Source: Gordonia amarae NBRC 15530
Lineage (GTDB): Bacteria > Actinomycetota > Actinomycetes > Mycobacteriales > Mycobacteriaceae
DNA: 64,000 nt
Direction: 5' to 3'
Assembly: GCF_000241345.1 (NCBI RefSeq)
Contig: NZ_BAED01000046.1
Span: 124,001-188,000 of the forward strand
The notes beneath the pieces were generated by a model. The model saw only the letters and a list, made by a program, of their open reading frames with translations. It did not search any database and was not told where the DNA came from. Within the stretch, counting starts at the first letter, position 1; the number at the start of each line of letters is the position of its first letter. The translations under genes were made by a program, and so were the position numbers. Shown piece after piece: positions 1-64,000 of the stretch.

Positions 1-485
1 CGCGTGTTCTCGATCAGCTCGACCGAGACCAGCCCGTCGCCCACCACCATCGTCTGCCTCCGTGCCGCAGGCGACCGGCGGCGCCGACGGCGCACCACTA
101 TGTAGTACGCGGCGCGAACGATGAACAGTGCCAGGAATACGAGAGCGGCGTAGATCATGGCGCGGACGATCGACACCCCGGGCCGGGAGAACGCGAAGAC
201 GGTACCGGAGGTGATGATCGACCAGGCCGCCAGGCGGGGCAGGTCATCGAGCGCCGACAGCGTCAGGCGCGGCCGGTAGAGCCCCGCCATTTCGAGTGCC
301 ACCAAAGTGAGGATCACTCCGCAGACGGATATGAGCTGTGCGGTCAGTCCTTCGTCACCATTGATAAACACCGCGATGACGGCGAGCGTGACGCAATCGA
401 AAGCCACAAGAAGACTGTCGATACGATTCCGGAATACTGCGGAGAATCCGGAATCGACATGATGCGGACGCGACGGTGCAACCAT
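1..485 (-). CDS. Sugar transferase N-terminal part (truncated by window edge)
   Basis: I translated this by hand from an ATG at 485. The visible 161 residues carry four hydrophobic segments, an 'EMAGLYRPR' stretch after the second, then an Arg-rich loop and the nucleotide-binding-like 'MVVGDGLVSVELIENT' where the window ends. This is the layout of the membrane and CoA-binding-like part of polyprenyl-phosphate sugar-1-phosphate transferases (WcaJ/PssY type), which start exopolysaccharide repeat units at the inner membrane. The catalytic C-terminal domain lies outside the window, so the assignment rests on the N-terminus and on the adjacent polysaccharide genes. It is divergent from the GT2 gene at 642. 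Confidence 0.7.
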   Translation of the reverse strand, partial: MVAPSRPHHVDSGFSAVFRNRIDSLLVAFDCVTLAVIAVFINGDEGLTAQLISVCGVILTLVALEMAGLYRPRLTLSALDDLPRLAAWSIITSGTVFAFSRPGVSIVRAMIYAALVFLALFIVRAAYYIVVRRRRRRSPAARRQTMVVGDGLVSVELIENT

Positions 486-641
486 CCGATCCTCTTACCT
501 CCAGCGCACGAGCCGGCCCCCCGGAGTAGACCCTTTACCCGTTAGAATGTCGGCTTGAAAATAACACAGGTACCGCGGACTCGTAATCTGTGGGTCGGCC
601 CACCGACCGCAGGCGATGACCCACAGCACAGCAGGAGCCCC

Positions 642-1751
642 ATGGAGCACGTCGACCCTCTCCCACTACGGACGCGGCCCCGGGCGTCGGTGATCGTCCC
701 CTGCTACAACTACGGCCGGTTCCTGCCCGACGCCGTCGCCGGCGCGCTTGACCAGCCGGGCGTCGACATCGAAGTGATCATCGCCGACAACGGGTCCACC
801 GACGACAGCCTGGCCGTCGCCGAACGCCTCGCGGCGGCCGACAGCCGGATCCGGATCCATCGCCGGCCCCACAATATCGACTACCTGGAGAACTTCAACG
901 CGGGCCTGGCCCTCGCCACCGGCGCCTACGTGCAGGTGCTGTGCGCCGACGACCTGCTCGCCCCCGGCGCGATCAGCCGGGCCGTCGCCGTGATGGAGGA
1001 GCGGGCCGACGTGGTGTTCGTGTACGGCACCTGCCCGACATTCGTCACCGAACCCCGCCGGCAGCCGCGCACCCACGTCCGCGGCTGCACCTACAGCAAC
1101 GGGCGCGACTGGGTGCTGCGGCGATACCGGCATGGCGACAACATCATCCGCCACCCGGAGGTGGTGATGCGTACGTCGGTGCTGCGCGAGATCGGCGGCT
1201 ACGACCCGGCCTTCGGCTATTCCTCCGACCTGCTGCTCTGGATCCGCGCCGCGCTGCGCGGCACCGTCGCCCGGATCGACGGACCCGACCAGGGCTACTA
1301 CCGGATCCACGGGTCCAACCTGCACCTGACCCAGAACGCCGCGGGATGGCTCAAGGACCTGACCGCCAAGCAGGAGGTCTTCGAGGCGGTTCCCGCACTC
1401 GATCCGGATGCCGGGATCACCGCCGCCGACGTCGAGACCGCCCGCCGCGCACTGGCCCGGCGGGCGGCGCAGTACGCGTGCCGCGAGTTCTCGCACACCG
1501 CACCCCAGTCACGTGAGCTCGGTGCCCGTTACGCCGACTACGCCCGGGAACTGTCACCGGCCATCGAGCACTCGGCGCGCTGGCGGTGCATCGATCGGTC
1601 CCGGCGTACCTCCGGCACCGCGATGCCGCGGATGTGGGCGGCCGCGGACGGTCTGCGGCGCCGGGCCGGGCTACTGGGCGGGCTCGAACAATTGGGCGGG
1701 GCAGGGCAGCGGGGCAGGTCGGATGCAATCTCCTGGGAGAGAGGTCGATGA
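642..1751 (+). CDS. Family 2 glycosyltransferase
   Basis: A 369-residue GT-A fold enzyme. It has 'ASVIVPCYNYGRFL' near the N-terminus, 'EVIIADNGSTDDS' for the nucleotide-sugar site and 'VQVLCADD' as the DxD-like metal motif. It should transfer a sugar from an NDP donor during surface polysaccharide assembly on the cytoplasmic face. I chose the ATG at 642 because AGGAG stands just upstream and the conserved domain starts soon after. An upstream TTG at 555 would add 29 unconserved residues. The stop overlaps the next start by 4 bases (ATGA), so the two genes are probably translationally coupled. Confidence 0.85.
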   Translation: MEHVDPLPLRTRPRASVIVPCYNYGRFLPDAVAGALDQPGVDIEVIIADNGSTDDSLAVAERLAAADSRIRIHRRPHNIDYLENFNAGLALATGAYVQVLCADDLLAPGAISRAVAVMEERADVVFVYGTCPTFVTEPRRQPRTHVRGCTYSNGRDWVLRRYRHGDNIIRHPEVVMRTSVLREIGGYDPAFGYSSDLLLWIRAALRGTVARIDGPDQGYYRIHGSNLHLTQNAAGWLKDLTAKQEVFEAVPALDPDAGITAADVETARRALARRAAQYACREFSHTAPQSRELGARYADYARELSPAIEHSARWRCIDRSRRTSGTAMPRMWAAADGLRRRAGLLGGLEQLGGAGQRGRSDAISWERGR

Positions 1752-2989
1752 TTGCTGCAGCGGCCGGGCAACCGGCCCTCCTCACGCGGATCCTGCGGGT
1801 CCCGCTCGCCCTGATCCTCGCGGCCGCCGTAGTGGCCGGTTGCACCCCCGACGGCGACGGTGCCCGTGCCGTCCAGGTGAACAAGGCCGCCGGCCCGGTG
1901 TGCGGACTCTGGTACGCGATCGGTTCCGCACCCGCCCCGGCCACGATCGCCACCGCGGTGCGCCACAACTCGGTGATCGTTCTCAACGCGTGGGAGCAGG
2001 ACACCATGCGGCGGATCAAGGCGCTCGACCCGTCGGTCAAGGTGCTGGTGTACAAGGATCTGTCGAGCACCCGCAGCTACTCCGGCGCATACGACGGCGG
2101 CAAGGACGCGGACTTCCTGCCGGCCGGTGTCGGCTACGCCTACGCGCAGCGCAAGCACCCCGAATGGTTCGCCACCGACACCTTCGGCAGCCGGATCGAG
2201 TGGAACGCCGCCTACCCGCACCACTGGCAGATGGCCGTGTGGAACGTCGCCTACCAGCGGTACTGGACCGAACAGGTGACCAAGGAGGTGCTGACCCAGG
2301 GCTGGGACGGCGTGCTCGCCGACAACGACTTCGCCCAGCTGTACCATTATTCGCCGAAGCTGTTGCGCGGCACCACCTCCCCCGATCAAACCAACCACAA
2401 GCTCCGGGACGGTCTGGACCGGTTGGTCACGATGGCCGGATCACGGCTGGCCGGCGCGGGAAAATTGTTCGTGCCCAACATCGCCGAGGCCCGGCTCACC
2501 CCCGGCCGGTGGACCTCGCATTCGCGCTTCGGCGGCGGTATGGAGGAAGGCATGTCCTACCCCATCCCCGAGGGCCTGATGCCGTTCGGCTACTCGCAGT
2601 GGAACGAGATGAGCCAGACCGCCGCGCGGGGTTCCGCACTCGTCCTGCTGATCACCCAGCCCCGGCTGCCCAACAGCAATCCCACCGGATTCGCCAGCGC
2701 CGCACTGCTGTCCGGCAGCAAGACGTGCTGGATGAGCGGCGACTCGTACAACTACCGCAAGCCCACGCGCACCGCGCTGCAGGATCTGGACCTCGGCCAG
2801 GCGCTCGGCCCGGCCACCCGCCGTGCCGACGGCGTGTGGACGCGTCGGTTCGCCCACGGTATCGCCGTGGTCAACCCGACCATCCTGCCGCGGCCGCTGT
2901 CACTGCCGAAGGGCACCCGGACCGCCTCGGGCGGCCAGGTGCCCGCGATGCTGGCACCGGTGTCGGGCGACATCTACGTGCTGCCCTGA
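1748..2989 (+). CDS. Putative glycoside hydrolase (GHL15-like) lipoprotein
   Basis: 413 residues. A lipoprotein signal peptide ends in 'AAVVAGC', predicting a lipid-anchored, extracytoplasmic protein. The body resembles the hypothetical glycosyl hydrolase family 15 (GHL15): an (alpha/beta)8-type layout with 'VLVYKDLSSTRS', 'HPEWFATD' and 'GWDGVLADND', where the acidic pair is a plausible catalytic site. It is coupled to the preceding GT2 by a 4-base overlap. Placement in an exopolysaccharide locus suggests it trims or edits the polymer, but substrate and activity are inferred. An in-frame upstream start at 1586 would bury the signal peptide and was rejected. Confidence 0.7.
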   Translation: MIAAAAGQPALLTRILRVPLALILAAAVVAGCTPDGDGARAVQVNKAAGPVCGLWYAIGSAPAPATIATAVRHNSVIVLNAWEQDTMRRIKALDPSVKVLVYKDLSSTRSYSGAYDGGKDADFLPAGVGYAYAQRKHPEWFATDTFGSRIEWNAAYPHHWQMAVWNVAYQRYWTEQVTKEVLTQGWDGVLADNDFAQLYHYSPKLLRGTTSPDQTNHKLRDGLDRLVTMAGSRLAGAGKLFVPNIAEARLTPGRWTSHSRFGGGMEEGMSYPIPEGLMPFGYSQWNEMSQTAARGSALVLLITQPRLPNSNPTGFASAALLSGSKTCWMSGDSYNYRKPTRTALQDLDLGQALGPATRRADGVWTRRFAHGIAVVNPTILPRPLSLPKGTRTASGGQVPAMLAPVSGDIYVLP

Positions 2990-3007
2990 CCCATGCTGCC
3001 CTGTCCG

Positions 3008-4156
3008 TCAGCCGGTACGGCGATCGGCGCGCTGGGCCCGGCCGCGCCGGTCGATCAGTTCGGCGTACAGGCCGAGATGTTTGCGGGCGACGACCTCACG
3101 ATCGAACCGGCCCCGCGCGTAATGCGCGTACGCCTGTCCCAGTTCCCCGGGCCGTCCATCGGCGAAGAGCCGCCGGAGCTGTTCGGCGAGTTCGGGAACC
3201 GAGCCCGGGGTGGCCAGGTACGGCGAGGTCCCGGGCACCGCGAGCATCTCCGCGACACCGCCGGTGTCGGTGGCGACCACGGGCTTTCCCGCACCCATTG
3301 CCTCGGCGATCACCAGGGGCTGCTGCTCCATGTGCGAAGGCAGCACCAGCGCGTCGTGCGCGGTCAGCAGGTCGGCGACATCCTCACGGAAACCCAGGAA
3401 CTCCACCCGCCCCGCGAGCGGGCCCGCGGCCGCCCGCGCCTCTAGTTCGGCCCGCTGCGGACCGTCCCCGGCCACCGTGAGCGTGGCGTCGGCCGGCATC
3501 ACGCCGGGTGTCGCGAGCGCGGCGAGCAGGTCGCCGAGCGCCTTGCGGGGCACCAGCAGCCCGACGAAGATCAGCTTGCGCACGGGTCCCGACCCAGGCG
3601 CGGCCACCGGAAGCGCCACCCCGTTGTCGATATGAATCAACTTGTGGCGCGGCACTTTCAGCCGGGACCGCAGGAACCGCGCCATCGTCTCGGACGGCGC
3701 GACGGTCAGGTCGACACCGCGCGCCACCACCGCATCACCGGTCAGGACCGCGCGCGTGTAGCGCGATGGCGCGCTGCCCCCGGCGGCGCTGCGGAACCAC
3801 TGTTCGCTCACGTCGTCGGGCACTCCGTGATAGGTGTGCAGGATCCCGCGCACGTGCCTGCGGGCACTGTCGAGTCCCATCAACGCCAGCCCGGCCCGGC
3901 GGTCCTGCGCGTGCACGATGTCCGGGTGCCAGGCCCGGATCCGGGCGCGCAGTTCGCGGGCCGATCCGAGGTCGCCCTTGCGGCCGAAGACCACGGTCTC
4001 GTGGTGCTCGCCGAGCAGACCGGCGTCGCGGGCCGGGCGCGGTGCGAACACCCGCACCTCGTGGTCTCCGGCGCCGATGATGGTGTGCGCCAACCGAGTC
4101 GTCACATCCACCGGTCCGCCCCGGTCCTGGGTGAGAACGTAGGCGATCCTAGCCAT
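3008..4156 (-). CDS. Family 4 glycosyltransferase
   Basis: A 382-residue GT-B fold enzyme. The N-terminal domain begins 'MARIAYVLTQDRGGPVDVTTRLAH'. The C-terminal nucleotide-sugar domain has 'KLIFVGLLVPRKALGDLL', 'LTVAGDGPQRAEL' and the 'EAMGAGKPVVATDTGG' motif that carries the acidic residue contacting the donor. It is the last gene of the minus-strand polysaccharide operon and its start overlaps the end of the preceding GT4 gene by 8 bases. It converges on the GHL15 gene with an 18-base gap. Donor and acceptor sugars cannot be read from the sequence. Confidence 0.85.
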   Translation of the reverse strand: MARIAYVLTQDRGGPVDVTTRLAHTIIGAGDHEVRVFAPRPARDAGLLGEHHETVVFGRKGDLGSARELRARIRAWHPDIVHAQDRRAGLALMGLDSARRHVRGILHTYHGVPDDVSEQWFRSAAGGSAPSRYTRAVLTGDAVVARGVDLTVAPSETMARFLRSRLKVPRHKLIHIDNGVALPVAAPGSGPVRKLIFVGLLVPRKALGDLLAALATPGVMPADATLTVAGDGPQRAELEARAAAGPLAGRVEFLGFREDVADLLTAHDALVLPSHMEQQPLVIAEAMGAGKPVVATDTGGVAEMLAVPGTSPYLATPGSVPELAEQLRRLFADGRPGELGQAYAHYARGRFDREVVARKHLGLYAELIDRRGRAQRADRRTG

Positions 4157-5243
4157 CGGACACCAACTCCTCCATCAGCTCGGCGACCTGGGCGGCCATC
4201 CGCCGCCGGTCGAACAGGGTCTCGGCCCGCTGCCGGGCCCGGGTGCCTTCATCGTCGCGCAGCTGCGCGTCGTCGAGGCGGGTGATGATGGCCCGCGCCA
4301 GCGCGGGCACGTCGGCGGGCGGGAGCACCGCGCCCGTGTCGCCGAGGCTTTCGCGGATACCGCCGACGTCGTAGGCGACAACGCTGCGGCCCATCGCCAT
4401 CGCCTCCAGCGGCACCAGCGCCATCCCCTCCGCGCGGGAGGGCACGGCCACCACGTCGGCGGCCGCCAGGTAGCGGTGCGGGGCGTCCTGATGCCCGAGC
4501 CACAGCACCGAGTCGTCGGCGGCGGTGGTGTGCGCCCGCAGTTCCGCTTCGAGGGGACCGTCACCGACCAGCGCCAGCCTGGCGCCGGGGACTGCGGCGG
4601 TCACCTCGGGCCACGCGTCCAGCAGCAGGTCCTGGCCTTTGAGCGGGGCCAGCCTGCCGACGCAGACGACCGTCGGGCCGGGCCCGAATCCCGCCTCGGC
4701 CTTGGCCCGTGCGATGTCGACCGGCACCAGGCCGGTGACGTCGACACCGTTGGGCACCACCACCATCCGGCCGCGGATACCGCTGCCCGCGCCGTCCCGG
4801 GCCTCGTCGGCGCTCACGCAGAGGAACAGTCCCGTCCAGCGGGCGGCGGCCCGTTCCCACACGACCGCGAGCCTGCCGGCGAGCGAGGCGTCGGACTCGA
4901 ACGACCACAGATGCGGCTGAAACACGGTGGGGATGCGGCCGCGGACGGCGAGTCTGCCGGCAAGACCGGCCTTGGAGCCGTGCAGATGCACCACGTCGGG
5001 CCGCCGCTCGGCGATGATGCGGCGCAGCGACGCGACCTCGCGCGCGGTGCCCGGTCCGGGTCCGCGGGTGGCCTCCCAGTCGGCCACCGGAACTCCGAGT
5101 CCGGTGATCTGCGAACGCAATCGGCCCTCCCGCGGGCAGGCCACCACCGGCTCCCAGCCGCGCTCACGCTGATCGCGGGCCAGGTCTGCGACCACGGCCG
5201 CGACCCCGCCGGACACCGGTTGCGCGACATGCAGAACCTTCAT
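4149..5243 (-). CDS. Family 4 glycosyltransferase
   Basis: 364 residues beginning 'MKVLHVAQPVSGGVAAVVADLARDQ', typical of GT4 enzymes. The donor-binding half contains 'TVVCVGRLAPLKGQDLLLDAW', 'ARLALVGDGPLEAELR' and 'EAMAMGRSVVAYDVGGI'. The open frame extends far upstream in the same phase, but the ATG at 5243 has AAGGGAG at the right distance and the family N-terminus starts exactly there. The upstream gene's stop overlaps this start, consistent with coupling in the operon. It probably adds one residue of the exopolysaccharide repeat unit. Confidence 0.85.
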   Translation of the reverse strand: MKVLHVAQPVSGGVAAVVADLARDQRERGWEPVVACPREGRLRSQITGLGVPVADWEATRGPGPGTAREVASLRRIIAERRPDVVHLHGSKAGLAGRLAVRGRIPTVFQPHLWSFESDASLAGRLAVVWERAAARWTGLFLCVSADEARDGAGSGIRGRMVVVPNGVDVTGLVPVDIARAKAEAGFGPGPTVVCVGRLAPLKGQDLLLDAWPEVTAAVPGARLALVGDGPLEAELRAHTTAADDSVLWLGHQDAPHRYLAAADVVAVPSRAEGMALVPLEAMAMGRSVVAYDVGGIRESLGDTGAVLPPADVPALARAIITRLDDAQLRDDEGTRARQRAETLFDRRRMAAQVAELMEELVSDG

Positions 5244-6952
5244 CGGGCTCCCTTTCTGGACTGCAGGAACTCTTGACACACCGCACGATTGGCGAGGTAC
5301 CCAACCACCGCGAAGGTGGCCGCCAGGACCAGGCCCTCGATGATCACCCCGAGCCAGCCGGCCGGACCGGTGTTGATCCCGGCCCAGCGGAAAGCGGTTG
5401 CGACAGCGGCACATACGACTCCCGGTACGGCGAGGCCCAGCACCGCGCGGCCGAGCGTGCGCCACGGCGGCGCCAGCGACTCGCGTGCCATCACGACCAG
5501 CACCGCGGGCAGCAGCACCGCCGCCGCCACGATCTGCGCGACGGCCGCGTAGACGACGCCGAACCCGGTGAACGCGAACAGCATCGACACCAGCAGCACC
5601 AGGTGCACCGTCTCGAATATCAGGTACAGACCGGTGCGGCCGGCGGCCCGGATAACCTCGTACCAACAGCACAGCAGACTGATCGACACCCCGTACACGC
5701 AGAGCGCCAGCAGCACCGGAACCGATTCCTCCCAGCGCATCCCCAGCACCACCAGCCCGTGTGCCATGCAGGCGATCAGCACATACAGCCCACCGGCGGC
5801 CAGCAGCGTCGCGTAGGTGAACCGGCCGACGACCGCGGGAACGGCGGCGCCGTCCCCGGCGCGGAACAGGCTCGAATACACCGGGAAGGCCACCGCCCCG
5901 AGGACCACGGCGATCATGATGTACGGCACCCACGCCACCCGGTAGGCCAGCGAGTACACGCCGACGTCGTCGGGGCCGAGCAGCCGGGCGATCAACGGAT
6001 AGTCGACGTTGATCAGGATGGTGGAGACCACCGCGGCCGGACCGACCACCCGGATCCACCGCAGCGCCTCGCCCGCGGCCCCCCGGTCCCAGCCCGGTGC
6101 CACCCGCACCCCGGCGACGGTGCCGAGGATCGGTTGCAGCACAGCGGTACACAGCATGCCGACGGCCAGCGAGTAGGCCCCGTTGCCGAGCGCGGCGAGC
6201 ACCACGGTCACCGTGGCACCGATGAGCGCGCTGCCGGCGTCGGGCAGCATGCGCCGCCGGAAGTCGAGGGTGCGGTGCATCATCGCCATCTGCACCCCGC
6301 CGAACGCGGAGAACGGCAGGCTGAACGCGGTGATGACGATCAGCGGTGCGGCGTCGGGCGCCCCCAGCGCAGACGCCAGCAGCGGTGCGGCGGCGATCAC
6401 CACCACCGCGATCGCCAGCGACACCCCCACCGACAGCGCCGCCACGGTCCGCGCCATCGCGTGCGGGTCGCGGGCGGTGCGGGCGATCACGTCGTACACG
6501 CCCATCATCTGGATCACCTGCGCGACGGTGATCAGCGAGGCCGCGACACTGACCAGGCCCAGCTCACCCTCGGTGAGCAGGGAGGCGAGCACCACGGTGA
6601 CGACGATCTGACTGCCCTTGCTGGCCAGGTTGATCAGGCCCAGCCACAGCGCGCCGGTCGTGGCCTTCGCGCCGAGGTCCGCCCCGGCCGCGGCGTCGGG
6701 ATCGGTGGAGTCCTCCGGGCCGTCGCCGACCCGCTTGATGACCGGCAGGCGCACCGTCGCGTCGTCGAAGGCGATGACAGGCAACCGCTGGGTGATGGCC
6801 TCGTACGGGCTGACCCGCTCGAACCTGGTGACGGGACGCGAACCGATGACCGGCAGCCGCTCGGTGACGGCGTCGGCGGGGTCGGACCACCCGGACACAG
6901 GAAACCGCCTGTCCGGGGTGCGGGTGCCGGTCCGGTCCACGTGCGCGTTCAC
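5240..6952 (-). CDS. Polysaccharide flippase (Wzx/MurJ-like) with repeat-bearing N-terminal tail
   Basis: 570 residues: about 95 soluble residues followed by roughly 14 hydrophobic segments, the pattern of the MATE/MOP-superfamily flippases that move lipid-linked repeat units across the membrane. 'DLGAKATTGALWLGLINLASKGSQIVV' begins the transport domain. The soluble tail is unusual: it carries T30-ERLPVI, T54-QRLPVI and T66-VRLPVI, three copies of T-x-R-L-P-V-I. Threonine with Leu at +3 is the sort of site FHA domains read when phosphorylated, so control by a Ser/Thr kinase is possible (inference). It overlaps the following GT4 start by 4 bases and the preceding Wzz-like gene by 4 bases. Confidence 0.82.
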   Translation of the reverse strand: MNAHVDRTGTRTPDRRFPVSGWSDPADAVTERLPVIGSRPVTRFERVSPYEAITQRLPVIAFDDATVRLPVIKRVGDGPEDSTDPDAAAGADLGAKATTGALWLGLINLASKGSQIVVTVVLASLLTEGELGLVSVAASLITVAQVIQMMGVYDVIARTARDPHAMARTVAALSVGVSLAIAVVVIAAAPLLASALGAPDAAPLIVITAFSLPFSAFGGVQMAMMHRTLDFRRRMLPDAGSALIGATVTVVLAALGNGAYSLAVGMLCTAVLQPILGTVAGVRVAPGWDRGAAGEALRWIRVVGPAAVVSTILINVDYPLIARLLGPDDVGVYSLAYRVAWVPYIMIAVVLGAVAFPVYSSLFRAGDGAAVPAVVGRFTYATLLAAGGLYVLIACMAHGLVVLGMRWEESVPVLLALCVYGVSISLLCCWYEVIRAAGRTGLYLIFETVHLVLLVSMLFAFTGFGVVYAAVAQIVAAAVLLPAVLVVMARESLAPPWRTLGRAVLGLAVPGVVCAAVATAFRWAGINTGPAGWLGVIIEGLVLAATFAVVGYLANRAVCQEFLQSRKGAR

Positions 6953-7887
6953 CTCAGGATGACCGCGAGCAGATCGGTGTCGGCCGGCAGTGCGCGCAGC
7001 ACCAGCGCCAGGTCGTCGGCGGACATCCGGGCGGGGGCGAGGGCCACAGTGGCCGTGCCGGTGTCATCGGCGGCGAGTTGCTCGGTGACCGGAACCCCGC
7101 TCTCCCGGAGCCCATCGGCCAGTTCGGAACTGTCGGCACCGGATTCCGCGTCGGCGGCCACGAGCCGGATCGGCCTGCCCGCGCCGAGGGCCGCCGCGAG
7201 CAGCGGGGCGGGGATCGGTGCGCCGCGCTCCCACGTGATCACCGCGACCCGACGGTCCAGCCCGGCCTGGGCGAGCGCCCGCCCGGCGCGGCTCCCCGGG
7301 GCGGGTACGAAAACGGCCAGCAGTCCCAAGACGATCGCACCGGCGATGACGCCCAGCACGAGCCCGAGCCCGGCCACCAGCGAGATGCCCGGCGAGGCCT
7401 CGGTGACGGTGGCCGACACGTCGAGGACGCGCAGCGTGGCCGCCGGGTCGAGTAGATCCGCGGCCGCCACCTCGTCGGCGATGGCCGTGGCCAGCGAGCT
7501 CGCGACCTTCGGCGAGTCCGCGCGCACAGTGATCCGGACGAGGCCCGATCCAGGGATGAGGCCGACGGTGACCGCGTCGCGCAGTTCGTCGGGGCCCGGC
7601 GAACCCGCCACGGTCCGCGACACCTGTTCCAGCACGGTCGGGCTGGTGGCCACCTCGACCACCGCGGGCAGTCCGAGCGCCACCACCGAACCGAAGTCGG
7701 TGCTGCTGTTCTGGATTTTCGACGCCGAGGAGGCCAGCAGGCTCACTCGCGCGTCGTACTCGTCGGAGCGAAGCAGCATCGCCGCGGCGGTGATCGCGAA
7801 CACGATCAATCCCACGATCACCGCGATCCCGGCACGCCGAAGCCCTCCCGTCAGCATCGCCGCCCATCCCCTCATCATTTTCGGCAC
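6949..7887 (-). CDS. Wzz-like chain-length / capsular polysaccharide co-polymerase protein
   Basis: 312 residues. One membrane segment lies at about residues 18-40 ('AGIAVIVGLIVFAITAAAMLL') and a second at about 170-190, flanking a periplasmic domain of the Wzz type. The part after the second segment would lie in the cytoplasm, where actinobacterial relatives often have a BY-kinase domain. Here it is only about 120 residues and shows no Walker A motif, so it is a kinase-less or degenerate version. It probably sets polymer length together with the polymerase at 8959. It overlaps the next upstream GT4 gene by 13 bases. Confidence 0.72.
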   Translation of the reverse strand: MPKMMRGWAAMLTGGLRRAGIAVIVGLIVFAITAAAMLLRSDEYDARVSLLASSASKIQNSSTDFGSVVALGLPAVVEVATSPTVLEQVSRTVAGSPGPDELRDAVTVGLIPGSGLVRITVRADSPKVASSLATAIADEVAAADLLDPAATLRVLDVSATVTEASPGISLVAGLGLVLGVIAGAIVLGLLAVFVPAPGSRAGRALAQAGLDRRVAVITWERGAPIPAPLLAAALGAGRPIRLVAADAESGADSSELADGLRESGVPVTEQLAADDTGTATVALAPARMSADDLALVLRALPADTDLLAVILR

Positions 7888-8957
7888 CGCAAACTCCCTC
7901 TCGCGCGGATCATTCCGCGAATTTCTGTGTCATACCTCGTCATCATCGCCGCGGGGCTGTAGTCCTCACGGATACGCCGGAGGGCGGCGGCGGACTGTTC
8001 TTCCCGCCAGCGCTCCGACGACAAGGCGTGTGCGATGGCCGTCGCGAAGGCCTCGTGGTCGCCAGGCTCGACGAGGGTGCCGCCGCCTTTGCCGAGCACC
8101 TCGCGCAGCCCGTCGACGTCGCTCGCGACCAGCGGAACGCCGACCGCCATCGATTCGAGGATGGCCATCGGCAGGCCCTCCCAGTCGCTGGTGAGCACCG
8201 TCAGGTCGGTGGCGGCGAGCAGTGTGGGCACGTCGTCGCGGTTACCGAGGAACCGCACCCGGTCACCGAGTCCGGTTGCCCGCGTTTCGAGTTCGCCGCG
8301 TAGCGAACCATCACCGGCGATCAGCAACACGGCCCCGGGGTCCTGGGCGGCCCAGGCGCGCAGCAGCACGTCGTGCCGCTTCTGCGGTTCGAGGCGCGCC
8401 AGGCACAGGGCGACCGGCTGGTCGGGGTCCAGCCCGAGGGTCGCGCGCGCGCGCTCCCGGCCGGGCAGTTCGGGGGTGGCGACGGCATTGCGGATCACCG
8501 TCAGCGGCACGCGGCGCAGCCCGTGGTCGCGCAGTCGGCCGGCGATGGCATCGGCGACCGCGACGGCCCGGGTGGGCGCCGCCGACAGCACCGCCGCCGC
8601 GGCCCGGTAGTCAGTGGCGGCCACCCCGTGGAAGACCGACAGTACGGGCAGCCGCGGCCTCGCGGCACGGGCCACTATTGTTGCGGAGATATTGTGTGCC
8701 ACAATCACTTCCGCATCGAAGTCGGTGGCGGCCGCCGCGACGGCGCGGCGGGCGGCGAGCAGTCCGCCCACCGACCGGGACACCAGCGGCACATCGTAGC
8801 ACCGCACCCCGGCGGCGCGCAGTTCGTCGGCCCGCACGCCACCGGCCGACGCCACCGCCGACGTCCAGTCGTATCCGGTTCCGAGCGTGGCCATCTCGGC
8901 GACCAGCGACTCGGCGCCGCCGACCCCCATCTCCGCGATCACATGAAGTACGCGCAT
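7875..8957 (-). CDS. Family 4 glycosyltransferase
   Basis: 360 residues. It starts 'MRVLHVIAEMGVGGAESLVAEM', the GT4 acceptor-domain signature with the GGAE motif. The C-terminal domain has 'VALCLARLEPQKRHDVLLRAW', 'AVLLIAGDGSLRGELE' and 'ESMAVGVPLVASDVDGL'. It lies one base downstream of the O-antigen ligase/polymerase gene in the same operon. This is the third GT4 of the operon, so with the GT2 at 642 and the initiating transferase at position 1 the locus encodes at least five sugar transfer steps. Confidence 0.85.
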   Translation of the reverse strand: MRVLHVIAEMGVGGAESLVAEMATLGTGYDWTSAVASAGGVRADELRAAGVRCYDVPLVSRSVGGLLAARRAVAAAATDFDAEVIVAHNISATIVARAARPRLPVLSVFHGVAATDYRAAAAVLSAAPTRAVAVADAIAGRLRDHGLRRVPLTVIRNAVATPELPGRERARATLGLDPDQPVALCLARLEPQKRHDVLLRAWAAQDPGAVLLIAGDGSLRGELETRATGLGDRVRFLGNRDDVPTLLAATDLTVLTSDWEGLPMAILESMAVGVPLVASDVDGLREVLGKGGGTLVEPGDHEAFATAIAHALSSERWREEQSAAALRRIREDYSPAAMMTRYDTEIRGMIRARGSLRCRK

Positions 8958-8958
8958 G

Positions 8959-10314
8959 TCAGCGGCCTCCCCGCGTCATCCGGGTGTCCGGGGCACGCGA
9001 TGCCCGCAGGTGCAGCGCATAGGCCACCGCGATCATCGACCACAGCGGCAGGTAGTACTCCTCGGACAGCGTCACCGACGACACCACGACCGCCAGCAGG
9101 GCCGCCTGCGTGGCGACGACGCCGCGGCGGTCTGCACCGAGGCGCAGCGCGCGCTCGCTGTACACGAACGCACCCACGATCAGTGCGATGAACAGCGCGA
9201 ACCCGATGATCCCGAGTTCGGCGGCCACCTCCAGGTACATATTGTGTGTCACCGGCGTCAGCTCTTCGATCTCGGCGACGTGCGATGTCGGCAGGTACTC
9301 GCTGCGGAATCCGCCCGGACCGACCCCGAGAACCGGATGGGTACCCGCCATCTCGATCGCCGCCCGCCACCGGATGAGCCGCTGGTCGATATTGCTCTCG
9401 GCGATGTACGTCTTCTGTCCCAGCGCCGCGGTCACCAGTGAACCGGCGAACAGCCACACCAGCGCCGCCACGGCGACGACCGCCCCGCACAGTCCGCCCG
9501 CCGCCCGCAGGCTCAGGTTGCGGCGCGCCACCAGCCACAGCGCGGCGGCGCAGACCGCCAGCAGCCCGCCGCGGGACAGGGTGACGGCGGCACCCGCCAC
9601 CAGGAGCACCGCCGACGCCGCCGGCAGCAGGCGCCAGAACAGGGGCACCGTCCGGCCGGCGGGCAGGCAGGCCGTGGCCAGCGGCAGCGCGGCGGTGAGC
9701 ACGTACGCGAGGTCGTTGGGATCCTCGAGCGGGCCCGCGGCTCGCAGGTCGCCGGAGACGAAGACGCTGATCAGCGCACCCACAGCGGCGATCGACGCGC
9801 CGGCGAGGGCGGCGACGAACACGACCCGCACGCTCACCTCCGTCGCGACGATGTCGATCAGCAGGGCGCTGACGACGAGGAACGGCAGCCAGCGGATCGC
9901 GTATTCGATGCTGAACGGCGCGATGAGATGAGTCGCGGTGCTGAGCAGGACGATCCCGGCCAGCCCCGCGAGCAGCAGGTACACCGGCGCCGGGCTGACG
10001 CGCCGCTGCCTGATACGCACCCCCGCCCAGGTGGCCATCAGGACGATCGCCGGGAGTTTGCCGAGTTGCGGGTGCAGGTCGATGAGATAGCCCTCGATCG
10101 GGGCGGTGACGACGACGAGGACCACCGCGGCGTGCAGCAGCAGACTGTCGGTGGGATGCCCACCGTGAGCACGCCGACCGCGGGAAAGCCACCTGCGGCG
10201 TGCGCCCGGCCATGGCCCGGACCGGGGCCAGGACACAGTCGCTGTGTCGGTCATCTGCTGTCCCATCTCGACGCTCACAGCCGCGATGGGGGGATCCGGC
10301 CGATGCTTTGTCAT
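8959..10314 (-). CDS. O-antigen ligase / Wzy-type polymerase family membrane protein
   Basis: 451 residues with about 11 hydrophobic segments. The Wzy_C signature sits in the second half: 'HPVLGVGPGGFRSEY' and then 'THNMYLEVAAELGIIGFALF', with the conserved His before the next helix. The family joins lipid-linked repeat units or ligates polymer to an acceptor on the outer face of the membrane. It is the first gene of the minus-strand operon. The exact start is uncertain: ATG codons at 10314, 10266 and 10254 are all possible, and 10254 has a GGGACAG sequence upstream. I give the longest form. Confidence 0.82.
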   Translation of the reverse strand: MTKHRPDPPIAAVSVEMGQQMTDTATVSWPRSGPWPGARRRWLSRGRRAHGGHPTDSLLLHAAVVLVVVTAPIEGYLIDLHPQLGKLPAIVLMATWAGVRIRQRRVSPAPVYLLLAGLAGIVLLSTATHLIAPFSIEYAIRWLPFLVVSALLIDIVATEVSVRVVFVAALAGASIAAVGALISVFVSGDLRAAGPLEDPNDLAYVLTAALPLATACLPAGRTVPLFWRLLPAASAVLLVAGAAVTLSRGGLLAVCAAALWLVARRNLSLRAAGGLCGAVVAVAALVWLFAGSLVTAALGQKTYIAESNIDQRLIRWRAAIEMAGTHPVLGVGPGGFRSEYLPTSHVAEIEELTPVTHNMYLEVAAELGIIGFALFIALIVGAFVYSERALRLGADRRGVVATQAALLAVVVSSVTLSEEYYLPLWSMIAVAYALHLRASRAPDTRMTRGGR

Positions 10315-10482
10315 AGTGAATCTCGTCTTAACTTACCCGACAGTAGGGACGAATCAGCAGTTGCGCCGACAACATCACACCCACAGCATCATCACATACA
10401 CACTGATTGATAATGCTGATCCACAGTCAACCACTAATATTGGATAATTCTGAAACCAGATGCGGCTCCAAACCAAAAAGAA
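10315..10482. promoter_or_regulatory. AT-richer leader upstream of the polysaccharide operon
   Basis: This stretch is distinctly less GC-rich than its surroundings, with clusters such as 'ACTGATTGATAATGCTGAT' and 'CTAATATTGGATAATTC'. It lies between the terminator at 10483 and the first gene of the minus-strand operon, so it is the expected promoter region. A TTGACT on the minus strand (near 10421-10426) could be a -35 element, but I see no convincing -10 at standard spacing. The assignment is by position and composition only. Confidence 0.4.
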
Positions 10483-10516
10483 AGGGCACGGCCGCGATGG
10501 CCGTGCCCTTCTTTTC
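10483..10516 (-). terminator. Strong intrinsic terminator, likely bidirectional
   Basis: A perfect 12-bp stem pairs 10483-10494 (AAGGGCACGGCC) with 10500-10511, closing a 5-base loop GCGAT. Read on the minus strand it is followed by a CTTTTT tail and ends the F420-type oxidoreductase transcript whose stop is at 10570. On the plus strand it is followed by CTTTT. Confidence 0.9.
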
Positions 10517-10569
10517 GCTTCTGCCGTTTTCCGCCTTTGCCGGTGCGGTTACCGATGACCGCGCAGCGC

Positions 10570-11658
10570 TCAGCCGATCAGTTCACGCAGGATCTCCATG
10601 TCCTCGACCCGTTCGACGTGCGTCCCGGCGGCGGGAGCTGCCAGCAGGCAGCCCACCCCGGCGCCCCGGAACGCCTCGACCTGCTCGGCCACCTTCGACT
10701 TGGGCCCGATCAGCACCGTCGAGTCGATCAATTCCTGCGGAATCGCCGCGGCGGCCTCGGCCTTCTTGCCGTCGAGGTACAGATCCTGGATGAGTTTGGC
10801 CTCGTCGGCGTAGCCGTACCGCACGACGAGGGTGTTGTAGAAGTTCTTGCCGCGCGCGCCCATGCCGCCGATGTACAGCGCGTAGTGGTGCCGGACGAGC
10901 TGTGTGGCGTTCTCGATCTGCTCGGCATCGTCGGTGATCAGCGCGGTGGCGTTGACGACGATGCTCAGCGGCGGCAGGTCCGGGCTGCGCTTGGCCTTGC
11001 CCGCGGCCAGCGCCTCACCGAAGGCGGCGCCGACGTGCTCGGGGTGGAACAGGAACGGCTGGAACTCCTCGAAGAGTTCGGCGGCCAGCTCGGTGTTCTT
11101 CGGGCCGATGGCCGCCAGCAGCATCGGGATCCGGTCTCGGACCGGGTGGTTGATGATCTTGAGAGCCTTACCCAGGCCCGATCCGCCGTGCTCGGCGTCG
11201 AGCGGCAGGTGGTAGTACTTGCCGTCGAAGGCCACCGGCTCGCGGCGCCACACCTTGCGGCAGATCTCGACGTGCTCGCGGGCGCGGCCGAGCGGGGCGT
11301 TGTAGGGCACCCCGTGGAAGCCCTCGATGACCTGCGGGCCTGACGCCCCGATCCCCAGGATCGCGCGGCCGCCGGAGATGTAGTCCAGGCCGGCCGCGGT
11401 CATCGCCAGATTGGTGGGGGTGCGCGAGAACATCGGCAGGATGCCGGTCTGCAGTTCCATCTTCTCGGTGCGCGCCGCGATGTAGCCGAGCTGGCTGACC
11501 GCGTCGAAACTATAGGCCTCGGGGACCGTCACCCGGTCCACGCCCACCCGCTCGAAGTCGGCGAGGTTGTCGATCGTCTCGCGGAAGTCGCCCGCGTAGT
11601 TGATCGGCATGCCCAGCTTCATCGGCGTCCCAGGATCCGGTGCGACAGATGGCGTCAT
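10570..11658 (-). CDS. LLM-class F420-dependent oxidoreductase
   Basis: 362 residues from the ATG at 11658, with the TIM-barrel luciferase-like monooxygenase pattern: 'MKLGMPINYAGDFRETIDNLADFERVG' at the start, 'TGILPMFSRTPTNLAMTAAGLDYISGGRAILGIGASGPQVIEGFHG' in the middle and a C-terminal 'VLIGPKSKVAEQVEAFRGAGVG'. Actinobacterial members with the GIGASGPQV motif generally use coenzyme F420; the substrate is unknown. A GTG at 11676 could add six residues, and the conserved part begins only at the Met 12 residues into this model. A DosR-like sequence lies about 85 bases upstream. Confidence 0.85.
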   Translation of the reverse strand: MTPSVAPDPGTPMKLGMPINYAGDFRETIDNLADFERVGVDRVTVPEAYSFDAVSQLGYIAARTEKMELQTGILPMFSRTPTNLAMTAAGLDYISGGRAILGIGASGPQVIEGFHGVPYNAPLGRAREHVEICRKVWRREPVAFDGKYYHLPLDAEHGGSGLGKALKIINHPVRDRIPMLLAAIGPKNTELAAELFEEFQPFLFHPEHVGAAFGEALAAGKAKRSPDLPPLSIVVNATALITDDAEQIENATQLVRHHYALYIGGMGARGKNFYNTLVVRYGYADEAKLIQDLYLDGKKAEAAAAIPQELIDSTVLIGPKSKVAEQVEAFRGAGVGCLLAAPAAGTHVERVEDMEILRELIG

Positions 11659-11741
11659 GAATCCGCATTCTTCCACACCCGCACGAGCGGTCGGTCGGCG
11701 ACGTGTCGGTGTCCCGAAGGTGTCCTCGAGACCAACGGATC

Positions 11742-11755
11742 AGGGCCAAAGACCC
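11742..11755. promoter_or_regulatory. Weak DosR-like box
   Basis: On the minus strand it reads GGGTCTTTGGCCCT, matching 10 of 14 positions of the mycobacterial DosR core GGGACTWWAGTCCC and 12 of 14 of the better copy upstream of menA at 15859. It lies between the divergent oxidoreductase and pitA genes. Confidence 0.3.
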
Positions 11756-11795
11756 GCTTCGATCCGGCGGAAGATATCCACTTGGATTACGCAAC

Positions 11796-11813
11796 GTGAA
11801 CAGTCGGTGAACA
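11796..11813 (+). promoter_or_regulatory. PHO-box-like direct repeat upstream of pitA
   Basis: GTGAACA occurs at 11796 and again at 11807, an exact 11-bp period. On the other strand this is a TGTTCAC repeat, the form of actinobacterial PhoP/RegX3 sites. A TATAGG -10-like hexamer follows at 11822-11827, so the repeat covers the -35 region, where an activator would sit. The phosphate transporter gene starts about 80 bases downstream. Confidence 0.6.
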
Positions 11814-11906
11814 GATGGCTGTATAGGGCAAACATGCACGTCAAATGGGGTCTTTTGGCTTGGTGAAAGTTAGGTGCCAACCCCCTTCGCACAGCATGAT
11901 GATGAC

Positions 11907-13136
11907 ATGAGCTCAGAGATGCTTATTCTGGTGCTGCTCGTCATCACGGCACTGGGTTTCGACTTCACCAACGGCTTCCATGACACCGGCAACGCGATGG
12001 CGACCTCGATCGCCACCGGCGCCTTCAAACCCAAAACCGCGGTCACCGTGGCCGCCATCCTGAACCTCATCGGTGCCCTGCTCTCCGTCGAGGTCGCGGC
12101 GACCATCACCAAGGACGTCCTCAAGATCCAGGAGACCAAGGGCGCGCAGGCCGGTGAACTCGTCGCCGGCCTCGATGCCCAGAAGGCCTTGCTGATCATC
12201 TTCGCCGGACTCATCGGCGGCATCCTCTGGAATCTGTTCACCTGGCTGTTCGGACTGCCGTCGAGTTCCTCGCACGCGCTGTTCGGTGGGCTCATCGGCT
12301 CCGGGCTGGCCGCCATCGGGACCGGTGGCATCAACTGGCAGGGCATCACCAACAAGCTCCTGGTCCCGGGCCTCGCCGCCCCGGTGATCGCGTGCCTCGT
12401 CGCCGCCACGAGCACCTGGACGATCTACAAGATCACCTCTTCCATCGCCGAGAAGAACCGCGACGCCGGTTTCCGCTACGGTCAGCGCGCCACCGCCTCG
12501 CTGCTCGCGCTGTCCCACGGCACCGGTGACGCACAGAAGACGATGGGTGTCATCGCTCTCGCGCTCATCGCGACCAACCATCTGGATGCGGCCACCGTCT
12601 CCGACGGGCTCCCCATCTGGGTTGTCCTGTCCTGCGCGATAGCCATCGCCCTCGGCACCTACCTCGGCGGCTGGCGCATCATCCGCACCCTGGGCAAGGG
12701 CCTGGTGGAGATCAGCTCCCCGCAGGGCCTGGCCGCCGACGCGTCCTCCGCGGCGATCATCCTGACCTCGTCGACCGCCGGCATGGCGCTGTCGACCACG
12801 CACGTGGCCACCGGCTCCATCCTCGGTACCGGTGTCGGCAAGAAGGGCGCCGAGGTCCGCTGGAGCGTGGCGGGCCGCATGGCGGTCGCCTGGGTCACCA
12901 CCCTGCCCGCCGCCGCGGTCGTCGGCGCGCTCTGCTTCTGGATCGGCCACCTCATCGGTGACGTCACCGGTTCCATCGTGATCTTCGCGATCCTCGTCGC
13001 CGCCTCCGGCTACATGTATTGGCGCGCCCAGCAGAACAAGGTCGACCACAGCAATGTCACCGCCGACTGGGACTCCGAGAGCAACTCCGTGCTCCCGGCG
13101 GACGAAGGCCCGACCTCCCGCCCGGCCTCGGTCTAG
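11907..13136 (+). CDS. pitA: Inorganic phosphate transporter (PiT family)
   Basis: 409 residues. The N-terminal 'ITALGFDFTNGFHDTGNAMATSIATGA' holds the PiT signature GFHDxxNA, and the second half repeats the family's symmetric motif near 'ALSHGTGDAQKTMG'. About ten membrane segments are visible. It imports phosphate, usually with a cation or proton. The ATG at 11907 fits the family's N-terminus; an in-frame GTG at 11874 would add 11 residues. A PHO-box-like repeat lies upstream, suggesting phosphate-responsive control. It is followed by a small membrane protein and DUF3349 genes, the same order as around M. tuberculosis Rv0545c-Rv0543c. Confidence 0.92.
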   Translation: MSSEMLILVLLVITALGFDFTNGFHDTGNAMATSIATGAFKPKTAVTVAAILNLIGALLSVEVAATITKDVLKIQETKGAQAGELVAGLDAQKALLIIFAGLIGGILWNLFTWLFGLPSSSSHALFGGLIGSGLAAIGTGGINWQGITNKLLVPGLAAPVIACLVAATSTWTIYKITSSIAEKNRDAGFRYGQRATASLLALSHGTGDAQKTMGVIALALIATNHLDAATVSDGLPIWVVLSCAIAIALGTYLGGWRIIRTLGKGLVEISSPQGLAADASSAAIILTSSTAGMALSTTHVATGSILGTGVGKKGAEVRWSVAGRMAVAWVTTLPAAAVVGALCFWIGHLIGDVTGSIVIFAILVAASGYMYWRAQQNKVDHSNVTADWDSESNSVLPADEGPTSRPASV

Positions 13137-13171
13137 GCCCGACGCAACCAGCGAAGGATTGGACACCCACC

Positions 13172-13453
13172 ATGCACACCATCGAAGCGATCGCCCGGGT
13201 CCTCGTCGTGGGCCTGACACTCGGCGCCGGGCTGCCAGTGGTCTTCGCGCTCGGCCTCCGGCTCCGTGCCCTCGGCGCGGGGGACGAGAACGCCGACGGT
13301 TCGATCACCGCCCCCAACCCCGTATACAAGGCTGCCGGGTATTTCCTGTTCGCCCTGGTCGTGGCCGTCGTCGCGGTCGGCATCCTCTGGGTCTGCCGGC
13401 ACACCCTCGACTATCACCTCGGCATCCAGGTCTTCCCCGCCTCCTGGTACTGA
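13172..13453 (+). CDS. Small two-span membrane protein beside PitA
   Basis: 93 residues with hydrophobic segments at about residues 5-28 and 54-74, joined by a short polar loop ('AGDENADGSITAPNP'). It starts 35 bases after pitA. A similar small membrane protein accompanies pitA in mycobacteria (Rv0544c), so it is probably a conserved accessory of phosphate transport, although no function is established. The in-frame stretch upstream of the ATG overlaps pitA and is not used. Confidence 0.75.
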   Translation: MHTIEAIARVLVVGLTLGAGLPVVFALGLRLRALGAGDENADGSITAPNPVYKAAGYFLFALVVAVVAVGILWVCRHTLDYHLGIQVFPASWY

Positions 13454-13511
13454 CCCGCACCGACCGGACGACAAGGCCGACCGACAACCACCGCGAGAGG
13501 CTCACCCATCC

Positions 13512-13856
13512 ATGACAGACAACGCATCGCCCTTCGAAGCCGCCGTCAACTGGATCCGCGCGGGTTATCCCGAAGGCATCCCGGCCACCGATTTCCCGCC
13601 ACTGCTCGCCCTGCTCGTCCGTTCTCTCGATGAACGGCAGGTGACCGACGTGGTGCTGCGCCTGGCCCGCGACCACGACCTCGACGTCCCGCTGACCGAG
13701 GACAACATCGGCGCCGCGATCACCAAGGCCACCGACGAGAGGCCGACCACCGAGAAGATCAGTCAGGTCGCCGCCCGGCTGGCCTCGGCCGGCTGGCCGC
13801 TGGCCCGCGCTCAGGCGGACACCGCGACCGCCGACGACGACGAGGTCCTTGCCTGA
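13512..13856 (+). CDS. DUF3349 family protein (first copy)
   Basis: 114 residues, soluble and acidic at the C-terminus. 'VNWIRAGYPEGIPATDFPPLLALLVRSL' is the DUF3349 core (Rv0543c-like in M. tuberculosis). The fold is a small helical bundle of unknown role. The ATG at 13512 has a GAGAGG sequence 12 bases upstream. It shares the core pattern with the next gene at 14084, so the two are paralogues in tandem. Function is unknown; its place between pitA and menE is conserved in relatives. Confidence 0.8.
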   Translation: MTDNASPFEAAVNWIRAGYPEGIPATDFPPLLALLVRSLDERQVTDVVLRLARDHDLDVPLTEDNIGAAITKATDERPTTEKISQVAARLASAGWPLARAQADTATADDDEVLA

Positions 13857-13878
13857 CCGGCCAGGCCTACCCACCCGG

Positions 13879-13914
13879 ATTCGGCGCCGGCCCCCACCAG
13901 GGCCGGCGCCGAAT
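13879..13914 (+). terminator. Long perfect hairpin after the first DUF3349 gene
   Basis: A 15-bp perfect stem pairs 13879-13893 (ATTCGGCGCCGGCCC) with 13900-13914 around the loop CCACCA. It begins 22 bases after the stop codon. No T-tract follows, so it may be a GC-only actinobacterial terminator or an mRNA-stabilising end. Confidence 0.75.
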
Positions 13915-14083
13915 ACTGTGACCCGGATCCCCCGCCGCCCGAATCCCCGATCGCCCACATCCCGGGCCGAACCGGAAAGGTGTGTACTGGGGGGGTGTTG
14001 CACACACCCGATTCGCGACGTTGCAGATTGCTGGGGTAATCAGAATCATCGGAATCACCGGGCACGGAAGAAGGGAGGCGATC

Positions 14084-14509
14084 GTGGACCGCCCACAGTT
14101 ACTCAGGAAGGTCGTCGAGTGGTTGCGCGCCGGCTACCCCAACGGGGTGCCCCAGGGCGACTACATCCCGCTGGTGGCCCTGCTGCGCCGGCAGCTCTCC
14201 GGCGAGGAACTCGACCACGTGACCGCCGAACTCATCGACGACTCGCTGCACCAGCTCGAACCGATCTCGAAGATCGACGCCGGGGTCAAGATCACCAAGG
14301 TCACCGACGAACTCCCGCACGAGGCCGATATCGCCCGGGTGCGGGAGCTGCTGTTCGCGGGCGGCTGGCCGTTCGACGACGAACCGCTCGCCGACACCCT
14401 CCCGCCGGAGCCCCCACGCCCCCCGGCCGCCGAGCAGCCGCCGGAGTCCACCGGGCCCCCGGAGCCCGACGAGGATGACGGTCCGGACGAGACCGGAGAC
14501 AGCTCCTGA
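14084..14509 (+). CDS. DUF3349 family protein (second copy) with Pro/Glu-rich tail
   Basis: 141 residues. The N-terminal 105 match the previous gene's pattern ('VEWLRAGYPNGVPQGDYIPLVALLRRQL', later 'ITKVTDELP'), followed by a disordered Pro/Glu/Asp-rich tail of about 35 residues that the first copy lacks. The GTG at 14084 is preceded by a strong AAGGGAGG, which decides the start against the longer frame from 13982. The gene ends 5 bases before the menE start, so the two are cotranscribed. Function unknown. Confidence 0.8.
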   Translation: MDRPQLLRKVVEWLRAGYPNGVPQGDYIPLVALLRRQLSGEELDHVTAELIDDSLHQLEPISKIDAGVKITKVTDELPHEADIARVRELLFAGGWPFDDEPLADTLPPEPPRPPAAEQPPESTGPPEPDEDDGPDETGDSS

Positions 14510-14514
14510 ATCGG

Positions 14515-15801
14515 TTGGAGCCGCTCGAGCTGACCGGCGGCCCGCAGGTGCTGGCCCACGCCGACACGCTGGCCTCCCTCCTCGACGACGGCACCACGCG
14601 CGCCGTCCTGCCGGTCCCCGGCGACACCGCGGCCGCCGCCCGCCTGTGCGCGGCGCTGGGCGCGGGCGAACCCATCGGCGACGACGTGACCCTGGTGATA
14701 TCGACATCCGGGTCGACGGGCACCCCGAAAGGCGCTCAGCACACCGCCGCCGGCCTGCGCGCGTCGGCGCGGGCCACCGAGACGTTCCTGGGCGGACCGG
14801 GCAACTGGCTGCTCACCCTGCCGCCGCATCACATCGCCGGGCTGCAGGTGCTGCTGCGGGCACTCGGCGCCGGGTTCCGTCCCGGGATCGTCGATGTGCG
14901 TGCGGGATTCGGCCTCGACGATTTCGTGCGGGCCGCCGACGGACTCGACGGGCCGCGCCGATACACCTCGCTGGTGCCCACCCAACTGATCAAGGTGGTG
15001 GACTCACCGGCCGCGACGGCGGCCGCCCGCACCTTCGACGCCATCCTGGTGGGCGGGGCTGCCACACCGGAGTTGTTGCAGCGCAAGGCGATCGATGCCG
15101 GCCTGGCCATCGTGTGCACGTATGGCATGAGCGAGACCGCCGGCGGCTGCGTCTACGACGGTGTCCCGCTCGACGGCGTCGAGGTGCGCATCGACACCCC
15201 TGCCGGCGGTCCCGGCCCCGGCCGGATCGTACTGGGCGGGCCGATGGTGGCCCACGGCTACCGGAACCTGCCGGACCATCCGGCATTCGCGTCCTCACCC
15301 ACCGGCCCGCGGGACGGTGCACGCCGGTTCCGCACCGATGATCTCGGCGTCGTCGAGGCCGGGTTGCTGCGGGTCGTCGGGCGGGCCGATCAGGCGATCA
15401 GCACCGGCGGACTCACCGTGCTGCCCGAGGTGGTCGAGCAGGTCATCCTCTCCGATCTGTCGGTCGCCGAGTGCGCCGTACTCGGCCTGCCCGACCCGCG
15501 GCTCGGTGAGAGGGTGGTGGCCGTCGTCGTGCCGTCCGGTGTCGATGCCGCCGGTGTGGACACCGACGCCGTGACGAGGCTGGTGGCCGCGCGGCTCGAC
15601 CGGTTCGCCGCCCCGCGCGAGGTGTTCGTCGTGGCTGCGCTGCCGATGCGGGGCCCCGGCAAACCGGACCGGGCCGCGCTTCGGGACCTGTTGTCGGACA
15701 AGACCTCTGACGAAAAAAGGACCCTGAAAACGGAGAAGCGCCCTGCCGACTTGGGGGGGATGCAGGCAGGGCGCAAGTCTCCGGGAAGAGACTTCACATA
15801 G
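14515..15801 (+). CDS. menE: o-Succinylbenzoate-CoA ligase
   Basis: 428 residues of the adenylate-forming (ANL) family. The P-loop 'VISTSGSTGTPKGA', 'LPPHHIAGLQVLLRAL', 'YGMSETAGGCVYDGVPLDGV' and 'FRTDDLG' match MenE, which activates o-succinylbenzoate with CoA in menaquinone synthesis. The catalytic-lysine region near the end reads 'PMRGPGKPDRAAL'. The start is a TTG at 14515, five bases after the DUF3349 stop. The enzyme should end near residue 393, but the frame runs on for a basic tail of about 35 residues ('SDKTSDEKRTLKTEKRPADL'), which overlaps a hairpin at 15738-15774. The tail is probably a recent read-through extension. Confidence 0.9.
   Translation: MEPLELTGGPQVLAHADTLASLLDDGTTRAVLPVPGDTAAAARLCAALGAGEPIGDDVTLVISTSGSTGTPKGAQHTAAGLRASARATETFLGGPGNWLLTLPPHHIAGLQVLLRALGAGFRPGIVDVRAGFGLDDFVRAADGLDGPRRYTSLVPTQLIKVVDSPAATAAARTFDAILVGGAATPELLQRKAIDAGLAIVCTYGMSETAGGCVYDGVPLDGVEVRIDTPAGGPGPGRIVLGGPMVAHGYRNLPDHPAFASSPTGPRDGARRFRTDDLGVVEAGLLRVVGRADQAISTGGLTVLPEVVEQVILSDLSVAECAVLGLPDPRLGERVVAVVVPSGVDAAGVDTDAVTRLVAARLDRFAAPREVFVVAALPMRGPGKPDRAALRDLLSDKTSDEKRTLKTEKRPADLGGMQAGRKSPGRDFT
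15738..15774 (+). terminator. Hairpin inside the 3' end of menE
   Basis: GCGCCCTGCC at 15738-15747 pairs perfectly with 15765-15774 across a 17-base loop. It lies within the unusual C-terminal extension of menE, 27 bases before its stop. It could terminate or stabilise the menE transcript. Confidence 0.45.
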
Positions 15802-15858
15802 TGTGCCATGCCGTGAGAGAAAGCGCCACCCGAATGAGCCATCGGCGTGTCGCTGCTA

Positions 15859-15872
15859 GGGGCCAAAGTCCC
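15859..15872. promoter_or_regulatory. DosR-like box upstream of menA
   Basis: On the minus strand it reads GGGACTTTGGCCCC, matching 12 of 14 core positions of the mycobacterial DosR/DevR site (GGGACTWWAGTCCC). It is about 120 bases upstream of menA, whose product is needed for menaquinone, the main anaerobic quinone. The functional link is inference. Confidence 0.45.
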
Positions 15873-15990
15873 GCAATCAGCCCCTACCTGGCCCGTTCTG
15901 CCGATGATCGGGCCACATTCATCCGATCGACGGACATGGTCGGCTCACCGGGCTGAACCGGCGCAGTGCGGCGCGTGCGAGGATCGGACG

Positions 15991-16869
15991 GTGGCTACCG
16001 CACAGCAGTGGATCCAGGGCGCACGCCCGCACACCCTCCCCAACGCGATCGCACCCGTCGTCGCGGGCGTCGGCGCGGCCGCGGCCGCCGTGGGCGCGGG
16101 CGATGTGTCGTGGTGGCGGGCGGCGCTGGCGCTGCTCGTGGCGCTCGCGCTGATCGTCGGCGTCAACTACGCCAACGACTACTCCGACGGCATCCGCGGC
16201 ACCGACGACGAGCGGGTCGGCCCGATGCGGCTGGTCGGTTCCGGTGCGGCCGCACCCGCCGCCGTCAAACGGGCCGCGTTCGCCTGCTTCGGCGTGGCCG
16301 CCGTCTGCGGACTGGTCCTGGCCGTCAGCACCGCCTGGTGGCTGGTCGTGGTCGGCGCGGTGTGCATCGCGGGCGCCTGGTTCTACACCGGCGGCGCCAA
16401 GCCGTACGGCTACCTCGGCTTCGGCGAGATCGCGGTGTTCGTGTTCTTCGGCCTCGTCGCCGTCATGGGCACCCAGTTGGTCGCCGCGGACACCGTCGAC
16501 TGGGTGGGGCTGGTGTGCGCGGTGGCGATCGGCTGCTTCTCCAGCGCCGTGCTGGTGGTGAACAACCTGCGCGACATCCCGTCGGACACCGAGTCGGGCA
16601 AGATCACCCTCGCGGTGCGGCTCGGCGACGCCCGCACCCGGATCCTGTTCTGCGCACTGCTGGCGGTGCCGCTGATCGCCTCCGTGGTGCTGGCCGCGGC
16701 GACGTGGTGGGCGCTGATCGGCCTGCTCGCGGCGCCGCTGATCTGGGTGGCCTCGGCGCCGGTGCGCGGCGGCGCCATCGGACCGGCGCTGATCGTGTCG
16801 CTGGCCACCACCGGCCGTGCGATGCTGCTGTGGGCGGTGGCCACCGCGGTGACCCTGGCCGTCGGGTAG
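15991..16869 (+). CDS. menA: 1,4-Dihydroxy-2-naphthoate polyprenyltransferase
   Basis: 292 residues, the usual MenA length. The UbiA-family first Asp-rich motif is '[17 protein letters not shown]'; the second region is '[14 protein letters not shown]'. About eight membrane helices are visible. The enzyme attaches the isoprenoid tail to DHNA, giving demethylmenaquinone. The GTG at 15991 has GAGGAT just upstream; the longer frame from 15847 lacks conserved sequence. It lies 189 bases after menE, with a DosR-like box in the gap. Confidence 0.93.
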
Positions 16870-16927
16870 ATCCGGCAGGTTCTTAGCGCACCCTGAGAAG
16901 CGGTGGCGGCCGGACCGGAGGTCGCCC

Positions 16928-16941
16928 TACTGTCGGGCCCG
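16928..16941 (+). promoter_or_regulatory. Possible leaderless promoter of the histidine kinase gene
   Basis: TACTGT at 16928-16933 fits the actinobacterial -10 form TAnnnT and stands 7 bases before the GTG start at 16941. No ribosome binding site is at normal distance, so transcription may begin at the GTG itself. The -35 region is weak. Confidence 0.35.
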
Positions 16942-18440
16942 TGTCACCCACCACCGACAGCCGCAGCCCCGGCGCGGGCCGGTGGCTCGGCCCTGTCCGG
17001 ACGCGGCTCACCCTGGTGGCCACGGCGGTGGTGATCGTGGCGATGGCGGTGGCCGCGGCCGGGATGCTGCTGACGATGCACCGCATCCTGATCCGGAACG
17101 CCGAGTCGGCCGGCGCCACCCGGGCGCAGCAACTCGCGCACGCGCTCGAGGCCGACGGCCTGCACGCGGTGACGCCGCTGATGCTGGCCCGCGACCCCAA
17201 TGTGTCCGACGTCGTGATCATCGACGCCGAGGGCGAGGTGCTCAAGTCCAGCGTGGTAGGTGTCCGGCCACTGCTGGGCAGTCTGCGGCCCGGGCAGACG
17301 AAGGTCGTCCGCGATATCCAGGTGGTCGGCCGGTACGACTACAAGTACACCGTCAGCGCGGTCGGGGTGCAGACCACCGACGGCCCGCTCACCGTGCTCG
17401 TCACCACCGATCAGGGACCGATCACCACCTCGGTGCTCACGGTGGCGTTCACCATCTGCCTGGTGTTCCCGGCCATCATCATCGCCGTCGCGTTGCTCAC
17501 CTACTTCCTTGTCGGCCGCGCGCTGCGGCCCGTCGACACCATCCGCAAGCAGGCCGACGCGATCTCCGGCGGCGACACCAGCCGGCGGCTGACCGTCCCC
17601 GCCACCGGCGACGAGATCGCCGAACTCGCGAGCACCATGAACGCGATGCTCGAGCGCATCGAGCATTCCCGCTCGCGGCAGCTGCAGTTCGTCAACGACG
17701 CCTCACACGAACTGAACAGCCCGCTGACCACTCTCGTCGGCCTGCTCGACCTGTCCCGGGCGACCGGGACGCCGATCGACGTCGACACCGTCGAGACGAT
17801 CATGCTCCCGGACGCCCTGCGCCTGAAGCAGCTCGTCGAGGACATGCTGGTCCTGGCCCGCGCCGACGAGAACGGCATGACCACCCGGATCCAGAGCGTC
17901 GATCTCGACGATGTGGTGCGTGCCGAGGTGACCCGGATGCGGGCGCTGGCCCCGGCCACGGTGTCGTCGGAGATCGTTCCCGCCCGCGTCGACGGCGATC
18001 CCGGGCAGCTCACCCGGGCCATCCGCAACATCGCCGACAACGCCGCCCGGCACACGCGGAACGAGTTGTCGCTGCGCATGTCCCGCGACGATCGGGAGCG
18101 CACCGTCGCGGTCACGATCGCCGACGACGGCCCCGGCATCCCCGACGCGGAGAAGGCGCGGGTGTTCGACCGGTTCGTGCGTCTGGACGCCGCCCGCGAC
18201 CGCGGGCAGGGCGGCTCGGGTCTGGGACTGGCGATCGTGACCGAGATCGTCCGCGTGCACCGCGGGCAGGTCGGCGTCGCCGACAATCCGGGCGGCGGGG
18301 CGGCGTTCACGATCACCCTGCCGCTGGCCACCGAGGATCCCGACAGTGGTTCCGAATCTGTTGTGGCAGAAGCCGTCTGGGATGACATCGGAGGGTCGGC
18401 AGCCGGCGGCCGTCCCGGGACGACGGGGCGCATAACATGA
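16941..18440 (+). CDS. Sensor histidine kinase (HAMP, HisKA, HATPase)
   Basis: 499 residues. A membrane helix at about 24-44, an extracytoplasmic sensor of about 125 residues, a second helix at about 170-190, then HAMP. The phosphorylation site is 'NDASHELNSPLTTL', a variant of the usual SHELRTPL in which Arg-Thr is replaced by Asn-Ser. The ATP-binding part has 'IRNIADNAARHT', 'VTIADDGPGIP' and 'GGSGLGLAIV'. Its likely partner is the OmpR-type regulator at 18491, which is encoded convergently on the other strand rather than in the same operon. The signal sensed is unknown. Confidence 0.88.
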   Translation: MSPTTDSRSPGAGRWLGPVRTRLTLVATAVVIVAMAVAAAGMLLTMHRILIRNAESAGATRAQQLAHALEADGLHAVTPLMLARDPNVSDVVIIDAEGEVLKSSVVGVRPLLGSLRPGQTKVVRDIQVVGRYDYKYTVSAVGVQTTDGPLTVLVTTDQGPITTSVLTVAFTICLVFPAIIIAVALLTYFLVGRALRPVDTIRKQADAISGGDTSRRLTVPATGDEIAELASTMNAMLERIEHSRSRQLQFVNDASHELNSPLTTLVGLLDLSRATGTPIDVDTVETIMLPDALRLKQLVEDMLVLARADENGMTTRIQSVDLDDVVRAEVTRMRALAPATVSSEIVPARVDGDPGQLTRAIRNIADNAARHTRNELSLRMSRDDRERTVAVTIADDGPGIPDAEKARVFDRFVRLDAARDRGQGGSGLGLAIVTEIVRVHRGQVGVADNPGGGAAFTITLPLATEDPDSGSESVVAEAVWDDIGGSAAGGRPGTTGRIT

Positions 18441-18490
18441 CCGGATCATCGAATCCCGTTGCCCTGGTCGATGTCTCGGGAAGCGCGCGC

Positions 18491-19180
18491 TCAGGACGTG
18501 TGCGCGCCGCCGTCGGCCGCCAGCCGGTAGCCGTGACCGCGGACCGTCTCGATCGCCTTGCGGCCGAACGGGGCGTCGACCCGGCGGCGCAGGTAGCTGA
18601 TGTAGACCTCCACCAGGTTGTCGTCGCCACCGGCGTCGGAGTCCCACACCGAGGCCAGGATGTCGGCCTTCGAGCGGACCTGCCCCTTGTGCCTCATCAG
18701 ATACTCCAGGACGGCGAATTCCCTTGGGGTCAAAACGAGTTCGGTATCCCCACGGTGGGCGGTATGAGCGCCCGGGTCGAGCGCCAGGTCACCGGCCGAC
18801 AGCACCGCCGGACGCTCGGGAGCCCCACGGCGGGCCAGTGCGCGCAGCCGGGCGATGAGCACCACCACCGAGAACGGTTTGGTGAGGTAGTCGTCGGCGC
18901 CGAGGTCGAGGGCGTCGGCGAGGTCGTATTCGCCGCTCTTGGCGGTGAGCATGAGCACCGGCGTCCACACCCGCTCGGCGCGCATCCGGCGGACCACCTC
19001 GTAGCCGTTGAGGCCGGGCAGCATGATGTCGAGCACGACCACGTCGAAGTGCGCACTCCGCGCGGCCTCGAGGCCGGTCACGCCGTCGCCGGCCACCTCC
19101 ACGACCCAGCCCTGCGACATGAGCGTCCGCCGGACGGTCTCGGCGACATTGCGGTCGTCTTCCACCAGCAGGATGCGCAT
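18491..19180 (-). CDS. OmpR/PhoB-family response regulator
   Basis: 229 residues. The receiver domain has 'MRILLVEDDRNVAETVRR', the phosphoacceptor Asp in 'FDVVVLDIMLPGLNGYEV' and Lys in 'YLTKPFS'. A winged-helix output domain follows ('ELVLTPREFAVLEYLM', 'VYISYLRRRVDAPFG'). The ATG at 19180 starts exactly at the receiver domain; the longer frame from 19231 does not. It converges on the histidine kinase with a 50-base gap and is divergent from the DtxR-like gene with only 35 bases between the starts, so these two promoters must overlap. Confidence 0.9.
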   Translation of the reverse strand: MRILLVEDDRNVAETVRRTLMSQGWVVEVAGDGVTGLEAARSAHFDVVVLDIMLPGLNGYEVVRRMRAERVWTPVLMLTAKSGEYDLADALDLGADDYLTKPFSVVVLIARLRALARRGAPERPAVLSAGDLALDPGAHTAHRGDTELVLTPREFAVLEYLMRHKGQVRSKADILASVWDSDAGGDDNLVEVYISYLRRRVDAPFGRKAIETVRGHGYRLAADGGAHTS

Positions 19181-19215
19181 GTCCTGACTTCTACCCCTTC
19201 TCACGGCAGGCCGGT

Positions 19216-19950
19216 ATGTACCAGCACTCAACCCTAACCGTCACACCCGGGGCCACGCCGCCGCCCGGCACGCCCCGGCTCGCCGAGGCGGTGTCGGAGA
19301 CGGCCGTCACCTATCTGCGGACCATCTACAACCTCGGCGAGGACGGCGTGCCCGCCCGCCGGGCCCGGCTGTGCGACCGGCTCGGGCTGTCGAGCCCGAC
19401 GGTGTCGCAGATGGTGGGGCGGCTGCAGGCCGACGGACTTGTCCGCGTGGCGCCCGACCGGCAGGTCCAACTCACCGGCGACGGCCTCGCGCTGGCGCTG
19501 TCGTCGACCCGCAAACACCGGTTGGCCGAACGGATCCTCGTCGACATGCTCGGCGTGCCGGTGCTCTCCGCGCATGCCGAGGCGTGCCGGTGGGCGCAGG
19601 TGATGAGCGACGAGGCCGCCGAGGGCGCGGCATCGGCGCTGGTCGGGCCGCTCGTGTCGCCGTGGGGCAACCCGATCCCGGAGGCCGGTGGCACCCTGCT
19701 GCCCGTCCCCGGCGCCACCCGGTTGCCGGAGCTGCCCCGTGCGGGCGGACCGGTATCGGGCCGGGTGCGCTGGGTGTCGGAGGACGCCCAGGCCGACGAC
19801 GGGTTCATGGCCGAACTCGTCGCCGCCTGCGTGGTGCCCGGGACGACGGTTGCGATCACCACGACGTGCACCGGCTACGCGCTGCGCGGTGTGGGCACCG
19901 TGCAGATTCCCCGCAAGCGGGCCCACACCGTCCAGGTCGATCTGGACTGA
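19216..19950 (+). CDS. DtxR-family regulator with altered metal site
   Basis: 244 residues: an N-terminal winged helix ('LSSPTVSQMVGRLQADGLV'), a dimerisation/metal domain and a C-terminal SH3-like domain. It aligns without gaps to DtxR/IdeR from 'TYLRTIYNL' to 'CRWAQVMSDE'. Ancillary-site ligands His101, Glu105 and His120 (DtxR H79, E83, H98) are kept, as is Cys124 (C102). Primary-site ligands are changed: Thr32 for M10, Ala127 for E105 and Gln128 for H106. DNA-contact residues Pro and Gln in the recognition helix are kept. It is therefore a DtxR paralogue that may bind DtxR-like operators with different or no metal control (inference). Confidence 0.85.
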   Translation: MYQHSTLTVTPGATPPPGTPRLAEAVSETAVTYLRTIYNLGEDGVPARRARLCDRLGLSSPTVSQMVGRLQADGLVRVAPDRQVQLTGDGLALALSSTRKHRLAERILVDMLGVPVLSAHAEACRWAQVMSDEAAEGAASALVGPLVSPWGNPIPEAGGTLLPVPGATRLPELPRAGGPVSGRVRWVSEDAQADDGFMAELVAACVVPGTTVAITTTCTGYALRGVGTVQIPRKRAHTVQVDLD

Positions 19951-19971
19951 TCGGCCACCGATCACCTCGGG

Positions 19972-20841
19972 TCAGGCATCCGCCCCGACCGGCGGCATCG
20001 AGTCCACGACCGCCTGACGCAGGTCCTCGATGCTCACCGTGGCCGTCGCCAGGACCGCGCGCGAGGCGTCGTCGGCGGTGTCGATGATGCCGATGAGCAG
20101 GTGGTGCGCGGTGAGTACGTGATCGCCGCGCTCGCGGGCGACGTTCACCGCCCCGCGCAGCGCCGACCGGGCGTCGGACCCGAAACGCATCCGGCCACCG
20201 CGTCCGCGCGGCCCGCGCCGGCCCCGGCCACCCTCCCAGGGGCCTTCCTCGTCACTTCCCGGCCCGAAACCACCGGGACCGAAACCAGCGGGACCGAAAC
20301 CACCGGGACCGAAACCACCGGGACCACGGCGGCCGCGGCCACCCCGCCACTCTCCGGGTTCTCCTTCCGCCCCAGGTCCTTCCGGACCGCAGCCCCGGCC
20401 ACCGGGACCGAAACCACCTGGGCCGAAATCACCGGGACCGGGCCGTCCGCGGCCCCGGCGCCGGTCGCCCCGGCCGTGCGGCCGCCGGCCCCAGCCGTCG
20501 GCGAGGTCGTCGCCGAACTTGCCGCGTACCGCCTCACGGACCTTGTCCAGGTCGATGCCGATGGCGCGCAGCGCCTCCCGGTCCTCGTCGTACCGTGCCG
20601 CCGCCTCCTGCGCGGGGTCGCCGACGCCGTGCTCGGCCCGGTAGGCCGATGCCGCGGCGCGGGCGCCGGCCAGTGTCAGACCACGTTCCCCGAGCAGTCC
20701 GAAGAGCGGGGCGCGGGCGTTGCAGAGCATCCCGAGGATGAGGTGGTCGTTGCCGAGGACGCGGTGGCCCAGGTCGCGGGCCTCCTGCTCGGCGAATCCG
20801 AATATCCAGCGGCGATCGTCTCGTGTGAATCGTTCAATCAT
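19972..20841 (-). CDS. Clp N-terminal domain protein with Gly/Pro/Phe-rich insert
   Basis: 289 residues. Residues 1-110 resemble the first Clp-N repeat ('GHRVLGNDHLILGMLCN'), and 220-289 the second ('ARERGDHVLTAHHLLIGIIDT'). Between them, residues 117-219 are low complexity: Arg/Gly tracts and GPGGF/GPAGF repeats encoded by a 15-base DNA repeat near 20262-20335. There is no AAA+ ATPase domain, so this is not a ClpC or ClpB protein but a free adaptor-like Clp-N protein. Its start overlaps the stop of the HTH gene by 4 bases, so the two form an operon. Role unknown; substrate binding or sequestration is plausible. Confidence 0.75.
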   Translation of the reverse strand: MIERFTRDDRRWIFGFAEQEARDLGHRVLGNDHLILGMLCNARAPLFGLLGERGLTLAGARAAASAYRAEHGVGDPAQEAAARYDEDREALRAIGIDLDKVREAVRGKFGDDLADGWGRRPHGRGDRRRGRGRPGPGDFGPGGFGPGGRGCGPEGPGAEGEPGEWRGGRGRRGPGGFGPGGFGPAGFGPGGFGPGSDEEGPWEGGRGRRGPRGRGGRMRFGSDARSALRGAVNVARERGDHVLTAHHLLIGIIDTADDASRAVLATATVSIEDLRQAVVDSMPPVGADA

Positions 20842-21113
20842 TGTTCTGTCTCCTTCCGGCCGTCTCGGCCGGTGTCCTGTGCGTGTTTCTGATGCACGGC
20901 CTGGCGGCTGACCTGCAGAACCTCTGCGATCTGCTGCCAGCTCCAGCCCGCCCTGCGGGCGTTGGCCACCTGCACCTCCTCGAGCCGGTCGGCCAGGGTG
21001 CGCAGGGCGCGCACCGCGCCGAGCCCGCGAAGCGGGTCGTCGTCGGCGGCCAGCCGGGCGAGGGTGTCGGAGGTCTCCTCCTGGGCGGTTCCATGGCTGG
21101 GATCGTCGTGCAT
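20838..21113 (-). CDS. Small helix-turn-helix protein upstream of the Clp-N gene
   Basis: 91 residues. A helical N-terminal half ('LRTLADRLEEVQVANARRAGW') leads into 'SWQQIAEVLQVSRQAVHQKH', a clear helix-turn-helix. Proteins of this kind are often encoded beside stand-alone Clp-N proteins in actinobacteria. The stop overlaps the next start by 4 bases (ATGA). A palindrome TTGTCAA-N6-TTGACAA covers its promoter at 21143-21162, so autoregulation is likely (inference). Confidence 0.75.
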   Translation of the reverse strand: MHDDPSHGTAQEETSDTLARLAADDDPLRGLGAVRALRTLADRLEEVQVANARRAGWSWQQIAEVLQVSRQAVHQKHAQDTGRDGRKETEQ

Positions 21114-21121
21114 GGTGTCAG

Positions 21122-21162
21122 GTTATATTGACGGTCCACTGATTGTCAATAATTGTTGACAA
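21122..21162 (-). promoter_or_regulatory. Promoter with overlapping palindromic operator
   Basis: On the minus strand TTGACA (21149-21144), a 16-base spacer and TATAAC (21127-21122) form a good -35/-10 pair. The inverted repeat TTGTCAA-N6-TTGACAA (21143-21149 and 21156-21162) covers the -35 element, so a bound repressor would block polymerase. The start codon of the HTH gene is 9 bases below the -10. Confidence 0.75.
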
Positions 21163-21315
21163 CACGATCCGCGCCGGGGATTCCCGGGTAGCGCGCGAAC
21201 CCCCGGCCCCCCTTTATCGGGGTGAATGTCCGAGGTCTCGCCTAATGTCGAACTCTGACGAACACTGCGACGCGCGCCCAGGGGTGGCGCGCCGGGGGAG
21301 ACGGAGGACCCAACG

Positions 21316-21969
21316 ATGACCGCATGCCGGATAGGCATCGTGGAGGACCACACGGTCGTGATCACCGGTCTGCGCCAGTTGCTCGACGGCGAACCAGGCC
21401 TCGACATCGTCGCGGCCGCCCCGACCGTCGGCGAACTCCTGGACACCGGGCAGGGCATCGACATGGCCATCCTCGACCTGCGGCTGCCCGACGGATCGTC
21501 CCCCGCCGCCAACGTCGCCGATCTGCACGCCGCCGGCATCACCCGGGTGCTCGTGTTCACCTCCGGCGAGGAGCCGTACCTGGTGCGCACCGCCGCCCGG
21601 GCCGGGGTGCTCGGGGTGGTCAACAAGGCCGAACGCGACGCCGTCATCGTCGACGCGATCCGCACCGCGTGCCGGGGCGAGATGGTCCGGTCGCTGGACT
21701 GGGCGATGGCCGTCGACGGCGACACCGAGTTCACCGCCGCCGCACTCAGCCCCCGGCAGCGCGAGGTGCTGAGCTTGTACGCATCCGGTGAATCGGCCGC
21801 CCGGGTGGCCGCGCTCACCGAGCTGTCGACGGACACGGTCAACGACTACCTCGGCCGTATCCGGCAGAAGTACGCCGAGCTCGGCAGACCCGCATCCACC
21901 AAGACCGACCTGTACCGACGAGCCCTGGAAGACGGATGGTTGCCGTTTCCCCGGCGACGGCGCAAGTAA
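21316..21969 (+). CDS. NarL/LuxR-family response regulator
   Basis: 217 residues. The receiver domain begins 'CRIGIVEDHTVVITGLRQLL', has the phosphoacceptor Asp in 'DMAILDLRLPDGSS' and the conserved Lys in 'GVVNKAERD'. The C-terminal LuxR-type HTH reads 'LSPRQREVLSLYASGESAARVAALTELSTDTVNDYLGRIRQKY'. A strong GGAGGA precedes the ATG. It is the first gene of a five-gene overlapping operon and the only DNA-binding protein in it, so both downstream kinases presumably act through it. Confidence 0.9.
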   Translation: MTACRIGIVEDHTVVITGLRQLLDGEPGLDIVAAAPTVGELLDTGQGIDMAILDLRLPDGSSPAANVADLHAAGITRVLVFTSGEEPYLVRTAARAGVLGVVNKAERDAVIVDAIRTACRGEMVRSLDWAMAVDGDTEFTAAALSPRQREVLSLYASGESAARVAALTELSTDTVNDYLGRIRQKYAELGRPASTKTDLYRRALEDGWLPFPRRRRK

Positions 21970-23159
21970 CCGCCGGGCGGCCCGACCACGCCGCCGAACT
22001 CCGCATCGAGCGGCTGTTCTCGATCTTCGTCGGCGCCGGCTATCTGGGCTACGTGCCGCTGTTGGCCGGCGCCGTCGCCGACACCGCCCACCACACGGAC
22101 CGCTGGTGGACACCGCTGGCCCTGCTGCTGGTCTTCGGCCCGGCGATCGTGCTGCTCGTGGCCGCGCTCACCCGGCACCGGACGGTGGCCCGCTGGGCGG
22201 CCCGCGGCGCCACCGCCGGATACATCGTCGCCACCTGCACCTTCGGCCTGGCCTGGGACGGACAACCGGTCGAGCACCTGTGGTTCCCGGCCATCCCCGG
22301 TGTCGCCGCGCTGGCCGCGGCCATCACCCTGCCGCCGGGCTGGGCGTTCACCGCGCTGTTCGCCACCGTCGTCCCGGCCAACATCTACCAGCACCTCACC
22401 CGCGAGCCCGGCCACACCGACAACCTGACGGTCACCATGCTGTTCTCGTTCTCGTTCGTGCTGCTGTTCCTGGCCGCGGCGATCGTCGCGGTGCGCACCG
22501 GGCGCATCCTGGACGCGACCCGGGCCAACGCTCACGCCGAGGCGGCGGCCGCCGCGGCCGCCGACGCCCGGCGCAGCCAGCGCAGCCACATCGACGCGCT
22601 GCTGCACGACTGGGTCATCTCGACGATGCTGGCGGCCGGACGACAGGGCAACACCGACTCCGTCCGCCGGCAGGCCGCGGTCACGCTCACCAAACTCGAC
22701 TCGGGACCGATCACACTGGCCCGGGTGCCCGCGGCCACCGCGATGGCGCAACTACGCGCCGGCGTCCTCGACGTCGACCTCACTCAGGCGATCACCGCCC
22801 GCGTCGACGCCGGTGCCGTCGACCCTCCCGCCGATGTCGTCGACGTCATCGACGCCGCGATCTGCGAGGCGGTCCGCAACAGCATCCTGCACGCCGGTCC
22901 CGGCACCACCCGCACCGTCGCACTGCACATCACCGACCGCGGCATCGACGCGACCGTCGCCGACGACGGCGCCGGATTCAGCCCCGGCGACGTCCCTCCG
23001 CACCGGCTGGGCCTGGCGGTCAGCGTCCTCGGACGACTGCGCGAACTCCCCGGCGGCAGCGCCGGCATCACCACCGCCCCGGGCGAGGGCACCACCGTCG
23101 ACCTGCACTGGGCCGACCCCGAATCGTATCCGCCGCCCGGCCGCCCGGGGACGCGATGA
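21936..23159 (+). CDS. NarL-type sensor histidine kinase (module 1)
   Basis: 407 residues. Six hydrophobic segments lie in the first 190 residues, with little extracellular sequence. A coiled Ala-rich linker leads to the H-box 'HIDALLHDWVISTMLAAGRQG' (His at about 224), then the ATPase domain: N-box 'EAVRNSILHAGPG', 'VADDGAGFSPGDVP' and 'HRLGLAVSVLGRL'. It overlaps the response regulator gene by 34 bases and the next gene by 4. It is closely similar in layout and motifs to the kinase at 24223, so the two arose by duplication. Confidence 0.82.
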   Translation: MVAVSPATAQVTAGRPDHAAELRIERLFSIFVGAGYLGYVPLLAGAVADTAHHTDRWWTPLALLLVFGPAIVLLVAALTRHRTVARWAARGATAGYIVATCTFGLAWDGQPVEHLWFPAIPGVAALAAAITLPPGWAFTALFATVVPANIYQHLTREPGHTDNLTVTMLFSFSFVLLFLAAAIVAVRTGRILDATRANAHAEAAAAAAADARRSQRSHIDALLHDWVISTMLAAGRQGNTDSVRRQAAVTLTKLDSGPITLARVPAATAMAQLRAGVLDVDLTQAITARVDAGAVDPPADVVDVIDAAICEAVRNSILHAGPGTTRTVALHITDRGIDATVADDGAGFSPGDVPPHRLGLAVSVLGRLRELPGGSAGITTAPGEGTTVDLHWADPESYPPPGRPGTR

Positions 23160-24226
23160 CACGGCAGCCCGGTCCCTCGGCGCAGATCTCGACGGGCGAT
23201 GTCCGCGAGTTACTCGGCATGAACACCCGCAACGCGCACCTGGTCGCCGCGTTCTTCCTGGTCGCGCTCACGGCCCAGCTCATCGTCTCCGTCCGGAGCG
23301 GCAGCGCCCTGCTGCCCGGCCTGGTGGTGCTGGTCCTGGTCGCGCTGGCCGCCACCGGGCTGCTCGCCATCCCCGCCGATCCGCTCCCCCACTGGTACGT
23401 GGCGGCCGTCGCCATCTGCGGGCCCGTCGCCGTCTACACCTCGCTGACCGACACGCCGCTGCCGCCCACCCGCCCCGAACAGACATGGCAGCTCGGCGCG
23501 TTCACCGCGGTCACCACCTACATGTGTGTACGCGGCCGGGCCGGTGCGGCGTGGCTGGTGCAGTGCCTGGTGGCGGGCACGTTCATGCTGTGGACAGAGC
23601 TACACGGTGACGGCGCCGCACAGGGCCTGGCGATGGCCGCCCTCAACTTCGGCCCACTGTTCATGGCAACCCTGTTCGCGTTCACCATCAGTCCGGCCGC
23701 GGCGAGCATCTACGAGCTACGCCGGCGCGCCGTCGAACGCAACGCCGCCCAGGTGGCCTCCCTTGCCGCCGTCGCCGAACACGACGCACAGATGCGCGCG
23801 CTCAACCACCAGGTGCGGCCGATGCTCGAACGGATCACCTGGCCCGCCCCGCTCACCGACTCCGAACGCGACGAGTGTCTCGCGCTGGAGGCCGCGCTCC
23901 GCGACGCCCTGCGGGCACCGATCCTCGCCCACCACGACCGCACCGCGCGGGCCGCGGCCAGGGCGCGCGACCGTGGCGTCACCGTCGTGATGGTCGACGG
24001 CCACGGCCTCGACGAGGTGACCGGTCCCGCCCGCGAGGACGTGCTGGACCGGCTGGCCGACGCCCTCGACACGGTGACCGCCGGGTCGATCATCATCCGG
24101 GTTCTGCCCCCGGGCCGTAACCTGGTCGCGACCGCCGTGATCGACCCCGACTCGGGCACCGCACCCGCGGGCAACTCGACCGGGCCGGCATCCCGGGCCA
24201 CCCGACTCGAATTCGCGATGCCATGA
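23156..24226 (+). CDS. Membrane partner protein of kinase module 1 (function unknown)
   Basis: 356 residues. About five hydrophobic segments occupy residues 28-190. A helical region follows ('SIYELRRRAVERNAAQVASLAAV', 'MRALNHQVRPMLERITWP') and then an alpha/beta-looking C-terminal domain ('RDRGVTVVMVDGHGLDE', 'IIIRVLPPGRNLVATAVI'). The size and membrane layout resemble the neighbouring kinases, but I see no phosphorylatable H-box and no N or G boxes, so it could be a degenerate kinase or sensor co-receptor. It has a paralogue at 25479. Both neighbours overlap it by 4 bases. Confidence 0.7.
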   Translation: MTRQPGPSAQISTGDVRELLGMNTRNAHLVAAFFLVALTAQLIVSVRSGSALLPGLVVLVLVALAATGLLAIPADPLPHWYVAAVAICGPVAVYTSLTDTPLPPTRPEQTWQLGAFTAVTTYMCVRGRAGAAWLVQCLVAGTFMLWTELHGDGAAQGLAMAALNFGPLFMATLFAFTISPAAASIYELRRRAVERNAAQVASLAAVAEHDAQMRALNHQVRPMLERITWPAPLTDSERDECLALEAALRDALRAPILAHHDRTARAAARARDRGVTVVMVDGHGLDEVTGPAREDVLDRLADALDTVTAGSIIIRVLPPGRNLVATAVIDPDSGTAPAGNSTGPASRATRLEFAMP

Positions 24227-25482
24227 CGCCGGCCACCTCCCCCGCCCCGATGGCGGGAACCCCGAACAGTGACATCCCGAACAGCGACATCCCGATCAGT
24301 GACATCCCGATCGGTGACACCCCGATCAGCGATGATGCCGCCGAGACCCGCATCGAGCGACTGTTCGGCATCGTCGTCGGCAGCTCCTACCTCGTGTACC
24401 TGATCATTCTCAGCCCGTCGATCGTCTCGAACACCGATCTGGTCGGCCGCTGGTGGACGGTGCCCGCGGTGGCGGTGGTGTTCGGGCCGCCGTTGATGTT
24501 GCTCGGCGCCGCGATCGGGCGGCACCGGCGTGTCGCCCGACTGGCCGCGACGGCCACGGCGTACGGCTACCTCGTCGCCGGGATCACCTGGCTGCTCGCC
24601 TGGAACCACGAGTCGTCGCCGGTGACGCTGTGGTATTCGATGGTGCCGGCGTTCGCCGCGCTGGCAGCGGCGATCGTCATGCCGGCCCGGGCGACCATCG
24701 GCTATCTGTGCGCGGCGGTCGTGCTCGCCTGCACCACCGAGTACCTGGCGCGCCCCGACGACAAGGCGGGGGTGCTGCCGCTGTCGGTCGCGTTCACCCT
24801 GTCGTTCACGCTGCTGTTCGTGGCCGCCGGGGTGATGACTCTGCGGACCGCGCGTCTGCTCGACGAGACCCGCACCGGCACCTACGCGGCCGCGGCCCAG
24901 ACCGCCGCGACGCTGGCCCGGCAAGCACATCGAAGCAAAATCGATGCGCTGCTCCATGATTGGGTGATCTCCACGCTGCTGGCAGCGGGCAGGCAGGGCA
25001 ACGTCGAGAGCGTCCGGCAGCAGGCGCTGATCACCCTCGACAAGCTCGACGCCCAGCCGCTCCCGGCCACCATGGTCCCGGTACGCGCCGCGCTGACCCA
25101 ACTGCGCGCCGGGGCACTCGCGGTGGATCTGTCGCCCCGGGTCGAAACCCTGACCCGCCCCGAGGCCGCCGGGTTGGCCATCCCCGCCGAAGTCGTAGAC
25201 GTGCTCGACGCGGCGGTCAGTGAGGCCGTCCGCAACTCGGTCCTGCACGCCGGGCCGGACGTCACCCGGCAGGTGACGCTCAGGGCCGACGCCCGATCGC
25301 TGACCGTCGACGTGCTCGACGACGGCTGCGGCTTCGACCCCGCCGCGGTTCCCCCACATCGACTGGGTGTGGCGGTCAGTGTCCTGCGCCGCGTCCGCGC
25401 GCTCGACGGTGGCGCCGCGCAGGTCGTGTCGGTGCCGGGCGCGGGTACCGCTGTCCATCTGTCCTGGGTGGTGCCCGGATGA
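24223..25482 (+). CDS. NarL-type sensor histidine kinase (module 2)
   Basis: 419 residues, a paralogue of the kinase at 21936: 'TRIERLFGIVVGSSYLVYL' starts the membrane part, the H-box is 'KIDALLHDWVISTLLAAGRQG' (His at about 245) and the ATPase domain has 'EAVRNSVLHAGPD', 'VLDDGCGFDPAAVP' and 'HRLGVAVSVLRRV'. The N-terminal cytoplasmic extension is made of repeats of the type S-D-I-P-I, encoded by five copies of a 15-base unit (24261-24335), absent from module 1. It overlaps both neighbouring genes by 4 bases. Confidence 0.82.
   Translation: MTPATSPAPMAGTPNSDIPNSDIPISDIPIGDTPISDDAAETRIERLFGIVVGSSYLVYLIILSPSIVSNTDLVGRWWTVPAVAVVFGPPLMLLGAAIGRHRRVARLAATATAYGYLVAGITWLLAWNHESSPVTLWYSMVPAFAALAAAIVMPARATIGYLCAAVVLACTTEYLARPDDKAGVLPLSVAFTLSFTLLFVAAGVMTLRTARLLDETRTGTYAAAAQTAATLARQAHRSKIDALLHDWVISTLLAAGRQGNVESVRQQALITLDKLDAQPLPATMVPVRAALTQLRAGALAVDLSPRVETLTRPEAAGLAIPAEVVDVLDAAVSEAVRNSVLHAGPDVTRQVTLRADARSLTVDVLDDGCGFDPAAVPPHRLGVAVSVLRRVRALDGGAAQVVSVPGAGTAVHLSWVVPG
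24261..24335 (+). repeat. 15-bp tandem repeat in kinase 2
   Basis: Five imperfect copies of CCCGAACAGTGACAT in frame, encoding the N-terminal repeat of the kinase. Copy number could change by slippage without shifting the frame. Confidence 0.9.
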
Positions 25483-26597
25483 GGGCCCCGTGGCGCGGCC
25501 GGCCCGCCGGTGACCCTGAGAATCTCGCCGGTGACCCCGGAAACACCGAGTCGGGTGTGCGGTCCCTGCTGGGCATGACCACCCGCGCCGCGTGGGCAGT
25601 CCTCGTGCTGTTCCTGGTCTCCAAGACCGTCCAGGTGATCATGGTCTCCGGTGACGTCCATCCCCGGTGGCCGAGCATCGTGCTGCTGATCGTGCTGGCC
25701 CTGGGCGGCCTGGCGCTGCTGGCCGCGCCGGGTGACCCGCTACCGTGGCCGATCGCGGCGGCGATGGTGGTGACCGTCCCGGTGCTGCTGTATGTGGTGT
25801 TCACCACCACGCCGGCGCCGACGACCGCCCCGCAACAGACCTGGCCACTGGGGATGGTGGCGGCGACCTGCATCTACCTGAGCATCCGCGGCCGCACCGG
25901 CGCCGCGTGGGCGCTGATGATCGGGTGCACCGTGGCGTGCGTGGTGTGGACGGTCACCACCGATCAGGGGATCGGCGCGGCCGGCCGCCTCATGGCCACC
26001 ACGATCGCGGGCCTGGTGGCGGCCACCCTGTTCTCGCTGACCATCCGGCCGGCCGTCCGCAACATCTACGAACTGCGCAACCGCTCGGTCCAGTCGAACG
26101 CGGCGCAGGTGGCGGCCCTGGCCGTCCTCGAGGAGAACCGCGAGCAGATGCGGTACCTGGACGCCGAGGTGCGGCCCACCCTCAACCGGATCGCCCGGCC
26201 CGAACCGCTCACCGACACCGAACGTGAGCACTGCCGCAGGCTCGAGGAGTCGCTGCGCGACAGACTGCGGGCACCGGTCATCGCCGCCGACAAGGGTGCC
26301 TCGGGTGCCGCGGCCCGGGCCAGGGCACGCGGTGTCGAGGTGGTCATGGTGGACGCACACGGGCTCGACGACGCCCCCGCGCAGGTGCGGTCGTCGGTGC
26401 TCGCCGGGTGTGCCCGTGCGCTCGATTCGGCGGCGACGGGATCGGTGGTGGTGCGGGTCCTCCCGCCCGGGCGCGCGTTGCTGGCGACCGTCGTCATCGA
26501 CCCCGGAATCGCGGGCGCCGAACCGGTCCGGCTGGAGTTCGGCACCGACGGCGAGCCGGTCGGCCGAACGGACGATCTCGCGGGTGAACCGGCTTAA
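25479..26597 (+). CDS. Membrane partner protein of kinase module 2 (function unknown)
   Basis: 372 residues, paralogous to the product at 23156: 'SLLGMTTRAAWAVLVLFLVSKTVQVIM' corresponds to 'ELLGMNTRNAHLVAAFFLVALTAQLIV'. The conserved cytoplasmic end has 'NIYELRNRSVQSNAAQVAALAVL', 'YLDAEVRPTLNRIARPEPLTDTE' and 'ARGVEVVMVDAHGLDD'. Retention of these blocks in both copies while the rest diverged suggests a functional C-terminal domain. No known catalytic motif is visible. It is the last gene of the operon. Confidence 0.7.
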   Translation: MRAPWRGRPAGDPENLAGDPGNTESGVRSLLGMTTRAAWAVLVLFLVSKTVQVIMVSGDVHPRWPSIVLLIVLALGGLALLAAPGDPLPWPIAAAMVVTVPVLLYVVFTTTPAPTTAPQQTWPLGMVAATCIYLSIRGRTGAAWALMIGCTVACVVWTVTTDQGIGAAGRLMATTIAGLVAATLFSLTIRPAVRNIYELRNRSVQSNAAQVAALAVLEENREQMRYLDAEVRPTLNRIARPEPLTDTEREHCRRLEESLRDRLRAPVIAADKGASGAAARARARGVEVVMVDAHGLDDAPAQVRSSVLAGCARALDSAATGSVVVRVLPPGRALLATVVIDPGIAGAEPVRLEFGTDGEPVGRTDDLAGEPA

Positions 26598-26650
26598 CGA
26601 CTGCTGAAACCCGCCGCCGCCGAACGGCCGGGCTGACTACACTCGCCGGT

Positions 26651-26896
26651 ATGCACGATGGTGAAGAATGTTCCGGCTGCGGCCATTCGCGCCATGCGCA
26701 CGAGCATCACCGCGCGGGCCTGGACTGCTCGCAGTGCGGCTGCCCCGGATTCACGAGGCGGCGCTGGTGGCAGCGTAAGCGCCGCACCCGGCACATCGCC
26801 GCGCCGCTGCCGTTCGTGCGGCGGCTGCACACCGGTCCCGTGCATCCGCTGCCCCCGTCGCAGCGGCCCCCGGCACCGCGGCGTAAGTCGAGCTGA
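26651..26896 (+). CDS. Small zinc-ribbon-like protein
   Basis: 81 residues. 'CSGCGHSRHAHEHH' and 'DCSQCGCPGF' give two CxxC-type pairs with intervening histidines, a likely zinc site. The C-terminal half is basic and Pro-rich. No good ribosome binding site is visible before the ATG at 26651, but the Cys pattern is unlikely by chance. It is 53 bases after the kinase operon and converges with the ABC permease gene. The role is unknown. Confidence 0.6.
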   Translation: MHDGEECSGCGHSRHAHEHHRAGLDCSQCGCPGFTRRRWWQRKRRTRHIAAPLPFVRRLHTGPVHPLPPSQRPPAPRRKSS

Positions 26897-26923
26897 ACCG
26901 CCGGTTGTTCTCGGGCCGCCGGC

Positions 26924-29476
26924 TTATTCCTGCGCTATCGACTCACTGATGTTGAGCCGGGCGGCCCGCATCGCGGGGATCAGCGCACCGAGCAGACACA
27001 GCCCCACCGCGATCGTGACGAAGAGCAGCGTCGACGGCTGCGGCGAGTATTCGACGCCGACGGACGTGGTGGCCGACAGGATCTTGTCGGCCAGCCAGTG
27101 CAGCACACCGCCGACCAGGATGCCGGTCGCCGACCCGACGATCGCGACGGCCGCCGCCTCGGCGAGCACCATCCGGGAGATGAATCTGCGGGAGGCGCCC
27201 ATCGCGCGCAGCACCCCGAGTTCGCGGCGGCGTTCGATGACCGACAGCAGCAGGGTGTTGAGCAGGGCGATCGCGGCGGCACCGGACACGATCCACTGGA
27301 TCGCGACGGTGAACGCACCGGACTGCTCCACCAGTTGCTTCGACGATTCGAGAGCCTCGGCGCCGCTGTGCACGTCGACGGGTTCGCCGCCTGCCGACGG
27401 ATTCTCCTCGGCGATCCGCTCGATCGCCGCCCGCACCTGTGTGGCGTCGGCGCCGGGTGTCAGCGTCACCTGCAGGTAGGTGGCGCCGGGCCGGTCGAAC
27501 CAGTCGCGCAGCAGGTCCAGCGACATCGCGGCGGTGCCGGAGTCCATCGACACATAGTCGACGGTCGCGAGCACCGTGGTCTCGTGGTAGCCGGTGGGGG
27601 TGGCCAGCCGGACGGTGTCGCCGGCCTCGACGTCGAGGGTGCGGGCCAGCACCTTGGAGAACACCATGCCCTTGCCCGCCAGCATGGCTCGGCGGGCGTC
27701 GGCGGGCGATTTCTTCATGAACGGGGCGAGCGAGTCGGTGGTCAGCCCCTGCACGATGATCCGGGCCTCGCCGACGTTGACCGTGGCCCACTGGCCGTCG
27801 GCGACCCCGGCCACGCCCGGCACCTGCCGGATCTGCCCGGCGATGGCCGCCGACAACAGCGGGTCTGTGGGCAGTTGCCCGAGCGGCTGTGAGGCCACAT
27901 AGAAGTCGGGGTCGTCGAGCCCGTCGAGCGAATCAGACATCGAGGAGACCATGTTGGCCAGCGCCCCGGAGGTGCCCATGCCCACGGCGATGGCCACCGC
28001 GACGGTCATCAGCGTCGCCCAGGCGCGGCGCGGCGCGCGTTCGGTGTTGACGGCGGCGAGCCGGCCGGGACCGGAGAACCACCGCGCCGCCCGTACGACG
28101 AGCCACACCAGCGGACCGGTCAGCCCGAAGCACAGCAGCAGCACGCCGACGGCGTACACGGCGCCGGCCACGATCGCCGGCCGGCCCGGAATGTTGAGCG
28201 ACACGACGAACGACCCGACGATGACGACGAGCCCGGCGACTGTAGCCGCCCACCGGAGCACACCGCGGGTCGACGCCGATTCGGCCACCTCGCCCTGAGA
28301 CATCGCCTCGACGGGCGAGACCGTGAACACCGACCGGGCGGCCAGCATCGTCGCCGCGACGCACGCCACCACGCACGCCAGCACGGCGATAATCGGCGCG
28401 CTCACCGGCAGGTGGTACTGCGTCACCATGCCGCCGTGCGAGTCACCGGAACCGGCCGACACGGCAGCGCGGCCGCCGAGGATGCCGAGCGGAACACCGA
28501 TGAGTCCACCGGCCAGGCCGTACACGGCGGACTCGCCGAGCAGATCGGTCACGAGGTGGCCGCGTTTGGCGCCGAGCGCCCGCAGCATCGCCATCGCCTG
28601 CCGCCGCGAGGCCACGGCCATGTTCATCGTGTTGAACACCAGGAAGGCCGCGATCACCAGCGAGATCAGCGACACCAGGAGGGTGGCGTCGCGGGTCACC
28701 GAGGTGGCGGTCTCCATCTGCTTGGCCCGGAATCCGGGGTCGACGACCACGGCGCGGCCGTCGACGATGCGGTTGATCGCGGTGCGCAGGTCGGCCGTCG
28801 ACACCCCGTCGCGCGGCACGATGAGGATCGAGTCGAGTTTGCCTTCCTTTGCGGTGAGCCGTTGTGCCAGACCGAGATAGGCGAACACGAAGCCGCCGGC
28901 GTTGAGGCCGTCACCTCCGGCCACATCGAGCACGGTGACCCCGATCCCGTTGACGGTGGTCCGCTGACCCTTGGTCAGGCCGGTACCCGGGCCGGCGATC
29001 ACCCCGCCGGCCAGCTGCTCCTGACTGAATTCTTCTTGGCCATCGCTGCGGGACATGGCTTTTCGAAGATCACCGGACAGCGACGACACCCTGAAGTCCG
29101 AACCCAGCAGCGGCACAGACCTGTCCGCGTCACCCGGATCGGAACCAGTTGCACCAGTGGGGATCCGGGCGGTACCGCGCACCATCGGAACCACGGCCCT
29201 CGCGCCGGGCACCCCGGCCCGGATCTCGCCGGCGATCCCCGCGTCCAGACCGGCGTCGCCGATCGCGGTGACCTCCAGCTTCGCCGCCCCGCTGATCGCC
29301 GAATTGAACTGCCGCACAGACTCGGTCATCGATCCGTAGGTGCCGAGCACCGCGATCAGCAACGCCGAGGACACCACGACCACCGACAGCGAGGTGAGAA
29401 CCCGCAGCCGGTGGGTGCGCAGTTCACGCAGGTTGATCAGGCGGATCCGGGTGGCTGCCGCAAGCAGTGTGCTCAT
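26924..29476 (-). CDS. ABC transporter permease with two FtsX domains (MacB/LolC-like)
   Basis: 850 residues. One helix near the N-terminus ('RVLTSLSVVVVSSALLIAVLG'), an extracytoplasmic domain, three helices of the first FtsX block around residues 260-400, two helices near 420-470, then a second extracytoplasmic domain and a C-terminal FtsX block ('LLNTLLLSVIERRRELGVLRAMGASRRFI'). Such permeases couple ATP use to extraction or export of lipids or peptides rather than classic import. The ATG at 29476 follows the ATPase stop by 4 bases; the longer frame from 29536 overlaps it. Substrate unknown. Confidence 0.87.
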   Translation of the reverse strand: MSTLLAAATRIRLINLRELRTHRLRVLTSLSVVVVSSALLIAVLGTYGSMTESVRQFNSAISGAAKLEVTAIGDAGLDAGIAGEIRAGVPGARAVVPMVRGTARIPTGATGSDPGDADRSVPLLGSDFRVSSLSGDLRKAMSRSDGQEEFSQEQLAGGVIAGPGTGLTKGQRTTVNGIGVTVLDVAGGDGLNAGGFVFAYLGLAQRLTAKEGKLDSILIVPRDGVSTADLRTAINRIVDGRAVVVDPGFRAKQMETATSVTRDATLLVSLISLVIAAFLVFNTMNMAVASRRQAMAMLRALGAKRGHLVTDLLGESAVYGLAGGLIGVPLGILGGRAAVSAGSGDSHGGMVTQYHLPVSAPIIAVLACVVACVAATMLAARSVFTVSPVEAMSQGEVAESASTRGVLRWAATVAGLVVIVGSFVVSLNIPGRPAIVAGAVYAVGVLLLCFGLTGPLVWLVVRAARWFSGPGRLAAVNTERAPRRAWATLMTVAVAIAVGMGTSGALANMVSSMSDSLDGLDDPDFYVASQPLGQLPTDPLLSAAIAGQIRQVPGVAGVADGQWATVNVGEARIIVQGLTTDSLAPFMKKSPADARRAMLAGKGMVFSKVLARTLDVEAGDTVRLATPTGYHETTVLATVDYVSMDSGTAAMSLDLLRDWFDRPGATYLQVTLTPGADATQVRAAIERIAEENPSAGGEPVDVHSGAEALESSKQLVEQSGAFTVAIQWIVSGAAAIALLNTLLLSVIERRRELGVLRAMGASRRFISRMVLAEAAAVAIVGSATGILVGGVLHWLADKILSATTSVGVEYSPQPSTLLFVTIAVGLCLLGALIPAMRAARLNISESIAQE

Positions 29477-29480
29477 CGCC

Positions 29481-30191
<711 letters not shown>

Positions 30192-30226
30192 GCTGCGGAT
30201 CGTATCCCAGCGCCCTTAGGCAGACC

Positions 30227-31405
30227 TTAGCCGTGTGCGACCGCGGGTAGCTGCCAGCGGCCGGTGGCAAAGAACTCGTCGAGGACGGCCTGCGGGCCCG
30301 CCAGGTCCAGGCCCTGGGCCGCCACCCAGGCGTCGTCGAAGTAGGTGTGGGTGTACCGATCGCCGGGGTCGCACAACAGGGTGACGACGCTGCCGGCGCG
30401 GCGCTGCGCGACCATCTCGGCGACCAGGGCCAGGGCACCCCACATGTTGGTGCCCGTCGACCCGCCGACCAGCCGGCCCAGCCTGTCGGAGACGAGCCGG
30501 GCGGTGGCCACGGACGCGGCGTCGGGCACCCGGATCATCCGGTCGATGACCTGGGACACGAACGACGGTTCGACCCGCGGGCGGCCGATGCCCTCGATGC
30601 GCGATCCGGCATCGGAGGTCACCGAGCCGTCGCCCGCCTCGTAGGCGGGGGTGAACACCGAGTTCTCCGGGTCGACGACGCACAGCCAGGTGGGATGGCG
30701 GCGGTACCGCAGGTAGCGGCCCAGCGTCGCCGACGTGCCGCCGGTGCCGGCACCGACCACGATCCACGTCGGCACCGGATGCTGTTCGCATTCGAGCTGC
30801 GCGAAGATCGACTCGGCGATGTTGTTGTTGCCGCGCCAGTCGGTGGCGCGTTCGGCCATCGTGAACTGGTCGATGAAGTGCCCACCCAGTTCGTCGGCAA
30901 GCCGATGGGCCGCGTCGTACACCTGCCCGGGCCGGTCGACGAAGTGGCAGCGGCCACCCTCGCGTTCGATCAGCGCGGTCTTGGCGGGCGAGGTGCCCTT
31001 GGTCATCACCGCCACGAACGGCACCCCGATGAGCTTGGCGAAGTACGCCTCGCTGACGGCCGTCGACCCCGACGATGCCTCGATCACCGTGCTGTTCTCG
31101 GTGACCCAGCCGTTGCAGATGGCGTACAGGAACAGCGACCGCGCCAGCCGGTGCTTGAGCGAACCCGTGGGATGGGTGCTCTCGTCCTTCAGGTACAGCT
31201 CCACACCGGTCTCGGTGCCGTCCGTGCCGGCCCAGCGCGACCACGCGGGCAGTTCCACCCGCAGCAGGTGGGTGTCGGCGCTGCGCCGGGCGTCGGCCTC
31301 GATGAGGCGCACCGCGTTGCGCTGCCAGGACCTGTCGCCGCGATGGTCGATGTCCAGGGCCGACTCGGCCCAGCCCGCACTACCGGACGTTCGGTTGCTT
31401 GCCAC
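30227..31405 (-). CDS. PLP-dependent cysteine synthase-family enzyme (Cds1-like)
   Basis: 392 residues of fold-type II PLP enzymes. The PLP lysine is in '[14 protein letters not shown]', the Asn/Ser pocket in '[19 protein letters not shown]', and the phosphate-binding Gly-rich loop in '[17 protein letters not shown]'. The overall pattern is closest to the actinobacterial branch containing M. tuberculosis Rv3684 (Cds1, reported as an L-cysteine desulfhydrase), rather than to CysK. It could therefore release H2S from cysteine or form cysteine; the sequence alone does not decide. It lies 35 bases downstream of nothing coding on its strand except the DUF4229 gene, 5 bases upstream of which it starts. 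Confidence 0.82.
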
Positions 31406-31410
31406 GCGGT

Positions 31411-31788
31411 TTACTTACCACGCAAGCGCGCCTGCAGGTCGTCGTGCTTGCGGCGGCGTTCGGCGTCGACGGCCTCGATGTTCGCGTTGACGTCGGTGCG
31501 CAACCCCTTGAACAGGAACATGCCCAGCGGCAGCGCGATGAGCACACCGAATGCCAGCGCCGCGATGAACGGCACCTCCACATCGAACAGCCGCGGCACG
31601 AACATGATGACCACGGTGAACACCGCGACGAGTGCCAGCCTCGCGAGCGTGTAGAGGACCATCGCGCGGACCAGCGATCCCGTTCCCGAACCCCCCGTGC
31701 CCGAACCTGATGACGTCCCGGCAGCTCCACTGCCCTGATTCTGCTGCTGACCATCACTACGCACGCCGTTCAGGGTACGCCAGTCCAT
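31411..31788 (-). CDS. DUF4229 family membrane protein
   Basis: 125 residues. A disordered Gly/Ser/Gln-rich N-terminus of about 37 residues, two hydrophobic segments ('[21 protein letters not shown]' and '[20 protein letters not shown]') and a charged tail '[18 protein letters not shown]'. This fits the DUF4229 family, which is found beside cytochrome c maturation genes in actinobacteria. Function unknown. It is cotranscribed with the cysteine synthase-like gene (5-base gap). Confidence 0.75.
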
Positions 31789-31915
31789 TTTGCCGTTTCT
31801 TTACCATTAGCTGACTGTTCGAGTACCTGGGCGAATTGCGTGTATTCATGTAACGCACAGTTCGTGGACCGGACCCGAAGTCCCGGCGAACAGACTGCCA
31901 CCCCAAATAGTTTCG

Positions 31916-31938
31916 GTCCCGCCGGCACCGGCAGGACC
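31916..31938. promoter_or_regulatory. Hairpin in the bldC-like leader
   Basis: GGTCCCGCCGG at 31916-31926 can pair with CCGGCAGGACC at 31928-31938 with one mismatch near the middle and a very short loop. It lies 25 bases before the start codon, in the untranslated leader, where it could act in mRNA structure or as a dyad binding site. Confidence 0.3.
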
Positions 31939-31962
31939 GATGATTCAGTCGGGAGGACACCC

Positions 31963-32199
31963 GTGACCACACTCGAAACCGCCCCAGCAGAACAGGTACA
32001 CGAGGGCGACTTCATCACCCCCGGCGTAGCGGCGCAGCACAGCCTGACCCCGGGCCAGGTCGCCGCCATGTTCAACGTCAACCCCAAGACCGTTGCCCGC
32101 TGGGCCAGCTCCGGCGTACTCAGCTCCATCCGCACCCCCGGCGGCCACCGCCGCTTCCGCGAGGCCGACGTCGTCGCCCTGCTCAACCGGCGGAGTTGA
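31963..32199 (+). CDS. BldC/MerR-like small transcriptional regulator
   Basis: 78 residues with a winged helix: 'LTPGQVAAMFNVNPKTVARWASSGVLSSIRTPGGHRRFREADVVALLNR'. The 'TPGGHRRF' wing is diagnostic of the BldC family, small DNA-binding proteins that lack the effector domain of MerR. The M. tuberculosis counterpart is Rv0500A. The GTG at 31963 has GGGAGGA upstream. In Streptomyces, BldC controls the onset of development by cooperative binding to direct repeats; the role here is unknown. Confidence 0.88.
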   Translation: MTTLETAPAEQVHEGDFITPGVAAQHSLTPGQVAAMFNVNPKTVARWASSGVLSSIRTPGGHRRFREADVVALLNRRS

Positions 32200-32201
32200 T
32201 T

Positions 32202-32315
32202 GGAGTCGGGCCTCTCCACTGCGCTTACCGCCACTCTTCCCTCGTCGCACTCGGTCGCAGGCTCCCTCGCGCTCCTCAGTCCAGAGCGGCGACGCTCCGT
32301 TCCGAACCCGACTCC
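32202..32315. repeat. Dyad repeat element (arms GGAGTCGGG/CCCGACTCC)
   Basis: GGAGTCGGG at 32202-32210 pairs with CCCGACTCC at 32307-32315. The inner sequence, read on the minus strand, contains GGGAGCCTGCGACC next to a GACCGAGTG-like motif, as does the loop of the element at 42846-42951. It lies directly after the BldC-like gene. Confidence 0.55.
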
Positions 32316-32340
32316 GCGGCCAAGATTTCGTCGACGCCAG

Positions 32341-32383
32341 GTAGGGCCTGTTGCGAGGTGATGACACCCGCAACAGGCCCTAC
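32341..32383. terminator. Bidirectional terminator-like hairpin between convergent genes
   Basis: GTAGGGCCTGTTGC (32341-32354) pairs perfectly with 32370-32383; inside it GGTG and CACC close an ATGA loop. It separates the convergent BldC-like gene and the small membrane protein gene at 32417, so it can serve both strands. No long T-tract follows. Confidence 0.75.
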
Positions 32384-32416
32384 ATGGCGTCAGGCGAATC
32401 GTTGCTTCAGAACCCG

Positions 32417-32596
32417 CTAATCGTGCTTGCGGCGATCCAGGTCGCGGAGGAAGTCAGGGTCGTCGTCGGGGCCGACGGGATTACCGCCCCGGCCCGACTG
32501 ACCTCCGGAGCCCGGTGATCCGGCTGCGGGGCCGAAGGCGCGCCACAGCAGATACGCGATGGCGATGATGCCGATGAACGCGAATACGTATGTCAC
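32417..32596 (-). CDS. Small single-span membrane protein
   Basis: 59 residues, translated by hand. The N-terminus 'TYVFAFIGIIAIAYLLW' is one membrane span, followed by a Gly/Pro-rich linker and an acidic 'DDDPDFLRDLDRRKHD' tail that should face the cytoplasm. The GTG at 32596 has a strong GGGAGG in front. It lies downstream of ccsB on the same strand with a 120-base gap. I do not recognise a family; it may be an accessory of the cytochrome c maturation genes. Confidence 0.7.
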   Translation of the reverse strand: MTYVFAFIGIIAIAYLLWRAFGPAAGSPGSGGQSGRGGNPVGPDDDPDFLRDLDRRKHD

Positions 32597-32716
32597 AGCC
32601 GACCTCCCATGTCCTCCACAAGCGTACGCGCGATTCGGACACCGGCAGCATCACGCGGCAAGCGGCGACGGGCCGTCGACACCGCAATCACCATCTTGGA
32701 CGCCGACGTCCAGCTC

Positions 32717-33751
32717 TCACAATCCCGCGTAGCTGTGGAGGCCCGATACCACCAGGTTGATGATGAAGAGGTTGAACAGCAGCGCCACGAAGCCGGCGAC
32801 GTTGACCCAGGCGGCGGCGGTGTGTTTCCAGCCGACGGTGGCGCGGGCGTGCAGGTAGGCGGCGTAGATCACCCAGGCGATGAAGGAGACGGTCTCCTTG
32901 GGATCCCAGCCCCAGAAGCGGCCCCAGGCCGATTCGGCCCAGACCGCGCCGAGGATCACACCGAGGCCGAACAGTGGGAAACCGAACACCACGGATTTGT
33001 AGGCGAGCCGGTCGAGAACCTCGGCACTGGGGATGGCATCGATGATGCGGCGCAGCGCGGCCGCCTTACCGGTGCGCGGCTCGGCCGCCGCGTCGTCGGC
33101 GGCGCCCCAGCGCATCTTGATCAGGTACAGGATGCTGGCGACACCGGCGACGAGCAGGACGCCGGAGGCGATGGAGATCACCGAGACGTGGATGGCCAGC
33201 CAGTACGACTTGAGGGCGGGCACGACGGGCGCGGCCTGCGTGTAGAGCCATTTGCCCGCGATGAACATCAGCAGCGCGACCGGCAGCAGCACGAACGACA
33301 GCAGCGGCCGGTGTTCACGCTTGCGCAGCACGACGACGCCGGCGATGACGCAGGCGACGCAGGTGAGCGAGATGAACTCGTACATGTTGCCCCACGGGGC
33401 GCGGTCGGTGGCGACGCCGCGGGTCACGATGGACGCGAGGTGGGCGATGACGCCGACGATGACGACCGGGTAGGCCATCGCGGCGAGTTTCTCGCTGAAC
33501 GGCCGCTTCGGCGCGGCCTCCAGCTTGCCCGGCTTGGTCAGGTCGGGGACGCCACTGGAGGTGCCGCCGGCGACGGCGCCGACGAGTTGTCTGGCCTCGG
33601 CGGACTGGATGCGCCGGATGCGGGCGCTGCCCAGGGCCCAGAGGAACAGGAACATCGCCAGCACGTACACGGTGATGGCGGTGCCGAACAGCAGATCGGA
33701 GTAGCGAGCGAGCGTTTCGTCGATGTGGACGACGACCTCGTTGGAATCCAT
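32717..33751 (-). CDS. ccsB: Cytochrome c biogenesis protein CcsB/CcsA (heme handling)
   Basis: 344 residues with about eight membrane segments. The tryptophan-rich WWD-type motif 'WAESAWGRFWGWDPKETVSFIAW' and flanking histidines ('NMYEFISL', 'AIHVSVIS', 'GWKHTAAAW') identify the heme-handling subunit of System II cytochrome c synthase. With ResB it presents heme for attachment to apocytochrome c outside the membrane. The order ccsB-resB-ccdA-thioredoxin-phosphatase-hemL is as in M. tuberculosis Rv0529-Rv0524. The gap from resB is 39 bases. Confidence 0.92.
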   Translation of the reverse strand: MDSNEVVVHIDETLARYSDLLFGTAITVYVLAMFLFLWALGSARIRRIQSAEARQLVGAVAGGTSSGVPDLTKPGKLEAAPKRPFSEKLAAMAYPVVIVGVIAHLASIVTRGVATDRAPWGNMYEFISLTCVACVIAGVVVLRKREHRPLLSFVLLPVALLMFIAGKWLYTQAAPVVPALKSYWLAIHVSVISIASGVLLVAGVASILYLIKMRWGAADDAAAEPRTGKAAALRRIIDAIPSAEVLDRLAYKSVVFGFPLFGLGVILGAVWAESAWGRFWGWDPKETVSFIAWVIYAAYLHARATVGWKHTAAAWVNVAGFVALLFNLFIINLVVSGLHSYAGL

Positions 33752-33790
33752 CTGGTCTCCTCGTCAAGCTCAGGCAGGTCGAGCGCGGGG

Positions 33791-35464
33791 CTACAGGCCG
33801 CGGATGCGGCGGTTGTCGTCGGCGACGAGTGCCGCGGCCTGGTCGGTGAATCCTTCGCCCCAGCCGGCCTGGTCGGTACGGGCCAGCCCGGCAATCTCTA
33901 CTACAGTACGTCGTTTTCCGGGGTTGTCGACATCAGCCACCTCCACCAGCCTGGCCCACAGCCGCCTGCGGCGCACGAGCAGCGAGACGAGCAGCCCGGC
34001 GAGCATCGCGACGGCGCACACGAGTACCCAGTTCTGGGCGGGATCGTGCGACACCTGCACCGATACCCAGCGCTTGTAGCCGTCGAAGCCGATGACGGTG
34101 CCGTCGGCGAGGGTGTGCGACTGTCCCTGCTCCAGGTTGATGCGGGCCTCGCGCTTGAGCCGGCCCTGGTGCATGAGGTCGGAATCGAGCTGGTAGACGT
34201 TCTGCGGGCGGCCGGTGTCCAGGCCGGTGTCGCCTTTGTAGACGTCGATGGCGACGGCCGGCTTCTTCGGGGTCGGCGACGACGACTGCAACAGCTTGCC
34301 GTCGGTGCCGGTGAACTGGGCGGTGGGCGCGAAGATGCCCTGCAGGGCGATCTGGTTGTTGCGGCGTTCGTCCTCGTCGGGGTACAGGCCGGCCGGGGTG
34401 TCGAAGCGCGCCGCTCCCGACGACAGCATCGTCGCCATCTCCTCCGGGATGAACAGCACCGTCTGGGTGCGCTTCTGTCCGTTCGGGAAGGTCACCGAGA
34501 AGGTGGGCGCATAGCCGTTGCCGAGCACGTACACCCGGTCACCGGCGAGCCGCAGCGGGTCGTTGACCTTGATCGACTTGTGTTTCCAGCCGGTCGGCTC
34601 ACCGGCGGCGAGATCCTCGGTGTAGGAAACCTTCGCGTTGTACATCGACGGCTGCCCGTTGGGCAGGAAGGTGGCCGAGAAGTCGTCGACCTTGAAGCAG
34701 AACGGCGACAGGTCGGTGCCGTCGACGAGGCTGCCGGCCCGGAACGAGTCGTAGACGGCGGTGGAGGTGTTGCACAGGCCCTGCTCGCCGTCGGCGACGA
34801 GGCTGCGGGTGCCTTCGTAGCCGTACACCTTGCCCAGCGCGATGGCCACGAGGATGCCGAGCAGCGCGACGTGGAACACGAGGTTGCCGAACTCGCGCAG
34901 GTACCCCTTCTCGGCGGACACCTCGACGACCCTCGTCCCGTCCTTCAGGGTGCGTTCGGTGGTGATGCGACGCCAGCCACCGAGCCTGCCGGAGATCCGT
35001 TCGGCGATCTCGCCGGGCGCACCGTCGACGGTGAACGTCTCGTGCCGCGGCAGCCGCCCCAGGTTGCGCGGCACGGCGACCGGCTTGGCCCGCAGGCTCT
35101 TGACGTGCTCGATCATCCGCGGGGTGAGGCAGCCGACGAGCGAGACGAACAGCAGCACGTAGATGGCGGTGAACCAGACGGAACTGAACACGTCGAACAG
35201 TTGCAGCCGGTCCATCCACTCGCCCACGGTGCCGTGGTCATCGATGTACTGCAGTGTCTTCTGCTCGTTCAGCTCCCGCTGTGGCAGCAGCGCGCCCGGG
35301 ATGGCCGCGAGCGCCAGCAGGAACAACAGCACCAGCGCGGTGCGCATCGACGTCAGCGACCGCCACAGATTCCGCAACGGCCAGAGAACCCGGCGCAGCA
35401 GCCAATGCGGTGTCGGGGGTCTGCCGGCGGGCTTGGCCGGCGGGGTCAGGGTCGAGGTACTCAA
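33791..35464 (-). CDS. resB: Cytochrome c biogenesis protein ResB
   Basis: 557 residues. ResB-type layout: two helices near 32-100 ('MRTALVLLFLLALAAIPGALLPQRELNEQKT'), a third near 185 ('LVFHVALLGILVAIALGKVYG'), a large extracytoplasmic domain with 'GNGYAPTFSVTFPNGQ' and a final helix near 475-495. It forms the heme delivery complex with CcsB. The start is a TTG whose bases overlap the ccdA stop (TTGA); no ATG or GTG in the right place explains the N-terminus, and CGGAG stands 8 bases upstream. The open frame continues upstream inside ccdA but is not used. Confidence 0.9.
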   Translation of the reverse strand: MSTSTLTPPAKPAGRPPTPHWLLRRVLWPLRNLWRSLTSMRTALVLLFLLALAAIPGALLPQRELNEQKTLQYIDDHGTVGEWMDRLQLFDVFSSVWFTAIYVLLFVSLVGCLTPRMIEHVKSLRAKPVAVPRNLGRLPRHETFTVDGAPGEIAERISGRLGGWRRITTERTLKDGTRVVEVSAEKGYLREFGNLVFHVALLGILVAIALGKVYGYEGTRSLVADGEQGLCNTSTAVYDSFRAGSLVDGTDLSPFCFKVDDFSATFLPNGQPSMYNAKVSYTEDLAAGEPTGWKHKSIKVNDPLRLAGDRVYVLGNGYAPTFSVTFPNGQKRTQTVLFIPEEMATMLSSGAARFDTPAGLYPDEDERRNNQIALQGIFAPTAQFTGTDGKLLQSSSPTPKKPAVAIDVYKGDTGLDTGRPQNVYQLDSDLMHQGRLKREARINLEQGQSHTLADGTVIGFDGYKRWVSVQVSHDPAQNWVLVCAVAMLAGLLVSLLVRRRRLWARLVEVADVDNPGKRRTVVEIAGLARTDQAGWGEGFTDQAAALVADDNRRIRGL

Positions 35465-36267
35465 ATCGGTAACTCCGTCGTGGACACGAAGGCGTCGCGC
35501 ACCCACACGATGAACTGATCCCACAGTCCGGTGACCAGCGCGAAACCGACGGCGAGCAACATGATGCCGCCGAAGATCTGGATCGCCCGGGCGTGCTCGC
35601 GCAGCCAGCCGAGGCTGCGCAACGCCCACGCCGACGAGAAGGCGAGAATCACGAACGGGATGCCCAGTCCCGCGCAGTAGGCGACGATCAGCAGCACCCC
35701 CTTGGCCGCGGTCGCGCCCTCGGTGCCGCTGGCCGTCGCGATCACCGCCGCCAGTGTCGGCCCCAGGCACGGTGTCCAGCCGAGCGCGAACACCGCGCCG
35801 AGCAGCGGGGCGCCGACGATGTTGGGCAGCCGCCGCGGCGCGAACCGGAACTCGTGCTGCATCATCGGGATAAGGCCGATGAACACCAGCCCCATCACGA
35901 TGGTGACCACCCCGCCGATCCGTTGCAGCAGATCGTGGTTGAGCACGAACGTACTGGTCACGCCCAGCACGGTGGCGGTGGCCGCGACGAACACAACGGT
36001 GAATCCGGCGACGAACAGCCCGGCCGCGATCGCGACCCGGGTGCGGCCGGATTTGGCGGGCTCCCCCACCTTCACCGCGGGCGCCTCCGCCCCGACGAGC
36101 CCGGCCAGATACGACAGGTAGCCCGGCACCAACGGCACCACGCATGGTGAGGCGAACGACACCAGCCCGGCCAGCAGGCACGCGCCGAGCGCCAGCAGCA
36201 GCGGACCGCTCGACACTGTGTCGGCGAAGGTGTCGCCGACGGCGGCCTGCGGGGTGAGTTCGATCAC
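35461..36267 (-). CDS. ccdA: Thiol-disulfide interchange membrane protein CcdA
   Basis: 268 residues with about six membrane segments. Two conserved cysteines sit in 'SFASPCVVPLVPGY' and 'GWTPCLGPTL', the pair that moves reducing equivalents across the membrane. It supplies electrons to the thioredoxin-like protein at 36264, which keeps apocytochrome c thiols reduced. The GTG at 36267 overlaps the previous stop by 4 bases (GTGA), which settles the start against the longer open frame. Confidence 0.92.
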   Translation of the reverse strand: MIELTPQAAVGDTFADTVSSGPLLLALGACLLAGLVSFASPCVVPLVPGYLSYLAGLVGAEAPAVKVGEPAKSGRTRVAIAAGLFVAGFTVVFVAATATVLGVTSTFVLNHDLLQRIGGVVTIVMGLVFIGLIPMMQHEFRFAPRRLPNIVGAPLLGAVFALGWTPCLGPTLAAVIATASGTEGATAAKGVLLIVAYCAGLGIPFVILAFSSAWALRSLGWLREHARAIQIFGGIMLLAVGFALVTGLWDQFIVWVRDAFVSTTELPI

Positions 36268-36899
36268 GGCGCACCCACAGCCGCGGACGGGGCCGGTTCC
36301 TCCGCCGCCACGCGCTTGATCGCCGGGATCAACTCGTCGGTGGTGAGCGACTTGAGAAAGACGACGGCGGGCCGGTGCCTGCGGTCGAGGACGATTGTGG
36401 TGGGCACCACCGAGGTGGGCACCTTCCACGCGGCCAGCGTCGCGCCCGGGAAGTCGTAGATCGACGGATACCGCACCTCGCGGTCGGTGATGAAGTCCTT
36501 CGCCGACTGCCGGTCGTCGCGCAGATTGATCCCGAGGAACTCGACGCCACTGGATTTCGTTTCGGCGTAAGAGGTTTCGAGGGCATCGGCCTCGCCGCGG
36601 CAGGGTCCGCACCAACTGCCCCACACGTTGACCACCACCACCTTGCCCGCGTACCGGGCGTCGGACAGTGACAGCGGGGCGTCGGTCACCACGTCGGGAC
36701 CGGACATTCCGGCGACCGGTCTGCGGTCGGCGGCGGCATAGGTGATGACCGTCTTGCCGCCCGGGGAGACGAACTGGAAGGTGCCGCCCTGGGCGACGGC
36801 ATCGTCACCGGTGCCGCACCCGGCCAGCGCACCCACGGCCAGCAGGACCGACACCACCAGCGCGGCAACCCGGCCGGCGCGACGAGACTGAACGTGCAT
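36264..36899 (-). CDS. Thioredoxin-like lipoprotein for cytochrome c maturation (ResA/CcsX type)
   Basis: 211 residues. A lipoprotein signal ends in 'VGALAGC'. The thioredoxin fold has the active site 'VWGSWCGPCRGEADALE' and cis-Pro region 'VPTSVVPTTIVLDR'. It is the extracytoplasmic reductant of CXXCH motifs, recharged by CcdA. The ATG at 36899 has GAGAGAG upstream; a GTG at 36917 is less likely because it puts six extra residues before the basic n-region. The start lies inside the end of the phosphatase gene, or just outside it, depending on choice. Confidence 0.9.
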   Translation of the reverse strand: MHVQSRRAGRVAALVVSVLLAVGALAGCGTGDDAVAQGGTFQFVSPGGKTVITYAAADRRPVAGMSGPDVVTDAPLSLSDARYAGKVVVVNVWGSWCGPCRGEADALETSYAETKSSGVEFLGINLRDDRQSAKDFITDREVRYPSIYDFPGATLAAWKVPTSVVPTTIVLDRRHRPAVVFLKSLTTDELIPAIKRVAAEEPAPSAAVGAP

Positions 36900-36909
36900 G
36901 AAAACTCTC

Positions 36910-37536
36910 TCAGGCACCCGTCACCAGCGGATCCGACGCTCCCGCCGGCTCGGAGTACACGATGTCGACGAGCGCGTCGTCGTCGTAGATGAGGCTGGTC
37001 AGCGATGCCAGTGAGCACTGCCGGCGGCGCGGATCGTGCCACAGCCTGCTGCCTTCGAGGAACCGGCGCAGCGTGTACACGGGCAGCTGGTGGCTCACGC
37101 ACACCACCTCGTGACCGCGGGCGGCGTCACGCGCCGTGGTGGCCGCGGCCAGCATGCGGTGCGCGAGCTGGATGTACGGCTCGCCCCACGACGGCGTGAA
37201 CGGGTCGCGCAGCTTGGGCCAGTGCCGCGGCTTGCCCAGCGCACCGCCGCCCACCGACACCTTGAGTCCCTCGAAGACGTTGTCGGCCTCGATGAGTTCG
37301 TCGTTGGTGGTGATCGTCAGTCCGTGCGCGGCGGCGATCGGGGCGGCCGTCTCCTGCGCCCGCTGCAGCGGTGAGGCGAACACGGCGGCGATGTCGTGGT
37401 CGGCGAGCGCGTCGGCCACCTTGCGGGCCTGGACCCGGCCGGTGTCGGACAGCCGGAACCCGGGCAGCCTGCCGTACAGCACCCCCTCGGGGTTGTGCAC
37501 CTCACCGTGGCGCATCATGTGGACAACGGTGTACAT
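36910..37536 (-). CDS. Histidine phosphatase family protein
   Basis: 208 residues with the phosphoglycerate mutase-like fold. The catalytic RHG motif is in 'VVHMMRHGEVHNPEG', the acid in 'DELIEADNVFEGLKV', and the second His in 'EVVCVSHQLPVYTLRRFL'. The M. tuberculosis counterpart sits in the same place (Rv0525). The substrate is unknown. Its ATG follows the hemL stop codon with no gap, so expression with hemL and the ccs genes is likely coupled. Confidence 0.88.
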   Translation of the reverse strand: MYTVVHMMRHGEVHNPEGVLYGRLPGFRLSDTGRVQARKVADALADHDIAAVFASPLQRAQETAAPIAAAHGLTITTNDELIEADNVFEGLKVSVGGGALGKPRHWPKLRDPFTPSWGEPYIQLAHRMLAAATTARDAARGHEVVCVSHQLPVYTLRRFLEGSRLWHDPRRRQCSLASLTSLIYDDDALVDIVYSEPAGASDPLVTGA

Positions 37537-38868
37537 CTAGTTCCCCCTGGGGTCGGTGGCCGCGGCGGCAGCGGCGGCGGCCGCGGGCAGTGCCGCGGCG
37601 ATGGTGGCGAACGCGTCGTCGTCGAGGGCCGCGGACACGAACCACGCCTCGAACGCACTCGGCGGCGGGTACACGCCCCCGTCGAGCAGCGCATGGAAGA
37701 ACGGCGCGAACCGGAACGTCTCGGTCGCCTTGACGGCTTCGTAGTCGGTCACCGCGTCAGGTGACGACGTGAAGAAGACGCTGAGCAGGTTACCCGCCTT
37801 CTGCACCCGGTGCGCCACGCCCGCGGCGGTCAGCGACTCGGTGAGCAGCGCCGCGAGCCGGTCGGCGTTGGCATCGAGTGCCTCGTACACAGCGGCGTCG
37901 GCGTGGCGCAGCGTCGCCAGGCCCGCGGCCACCGCCACCGGATTCCCCGACAGCGTGCCCGCCTGGTACACCGGCCCCGACGGCGCCAGATGCGCCATGA
38001 TCTCGCGGCGGCCGCCGAACGCGGCGGCCGGCAGGCCACCGCTCATCACCTTGCCGAACGTGTACAGGTCACCGGCCACGCCCTCGAGGCCGTACCAGCC
38101 GGCCGGGCTGACCCGGAAACCCGTCATCACCTCGTCGAGGATCAGCAGCGCACCATGCCTGCGCGTCAGCTCACGCAGGCCCGCGTTGAACCCGTCGACC
38201 GGCGCGACCGCACCCATGTTGCCTGCGGCGGCCTCGGTGATGACGGCCGCGATCTGGCCGTCGTACTCCTCGAACGCGGCCGCGACAGCGGTCAGGTCGT
38301 TGTACGGCAGCACGATCGTGTCATGCGCCGAGGCACCGGTTACGCCGGGCGAGGTGGGCAGGCCGAGCGTCGCGACCCCCGACCCGGCATCGGCGAGCAG
38401 TGCGTCGACGTGACCGTGGTAGCAGCCGGAGAATTTGATGATCTTGCCGCGGCCGGTGTAGCCGCGCGCCAGCCGGATCGCCGACATGGTGGCCTCGGTG
38501 CCCGAGTTCACCAGCCGCACCTGCTCGACGGGATCGACGCGGGCGATCAGTTCCTCGGCCAGCTCCACCTCGGCCTCGGTGGGAGCGCCGAACGACAGTC
38601 CGATGCTCGCCGCCCGCTGCACCGCCTCGACGACCGCCGGGTGCGCGTGCCCCAGGATCATCGGCCCCCACGACGCCACCAGGTCGACGTAGCTGTTGCC
38701 GTCCGCGTCGTTGAGGGTGCAGCCCGAGGCGCTGGTGATGAAGCGCGGGGTGCCGCCGACCGCGGAGAACGCCCGCACCGGCGAGTTCACGCCGCCGGGG
38801 ATCGCGTGAGCCGCACGTTCGAAAAGCGCTGCGGAGTGGGTGGCAGTAGAGGCTACGGGGCGGGTCAC
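37537..38868 (-). CDS. hemL: Glutamate-1-semialdehyde 2,1-aminomutase
   Basis: 443 residues, normal for the family. '[19 protein letters not shown]' starts the protein, '[22 protein letters not shown]' binds PLP phosphate, '[11 protein letters not shown]' holds the ring Asp and '[18 protein letters not shown]' the PLP lysine. It makes 5-aminolevulinate from glutamate-1-semialdehyde, the step after HemA (encoded at 54847). The C-terminus has an Ala-rich tail. The start is a GTG at 38868 without a strong ribosome binding site. Confidence 0.94.
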
Positions 38869-38947
38869 GATGACCAGTGTTCCAAACCAAACACCTCACG
38901 TGCCAATCCTGATGGTGCCAAGGGTGCCGGCGGTGCGGAATGCGCTT

Positions 38948-40633
38948 CTAATTCCCGGCGGTGATCTTGTTTTCCTGTTCGGGGCAGTAGACGGCAATTC
39001 CGGCGCCGACGATGGTGCCCTTCTGGGTCGGGTCGTTGCCCATGCTGAGGTTGAGCGCGACGTCGAGGAAGGTCTTGCCGCCCCGGATGTCGGTGCAGGC
39101 CTGCTTGGCGGTGGAGATGTACTTGGCGTCGTTGCCGTTGACGGCGATGCCCGAGGATTCGAGCGTCTTGATGAAGATGCTGTCCTTCTGCTGGTCGGAC
39201 AGGCCCAGTCCGGTCGACGTCGTCGGCGTCGTGGTGGTTGTGGTGGTCTCGGTCGTGCTCGTCGTGGTGTCGGACGTCGTGGTATCCGACGTCGTGGTGC
39301 TGGAGGTGGTGGTGTTTCCCGCGGTGGTGGTGTCGCCGTCGTCGCTGCCGGACTTCTTGGCGACGATGACGACGAGCGCGACGATGATCACCAGGACCGC
39401 CGCGACGGCGATGCCGGCCAGGATCTTGGTCTGCTTGGCGGAGTCGCCCTTGGGTCCGGCGGGACCGCCCTGCGGTGTCGACCCATGCGGCCCCGACGGC
39501 GTGCCGTAGGCGCCGTACGGGCTCTGCTGGGGACCACTAGGCTGGCCGGGCCCGAACGCGCCGAGCGGCACCGGACCCGACGGGACCGGATTGTTGGGAG
39601 CGGACGTGGGATGGCCGGGTTGCCCCTGGCTATGCGGGCCAGAGTTCTGCAATCCCGGGTTCTGCAATCCCGGGTTCTGGGGCCCCGAGTGCGGGGGCAC
39701 CGGGTTGGCCGGGCCGGACGGCCAGGAACCGGGCCGGGCGGTCGGCCCGGGTGTCGGAAACGGGGCCGGGGCGGCGTATCCGGGCCGCTGACCACCCTGG
39801 GCGCTGCTCTGGGCCACCTGCAGCGCACGGGTCAGCGCGGCCGCGAACGAGCGGCAGTCGGCGAAGCGGCGCGCCGGATCCTTGGCCAGCGCCGTGTCGA
39901 ACACCGAGTCGAGGGCGGCGAGGTCGGGCCGCACCGAGCTGACGCGGGGCACTGGCTGGGTGGCGTGCGCCATCATCATCGCCGGCGCGGTGTCACCGGA
40001 GAACGGGGTGGTGCCGGTGATCAGCTGGTAGGTGGTGCAGGCCAGCGCGTACTGGTCCGACCGCGGACCCGCGGGCTTGCCGGAGACCACCTCGGGGGCC
40101 AGGTAGGCCATTGTGCCGACCACCATGTTGGCGGCGGTCATCGAGGTGGCGTCGGTGACCAGCTTGGCGATACCGAAGTCGAGGACCACCACCTCGTCGA
40201 TCTGTTTGGTGTCCGGGTCCCGGGTGACGACGATGTTGGCAGGCTTGATGTCGCGGTGGATGACGTTCTTGCGGTGCGCGTAGTCGAGGGCGTCGGCAAC
40301 CTTGGTGGCGACGGTCCCGATCTCGGGCAGGGTCAGCCGTTCGGTGGCCAGGTCGCGGCCGTCGATGTAGGACATCGTGAACCACGGCGAACCGTCGACG
40401 ACGCCGTAGCCGTGGACGGTGATGATGTTGGGGTGGTTGAGGGCGGCGGCGGTCTTGGCCTCCGCGGTGAAGCGTCGCTCGAATTCGGGGTCCCCGCTGA
40501 CGGAGATGACCTTCATCGCCTCGCGGCGGCCCAGGTGCGGGTGTTCGACCACGTACACCTGTCCCATTCCGCCCTGACCGAGCTTGGACAGCACGGTGTA
40601 TCCGGCGAACTCTGAACCCGGTTGCAACGCCAT
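38948..40633 (-). CDS. Transmembrane Ser/Thr protein kinase with extracellular DUF732 domain
   Basis: 561 residues. A Hanks-type kinase fills residues 1-270: glycine loop '[15 protein letters not shown]', Lys41, '[11 protein letters not shown]', 'LDFGIAKLV' and 'GTMAYLAPE'. A Pro/Gly-rich juxtamembrane linker follows, then one membrane helix ('[21 protein letters not shown]'), a Thr-rich stalk and a C-terminal DUF732 domain with two cysteines ('[15 protein letters not shown]' and 'YCPEQENKI'). The ATG at 40633 has GGGGAGA upstream. Two secreted DUF732 proteins lie upstream on the same strand (40741, 41358). The domain is expected outside the cell, where it could sense a ligand or those proteins. 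Confidence 0.88.
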
Positions 40634-40740
40634 CGATCTCCCCTGATTTACTCCGTCCGGCACATCCGCGCCGGATTACCCACTTGCAATGAAAGTTCTT
40701 CTCGCCGAACAGTTCTCAACTGATCAGAGGAGCACGGCCC

Positions 40741-41238
40741 TCAACCGCCCGCGGAGATCTTTGACTGCTGATCGGGACAGAACACGCCGATCGCGGCCCC
40801 GATGAGCGACCCCGCGGACACCGGGCCCAGGCCCAGCGAATTGTTGAGTGCGACGTCGATGAAGGATTTCCCGCCACGGATGTCGGTGCAGGCCTGCCTG
40901 CCCACCGCGATGTACCGGGCTTCGTCCGGCACGGCCACGTTGAGCTGTTTGAGCGTCCGCAGGAAGACCTCGTTCTCCTTCTCCACCGACAGCCCACGGC
41001 CGCTGCTGCCCGGCGAGTCGCCGCCCGACGTATCGGGGCTTGACGTCTGCGGAGCCGACGTCTCTGTGGTCGTCGTGTCCGGGGTGCTCGAGTCCGGGGT
41101 TGCCGTGTCGGTGGTCGAGGTCGTCGCCCGGGTGTCGTCACCGGCGACGGGCGTGCCATCGGTGGTACAGCCCCCGAACACCAGCACGGCACCGAAAACG
41201 GTCGGCAGCAGACTCCAGCGGATGCTTCGTCGGGTCAT
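40741..41238 (-). CDS. DUF732 lipoprotein
   Basis: 165 residues. The signal peptide ends in 'VLVFGGC' (lipobox), then a Thr/Ser/Pro-rich linker of about 60 residues and a DUF732 domain: '[22 protein letters not shown]' and 'GVFCPDQQSKIS'. The domain is very similar to the sensor end of the adjacent kinase; both share the stretch 'ACTDIRGGK'. It should be lipid-anchored on the outer face of the membrane. Role unknown. It is about 100 bases upstream of the kinase gene on the same strand. Confidence 0.82.
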   Translation of the reverse strand: MTRRSIRWSLLPTVFGAVLVFGGCTTDGTPVAGDDTRATTSTTDTATPDSSTPDTTTTETSAPQTSSPDTSGGDSPGSSGRGLSVEKENEVFLRTLKQLNVAVPDEARYIAVGRQACTDIRGGKSFIDVALNNSLGLGPVSAGSLIGAAIGVFCPDQQSKISAGG

Positions 41239-41357
41239 GAGATGCGTCTTCCTTTGATATGGAGTTGCCGTGCTGCCAATGGGTAGTAGCTGACGATACC
41301 CGTCTTACCGGGGGCGTCGGCTAGTCGACCGACAGCTCGGCGCACCGGAAACCGGTG

Positions 41358-41756
41358 TCAGCCGGTCGCCATCTTGACCTGCTGATCGGGACAGTAGGCG
41401 GCGATGCCCGCACTGGCAACCTTGGCATTGCCGTCCTCGTCGAGTCCGACGTCCAGGGCAGATCGGGCATCGGTGAAGGAGGTGCCCGCCACCATCGCCT
41501 CGCACAGTTTCACCGCCGCCGTCACGAATCGGGGCTTGTCGGTCACCTTCACTCCCGCGATATCGAGCATCGAGAAGAAAGTGGAGTCCTTGACCTGGTT
41601 GCCTGCCGACGACTCGCTCGCCGAGGCCACGGACGACGCCGAGGCCGCCGCGTCCTCGGCGGTATCACCGTCGCACGCGCTCACCACGAACAACGTCGCC
41701 GCCGCCAGCGGCAGGACGGCCGCCCTGACCGCCTTCCGCGTCAGATGGGTACGCAT
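41358..41756 (-). CDS. Secreted or lipid-anchored DUF732 protein
   Basis: 132 residues. The signal peptide ends in 'FVVSACDGD', a plausible lipobox. A short Ala/Ser linker precedes a DUF732 domain with the same two cysteines ('KLCEAMVAGTSFTDARSAL' and 'YCPDQQVKMATG'), more diverged than the other two copies. The ATG at 41756 has AAGGAG upstream; the open frame extends to 41858 but only adds unconserved residues. It completes a run of three DUF732-bearing genes. Confidence 0.8.
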   Translation of the reverse strand: MRTHLTRKAVRAAVLPLAAATLFVVSACDGDTAEDAAASASSVASASESSAGNQVKDSTFFSMLDIAGVKVTDKPRFVTAAVKLCEAMVAGTSFTDARSALDVGLDEDGNAKVASAGIAAYCPDQQVKMATG

Positions 41757-41909
41757 CAGGTGTGCTCCTTCGCCGCATCGCTTCCCCCGGGACCACCCCG
41801 CGAAAACGGGGCGCCTGTCACGGCCACACACCTTAGCCCGCGACACTCCGGGCGCCACAACGGCGTTTCACTTCTACACGGTACTAAAACCGCACGTTGC
41901 CGACGCGGA

Positions 41910-42815
41910 TCAGCCGCCGGATCGGCGATTCAGGGCGGCCAGGACCTGCTCGGCGATGGCCCGCTGCCCGGCCGCGTTGGGGTGCAGACCACCGAACAGG
42001 TTCGCCGACGCCGACCGGTTGCTCTGCGGCTCGACCCACCGCACCCCCTCGGGCGCGCAGGCGTCGTGGCCGTCGGAGACCTTCGACATGTCGACGTAGG
42101 TCACGCCGGCCTTCGCTGCGGCCCGGGACACCGCGGAGTTGAGCCGCGTCTGGAGTTCCCGCATGAACGGCACGTCACCCTCGGCGATCGGCATGTCCGG
42201 GTAGCAGCCGCCCGTGGCGGGCATGATCCACGGGTAGCCGATGATGAGGATGTCGGCGTTCGGGGCGCGCTCGCGGATCTCCCGCAGGCCGCCGACAAGC
42301 GCCGGATAGGTCTCGGCGTCGATGGGCCCGAGCAACCCGGCACCGGCCCCGTCCGTGCACGGCGACCCCGAGGGGTCGGTCTTCGCGGCCTTTCCGCACA
42401 CGCTGACCGACGTCCCGAAGGTGCCGTTGTCGTTACCGCCGAGCATCAGGGTCACCAGGCCCGTCTCGTCCGACAGCGCGTCGAGTTGTGGTGGCACGCC
42501 GTCGTATTGGGCGGTGTCCAGGTGCTTCGTGGTGGCCCGGGCGCAACTGACGTCGGTCAGCACCCGCCCGGTCCGGGCCGCCACGATCCGCGCGTAATCA
42601 CCCGCCGACCGTTGACAGAAGAACGGCGAATCCTGTTGCAGCGGATCAACTCCCGTCCCCGACGCATAACTGTCGCCGAGGTTCACATACTCCTGCCCGG
42701 CCGCCTGCGCCGGCGGCCGGGGCGGTTCGGGATCACTTCCGCAGGCAGCGACGACAAGCAACACACCGAGGAGAGCGACGACCAGCCGCCCGGAAACCTC
42801 ACGATTCAGGCCCAT
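41910..42815 (-). CDS. SGNH/GDSL hydrolase lipoprotein
   Basis: 301 residues. The signal peptide ends in 'LLVVAACGSD'. The block I motif is 'YVNLGDSYASGTG' (Ser nucleophile), block III 'LMLGGNDNGT' and block V 'GGLHPNAAGQ' (catalytic His), so the active site is complete. Such enzymes cleave esters of lipids or polysaccharides; the M. tuberculosis gene in a similar place (Rv0518) is a possible counterpart. It is likely exposed outside the membrane. No operon partner is evident. Confidence 0.87.
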   Translation of the reverse strand: MGLNREVSGRLVVALLGVLLVVAACGSDPEPPRPPAQAAGQEYVNLGDSYASGTGVDPLQQDSPFFCQRSAGDYARIVAARTGRVLTDVSCARATTKHLDTAQYDGVPPQLDALSDETGLVTLMLGGNDNGTFGTSVSVCGKAAKTDPSGSPCTDGAGAGLLGPIDAETYPALVGGLREIRERAPNADILIIGYPWIMPATGGCYPDMPIAEGDVPFMRELQTRLNSAVSRAAAKAGVTYVDMSKVSDGHDACAPEGVRWVEPQSNRSASANLFGGLHPNAAGQRAIAEQVLAALNRRSGG

Positions 42816-42845
42816 GCCAAAGCAACCCCGAATCTTGGTCGCGCT

Positions 42846-42951
42846 GTGAGATGGGAATGAGCCGCCCGCGTCTGGACGACCGAGTGAGCGGGGAGCCTGC
42901 GACCCCGAACGAGGGAGGAAGACGCGGGCTTTGGGCTCATTCCCATCTCAC
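42846..42951. repeat. Long dyad repeat element with 18-bp perfect arms
   Basis: The arm GTGAGATGGGAATGAGCC (42846-42863) pairs with 42934-42951; after a small bulge CCCGCGTCT (42865-42873) pairs with 42920-42928. The loop contains GGGAGCCTGCGACC, also present in the element at 32202-32315. It lies between fadE25 and the SGNH gene, both on the minus strand, and may end the fadE25 transcript. Confidence 0.8.
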
Positions 42952-42967
42952 AGCTCAATTCAACAGC

Positions 42968-44137
42968 TCACTTGAGCAGAGCACGGCTCATGACGACTCG
43001 CTGAATCTGGTTGGTGCCCTCGTAGATCTGGGTGATCTTGGCGTCGCGCATCATCCGCTCGACCGGGAAGTCGCGGGTGTAGCCGGCACCGCCGAAGAGC
43101 TGCACGGCGTCGGTGGTGACCTCCATCGCGACGTCGGAGGCGAAGCACTTGGATGCCGAGGAGATGAATCCGAGGTTTTTCTCACCCTTTTCGGCGCGGG
43201 CTGCCGATGAGTACACCATGAGGCGGGCGGCTTCGACCTTCATCGCCATGTCGGCGATCATGAATTCGACGCCCTGGAAGCTGCTGATGGTCTTGCCGAA
43301 CTGCTTGCGCTCCTTGACGTAGGCGATGGCCTTGTCGAGGGCACCCTGGGCGATGCCGACGGCCTGGGCGCCGATGGTGGGGCGAGTGTGGTCGAGGGTC
43401 TGCAGCGCGGTCTTGAAGCCGGTGCCCTCGTCGCCGATGATGCGGTCGGCGGGGATGGTGCAGTCCTCGAAGTAGAGTTCGGCGGTCGGCGAGCCCTTGA
43501 TGCCGAGCTTCTTCTCCAGCGGGCCGACGGTGAAGCCGGGGTCGTCCTTGTGGACCATGAACGCGGAGATGCCGTTGGCGCGCTTCTCGGGGTCGGTGAC
43601 GGCCATGACGGTGTACCAGGTGGATTCGCCGCCGTTGGTGATCCAGCACTTGCTGCCGTTGATGACCCAGTTGTTGCCGTCGAGGCGGGCACGGGTCTTC
43701 ATCGACGCGGCGTCGGAGCCGGCCTCGCGCTCGGACAGCGCGTAGGAGGCCATGGCCTCACCGGCGGCAAGGCCGGGCAGGACCTGCTTCTTGAGGTCGT
43801 CGGAGCCGTTGAGGATCAGGCCCATGGTGCCGAGCTTGTTGACCGCCGGGATCAGCGACGACGACGCGCACACGCGGGCCACTTCTTCGATGACGATGCA
43901 GGCGGCCACGGAGTCGGCGCCCTGGCCGTCGTATTCCTCGGGGACGTGGACGGCGTTGAAGCCGTTGGCGACCAGCGAGGTGAGGGCTTCCTTGGGGAAA
44001 CGGGCCTTCTCGTCGACGTCGGCGGCGTAGGGCTCGATGTCCTTCTCGGCGAGGGCGCGGATGGCCTCGCGGAGGGCCACGTGCTCTTCGGGCAGCTGGA
44101 ACAGGTCAAAGTCGGGGTTGCCGAAACCCATGGTCAC
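42968..44137 (-). CDS. fadE25: Acyl-CoA dehydrogenase FadE25-like
   Basis: 389 residues. FAD-binding 'ASYALSEREAGSDAASM' and 'KCWITNGGESTWYTVMAV', C-terminal 'QLFGGAGYTRDFPVERMMRDAKITQIYEGTNQIQ' with the catalytic Glu in YEGTN. Extended stretches match the mycobacterial FadE25 (Rv3274c) as I remember it. It oxidises acyl-CoA in fatty acid beta-oxidation. The upstream region holds two GGCACnnnGTGCC-type palindromes (44158, 44198), so a TetR-type repressor probably controls it; the TetR gene at 44278 is the first candidate. Confidence 0.92.
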   Translation of the reverse strand: MTMGFGNPDFDLFQLPEEHVALREAIRALAEKDIEPYAADVDEKARFPKEALTSLVANGFNAVHVPEEYDGQGADSVAACIVIEEVARVCASSSLIPAVNKLGTMGLILNGSDDLKKQVLPGLAAGEAMASYALSEREAGSDAASMKTRARLDGNNWVINGSKCWITNGGESTWYTVMAVTDPEKRANGISAFMVHKDDPGFTVGPLEKKLGIKGSPTAELYFEDCTIPADRIIGDEGTGFKTALQTLDHTRPTIGAQAVGIAQGALDKAIAYVKERKQFGKTISSFQGVEFMIADMAMKVEAARLMVYSSAARAEKGEKNLGFISSASKCFASDVAMEVTTDAVQLFGGAGYTRDFPVERMMRDAKITQIYEGTNQIQRVVMSRALLK

Positions 44138-44157
44138 TCCTTGTGGGGTTATGCAAT

Positions 44158-44210
44158 GACACCGCGTGCCATCAAATCAACTTTTCCAGTTGAACACGGC
44201 ACCGAGTGCC
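44158..44210. promoter_or_regulatory. Two palindromic operator-like sites upstream of fadE25
   Basis: GACACCGCGTGCC (44158-44170) and GGCACCGAGTGCC (44198-44210) have centres exactly 40 bases apart, about four helical turns. The second is a full GGCAC-N3-GTGCC palindrome. They lie 21-73 bases above the fadE25 start and are good candidates for a TetR-type repressor. Confidence 0.55.
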
Positions 44211-44277
44211 ATGTCAACGGATACTGGCCTGCTCACATTGTGCGCGCCGAGCCGCTCCCGGGTGGCGCAATCGCACC

Positions 44278-44964
44278 TCAGGCTTCCCGCAGTTGCCGCG
44301 CGACCTGCCGCGCGACGTCCTCGGGCGAGGTTCCCGCCGGGTAGGTCACGACGGTGACTCGCCGATCGGCCGGCGGTTCGTCCGCTCCGCCGGGATCGGC
44401 ACTCGGTGCCAGCGACCGCCGGACCAGCGCCAGCTCGGCGTGCAGCCGAGCGGTCGTCGCCGACTCGTCGCCGCGCAACATCGTGCGGAGCAGATAGTTG
44501 TGCACACCGGTCACCGCCGCCGCGAACGCGACGAGCCGCTCGGGCGTCACCCCGGGCAGCCGCGCCCGCAGGTGGTCCTCGAATTCGCGCTGGTAGCGGT
44601 AGGTGGTGATCAGCTCACGCTCACGCAGTGCGGGCACCTCGGCCACCACCCGGTACCGCCGCACCGCGAGGTCGAGGGCGGACCGGAAATGCTCGAACAC
44701 CGACGCGGCAGCGGCGCACACCGCTTCGTACGGATCGCCGTCACTGTCGGCGAGCCGCTGCGCGACCCCGGCCAGCAGCGCCTCGTGGTCGGCGAAGATC
44801 ACATCCTCCTTCGACCGGAACTGCCGGAACAGCGTCCGCCGCGACACCCCCGCGGCCTCCGCGATCTGATCGACGGTCGTCGACTCGTACCCCCGTTCGG
44901 CGAACAACCGGATCGACTCGGCCACCACATGCATCCGGAAATCCGCGGGTTCAGGCGTCGACAT
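44278..44964 (-). CDS. TetR-family transcriptional regulator
   Basis: 228 residues. The HTH is 'ESIRLFAERGYESTTVDQIAEAAGVSRRTLFRQFRSKEDVIF'. The ligand domain is unassigned. The ATG at 44964 follows a TGTGGAA sequence and starts the conserved part; the frame reaches 45105 without support. Its 3' end contains another GGCAC-N3-GTGCC palindrome at 44398-44410. It lies 140 bases upstream of fadE25 on the same strand and probably regulates lipid degradation or itself. Confidence 0.85.
   Translation of the reverse strand: MSTPEPADFRMHVVAESIRLFAERGYESTTVDQIAEAAGVSRRTLFRQFRSKEDVIFADHEALLAGVAQRLADSDGDPYEAVCAAAASVFEHFRSALDLAVRRYRVVAEVPALRERELITTYRYQREFEDHLRARLPGVTPERLVAFAAAVTGVHNYLLRTMLRGDESATTARLHAELALVRRSLAPSADPGGADEPPADRRVTVVTYPAGTSPEDVARQVARQLREA
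44398..44410. promoter_or_regulatory. Third GGCAC-N3-GTGCC palindrome, inside the TetR coding region
   Basis: GGCACTCGGTGCC is the exact reverse complement of the site at 44198 and its centre is exactly 200 bases away. It lies in the 3' part of the TetR gene and could support looping with the two promoter sites. It may also be coincidence. Confidence 0.3.
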
Positions 44965-45017
44965 GCGTTCCACAATAGGTCCGGGCCCGGCCCGGACGGC
45001 CCGCGCTGCGCCACGGG

Positions 45018-45968
45018 TCAGAGCATGTGCGCTTTCCGGTAGATGCGGGCGGCCGCCGGGGTGAGCAGGCCGACCTCGTCGAGAAACTCCATCAGGTGTA
45101 CGCAACTGCTGCGGATCATCGCGTGAAAGTGCTTGTTTGCCTTCATCTCCCCCATCGCCCGGTAGGAATCGAGGCCGGCGTCGGCAAAGGCCTTGCGCTG
45201 CACCAGACTCACCACGACCATCGACGCACCGAGCGCGGTGACATAGGCGCTGAACCGCCGGCGCAGCGGCCCCGCGTTCTTCATCGATTCACGCACCTGT
45301 TCGCGCGCGAACCTCATGTGCCGCGATTCCTCGAGGACGTGGATCTCGTTGACTGTGCGCACGAGCGGCAGCACCCGCTCGTCGCGCATGCAGCCACGCT
45401 GAAAGACGTCCAGGATCTCCTCGGCCACAAGGATTCCCGCGTAGGCGACCTCGTTCTTCGCGGTCCCCATGAAGATCCGCCCCATCCGGGCGATGCGTGC
45501 CTTGGGTTTATAGGAGGTCCCGGCCAGTACCGCCGACGCCTTGGCGAACATGATCGAATGCCGGCACTCGTCGGCGATCTCGGTGAGCGCGAACTGGAAC
45601 TCCGGGGTGTGGTAGTCGCCGAGGTACTGATCCCGGATCACCATCTCCTGCAGCATCATCTCGAACCAGATCCCGATGTTCATGATCGACGAGAACTCGT
45701 GGCGCGTGACCTTGACGCGCTGCGCCTCGGTCAGTTCGTCCCAGTACGCGGTCCCGTACAGCGACGACCATTCCGGACTGCAGCCGTACTTGCCCGGATC
45801 CAGCGGTGCCGACCAGTCGATCTCGGTCATCGCGTTGCGGGACAGGCGGGCCGACGAGACCAGCAGCCGGGTGGACACCTCGTCGGGACCGGCGTCGACG
45901 GTGCTGACGGTCTCGGACTGAGCCGGAGCGGTCGCGACACCTGAGGTGCGGTGCAGGGCTGTGGACAT
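45018..45968 (-). CDS. AurF-like diiron oxygenase family protein
   Basis: 316 residues, mainly helical. Diiron-ligand motifs of the p-aminobenzoate N-oxygenase (AurF) family are visible: 'FEMMLQEMVIRDQ', 'ALTEIADECRHSIMFAK', 'LVAEEILDVFQRG' and 'NEIHVLEESRHMRFAREQ', giving E/ExxxH pairs. The family oxidises amines or hydrocarbons; the substrate here is unknown. ATG 45968 has AAGGGA 7 bases upstream; a GTG at 45974 is possible. It is divergent from the TetR gene at 46117 with a short shared promoter region. Confidence 0.8.
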   Translation of the reverse strand: MSTALHRTSGVATAPAQSETVSTVDAGPDEVSTRLLVSSARLSRNAMTEIDWSAPLDPGKYGCSPEWSSLYGTAYWDELTEAQRVKVTRHEFSSIMNIGIWFEMMLQEMVIRDQYLGDYHTPEFQFALTEIADECRHSIMFAKASAVLAGTSYKPKARIARMGRIFMGTAKNEVAYAGILVAEEILDVFQRGCMRDERVLPLVRTVNEIHVLEESRHMRFAREQVRESMKNAGPLRRRFSAYVTALGASMVVVSLVQRKAFADAGLDSYRAMGEMKANKHFHAMIRSSCVHLMEFLDEVGLLTPAAARIYRKAHML

Positions 45969-46021
45969 GGGCACGTCCCTTCTGTGCGGATGCGCTTGCG
46001 GTGCGGAACGCCTTGCGTAAA

Positions 46022-46068
46022 TGTATTGGACACAGTGTTACGGCAACAGTATCTGTGACACCATGTCC
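46022..46068. promoter_or_regulatory. Shared divergent promoter region with a dyad
   Basis: The near-palindrome TGTTACGGCAACA (46036-46048) lies between TTGGAC (46027-46032) and TATCTG (46051-46056), a possible -35/-10 pair for the plus-strand TetR gene with 18-base spacing. A repressor bound here would block both the TetR gene and the AurF-like gene. Confidence 0.45.
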
Positions 46069-46116
46069 GGTCAAGATCGGGAGGAGCCGGTCAGGCAACC
46101 GGCTAGGATATGACGA

Positions 46117-46815
46117 ATGTCCGGGAACGAGGTTCATGCCGAGCCGGCGCCCGACGGACGCGCCACCCGCTGGGACGATCACAAGACGCAGCGTCGCGAG
46201 GCGATTCTGAACGCGGCGATGCTCGTCGTCGCCGAGGACGGGGCCGACGCGAGCGTCCGGGACATCGCCCAGCGCGCGGGGGTGCCCCGGTCGGTCGTCT
46301 ACCGGGTGTTCACCGATCGCGCCGACCTCGACGAACAGCTCCGCGTCCGGATCCTGCGCGATCTGTCCGAACGTCTCGACCCGGCACTGGACCCGCACGG
46401 AACGATCACCGAGGCCATCGCGTTCGCCGTCGACAGCTACATCCGCTGGATCGTCGACTATCCGCGGCTGCACCGGTTCCTGTCGATCGGCTCCCGCGCC
46501 CGCCGCGAGGTCGGGGCACGCACGGTCACCGAGGCGAAGGCCGACATCGCGACCCGGGTGACGGGCCTGGCCGGCGCGGTGCTCGCCGCGAACGGCGTCG
46601 ACACCGGCCTCGCCGAATCCCTGGCCTACGGCGTCGTCGGACTCGTCGACGCCACGGTCAACCGCTGGCTCGCCAACCCCGACCACGCGATCGACGCCGA
46701 CACCCTCCGCGGTTTCCTGCAGTCGGCCATCTGGAATCTGATCCGCGGCACGTTCTCCGACGCCGGCATCGATCTGCAACCCACCACCTCGATCGCGGCG
46801 GTCATCGCGGGCTGA
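46117..46815 (+). CDS. TetR-family transcriptional regulator
   Basis: 232 residues. The HTH reads 'EAILNAAMLVVAEDGADASVRDIAQRAGVPRSVVYRVFTDRADLDE'. The C-terminal domain has 'YIRWIVDYPRLHRFLSIGS' and should bind a ligand. It is divergent from the AurF-like diiron gene, with a dyad between them, so that gene is the likely target. The next gene downstream (acyl-CoA oxidase) is on the same strand after 70 bases and may be cotranscribed. Confidence 0.85.
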   Translation: MSGNEVHAEPAPDGRATRWDDHKTQRREAILNAAMLVVAEDGADASVRDIAQRAGVPRSVVYRVFTDRADLDEQLRVRILRDLSERLDPALDPHGTITEAIAFAVDSYIRWIVDYPRLHRFLSIGSRARREVGARTVTEAKADIATRVTGLAGAVLAANGVDTGLAESLAYGVVGLVDATVNRWLANPDHAIDADTLRGFLQSAIWNLIRGTFSDAGIDLQPTTSIAAVIAG

Positions 46816-46885
46816 CCAGGCCGGCCGGCCCCGCAGTGCGTCAAATCACACCTTCACGACAGCACGGTCCCCTACGGTGGAGGCC

Positions 46886-48841
46886 ATGTCCGCACCGGTA
46901 ACACCCGAAAAGACCGATTCCGACAACTCCGCCGACGGCGACGCCGCCCTGGCCACGGTTCTGCGGGCGGCGCTCGACGGCCCGTGGCACCAGACCCGGG
47001 AGGAGGTCCGGGCCAACATCGACCGCGCCGAGCTGCTGCCCGATCCGTCCCGCACCCTCGACCAGGCCCGTGCCGACATCCTCGACACCATGCGCACTCT
47101 GGCCGAGAAGGGTTTCGCCGCGCCCGGTTTCGCGGCCGATCACGGCGGCACCGGTGATGTGGGCGCGGCGGTCACCGGCATCGAGACCCTCGGTTACGCC
47201 GACCTGTCGCTGATGGTGAAGTCCGGTGTGCAGTGGGGACTGTTCGGCGGCGCCGTCGAAAACCTGGGCACCGCAAGACATCACGAGAAGTACGTGCCCG
47301 GCATCATCAACCTCGACGTGCTCGGCTGCTTCGCGATGACCGAGACCGGGCACGGCTCCAACGTCGCCTCGGTGGAGACCACCGCCACCTACGACCCCGC
47401 GACGCAGGAATTCGTGATCCACTCCCCTACCGCGTCGGCACGCAAGGACTACATCGGCGGTGCCGGCCAACATGCCAGGGTCGCAGCAGTTTTCGCCCAG
47501 CTCATCACCGGCGGTCCAGGGGAGGAACCCGAGGGCCGGGGCGTGCACTGCTTCGTCGTGCCTATCCGCGACGACGACGGCACCGACCTGCCGGGCGTCG
47601 CCACCTCCGATTGCGGCTACAAGGGCGGCCTCGCCGGCGTCGACAACGGCCGCATCCTGTTCGACAACGTGCGCATCCCGGCGGAGAACCTGCTCAACAA
47701 GTACGGCGATGTCGCCGCCGACGGCACCTACTCCTCGCCCATCGAATCGACCAACAAACGCTTCTTCACGATGCTCGGCACCCTGATCCGGGGCCGGGTG
47801 TGCGTGGCCGCCACCGCGGGTGCCGCCGGCCGCAAGGCGCTGACCCTGGCCACCCGGTACGGCCTGCTGCGCAAGCAGTTCGAGGCACCCGACGAGCAGG
47901 GCGAGGTGACGATCCTCGACTACCTCGGCCACCAGCGCAAACTGCTGCCGCTGATCGCCAAGTCATACGCGATCGCGTTCGCGCAGAACGACATCACCGC
48001 CCGCCTCGCCGAGGGTGACCCGGAGGCCGCGCGCACACTCGAGGCCGATGTCGCCGGCTTCAAGGCGTATTCGACCTGGCACGGGTCCACCGCGGTGAAC
48101 ATCGCCCGCGAGGCGTGCGGCGGCGCCGGCTATCTCTCGGAGAACCAGCTGCCGATCATTCGCGGCGACATCGACGTGTTCACCACCTTCGAGGGCGACA
48201 ACACCGTCCTGACCCAGCTCATCGGCAAAGAACTGCTCGGTGCGTACGCCGAGGACATGCGGGGCCTGTCGGCACGCGGCTGGGTGCGGTTCATCGCGAC
48301 GATGGCTCGCGACGTGGTCGCCGAGAAGACCGCGGTGCGGCAGGTGATCCAGACCATCCTCGACGACTCCGACGAGAACACCGACGACTCGCCGCTCACC
48401 AACCGGGGCACCCAGATCCGCCTGTTCCGCAACCGCGAGGACCACCTGCTGCGCACGTGCGCGCAGCGGCTACGCAAGTCCACGTCCGACGACGACGCGT
48501 TCGAGGTGTTCAACAGCGCCCAGGATCACCTGCTCAAAGTCGGCCACGCGCACACCGAAAGGCTCGTGCTGGAGTCGATGATCGCCGCGATCGTCGAGGT
48601 CGAGGACGAGGCCGCACGCGAGCTGCTGTGGAAGGTGTGCGATCTGTTCGTCTACTCGGCTCTCGAAGCCGACCTCGGCTGGTTCCTGATGCACCGCCAC
48701 GTCTCGGTCGAACGCGCCAAGGCCATCCGCCGTGGCGTCAACGACCTGTGCGCCGACCTGCGCCCGCACGCCCGCACCCTCATCGACGCCTTCGGCGTCC
48801 CCGAAAACCTCCTCCACACCCCCATGCTCGACCACGGCTGA
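46886..48841 (+). CDS. Acyl-CoA oxidase/dehydrogenase family protein
   Basis: 651 residues, the length of acyl-CoA oxidases rather than the usual 390 of dehydrogenases. 'GCFAMTETGHGSNVASVETTATYDPATQEFVIHSPTASARKDYIGGA' is the ACOX signature. The catalytic base is in 'DIDVFTTFEGDNTVLTQLIGKELL'. A C-terminal helical domain of about 200 residues follows. It oxidises acyl-CoA to enoyl-CoA, passing electrons to oxygen or to another acceptor. The ATG at 46886 fits; a GTG at 46877 is an alternative. Confidence 0.87.
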   Translation: MSAPVTPEKTDSDNSADGDAALATVLRAALDGPWHQTREEVRANIDRAELLPDPSRTLDQARADILDTMRTLAEKGFAAPGFAADHGGTGDVGAAVTGIETLGYADLSLMVKSGVQWGLFGGAVENLGTARHHEKYVPGIINLDVLGCFAMTETGHGSNVASVETTATYDPATQEFVIHSPTASARKDYIGGAGQHARVAAVFAQLITGGPGEEPEGRGVHCFVVPIRDDDGTDLPGVATSDCGYKGGLAGVDNGRILFDNVRIPAENLLNKYGDVAADGTYSSPIESTNKRFFTMLGTLIRGRVCVAATAGAAGRKALTLATRYGLLRKQFEAPDEQGEVTILDYLGHQRKLLPLIAKSYAIAFAQNDITARLAEGDPEAARTLEADVAGFKAYSTWHGSTAVNIAREACGGAGYLSENQLPIIRGDIDVFTTFEGDNTVLTQLIGKELLGAYAEDMRGLSARGWVRFIATMARDVVAEKTAVRQVIQTILDDSDENTDDSPLTNRGTQIRLFRNREDHLLRTCAQRLRKSTSDDDAFEVFNSAQDHLLKVGHAHTERLVLESMIAAIVEVEDEAARELLWKVCDLFVYSALEADLGWFLMHRHVSVERAKAIRRGVNDLCADLRPHARTLIDAFGVPENLLHTPMLDHG

Positions 48842-48870
48842 TCCCCGCCCTCCGCCGGCTTCGCCCCCTC

Positions 48871-48960
48871 TGCCGGTTGAGACGCAACGCCCACCCCGGC
48901 TTCGACCCTCTGCCGGTTGAGACGCAACGCCCACCCCGGCTTCGCCTCTCTGCCGGTTGA
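48871..48960. repeat. 40-bp tandem repeat after the acyl-CoA oxidase gene
   Basis: The string TGCCGGTTGA recurs at 48871, 48911 and 48951, an exact 40-base period. Two full units carry GACGCAACGCCCACCCCGGC after it; the third copy changes into the inverted repeat that begins at 48952. Confidence 0.85.
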
Positions 48961-49067
48961 GGTGCGACGAGCCGCCAGGCGAGGAGCCTCGAAACCCCGC
49001 GAGCCGACAATGTCCCCTCACCGTGTTTCGAGGCTCGGTCGCAGGGCGACCTCGCACCTCAACCGGC
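48952..49067. repeat. Inverted-repeat intergenic element with 16-bp perfect ends
   Basis: GCCGGTTGAGGTGCGA (48952-48967) is the exact inverse of 49052-49067. Inside, GAGCCTCGAAAC (48984-48995) is the inverse of 49025-49036. The whole is an imperfect 116-base palindrome between the convergent genes for acyl-CoA oxidase and the DUF3093 protein. It has no coding capacity and looks like a non-autonomous dispersed element or a bidirectional terminator. Confidence 0.8.
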
Positions 49068-49083
49068 ACAGGAGAGGCGAGTG

Positions 49084-49677
49084 TCAGTCCTTCTTGCCGC
49101 GGGGCGGGAGGCCGAGCCGGACGGCCTGGACGGCTTCGGTCAGTTCGCGGCGCAGGGTCTCGACGTCTCTCGCCCAGGCCTGGGCGAGGGTGCCGTCGGC
49201 GAGTGTGAGGCCGATGCCCTTGCGGCGGCGCGGCACCCCGTGCAGCTCACCGAGTGCCCGGGCGCTCTCCCACTTCTGTGCCTCGACGCCCTCGTTGGGC
49301 GGGAAGATCTTCTTGATCTCGGTCAACGGCAGTGTCCGGGTGCCCTGCCGGAGGGTGGTCTCGGTCAGGCACACGCTCACGTGCCGGCGCGCCGCGTGCA
49401 CCTGCACCAGCGAGAACGAGACCAGGATCACCGCGAAGATCGACAGCACCGGCCAGTGCACCTGCCCGGGTCCGCTGATCTCCATCGCCAGCACGGCACC
49501 GACCATGACCGGGCCGATCGCCACGATCCACCAGCTGCCGCCCTGTTCGGCGAACAGCACCTCGCCCTCGTCGACGGGTTCGGCGGCCACTTCCTCGGCC
49601 TGTGACGCTTCGTCTTGAGGTTCCTCGTCTTGGGGTTCGTCGTCTTGGGGCTCCCGGGCCTTCGGGTCTGCGCTCAC
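49084..49677 (-). CDS. DUF3093-like membrane protein
   Basis: 197 residues. An acidic, Gln/Glu-rich N-terminus ('EPQDDEPQDEEPQDEASQ') precedes two close hydrophobic segments ('WWIVAIGPVMVGAVLAM' and 'WPVLSIFAVILVSFSLV') and a soluble domain with 'LTETTLRQGTRTLPLTEIKKIFPP' and 'GIGLTLADGTLAQAWARD'. This fits DUF3093, whose genes follow hemB in mycobacteria. The GTG at 49677 overlaps the previous stop by 4 bases, which fixes the start. Function unknown. Confidence 0.78.
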   Translation of the reverse strand: MSADPKAREPQDDEPQDEEPQDEASQAEEVAAEPVDEGEVLFAEQGGSWWIVAIGPVMVGAVLAMEISGPGQVHWPVLSIFAVILVSFSLVQVHAARRHVSVCLTETTLRQGTRTLPLTEIKKIFPPNEGVEAQKWESARALGELHGVPRRRKGIGLTLADGTLAQAWARDVETLRRELTEAVQAVRLGLPPRGKKD

Positions 49678-50150
49678 TTCTTGCGGCCCTTGGCCGGGCG
49701 CTGCTTGTCCTGCGGCTCGCCGGTGTACCACTGCTCGGATTCCGGACGGTAGGCCAGCAACGACCCGAACAGGCCCGCGATGGCCACGACCAGCGGGAAC
49801 GCGAACGTCACCCCGACACCGATGCTGAAGAACATCAGCATCACCACCACGACCAGCGTGAGCGCCGCCAGCGATGACCGCCACCGGGCATCCCCGACGA
49901 ACGCCCGGCTACCCATCAGCACGTAGGCCACGCCGACGGCGATCAGCAGCACCCCGACGCCGACGGGCGCGAGCGTCGAACCGTCGACGAGGAACCCGGC
50001 GATCGCGCCGAGGACACCGAAGGCGATCAGGCCGATCCCCGATCCGAGCCAACAACGATATGCCCAGGTCACGTACTTCGGGCGGGCGGCTGGGTCAGGC
50101 TTGATCACCGGTGTTGCGTCCTTCGGTCTGTTCGGGCTGTTGTTCACCAT
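49674..50150 (-). CDS. Four-span membrane protein of the heme operon
   Basis: 158 residues with four hydrophobic segments between about residues 30 and 135 and short polar ends; the C-terminus is basic ('QDKQRPAKGRKK'). 'YVTWAYRCWLGSGIGLIAFGVLGAIAGFLV' begins the membrane part. I see no known motif. The ATG at 50150 lies within the end of the preceding gene, so translation is coupled; the longer frame is not supported. Its neighbours suggest a role linked to the heme operon or the envelope, but this is only context. Confidence 0.68.
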   Translation of the reverse strand: MVNNSPNRPKDATPVIKPDPAARPKYVTWAYRCWLGSGIGLIAFGVLGAIAGFLVDGSTLAPVGVGVLLIAVGVAYVLMGSRAFVGDARWRSSLAALTLVVVVMLMFFSIGVGVTFAFPLVVAIAGLFGSLLAYRPESEQWYTGEPQDKQRPAKGRKK

Positions 50151-50784
50151 ACGACGAACCGGACGCCGGTGTGGGCGGGTAGCCCGGCGGCTGGTACCCG
50201 GCCGGCGGGTAGAGCGGATATCCGCCTCCCGGGGCGGGCGGCCGGGGCGGGTGGCGCCTGTCCTTGCGGTAGCGGGCCATCTCCCGGCAGTAGGTGTACG
50301 AGTCACCGCGCATCATCATCACGGCGGCACCCAGCCCGGCGACACCGCTGATCACGATCGGGATCATCACCCAGCCGGGACTGATGTCGGCGAAGAAAGC
50401 CATCACCATGTTCACCGTGACGTAGACGCTCATGCCGCCGAGCGCGACGCGGGCGACGTTGTAGCCGGCGCGGGTCAGGAGCACCGCACCGACGGAGATC
50501 GCGGTCAGCCCCACCCCGACCACCGCCATCAGGCCGACGGTGGTCGACGGCTCCGACAGCAGGTCGATCTGGTCCTGCGGGGTGCTTTTCGGCAGGTCGG
50601 CGACGTAGTCGTCAACGTAGTCACGCATCATCTGGTACTGGCCGACGAAGGCGATGATCTGCCCGACGATGACGACGACCCACAGCTCGACGGCGATCGA
50701 CACCGACTCGGCGAGCTTGGGACGTCCCGTCGGCAGATCACCGGCGCGCTCGGGCTGCTGCGCCGAAGGGAACGGAACGGACAT
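50095..50784 (-). CDS. Four-span membrane protein with Pro/Tyr-rich tail
   Basis: 229 residues. Hydrophobic segments lie near residues 30-50, 83-105, 113-133 and 138-160; the loop after the first is acidic ('RDYVDDYVADLPKSTPQDQID'). The C-terminal 60 residues are rich in Pro, Gly and Tyr ('GGGYPLYPPAGYQPPGYPP'), a disordered tail common in actinobacterial envelope proteins. It follows hemB by 72 bases on the same strand and overlaps the next gene by 56. Function unknown. Confidence 0.7.
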   Translation of the reverse strand: MSVPFPSAQQPERAGDLPTGRPKLAESVSIAVELWVVVIVGQIIAFVGQYQMMRDYVDDYVADLPKSTPQDQIDLLSEPSTTVGLMAVVGVGLTAISVGAVLLTRAGYNVARVALGGMSVYVTVNMVMAFFADISPGWVMIPIVISGVAGLGAAVMMMRGDSYTYCREMARYRKDRRHPPRPPAPGGGYPLYPPAGYQPPGYPPTPASGSSYGEQQPEQTEGRNTGDQA

Positions 50785-50856
50785 ACCAAGAAGCCTAGGC
50801 CACCCGACTTAACGCAGACTTATGCCGCGACCGGCCTGAGTCATGCGAGCACGCGG

Positions 50857-51840
50857 CTATCCGAGCCAGGCCGCCACCTCTTGCGCCCAATACGTGAGGA
50901 TGATCGACGCACCGGCCCGGCGGATCGAGGTGAGCGACTCCAGGATCGCCGCGTCGCGGTCGATCCAGCCGCGCTCGGCGGCGGCGCTGATCATCGAGTA
51001 CTCGCCGCTGATCTGGTAGGCCGCCACAGGCACGTCGGAGATCTCGGCGACATCGCGGACGAGGTCGAGATAGCTCATCGCCGGTTTCACCATGACGATG
51101 TCGGCACCCTCATCGAGGTCCAGGCGCACCTCGCGCAGGGCTTCAAGCCGGTTGGCCGGGTCCTGCTGGTAGGTGCGGCGGTCACCCTGCAACGACGATC
51201 CGACGGCCTCCCGGAACGGCCCGTAGAACGCGGAGGCGTACTTGGCGGCGTAGGCGAGGATGCCGGTGTCGGTGAAGCCCTCGGCGTCAAGGGCTGCGCG
51301 GATGGCGGCCACCTGGCCGTCCATCATGCCGCTGGGGCCGAGCAGGTGCGCCCCGGCGCGGGCCTGTGCCAGCGACATCGCCACATAGCGATCCAGGGTG
51401 GCGTCGTTGTCGACGCGACCGGCGTCATCGAGGACACCGCAGTGGCCGTGGTCGGTGAACTCGTCGAGGCAGGTGTCGGCCATCAGCACGGTGCCGTCGC
51501 CGAGGTCGGCGGCGAGCTGCCGCAGCGCCCGGTTGAGCACCCCGTCCGGGTCGTCAGCACCGGACCCGGCGGCGTCCTTCGACGCCGCGTCGGGCACCCC
51601 GAACAGCATGAGCCCGCCGACACCCGCCGCCACCGCCTCCTCGGCCGCCTTACGCAGCGAGTCGGTCGTGTGCTGCACGACTCCCGGCATCGACGAGATC
51701 GGCCGCGGCTCGTCGATCCCGTCGGCGACGAACATCGGCAGCACCAGCTGCCGCGGCGCGAGCGTGGTCTCGGCGACCAGCCGGCGCATCGCCGGAGTGG
51801 TACGCAGCCGACGCGGACGAATCACAGGTGACACGGACAT
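50857..51840 (-). CDS. hemB: Delta-aminolevulinic acid dehydratase (porphobilinogen synthase)
   Basis: 327 residues. The two Schiff-base lysines sit in '[18 protein letters not shown]' and '[13 protein letters not shown]'. The metal-site region '[22 protein letters not shown]' keeps three cysteine/histidine positions of the zinc type. It joins two aminolevulinates into porphobilinogen. It is the fourth step of the operon rex-hemA-hemC-hemD-hemB. Confidence 0.95.
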
Positions 51841-51868
51841 CCCTTCTCCGAAGCGAGCACCATCTTGA

Positions 51869-51982
51869 TCCCTGAGGCCGAAGCGACGAAGGACCGGGAA
51901 CCCCTCTTGATCCCTGAGGCCGAAGCGAGGAACGAGCGAGGGTCACGAAGGGTCCGGTGACCTTTCGACACCTCACCGGACC
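51869..51982. repeat. Direct repeats and hairpin between hemD and hemB
   Basis: CTTGATCCCTGAGGCCGAAG is found twice, followed by charged-looking ACGAGCGAGGG sequence. A 10-bp perfect hairpin follows: GGTCCGGTGA (51951-51960) with 51973-51982. The hairpin is 19 bases below the hemD stop and could attenuate or end transcription between hemD and hemB. Confidence 0.65.
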
Positions 51983-52001
51983 ACCCCCGGGACCGAGAAA
52001 C

Positions 52002-53735
52002 TCAGCTCCGCGACCGACGGGACTTCTTGCGCGGCGGGGGCAGCGCCCCCTCGGCCCGCAGCCGGGCGGCGTGCTCGGCGAGCGCGTCCACCAGGTCCGG
52101 GATCGACGCCGTCTCCGGCTGCACGTCGACGCGCAGACCGAACTCGGTGGCCGTCTCGGCGGTCTTGGGCCCGATGCACGCGACGATCGTCCGCGCGTGC
52201 GGCTTGCCGGCGATGCCGACGAGGTTGCGGACCGTCGACGACGAGGTGAAGCACACCGCGTCGAAACCGCCGGTCTTGATCATCTCGCGGGTCTCCGCCG
52301 GCGGCGGCGCGGCACGCACGGTGCGGTAGGCGGTGACGTCGTCGATCTCCCAGCCGCGATCCCGCAGGCCCTCGGACAGGGTTTCGGTGGCGATGTCGGC
52401 GCGCGGCAGCAGCACCCGGTTGACCGGGTCGAACACGTCGTCGTAGGGCGGGAACACCTCGAGCAGGCCGAGCGAGCTCTGCTCGCCGGACGGCAGCAGT
52501 TCGGGGTTGATCCCGAAAGCGCGCACCTTCTCGGCGGTGGCCTCGCCGACGCAGGCGATCTTCACGCCGGAGAAGGCGCGGGCGTCGAGACCGAACTCGG
52601 CGAACTTCTCCCACACGGCACGCACCGCGTTGGTGGAGGTGAACACCACCCACTGGTAGCGGCCGTCGACGAGTCCCTTGACGGCGCGTTCCATCTGGGC
52701 GGGGCTGCGCGGCGGTTCGACGGCGATCGTCGGCACCTCCTTGGGCACCGCGCCGTGCGAGACGAGACGGTCGCTCATGTCGGCGGCCTGGTCCTTGGTA
52801 CGCGGCACCAGCACGGTCCAGCCGTACAGCGAGCGCGACTCCCACCACGACAGCTTGGAACGCTGGCTGACGGCCTTGCCGACGGTCAGCACCAGCGGGC
52901 CGGCCAGGGCGTTGCCCAGCTCGTTGATGGTGGCCAGGGTGCCCTCGATGGTGCGCTGGGCGCAGGTGGTGCCGTTGATGGTGATGGCGACCGGGGTCTG
53001 GGCGGCCATGCCGTGTTCGGTGAGGGCGCTGGCGGCCTCGGCGAGGTGTCCCGACGTGGCGTGCAGCACCAGCGGTCCGGGGGCGGCGGCCAGGGCGGCC
53101 CAGTCGACCTCGCCGCGGACGTCGGCGGCGGTGTGGGTGGAGCCGAGCGGCATGCCGGCGTAGCTGGGCACGACGGAGGCGGCGGGCAGCCCGGGCAGCA
53201 CCTCGAACTGGATCGACGTGCGGGCCACCGCGTTGACCTCGGCGAGCACCGAATCGGTGGTCAGCGGATCACCGGCGACCACGCGGACCACGTCGTCTCC
53301 GGCCTTGGCGGCGGCGACGAGGGTGCGGGCGACCTCGGTCGGATCGCCGAGCGCCGGATGCACCACCGACTCTTCCTCGACGGTCTCGGCCGGAGTCTCC
53401 TCGGCGGGGGTTTCCGCGGCCGGGGTCGGGGTGGCGGGGCTGCCTTCGGCGGCCTTCGCGGCTTCCTCCGCGGCCTTGGTGGCGGCCGACTTGCGGCCGG
53501 CGCGGCTGCGGGTCTGCTGCGGCTCGTCCTCGCGGTAGGCGGATCCGATCAGCTCCACGACGGCAGCCGGTACGTCAGGGTCGATGTAGGCGGTCGTCGC
53601 GTGAACGATGACGTTGCGCGCCCGCACTGTCAGCAGGTCGGGGTCGCCTGGACCCGAACCCACGAAAAGTATCCGGCCCGGTCGCCCCTGGCCTGCCCTG
53701 TTCCCCGGTGTGACGTTGTTCGCTGTACGGCTCAT
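52002..53735 (-). CDS. hemD: Uroporphyrinogen-III synthase fused to a degenerate SUMT-like domain
   Basis: 577 residues. The N-terminal half has the SUMT/CobA start 'ILFVGSGPGDPDLLTVRAR', but the usual GGDPFVFGRG motif is replaced by 'VVRVVAGDPLTTDSV' and residues 71-125 are an Ala/Glu/Pro-rich insert, so methyltransferase activity is doubtful. The C-terminal half is HemD: 'WTVLVPRTKDQAADMSDRLVSHGA', 'VVFTSTNAVRAVWE', 'FTSSSTVRNLVG' and 'ACIGPKTAETATEFGLRVDV'. It cyclises hydroxymethylbilane to uroporphyrinogen III. Fused CobA-HemD proteins are normal in this order. Confidence 0.9.
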   Translation of the reverse strand: MSRTANNVTPGNRAGQGRPGRILFVGSGPGDPDLLTVRARNVIVHATTAYIDPDVPAAVVELIGSAYREDEPQQTRSRAGRKSAATKAAEEAAKAAEGSPATPTPAAETPAEETPAETVEEESVVHPALGDPTEVARTLVAAAKAGDDVVRVVAGDPLTTDSVLAEVNAVARTSIQFEVLPGLPAASVVPSYAGMPLGSTHTAADVRGEVDWAALAAAPGPLVLHATSGHLAEAASALTEHGMAAQTPVAITINGTTCAQRTIEGTLATINELGNALAGPLVLTVGKAVSQRSKLSWWESRSLYGWTVLVPRTKDQAADMSDRLVSHGAVPKEVPTIAVEPPRSPAQMERAVKGLVDGRYQWVVFTSTNAVRAVWEKFAEFGLDARAFSGVKIACVGEATAEKVRAFGINPELLPSGEQSSLGLLEVFPPYDDVFDPVNRVLLPRADIATETLSEGLRDRGWEIDDVTAYRTVRAAPPPAETREMIKTGGFDAVCFTSSSTVRNLVGIAGKPHARTIVACIGPKTAETATEFGLRVDVQPETASIPDLVDALAEHAARLRAEGALPPPRKKSRRSRS

Positions 53736-53860
53736 GCGTTCGCACTCTCCTGCCCTGTCCGTTCAGGGCTGCGGTAACTTGCGCTGTCACCAGCGTGAGA
53801 GTCGACAGGTCTCGTCGGCGGCGGCACGTCCGGCCTGCCCGCCGCGCGTCACGACACGGG

Positions 53861-54793
53861 TCAGTCCGACGAACCGGTACCGATGAGCTCCGCGGCTCCC
53901 AGCTCCAACAGTTCGGCGGCGAGATCCTTACCCAGCTGGACGGCCTGATCGACCGGGCCCACCACCGAAGCGCGGATCACATCGGATCCGTCCTCGGCCG
54001 CCACCCCCGCACGGAGCGAGAGCTCGTTGAAGATGTGCCCGTCGTCGTCGATCGACTCCACCACTTCGGCGATGGCTCCGACCGGTGCGGTGCATCCGGC
54101 CTCCAGGGCCGCGAGCAACGCCCGCTCGGCCTCCACGGCCGACCTTGTGGACGGGTCGTCCAACTCGGCGAGTATTCTCACCAGTTCGGCATCGTCACCG
54201 CGACATTCGACGGCCAGCGCCCCCTGTGCGGGGGCGGGAAGCATGACCACCGGATCGAACGCCTCGGACACCACTTCGGTGCGTCCGATGCGAGCGAGTC
54301 CGGCCCTGGCGACCACGACTGCGTCGAGTTCACCGCCGGCGACTTTGCCCAACCGAGAATCTAGGTTGCCTCGTAGGGGGCGAATTTCCAAACCGAGACC
54401 CAATGCTCTAAGCTGTGCCGCCCTCCGGGGCGACGAGGTCCCGATCACCGATCCGGCGGGCAGCTCACCGAGGACCAGATTGTCCCGGCTGACCAGCGCG
54501 TCCCGGGGATCTTCGCGGGGCGGGATCGCGGCGATGTTCAGGTCCGGTTCGGGTGCGGTCGGCAGGTCCTTGTAGGAATGCACAGCCACGTCGACCTCGC
54601 GGTTGCGCAGCGCCACCCGGATCGCGGTGGTGAACACCCCGACCCCGATCTCGGCGACCGGTGCCGCCGACGCGTCGCCGTCGGTCTTGATGATCACCAG
54701 TTCCGCCGGATGCCCGGCGGCGGTGAGTGCGTCGGCGATCGTCTGCGCCTGGGTGGTGGCCAGCTGAGAGCCACGTGTGCCGATCCGAATCAC
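53861..54793 (-). CDS. hemC: Porphobilinogen deaminase (hydroxymethylbilane synthase)
   Basis: 310 residues. '[21 protein letters not shown]' at the start, the catalytic Asp region '[12 protein letters not shown]', substrate arginines in '[15 protein letters not shown]' and '[11 protein letters not shown]', and the cofactor cysteine in '[12 protein letters not shown]'. It polymerises four porphobilinogens into hydroxymethylbilane. It lies between hemA (53 bases) and hemD (125 bases) and is part of the same operon. Confidence 0.95.
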
Positions 54794-54846
54794 TGCATCG
54801 CCCCTGATCAGTGTGGGTATTGGTAGGTGGTTGGTGCCGGCGGCGC

Positions 54847-56205
54847 TCAGCGCTGCGTGCGGCTGGGGTCGTCGAGTCCGGTTTCCGGCGCCGACACCGG
54901 CCCGGTGGCGCCGGGCTTGAGTTCGAACAGTTCCCGCAGGGCCTCGGCGTAGTGGTCCCCGTTGGGGGTGGCGGCGAGTTGCTTGACCCGCACGGTCGGT
55001 GCGTGCAGCAACTTGTCGACGACGCGCCGCACGGTCTTGGCGACCTCGTCGCGCTGCGGGTCGTCAAGTCCGGGCAGCCGGGTTTCCAGGCGCAGGATCT
55101 CGGACTCGACGACCTCGGCCGCGCGCTGGCGCAGGGCGGCGACGGTCGGGGTGACCTCGGCCTGCCGCTGCGCGGTGAGGTAGTCGGCGAGTTCGGCGGC
55201 CACGATCGACCGGGCGGCGAGCGCGTCGTTCTCGGCGGCGCGGGTCGCCTCGTCGTCGCGCAGGCCGGCGATGTCGACGATGTGCACGCCGGGCAGGCGG
55301 GCGGCGGCCGGGTCGACGTTGCGGGGAAGTCCCAGGTCACAGATGACGAGCGGCTGCGTCGAGGTGCGAGCGGCCAGCGCTTTGTGCACCTCGCCCACAC
55401 CGACGACGGCCCCGACGCTGCCGGTGGCGACGACGACGATGTCGGTGTCGGCCATCACCGACGCCAGGTCGTCCAGGCCCGCCCCGCGCACCGAGATGCC
55501 GTGGTTGGCGGCGACATTGCCGGCGAGATGTTCGGCGTTGGCGAGGGTCCGGTTGACCACCACCAGGTGCCCGACACCCTCCCGCGCCAGGTGCGCGGTG
55601 GCCAGGCCACCCATCGCGCCCGCGCCGATCACCACGGCCGACCGAAGCCGGGCGGCATCCGGGTCGCCGGCGGTGATGAGCGTCTTGGCGCGGTGCAGCG
55701 CCACCGACACCACCGAGGCACCGGCCCGGTCGATGCCGGTTTCGGTGTGCACCCGCTTGCCGACGCGCAGCGCCTGCTGGGCCAGCTCGTGCAGGGTGCG
55801 CCCGGCCGCCTTGTCGGCGTCGGCGCTCAGGTAGGCGTTACGGATCTGTCCGAGGATCTGCTGTTCGCCGACGACCATCGAGTCGAGTCCGGCGGCGACG
55901 GTGAACAGGTGCTCGACGGCGGCCTCGGAGTAACGCACGTAGGCGTGTTTGGTGAGGTCGTTGATGCTCATGCCGGAGTGTTCGCCCAGCACCTCGCCCA
56001 CGGCCTCCAGGGCCGGGTGGAAGGCGTCGACGACGGCGTAGATCTCGATGCGGTTGCAGGTGGAGACGAGCATCGCCTCAGAGATGGAGCGGTGGTTCAG
56101 CAGCTTGCCGACGAGTTTGGGGCGGTCGAACTCGGACACGGAGATGCGTTCGAGCACCTCGACCGGAGCACTTCGGTGCGATACTCCGAACAACAGAACA
56201 CTCAC
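54847..56205 (-). CDS. hemA: Glutamyl-tRNA reductase
   Basis: 452 residues. The catalytic cysteine is in '[15 protein letters not shown]'; the NADPH domain has '[17 protein letters not shown]' and '[15 protein letters not shown]', and the dimerisation helix ends near '[19 protein letters not shown]'. It reduces glutamyl-tRNA to glutamate-1-semialdehyde, the entry to heme synthesis. Its start overlaps the rex stop by 4 bases, so the redox repressor and the first pathway enzyme are coupled. Confidence 0.95.
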
Positions 56206-56915
56206 GCGGTCACCGCTTCTTCGCCCATAGCCTGATTACTCTCTGTAGTAGGCACAATACGGTTCCGTGCGGCGGAGCTGTGCACCGCATAGGCCTGAAA
56301 GCCGAGCACCTGCAGTTCCAAGGCTAGATCAACCTGCCGGACCACGACGTCGGACTCGACGGACAGGTGCACCGGGGTGACGTTCAGCAACTGCCGGATA
56401 CCGCTGGCGGTGAACGCGTCGCAGGCCGCCTGGGCGTCGTCGTCTCCGGTGGCGATCACCCCGAAATCGATACCCTCCGCCAGGCCCGCGCAGGTAGCCC
56501 CGACCTCGCTGAGCGGGACCACCACCAGATCGTCGGTGAATCGGGTCCCGATGACGGCCGGGTCGGTGTCGAACAGCGCGGCCACCTTGAATCCCCTGCC
56601 GAAACCGGCGTGCGAGATGAGCGCGTGCCCGAGCCTGCCCGCCCCGGCGAGCGCGACCATGTTGGTGTGGTCGGTGTGCAGGGCCAGCTTGATGCGGGCG
56701 GTCAGCCGGGACACGTCGTAACCCACACCCCGCACCCCGGAGGCGCCGACATAGGACAGGTCCTTGCGCAGGATCGACGGGTTCACCCCGGCCGCGGTCG
56801 CCAGCTCGACGCTGGAGGCCACGACGGTGCCGCGGGCACTGAACGAGCGCAGCACGTACAGGTAGGTTGCGAGGCGGGTCACGGCCGGACGCGGAATCGT
56901 CGGCGGCTGCCCCAT
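56202..56915 (-). CDS. rex: Redox-sensing transcriptional repressor Rex
   Basis: 237 residues. The winged helix reads '[59 protein letters not shown]', and the NAD(H) domain has '[19 protein letters not shown]', with the GxGxxG pattern slightly changed to GAGRLG. Rex represses respiratory and heme genes until NADH rises. It is the first gene of the heme operon. The start is ATG 56915 or the adjacent GTG 56918 (GAGAGG upstream). I could not find a clear TTGTGAAnnnnTTCACAA operator in the 100 bases upstream. Confidence 0.92.
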
Positions 56916-57030
56916 CACTCGCCACATCCTCTCGATCCGGTCCCGGTCAGTGCTCGTCTCAGCCTAGTGCCGACGTGTTCTGCCTCACTGCCCGGGATGG
57001 GCTTTCGGTGCCCGCTCGCAAGCTCGCGGA

Positions 57031-57306
57031 TCAGGCCTTGGCGCGTGACCTCAGGTCGGCGAGTAGGCGGGGTGCGTCCACCTCCCAGTAGCTGTGTTCC
57101 TCGCCGTCGAGCAGGACGACGGGCAGACGGTCCCCGTACTCCGCGCGCGGCTCACCGTCGCCGGCCGCCGCGGCCTCGTCGACGTCGACCTCGGTGACCG
57201 GTACGTCGAGGGGGCCGCAGATCCGGGCCAGGTCCTCGCGTGCCCGTCCACAGGCCGCACAGCCGGCCCGGACGAGCAATTCGATTCGCGGTGCTGTGAG
57301 ACCCAT
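57031..57306 (-). CDS. Glutaredoxin-like thiol-disulfide protein
   Basis: 91 residues with a thioredoxin-like fold: 'PRIELLVRAGCAACGRAREDLARI' carries the C-A-A-C active site and 'YGDRLPVVLLDG' the cis-Pro. Similar small proteins (Rv0508 in M. tuberculosis) precede hemA. A GGAGGT stands 7 bases before the ATG at 57306. It is divergent from the HAD phosphatase gene. It could reduce protein disulfides; its partner is unknown. Confidence 0.85.
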   Translation of the reverse strand: MGLTAPRIELLVRAGCAACGRAREDLARICGPLDVPVTEVDVDEAAAAGDGEPRAEYGDRLPVVLLDGEEHSYWEVDAPRLLADLRSRAKA

Positions 57307-57469
57307 CTCGTTACCTCCGTGGTCGATCCGGTTCCGCGCCACACTCACCCCAGGTGAACGGCGCGCGGCGTGCGGTTGTTCCAGTTTCCCGCCCCACCGC
57401 GGGGCCGGTGCGCGGGCCCCCGCCAAGTAGGGTGGATCCGAACACTCAAGTTGCGCGGGAGGTGCTCCG

Positions 57470-58639
57470 GTGGGCGACACACAGGACGCGGATCAGACGG
57501 GTTCCGGCACGGGGACCGACGGTGTCGATTCCCGCGCAGAGCAGGTCGACACCCCGGCGCAGGAGCCGACGACTCCGCTACCCGACGACTGGGAGGCCCA
57601 GGCCGAGATCGTGGACCCCGACGGGGCCGCGGACGACCCGAACGACGGCGACACCCCCGAGGGGGACGCCGAGATCGACGAGGCGAGCCGGGTCACCACC
57701 TGGATCTCCGAACGTGCCAGCGCGGCGTCGGGCCGCTTCCGGCAGACTGCCGCCGAACTGCGTCAGCGCCTGGCCGGTGAGGCCAGCGCCGAGGCTGCTG
57801 TCGACTCCCTGCGCGCCCGCGAGGGCGAACGCGACGACGCCGACACCCCGAAAGCACCGCCGGTGCCCCGCGATCTCACGGCGGCCGCGTTCTTCGACGT
57901 CGACAACACGCTGGTGCACGGCGCGTCCATCGTGCACTTCACCCGGGGGCTGGCCGCGCACAATTACTTCCGCTACAGCGACATCCTCGATGTGGTGTGG
58001 GCGCAGGTGAAGTTCCAGGTCACCGGCAAGGAGAACGCCGACGACGTCGCCGAGGGCCGGGAGAAGGCGCTGTCGTTCATCGCCGGCCGCCCCACCTCCG
58101 AGTTGATCGACCTCGGCGAGGAGATCTACGACGAGTACATCGCCGACAAGATCTGGCCCGGCACACAGGCTTTGGCGCAACGCCACCTCGACGCCGGTCA
58201 GCAGGTGTGGCTGGTCACCGCCACCCCGCTGGAACTGGCCCAGGTGATCGCGGGCAGGCTCGGACTCACCGGAGCCCTCGGCACGGTCGCCGAAAGCGTC
58301 GACGGCGTGTTCACCGGCCGCCTCGTCGGCGATATCCTGCACGGTCCCGGAAAGGCACATGCGGTGCGCTCCTTGGCCATTCGCGAGGGCCTGGACCTGA
58401 AACGGTGCACCGCCTACTCCGACTCCCACAACGACGTCCCGATGCTCTCGCTCGTCGGCAAGGCCGTCGCCATCAACCCCGACTCCGACCTGCGCGACGT
58501 CGCCAAGGTACGCGGCTGGGAGATGTACGACTTCCGCACCGCCCGCAAGGCCGCGAAGTACGGCGCCACAACCGCTTTGGCCGTCGGCGCCGCCGGTGGC
58601 GGAGCGGCCGTCGCCGCCCGCATCCTCCGCCACCGCTGA
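57470..58639 (+). CDS. HAD-IB family hydrolase (SerB1-like)
   Basis: 389 residues. The first 130 are disordered and acidic. The HAD domain starts '[22 protein letters not shown]' (nucleophile in DVDNT), has '[18 protein letters not shown]' and '[27 protein letters not shown]' (metal Asp), and ends with an Ala/Gly-rich hydrophobic C-terminal segment that may touch the membrane. It resembles M. tuberculosis Rv0505c, annotated SerB1, whose true substrate is not settled. The GTG at 57470 has GGGAGGTG upstream. Confidence 0.87.
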
Positions 58640-58644
58640 CCCGG

Positions 58645-58712
58645 TTCCCGCTCACCGCTTTCGCTCCCGCTCACCGAATAACGTGAGCGTTTCCCAGCTA
58701 AGTGAGCGGGAA
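58645..58712. terminator. Terminator-like dyad after the HAD gene
   Basis: TTCCCGCTCAC (58645-58655) is the inverse of GTGAGCGGGAA (58702-58712), with additional CCGCTCAC and GTGAGCG copies between them. It separates the convergent HAD gene and the lipoprotein remnant. Confidence 0.6.
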
Positions 58713-58725
58713 TCACTTCACGCGG

Positions 58726-59148
58726 CTAACAAGAATTGGGTTCGTCGGTTTTCACGACGGACAGAACCGCGTCACCTTCCGAGATCGGGGTTCCCGGATC
58801 CGGAGTCTGTGCCACGACGATCCAATTCCTGTCCATGATCTGCAGACGCCCCTGGCCGCTGGCATCCTCGCTGCGCGAGAAGAACACACCGGCTTCCTGG
58901 ATTTTGTCCTGTGCCGCTTGTAAATTCATGCAGACGACGTTCGGCATCCTGGCCGCCGAACCACTGTCGTCCGTGGCGGCGGACCTCTTCTCGGTCTTTG
59001 TGACCGGCACCTGTTCGGTCGACGGTTCCGGCGTTTGGGTCGCGGTCACCGTTTCGGTTTCCGTCACCCGGGTCACCTTTTCGGTGGCGGTGACCGTCGT
59101 GGGCGTGGCCGCATCGTCCCCGGAAGAACATGCGCGCTCACTACGATT
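58726..59148 (-). pseudogene. PASTA-type lipoprotein remnant lacking its signal peptide
   Basis: The frame gives a Thr/Glu-rich stalk ('TVTATEKVTRVTETETVTATQTPEPS') and a C-terminal PASTA-like domain ('PNVVCMNLQAAQDKIQEAG', 'VVAQTPDPGTPISEGDAVL'). Just upstream of the stalk it reads A-C-S-S-G, the residues normally following a lipobox, but the residues before Cys (S-E-R-A) are not a signal peptide and a stop is reached at 59149-59151. A GTG at 59076 could start a cytoplasmic 116-residue product. It looks like a lipoprotein gene cut at its lipobox. Confidence 0.6.
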
Positions 59149-59300
59149 TCACCGAGTCAGGTGAGTACGGCGGATTCGTGGCGGTCAGCGTCGTCGACGA
59201 GAACGGCGGCCCGGTGTCCTGCAAAGTCTATGTCAACGGCCAGGTCGTGTCCAAGTCCAACGACAACAGCGATTATTACAGCTTCGCGTCCTGCTACTGA
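59130..59300 (+). pseudogene. C-terminal fragment of an MmpS-like protein
   Basis: A 56-codon frame from ATG 59130 ends in 'GGFVAVSVVDENGGPVSCKVYVNGQVV' and 'FASCY', matching the last beta strands of MmpS-family transport accessory proteins, including the two cysteines. The membrane helix and most of the domain are missing. It abuts the lipoprotein remnant head to head. GGAAG stands before the ATG, so it might be expressed, but as a fragment. Confidence 0.5.
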
Positions 59301-59304
59301 CCGG

Positions 59305-60465
59305 TCACAGCATCGCGTTGCTGGTGGGGTCGATGAGGATCTTGGCGTGCTGTTCGGCGGTGCCGAGAGCCTCGAAAGCATCTCCCACGGCGTCGAATCC
59401 GATGGTGGCGGTGATGAACGGGGAGACGTCGAGGCGGCCGTCGGCGATCATCTGCAGCGCGGTGGTGAATTCGGCCGGGTCGTAGTAAAACGTGAAGCGC
59501 AGTTCGAGCTCTTTGTTGACGGCCATCACCGGCCGGAAGGTATCGGGTTCCATGCAGACACCGACGACGACGATCCGGGAGCGGAACGGGGCGCCGGAGA
59601 CGATGTTCTCGATCATCCCCGGGGCACCGACGCATTCGAAGACGACCGGGCCGGAGGGTACGGCGCCGAGACGTTCGGCGGCGTGGAACACCGGCTTCCA
59701 CGGCAGCACCGGGAGGCGGCGCAGGCGGCGCATGGCGTCGAAGGCGAGGCCGAGCATGTCGGGCGCCTTGGTGACGTAGCTGCGGCGTTCGGTGGCCTTG
59801 TCGTAGGGCGACTCGATCCGCGGGTCGACCACGACGTCAGCCCCGACCCGCTTGGCGAGATTGCGACGGGCCTCCGAAAGATCGCTGGCTACAACATGTT
59901 TGACACCAGTGGCCTTGAGCACCGCGATCACCGCGAGGCCGATGGGGCCGCAGCCGATCACCACGGCCACGTCGCGTTTACCGACCTCGCCGCGGCGCAC
60001 GGCGTGATAGGCCACCGCCATCGGCTCGGTGAGCGCGGCCTGCTCGGGTGTAACACCCTCGGGCACTTCGAAAGTCAGGTCCTCATTGGCCACGACGAAA
60101 TCGGCGTACGCGCCGGGCGCCGACTCGGTGAACCCCGTCAGGTGGCTCTGCCCGTCGTGCGACACGATCGGCAACGCGACGACGGGGGTGCCCGGCACCC
60201 AGCGTTTCTGGCACTGCGGCCCGTACGAGATCACCTCGCCGGTGAACTCGTGCCCGAACACCACCGAATCACCCTTGCGCATGAAGCCGTTGTAGCCCAC
60301 CTCGGCCGACATGTCGGCGGTGGCATCGCAGTGCACGCGGGCGTGCAGATCGGAACCGCAGATGCCGGCCCGGGTGACCCGCAACAGCACCTCGCCGGGG
60401 CCGGGTACCGGCGTCGGCAGATCCTGCACCGTCAGTTCACCCTCATGACAGACCACTGCGCGCAC
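59305..60465 (-). CDS. Zinc-dependent alcohol dehydrogenase family protein
   Basis: 386 residues of the MDR superfamily. Catalytic zinc ligands appear in 'RAGICGSDLHAR' and 'VVFGHEFTGEV'; the NAD(P)-binding fold has 'AVVIGCGPIGLAVIAVLKA'. The four-cysteine structural zinc loop is not evident. A longer region between residues 210 and 255 ('TERRSYVTKAPDMLGLAFDAMRRLRRLP') is characteristic of an actinobacterial subfamily. The substrate is unknown. It has no operon partner; the MmpS fragment converges on it with a 4-base gap. Confidence 0.85.
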   Translation of the reverse strand: MRAVVCHEGELTVQDLPTPVPGPGEVLLRVTRAGICGSDLHARVHCDATADMSAEVGYNGFMRKGDSVVFGHEFTGEVISYGPQCQKRWVPGTPVVALPIVSHDGQSHLTGFTESAPGAYADFVVANEDLTFEVPEGVTPEQAALTEPMAVAYHAVRRGEVGKRDVAVVIGCGPIGLAVIAVLKATGVKHVVASDLSEARRNLAKRVGADVVVDPRIESPYDKATERRSYVTKAPDMLGLAFDAMRRLRRLPVLPWKPVFHAAERLGAVPSGPVVFECVGAPGMIENIVSGAPFRSRIVVVGVCMEPDTFRPVMAVNKELELRFTFYYDPAEFTTALQMIADGRLDVSPFITATIGFDAVGDAFEALGTAEQHAKILIDPTSNAML

Positions 60466-60547
60466 GTTCAGCTCCCTCGTTCAAGGCCACCAGTTCTGGC
60501 CCTCACCCTAGTCCCCGGGGCCACGTGAACCGACACCCTGCTGCGAA

Positions 60548-62266
60548 CTACTTCGAGCCGAGTTCACGCACCCAGGCGAGGAAGTCGTCGGCATCGTCGT
60601 TGGCACCGTGCCCCTGATCCCAGTACATGAGGTGGTCGACCTTGTCACCGAGCATCACCAGGCTCGCGGTGAGGTTGGTGGAGATCGTGAGCGAGGTATC
60701 GGAATCCTTGGTACCCAATCGGATCCACCACTGCTTGGACCGGCCCGGATTCTTCGCCGCGATGTGATACATCGGGTTCATCTGGTTGGTGCGTTTCGCG
60801 GTGTCATCGGGCAACGCCTTGCCCTTGAGGCCGGTGGTGTCCCGTTTCTGGCTGTATTCGGTGATGTGCCGCGCCTTCTCGGTTCCGTGCCCGAACAGAT
60901 TGTTGATGTCCAGGGACAGATCGAAGGCGTCGAATGCGGGGGCGGGCTTCTTCCGGGTGCCCACATGGTCGGTGAATCCGTCCCACGTGAACGATGCCTT
61001 TCCACTCGAATAGGTGATGAACGAGTTCTCTTTGAGGTAGGTCTGCCGATCAGCCGTGCTGAGCCCGGACAGGTAGGTGGTGGCCGACGGGATCAGGTAC
61101 TCACGCAGCAGGTAATCGTGATAGTTGCCTGCGTTCAGTGCACCGAAACCGTTGCGACCCTCCAGCTTCAGCTTGTCCTGATACTCGGCGAACTGAGCAG
61201 CGAGTTCCTTGGTCACGGTCGTGTCGATGCTCGACGTGTACGGGTTGGCACCCCAGCAGAATTCGTAGGCGGCATCGGCGTGTTCGAGATCGGTGATGGG
61301 GCACCATGATCCGGTCGCGTACACCGCATCCGAGGCGTCGGCGGCGCCGATCTCGGCAAGTTCGGAGCTGTACAGGTCACTGTCGCCGGACGCCCCGAGC
61401 AGTGCCGACACCGCCCCGCCGGCGCTGGTACCGGTGGAGACGATGCGATCAGTGCGGCCGGGGATGCGGCCTTCGTTGAAGCGCACGTAACGGACCGCGG
61501 CCTTGAGGTCGACGATGACCGCCGGGGCAGTGCCGTAGTAGTCGCCGGAGTCGCTGACCAGGGTGCGCCCGCGAGCGCCCGGCTCGACCACGACGAAACC
61601 TTCGGCGAGGGCGATCTCGGGAATGGACACCATCTTGCCCATGCTGTTGAGCATCGCATTGCCGCCGGACTCAACCTCGGTACCCGACGCGGACGTGGAC
61701 GACTGTGCTGCCGAAGAACTGGGGGCCGCAAACGAACTGGCGGCCGCCGACGAACTGGAGGCAGCCGACGAAGTCGGGGCACTCGACCCGGACGCGGACG
61801 AAGACGAGGACGAACCCTGTGTGCCCATTCCCACCATCTGCCCGCCGCCCACCGCGGTGGCCTCGGCCACCGACGACGGCATGTAACCGCCGACGGAGTT
61901 GGCGAACACGATCGGCGCCGTCGATGCGTCGACCTTCTTGCCGTCGATTTCCGTCGGAACACTGACGGTCAGGCACTGATAGGTCTCATCGACCGGCTTG
62001 GTGACGTAGGTGATCGGACCATAGAAGCGGTAGGTGACCTTCTTCGACGATCCGTCGGCGGCCGAGATCGTGGCGGTCTTCTCGGTGAAGGAGGCCGGGT
62101 CGAACACCAGATCACCTGTTGCCGTTCCTGTTCCGGAAGATTTCGGCGACGCGGAGGACGATCCGCTCCCGGAGTCGCTGTCGTCGTCGGAACAGGCCGC
62201 AACCGCGGCCAGTACCAGCGCCCCGAATCCGGCCAGGGCCGCGCGGCGGGTGATCTCTGACGGCAT
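60548..62266 (-). CDS. Tannase-like (subtype B) esterase lipoprotein
   Basis: 572 residues. A Tat/Sec-like start 'SEITRRAALAGFGALVLAAVAAC' ends in a lipobox (Cys25). The alpha/beta hydrolase core has 'VDLKAAVRYVRFNEGRIPG' followed by the nucleophile motif 'VSTGTSAGGAVSALLG' (Ser281), as in bacterial tannases and related feruloyl-type esterases. Residues 151-200 are a Ser/Ala-rich insert before the conserved core. The final 'DHLMYWDQGHGANDDADDFLAWV' holds the likely catalytic Asp and His. GGAGGT precedes the ATG at 62266. It likely cleaves aromatic or other esters outside the cell. Confidence 0.8.
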   Translation of the reverse strand: MPSEITRRAALAGFGALVLAAVAACSDDDSDSGSGSSSASPKSSGTGTATGDLVFDPASFTEKTATISAADGSSKKVTYRFYGPITYVTKPVDETYQCLTVSVPTEIDGKKVDASTAPIVFANSVGGYMPSSVAEATAVGGGQMVGMGTQGSSSSSSASGSSAPTSSAASSSSAAASSFAAPSSSAAQSSTSASGTEVESGGNAMLNSMGKMVSIPEIALAEGFVVVEPGARGRTLVSDSGDYYGTAPAVIVDLKAAVRYVRFNEGRIPGRTDRIVSTGTSAGGAVSALLGASGDSDLYSSELAEIGAADASDAVYATGSWCPITDLEHADAAYEFCWGANPYTSSIDTTVTKELAAQFAEYQDKLKLEGRNGFGALNAGNYHDYLLREYLIPSATTYLSGLSTADRQTYLKENSFITYSSGKASFTWDGFTDHVGTRKKPAPAFDAFDLSLDINNLFGHGTEKARHITEYSQKRDTTGLKGKALPDDTAKRTNQMNPMYHIAAKNPGRSKQWWIRLGTKDSDTSLTISTNLTASLVMLGDKVDHLMYWDQGHGANDDADDFLAWVRELGSK

Positions 62267-62557
62267 GAATGCCACCTCCGGTGGTATCTCGCTAGGGTTA
62301 CGTATCGCACGCTTGCGGGCTGGCCCGCACCGGTCACATTCGCCAGTCAACCACGCGATACCCCTCGATATTCTGCGAAAGCACCCACAAGTTCCTGTGC
62401 TTGCGCTGTCTTCCGGGCCGTTGCCAACAGTCGCCTGTGAGGTCGCTGGAAATGTTTCCGAGAACCGGGAGTTCCCCCGCGCCGCGCGATTACGATCGGT
62501 CGAGAAGGTCAGCGAACGAACACCATGACAGTGCGCCTTAGGCGGCCTTAGTCGGGG
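62267..62557. other. Intergenic region, no gene recognised
   Basis: It holds the promoter side of the tannase-like gene and the 3' flank of the acyltransferase gene, both on the minus strand. I see no convincing hairpin, promoter pair or small gene in it. Confidence 0.5.
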
Positions 62558-63682
62558 TCAGCCGAAGTAGACGCTGCCGCGGCGGCTCAGCATGCGGAAC
62601 AGGGTCTGCTGGATCTCCTCGCGCACGTGGTCGGTGAGGTCGAAGACCACCATCGGATCGTCGGCGGCGGACTCGTCGTAGCCGCTGGTGTCGATGGGCC
62701 GGCCGAAGTGGATATGCCACTTGGACGGCAGCGGCACCGCACCGAGCGGGCCGAGCAGCGGGAACAGCGGGGTGATCGGGAAGTACGGCAGCCCGAGCAT
62801 CCGCGCAACCGGCTTGAGGTCGGCGATCATCGGGTAGATCTCCTCCGAGCCGACGATCGACATCGGGATGATGGGTGCCGAGTTCTTGAGCGCGGTGGTG
62901 ACAAAACCGCCGCGGCCGAACCGCTGCAACCGGTAGCGGTCCTTGTAGGGCTTGCCGATGCCCTTGAAACCCTCCGGCCACACGGCGGTCAGCTCACCGG
63001 CGCGCAGCAGCCTGTCGGCGTCGTTGGTGCAGGCCATGGTGGCGCCGATCCGGCGTGCCATCTCGCTGATCGCCGGCATCTCGAACACCAGGTCGGCGGC
63101 CAGCGCCCGCAGGTAGCGGCCGGTGGGGTGGTTGTCACGGACCGCGATCGAGCACATCAGCGCGTCGATCGGGATGACGCCGGCGTGGTTGGCGACCAGC
63201 AGTGCGGCACCCTCGGCGGGCAGGTTCTCGATGCCGGTGACCTCGACGCGGAACCACTTCTCGTACACCTGGCGGATCGCCGGGAAGAACACGGTCTCGG
63301 TGAAGTGCGGGTCGAAACCGAACTCGTCGACGTCGTAGTCGCCGGTCATCCGTTCGCGGATGAAGCCCGCCGTGGAGGTGAGGGTGTCGGCGATGGCGCC
63401 ACGGATACCGCCGAGGCTGAACAGCGGGCTCGAACGGACGTCGTTGCCGGTTTCGGCACCGAGGCCGTCGGCCAGCGTGATCTCGTCGGTGATGGGCGTG
63501 ACACTCGCCGGTGGCATGCCGAATCCATCGGTGTTGGGATGGCCCGTCAGCTGGCTGGGATGCCTGCGTTCGGACAGGTCCCTGCCCATGGCCGCACCGT
63601 CGACTCCGTTGGGAGTCGCGTACAGCTGAATGACCTTCGCGGTACGTGCGTCGGTTGCTCCAGTCGGCACGGTGCCCACCAT
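62558..63682 (-). CDS. Lysophospholipid acyltransferase family protein
   Basis: 374 residues. About 130 soluble N-terminal residues precede a PlsC-like domain: 'ALLVANHAGVIPIDALMCSI' carries the catalytic His and, six residues later, Asp; 'TAVWPEGFKGIGKPYKDRYRL' binds the phosphate; 'APIIPMSIVGSEEIYP' follows. This is the subfamily containing M. tuberculosis Rv0502, next to an epimerase gene as here. It probably transfers an acyl chain to a lipid acceptor at the membrane. The donor and acceptor are unknown. Confidence 0.85.
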   Translation of the reverse strand: MVGTVPTGATDARTAKVIQLYATPNGVDGAAMGRDLSERRHPSQLTGHPNTDGFGMPPASVTPITDEITLADGLGAETGNDVRSSPLFSLGGIRGAIADTLTSTAGFIRERMTGDYDVDEFGFDPHFTETVFFPAIRQVYEKWFRVEVTGIENLPAEGAALLVANHAGVIPIDALMCSIAVRDNHPTGRYLRALAADLVFEMPAISEMARRIGATMACTNDADRLLRAGELTAVWPEGFKGIGKPYKDRYRLQRFGRGGFVTTALKNSAPIIPMSIVGSEEIYPMIADLKPVARMLGLPYFPITPLFPLLGPLGAVPLPSKWHIHFGRPIDTSGYDESAADDPMVVFDLTDHVREEIQQTLFRMLSRRGSVYFG

Positions 63683-63767
63683 CCTCGCGTGGTTGCTTCA
63701 ATCCGGTCCCGAGCGGGGAACGCAATGTGATGCGCCGCTGCCGTCCCCCTGGGCTGTCCTGAATTGA

Positions 63768-63773
63768 ATTGTA
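63768..63773 (-). promoter_or_regulatory. Candidate -10 element for the acyltransferase gene
   Basis: TACAAT on the minus strand, in an AT-rich patch 86 bases above the start codon. The -35 region is weak. Confidence 0.35.
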
Positions 63774-63824
63774 AACGTTGCAATTGCGTTGCGCATACTA
63801 CACAGTGGGGTCTTTAGTCCTACA

Positions 63825-64000
63825 TCACACCTCGACCAATCGATGCGCCGCCGACACCACCCGATGTTCGAGACCGCGCCAGGTGTCGGCCCCGATGACC
63901 GGGCTGGACGAGCCCCGGCGGATGAAGTCCTCCAACGTCTGATCCGTCGTGTAGCGCGGCACGAAACCGAACTCCGTCCGCATCCTGGTGGTGTCCAGGA
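63825..64000 (-). CDS. NAD-dependent epimerase/dehydratase family protein, 3' end (truncated by window edge)
   Basis: The visible 58 codons read 'DTTRMRTEFGFVPRYTTDQTLEDFI' and end 'GLEHRVVSAAHRLVEV', the C-terminal tail of short-chain NAD-dependent epimerases, where FxPxYTT lines the substrate pocket. The gene order epimerase-acyltransferase matches Rv0501-Rv0502 of M. tuberculosis, where the epimerase is annotated GalE2. The NAD-binding part lies outside the window. Confidence 0.7.
   Translation of the reverse strand, partial: LDTTRMRTEFGFVPRYTTDQTLEDFIRRGSSSPVIGADTWRGLEHRVVSAAHRLVEV

Follow-up and report, generated by a model that had tools for sequence, protein, structure and literature searches.

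A widespread actinobacterial family of predicted pseudo-histidine-kinases encoded beside sensor kinases, and its tandem array with one regulator in Gordonia amarae

Introduction

The textbook histidine kinase is a homodimer, and a few cases of pseudokinase partners are known. A locus of Gordonia amarae NBRC 15530 raises the question of what a membrane protein without visible kinase motifs may be doing when it is encoded directly behind a membrane histidine kinase, and what it may mean that both are found twice beside a single response regulator. In the window (the whole stretch of 64,000 nucleotides that was analysed), five overlapping genes lie head to tail on the plus strand at 21316-26597; these encode the regulator R, the kinase K1, its partner P1, and a second kinase and partner, K2 and P2 (Table 1). 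We use K and P for the two protein families and refer to an adjacent K and P as a module. From the sequence, two sensor pairs beside one intact regulator would be the natural reading of the locus, as the initial annotation had it.

Table 1. Features of the R-K1-P1-K2-P2 array and its surroundings in the window.
Feature	Position	Strand	Basis or remark
R, NarL/LuxR-type response regulator, 217 aa	21316..21969	+	Pfam Response_reg + GerE
R phospho-acceptor Asp54 codon	21475-21477	+	kept in 86 of 86 distinct R
K1, membrane sensor histidine kinase, 407 aa	21936..23159	+	HATPase_c 32.8 bits; N, G1, G2 boxes intact; box counts over family
K1 phospho-His224 codon	22605-22607	+	
P1, predicted pseudo-histidine-kinase partner, 356 aa	23156..24226	+	predicted fold
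K2, paralogue of K1, 419 aa	24223..25482	+	51% identity to K1; HATPase_c 33.4 bits; boxes intact
K2 phospho-His245 codon	24955-24957	+	
P2, paralogue of P1, 372 aa	25479..26597	+	49% identity to P1
Palindrome TTGTCAATAATTGTTGACAA	21143-21162		
HTH_23 gene	20838-21113		divergent, beyond the palindrome
Clp_N gene	19972-20841		divergent, beyond the palindrome
FtsX-type ABC exporter, permease + ATPase	26924-29536 and 29481-30191	-	convergent with the array

Results

The coordinates bear out the claim that the five genes overlap in a row: R and K1 share 34 bases, and the K1/P1, P1/K2 and K2/P2 junctions are all 4-base ATGA overlaps. A third R-K-P unit, with a single module, is present on another contig of the same genome. 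Judged by their sequences, K and R are two-component proteins, with the kinase boxes, the receiver residues and a DNA-binding output all present. In the receiver, 86/86 distinct R sequences keep the phospho-Asp, the Lys and, as the second residue of the acidic pair, Asp, while the first of that pair was Glu or Asp in 85 of the 86; across the K family we found the phospho-His in 352/369, the N-box Asn and the G1 Gly in 369/369 each, and the G2 Gly in 368/369. Arg replaces the His in 17/369 K, and for 15 of these 17 a His-bearing K was present in the same fetched locus. The nearest named NCBIfam relative of K is the MacS-type kinase (NF047322), matched by 48 of 49 members with E values of at most 0.001; K1 and K2, at 54.8 and 47.9 bits, lie below its cut-off of 300.

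The searched libraries, Pfam and NCBIfam among them, reached no named family for the partners, which favours the initial reading. The best matches of P2 (Pfam DUF2516, E 0.035; NCBIfam, E 0.032) fell below the respective cut-offs, and BLASTP identified no similarity between K and P in the pairs tried (K2-P2 and K1-P1). The predicted structure of P1 comprises six membrane helices, a DHp-like hairpin (residues ~185-253) and a truncated ATPase-like domain (~255-356), a fold that supports the initial guess of a degenerate HATPase. In a VIA-align structure comparison 17 of the 50 listed rows began at model residue 183 or later, and 17/17 of these were histidine kinases or a kinase-like domain. A comparison of the P and K profiles aligned them over 269 columns (probability 95.5, E 1.5e-8); the match extended to the membrane halves (E 1.9e-5; reversed controls 0.005-0.006) and the cytoplasmic halves (E 2.2e-4; reversed controls 0.011-0.012), and was weak for the DHp alone and for the ATPase-like part alone.

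No column of P holds a conserved His (a maximum of 8% His per column in 157 modules, and 19% in 296 modules) or a conserved Asn, and the residue aligned with the His of K is mostly Asp (197/369). The description of the partners as proteins without kinase motifs stands for these residues but not for the fold, which prediction and profile comparison indicate to be kinase-like though degenerate. Six residues of P (Arg249, Asp250, Arg253, Arg271, Asp281 and Arg315) were each kept in 362-367 of 369 sequences, so that P is still under constraint. The model supports P as a predicted pseudo-histidine-kinase with a DHp and a degenerate ATPase-like fold; at the level of sequence P is without phospho-His and ATP-binding motifs, and much of its ATPase-like domain seems to be missing from the model.

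We counted the pairing of K and P over 375 fetched loci with 440 P placements covering >60% of the profile, some genes having been fetched repeatedly (369 distinct modules). A full-length K lay directly upstream of P in 425 of the 440 placements; six of the remaining 15 P were at the cut edge of a locus, and in nine K or P was matched piecewise, with K sequence present. Left out of this count were 18 shorter P fragments, nine of them without a K nearby; four of the nine were at an edge, and the other five (L105, L107 and three matches of 29-33 bits) are perhaps remnants. Conversely, 11 K were without a counted P in one count, eight at edges and three with a split P. K was found immediately before the main match in 80/80 named loci (the best 80 of 163 relatives), with a K fragment only in L167, and in the order survey 26/26 K matches of at least 154 bits adjoined P when the tables were compared by eye, the next K-like match scoring 145.6 bits. 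Further, K and P are fused as one open frame in 14/369 distinct modules, from several genera and at least three families; these include L108 and L111 (one genus), L206, L210 and L211 (two other families), and L054, whose frame is broken further on. L359, where two pieces of K were matched in one frame with P, is a probable extra fusion excluded from the 14.

By its sequence matches P is a widespread, so far unnamed actinobacterial family. At E 1e-20 it was identified in 50/59 genomes of the genus Gordonia and in 154/301 genomes (21/31 genera) of the family of Gordonia, and rarely in two further families (3/149 and 16/149 genomes). In the family of G537 P was present in 149/199 genomes and 62/85 genera (E 1e-10), carriers there including 99%-complete genomes of 1.3-1.7 Mb. 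Broader samples gave 19/298 genomes and 8/76 genera for the order (E 1e-5) and 36/394 genomes and 13/137 genera for the class (E 1e-3); none of the 19 genomes of genus g18 listed in the order sample had a P match. The best 80 of 163 relatives have among their named hosts Gordonia, Rhodococcus, Nocardia, Williamsia, Tsukamurella, Millisia, Antrihabitans and Lolliginicoccus, and K-P units are also plasmid-borne in Gordonia sp. 135, Rhodococcus koreensis and R. qingshengii (L256-L259), with a regulator-like gene before K in three of the four.

Plain R-K-P accounts for 46 of the 80 named loci, and at least two modules occur in 36 of the 325 fetched loci contributing a distinct module, with three or four modules around one R in some Gordonia loci; these counts do not support a reading of the window's arrangement as a one-off. 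The proposal that the duplicated unit is kinase plus partner was confirmed: K1 and K2 are identical in 194 of 383 aligned columns (51%, E 4e-111), P1 and P2 in 155 of 318 (49%, E 5e-70), and the K and P trees agree. In both trees, built from 17 chosen loci and compared for the window's clade, module 1 of the window groups with module 1 of L066 and module 2 with module 2 of L066, and L042, which has one module only, falls with module 1 (supports 0.84 and 0.87). From this concordance we conclude that K and P duplicated jointly, before these genomes split. The window's modules are 73-82% identical to their L066 counterparts, which are in the same order, and only ~50% identical to each other, which argues that both have long been retained. 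The modules of L043 derive from a separate duplication (73% mutual identity for K, 85% for P).

Co-variation between the cytoplasmic parts of paired K and P was analysed by mean-field direct coupling, with limits for the DHp that were chosen after the first look. In this analysis 296 pairs (Meff 206) placed eight of the top 10 K-P couplings between the two DHp domains, which make up 9.7% of the pair area, against 0-2 in 12 shuffles. For 369 pairs (Meff 254) DHp x DHp couplings took 7 places in the top 10, 13 in the top 20 and 17 in the top 30; six full shuffles gave 0-3 of 30, and 7 of 30 remained when every K was matched with a relative's P instead (mean K identity 0.52). Couplings above 4 sd were found for 12 of 1,188 alpha1-alpha1 pairs versus 9 of 7,350 pairs between the two ATPase-like domains. 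The strongest were DHp alpha1-alpha1 and alpha1-alpha2 couplings at equivalent positions, in the register of a homodimer; the mean alpha1-alpha1 coupling by offset peaked at K minus P = 3, 7 and 11, i.e., with the helical period, and the central offset of 7 is the register of the P-K profile alignment. The full-set result was not reproduced in four smaller subsets, half-size ones among them, where DHp x DHp couplings were 4, 1, 1 and 2 of the top 10, and a clear DHp signal was absent from the newest 73 pairs analysed alone.

A number of other genes and sites accompany the modules. The palindrome TTGTCAATAATTGTTGACAA upstream of the array is largely conserved in L066, and homologues of the FtsX-type exporter that converges on the array are also found near the modules of L066 and L061; this exporter is a possible candidate target. 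Many clusters of Gordonia and Williamsia have, within them or close by and in opposite transcription, a gene for a small predicted lipoprotein, e.g., L047:10478-11008 (+) (20 loci, some from the same genome); the one ORF tested had no Pfam match, and the protein is reminiscent of MTB12-type secreted proteins. Many modules are accompanied by a short stand-alone LuxR-type HTH gene, e.g., L012:4077-4451 (-) and L256:7174-7503 (+), and a few loci (L046, L055 and L064) contain an ORF that resembles a regulator but shows no match to the R receiver in its N-terminal part; no such ORF was seen beside the window's array. In L126, L128 and L129 a K-P module without R in the fetched DNA lies just downstream of genes that by eye appear to encode ribosomal proteins.

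Discussion

We consider it probable that R, K1, P1, K2 and P2 make up one signalling unit, with every K working as the heterodimeric partner of its own P and the two pairs acting on R. This reading draws together the near-strict pairing, the joint duplication, the absence of conserved catalytic residues from P, its predicted fold, the fusions and the DHp-DHp co-variation. K would contribute the phospho-His and the ATP pocket, and P would complete the four-helix bundle of the DHp with its second half, replacing one protomer of the usual kinase dimer; P would also add a second membrane sensor and set the kinase or phosphatase activity of K. If K1-P1 and K2-P2 both act on the single R, two inputs would consequently merge at one DNA-binding output. 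That the dimer is obligate, that R is phosphorylated by both pairs and that P senses as well is what we infer from this picture. Our confidence in the heterodimer is slightly reduced because the DHp-only profile control was weak and P fragments without K exist.

An unlikely alternative is that P is an accessory modulator that lies in the membrane beside a K homodimer, tuning its kinase or phosphatase activity and replacing no protomer. RocA, a six-helix pseudokinase that interacts with CovS, is described as acting by modulating CovS (PMC7028121), and nearly all K have kept the parts that a homodimer requires; however, a side-on modulator would have no need of top K-P couplings at equivalent positions of DHp alpha1-alpha1 and alpha1-alpha2, and fusion fixes a 1:1 stoichiometry in 14 of the 369 modules. 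We find it quite improbable that P only looks like a kinase and is in fact an independent receptor or transporter encoded in the same operon, its C-terminal domain binding a ligand or another protein: the six near-invariant polar residues can be read as non-kinase motifs, and P compares weakly with K when the DHp and ATPase-like parts are taken alone, but for the C-terminal part 17/17 listed PDB rows are kinase or kinase-like ATP-binding domains, P-K fusions occur in several lineages and P co-varies with the DHp of K. That the tandem copy is a recent redundant duplication of no signalling meaning, with one working pair only, is hardly credible, for while such duplication recurs independently in the genus, as in L043, the divergence of the window's modules from each other, their closeness to L066 in the same order and the intact K motifs speak against it.

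For the favoured heterodimer, the nearest analogues are FasB-FasC-FasA and RocA-CovS, both of group A Streptococcus. FasB-FasC-FasA resembles K-P-R in having two kinase-like membrane proteins encoded with one regulator, which form a heterodimer in two-hybrid tests and one of which is a proposed pseudokinase; compared by description, it differs in that the proposed pseudokinase FasC bears the phospho-His and FasB the working ATP domain, whereas P is without both (PMC12675982). The Fas-type mark of a phospho-His on the pseudokinase is absent from P, which has no conserved His. RocA has six putative membrane helices and a DHp, its catalytic domain is degenerate, and its interaction partner is the kinase CovS, much as is predicted for P and K; RocA keeps a dispensable His, whereas P has none conserved (PMC7028121). 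Unlike RocA and CovS, K and P adjoin, are sometimes fused and duplicate jointly, and in the model P looks to have lost much of the ATPase-like domain. In an actinomycete, Streptomyces coelicolor, AbrC1-AbrC2-AbrC3 has two kinases on one regulator, as proposed here; the abstract describes no kinase-like partners (PMC4428217), whereas the window has one partner per kinase. What sets K-P apart from the analogues, on the sequence evidence, is that P is without both the His and the ATP site, and that K and P are almost always encoded together, are fused in some cases and multiply jointly. In split histidine kinases the kinase functions are shared out among proteins; the Arg-for-His K (17/369, 15 of them beside a His-bearing K) are a likeness to these, whereas P keeps neither function.

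We speculate further, and more tentatively than for the heterodimer itself, that K may never be homodimeric and that every K of the family may need a private pseudokinase; the near-invariant Arg/Asp set of P, together with the Asp that most P have at the His site, might then be a new allosteric device that locks the dimer in an asymmetric form and allows the second membrane sensor to set the output, and arrays with a His-less K might mix halves.

In one actinobacterial family half of the genomes sampled carry P, in another three quarters do, and in two others few; a kinase almost always adjoins it. Should the heterodimer be real, asymmetric kinase-pseudokinase signalling would be commonplace in these bacteria, and the tandem arrays and naturally fused genes would be ready material for testing how a dead half controls a working one.
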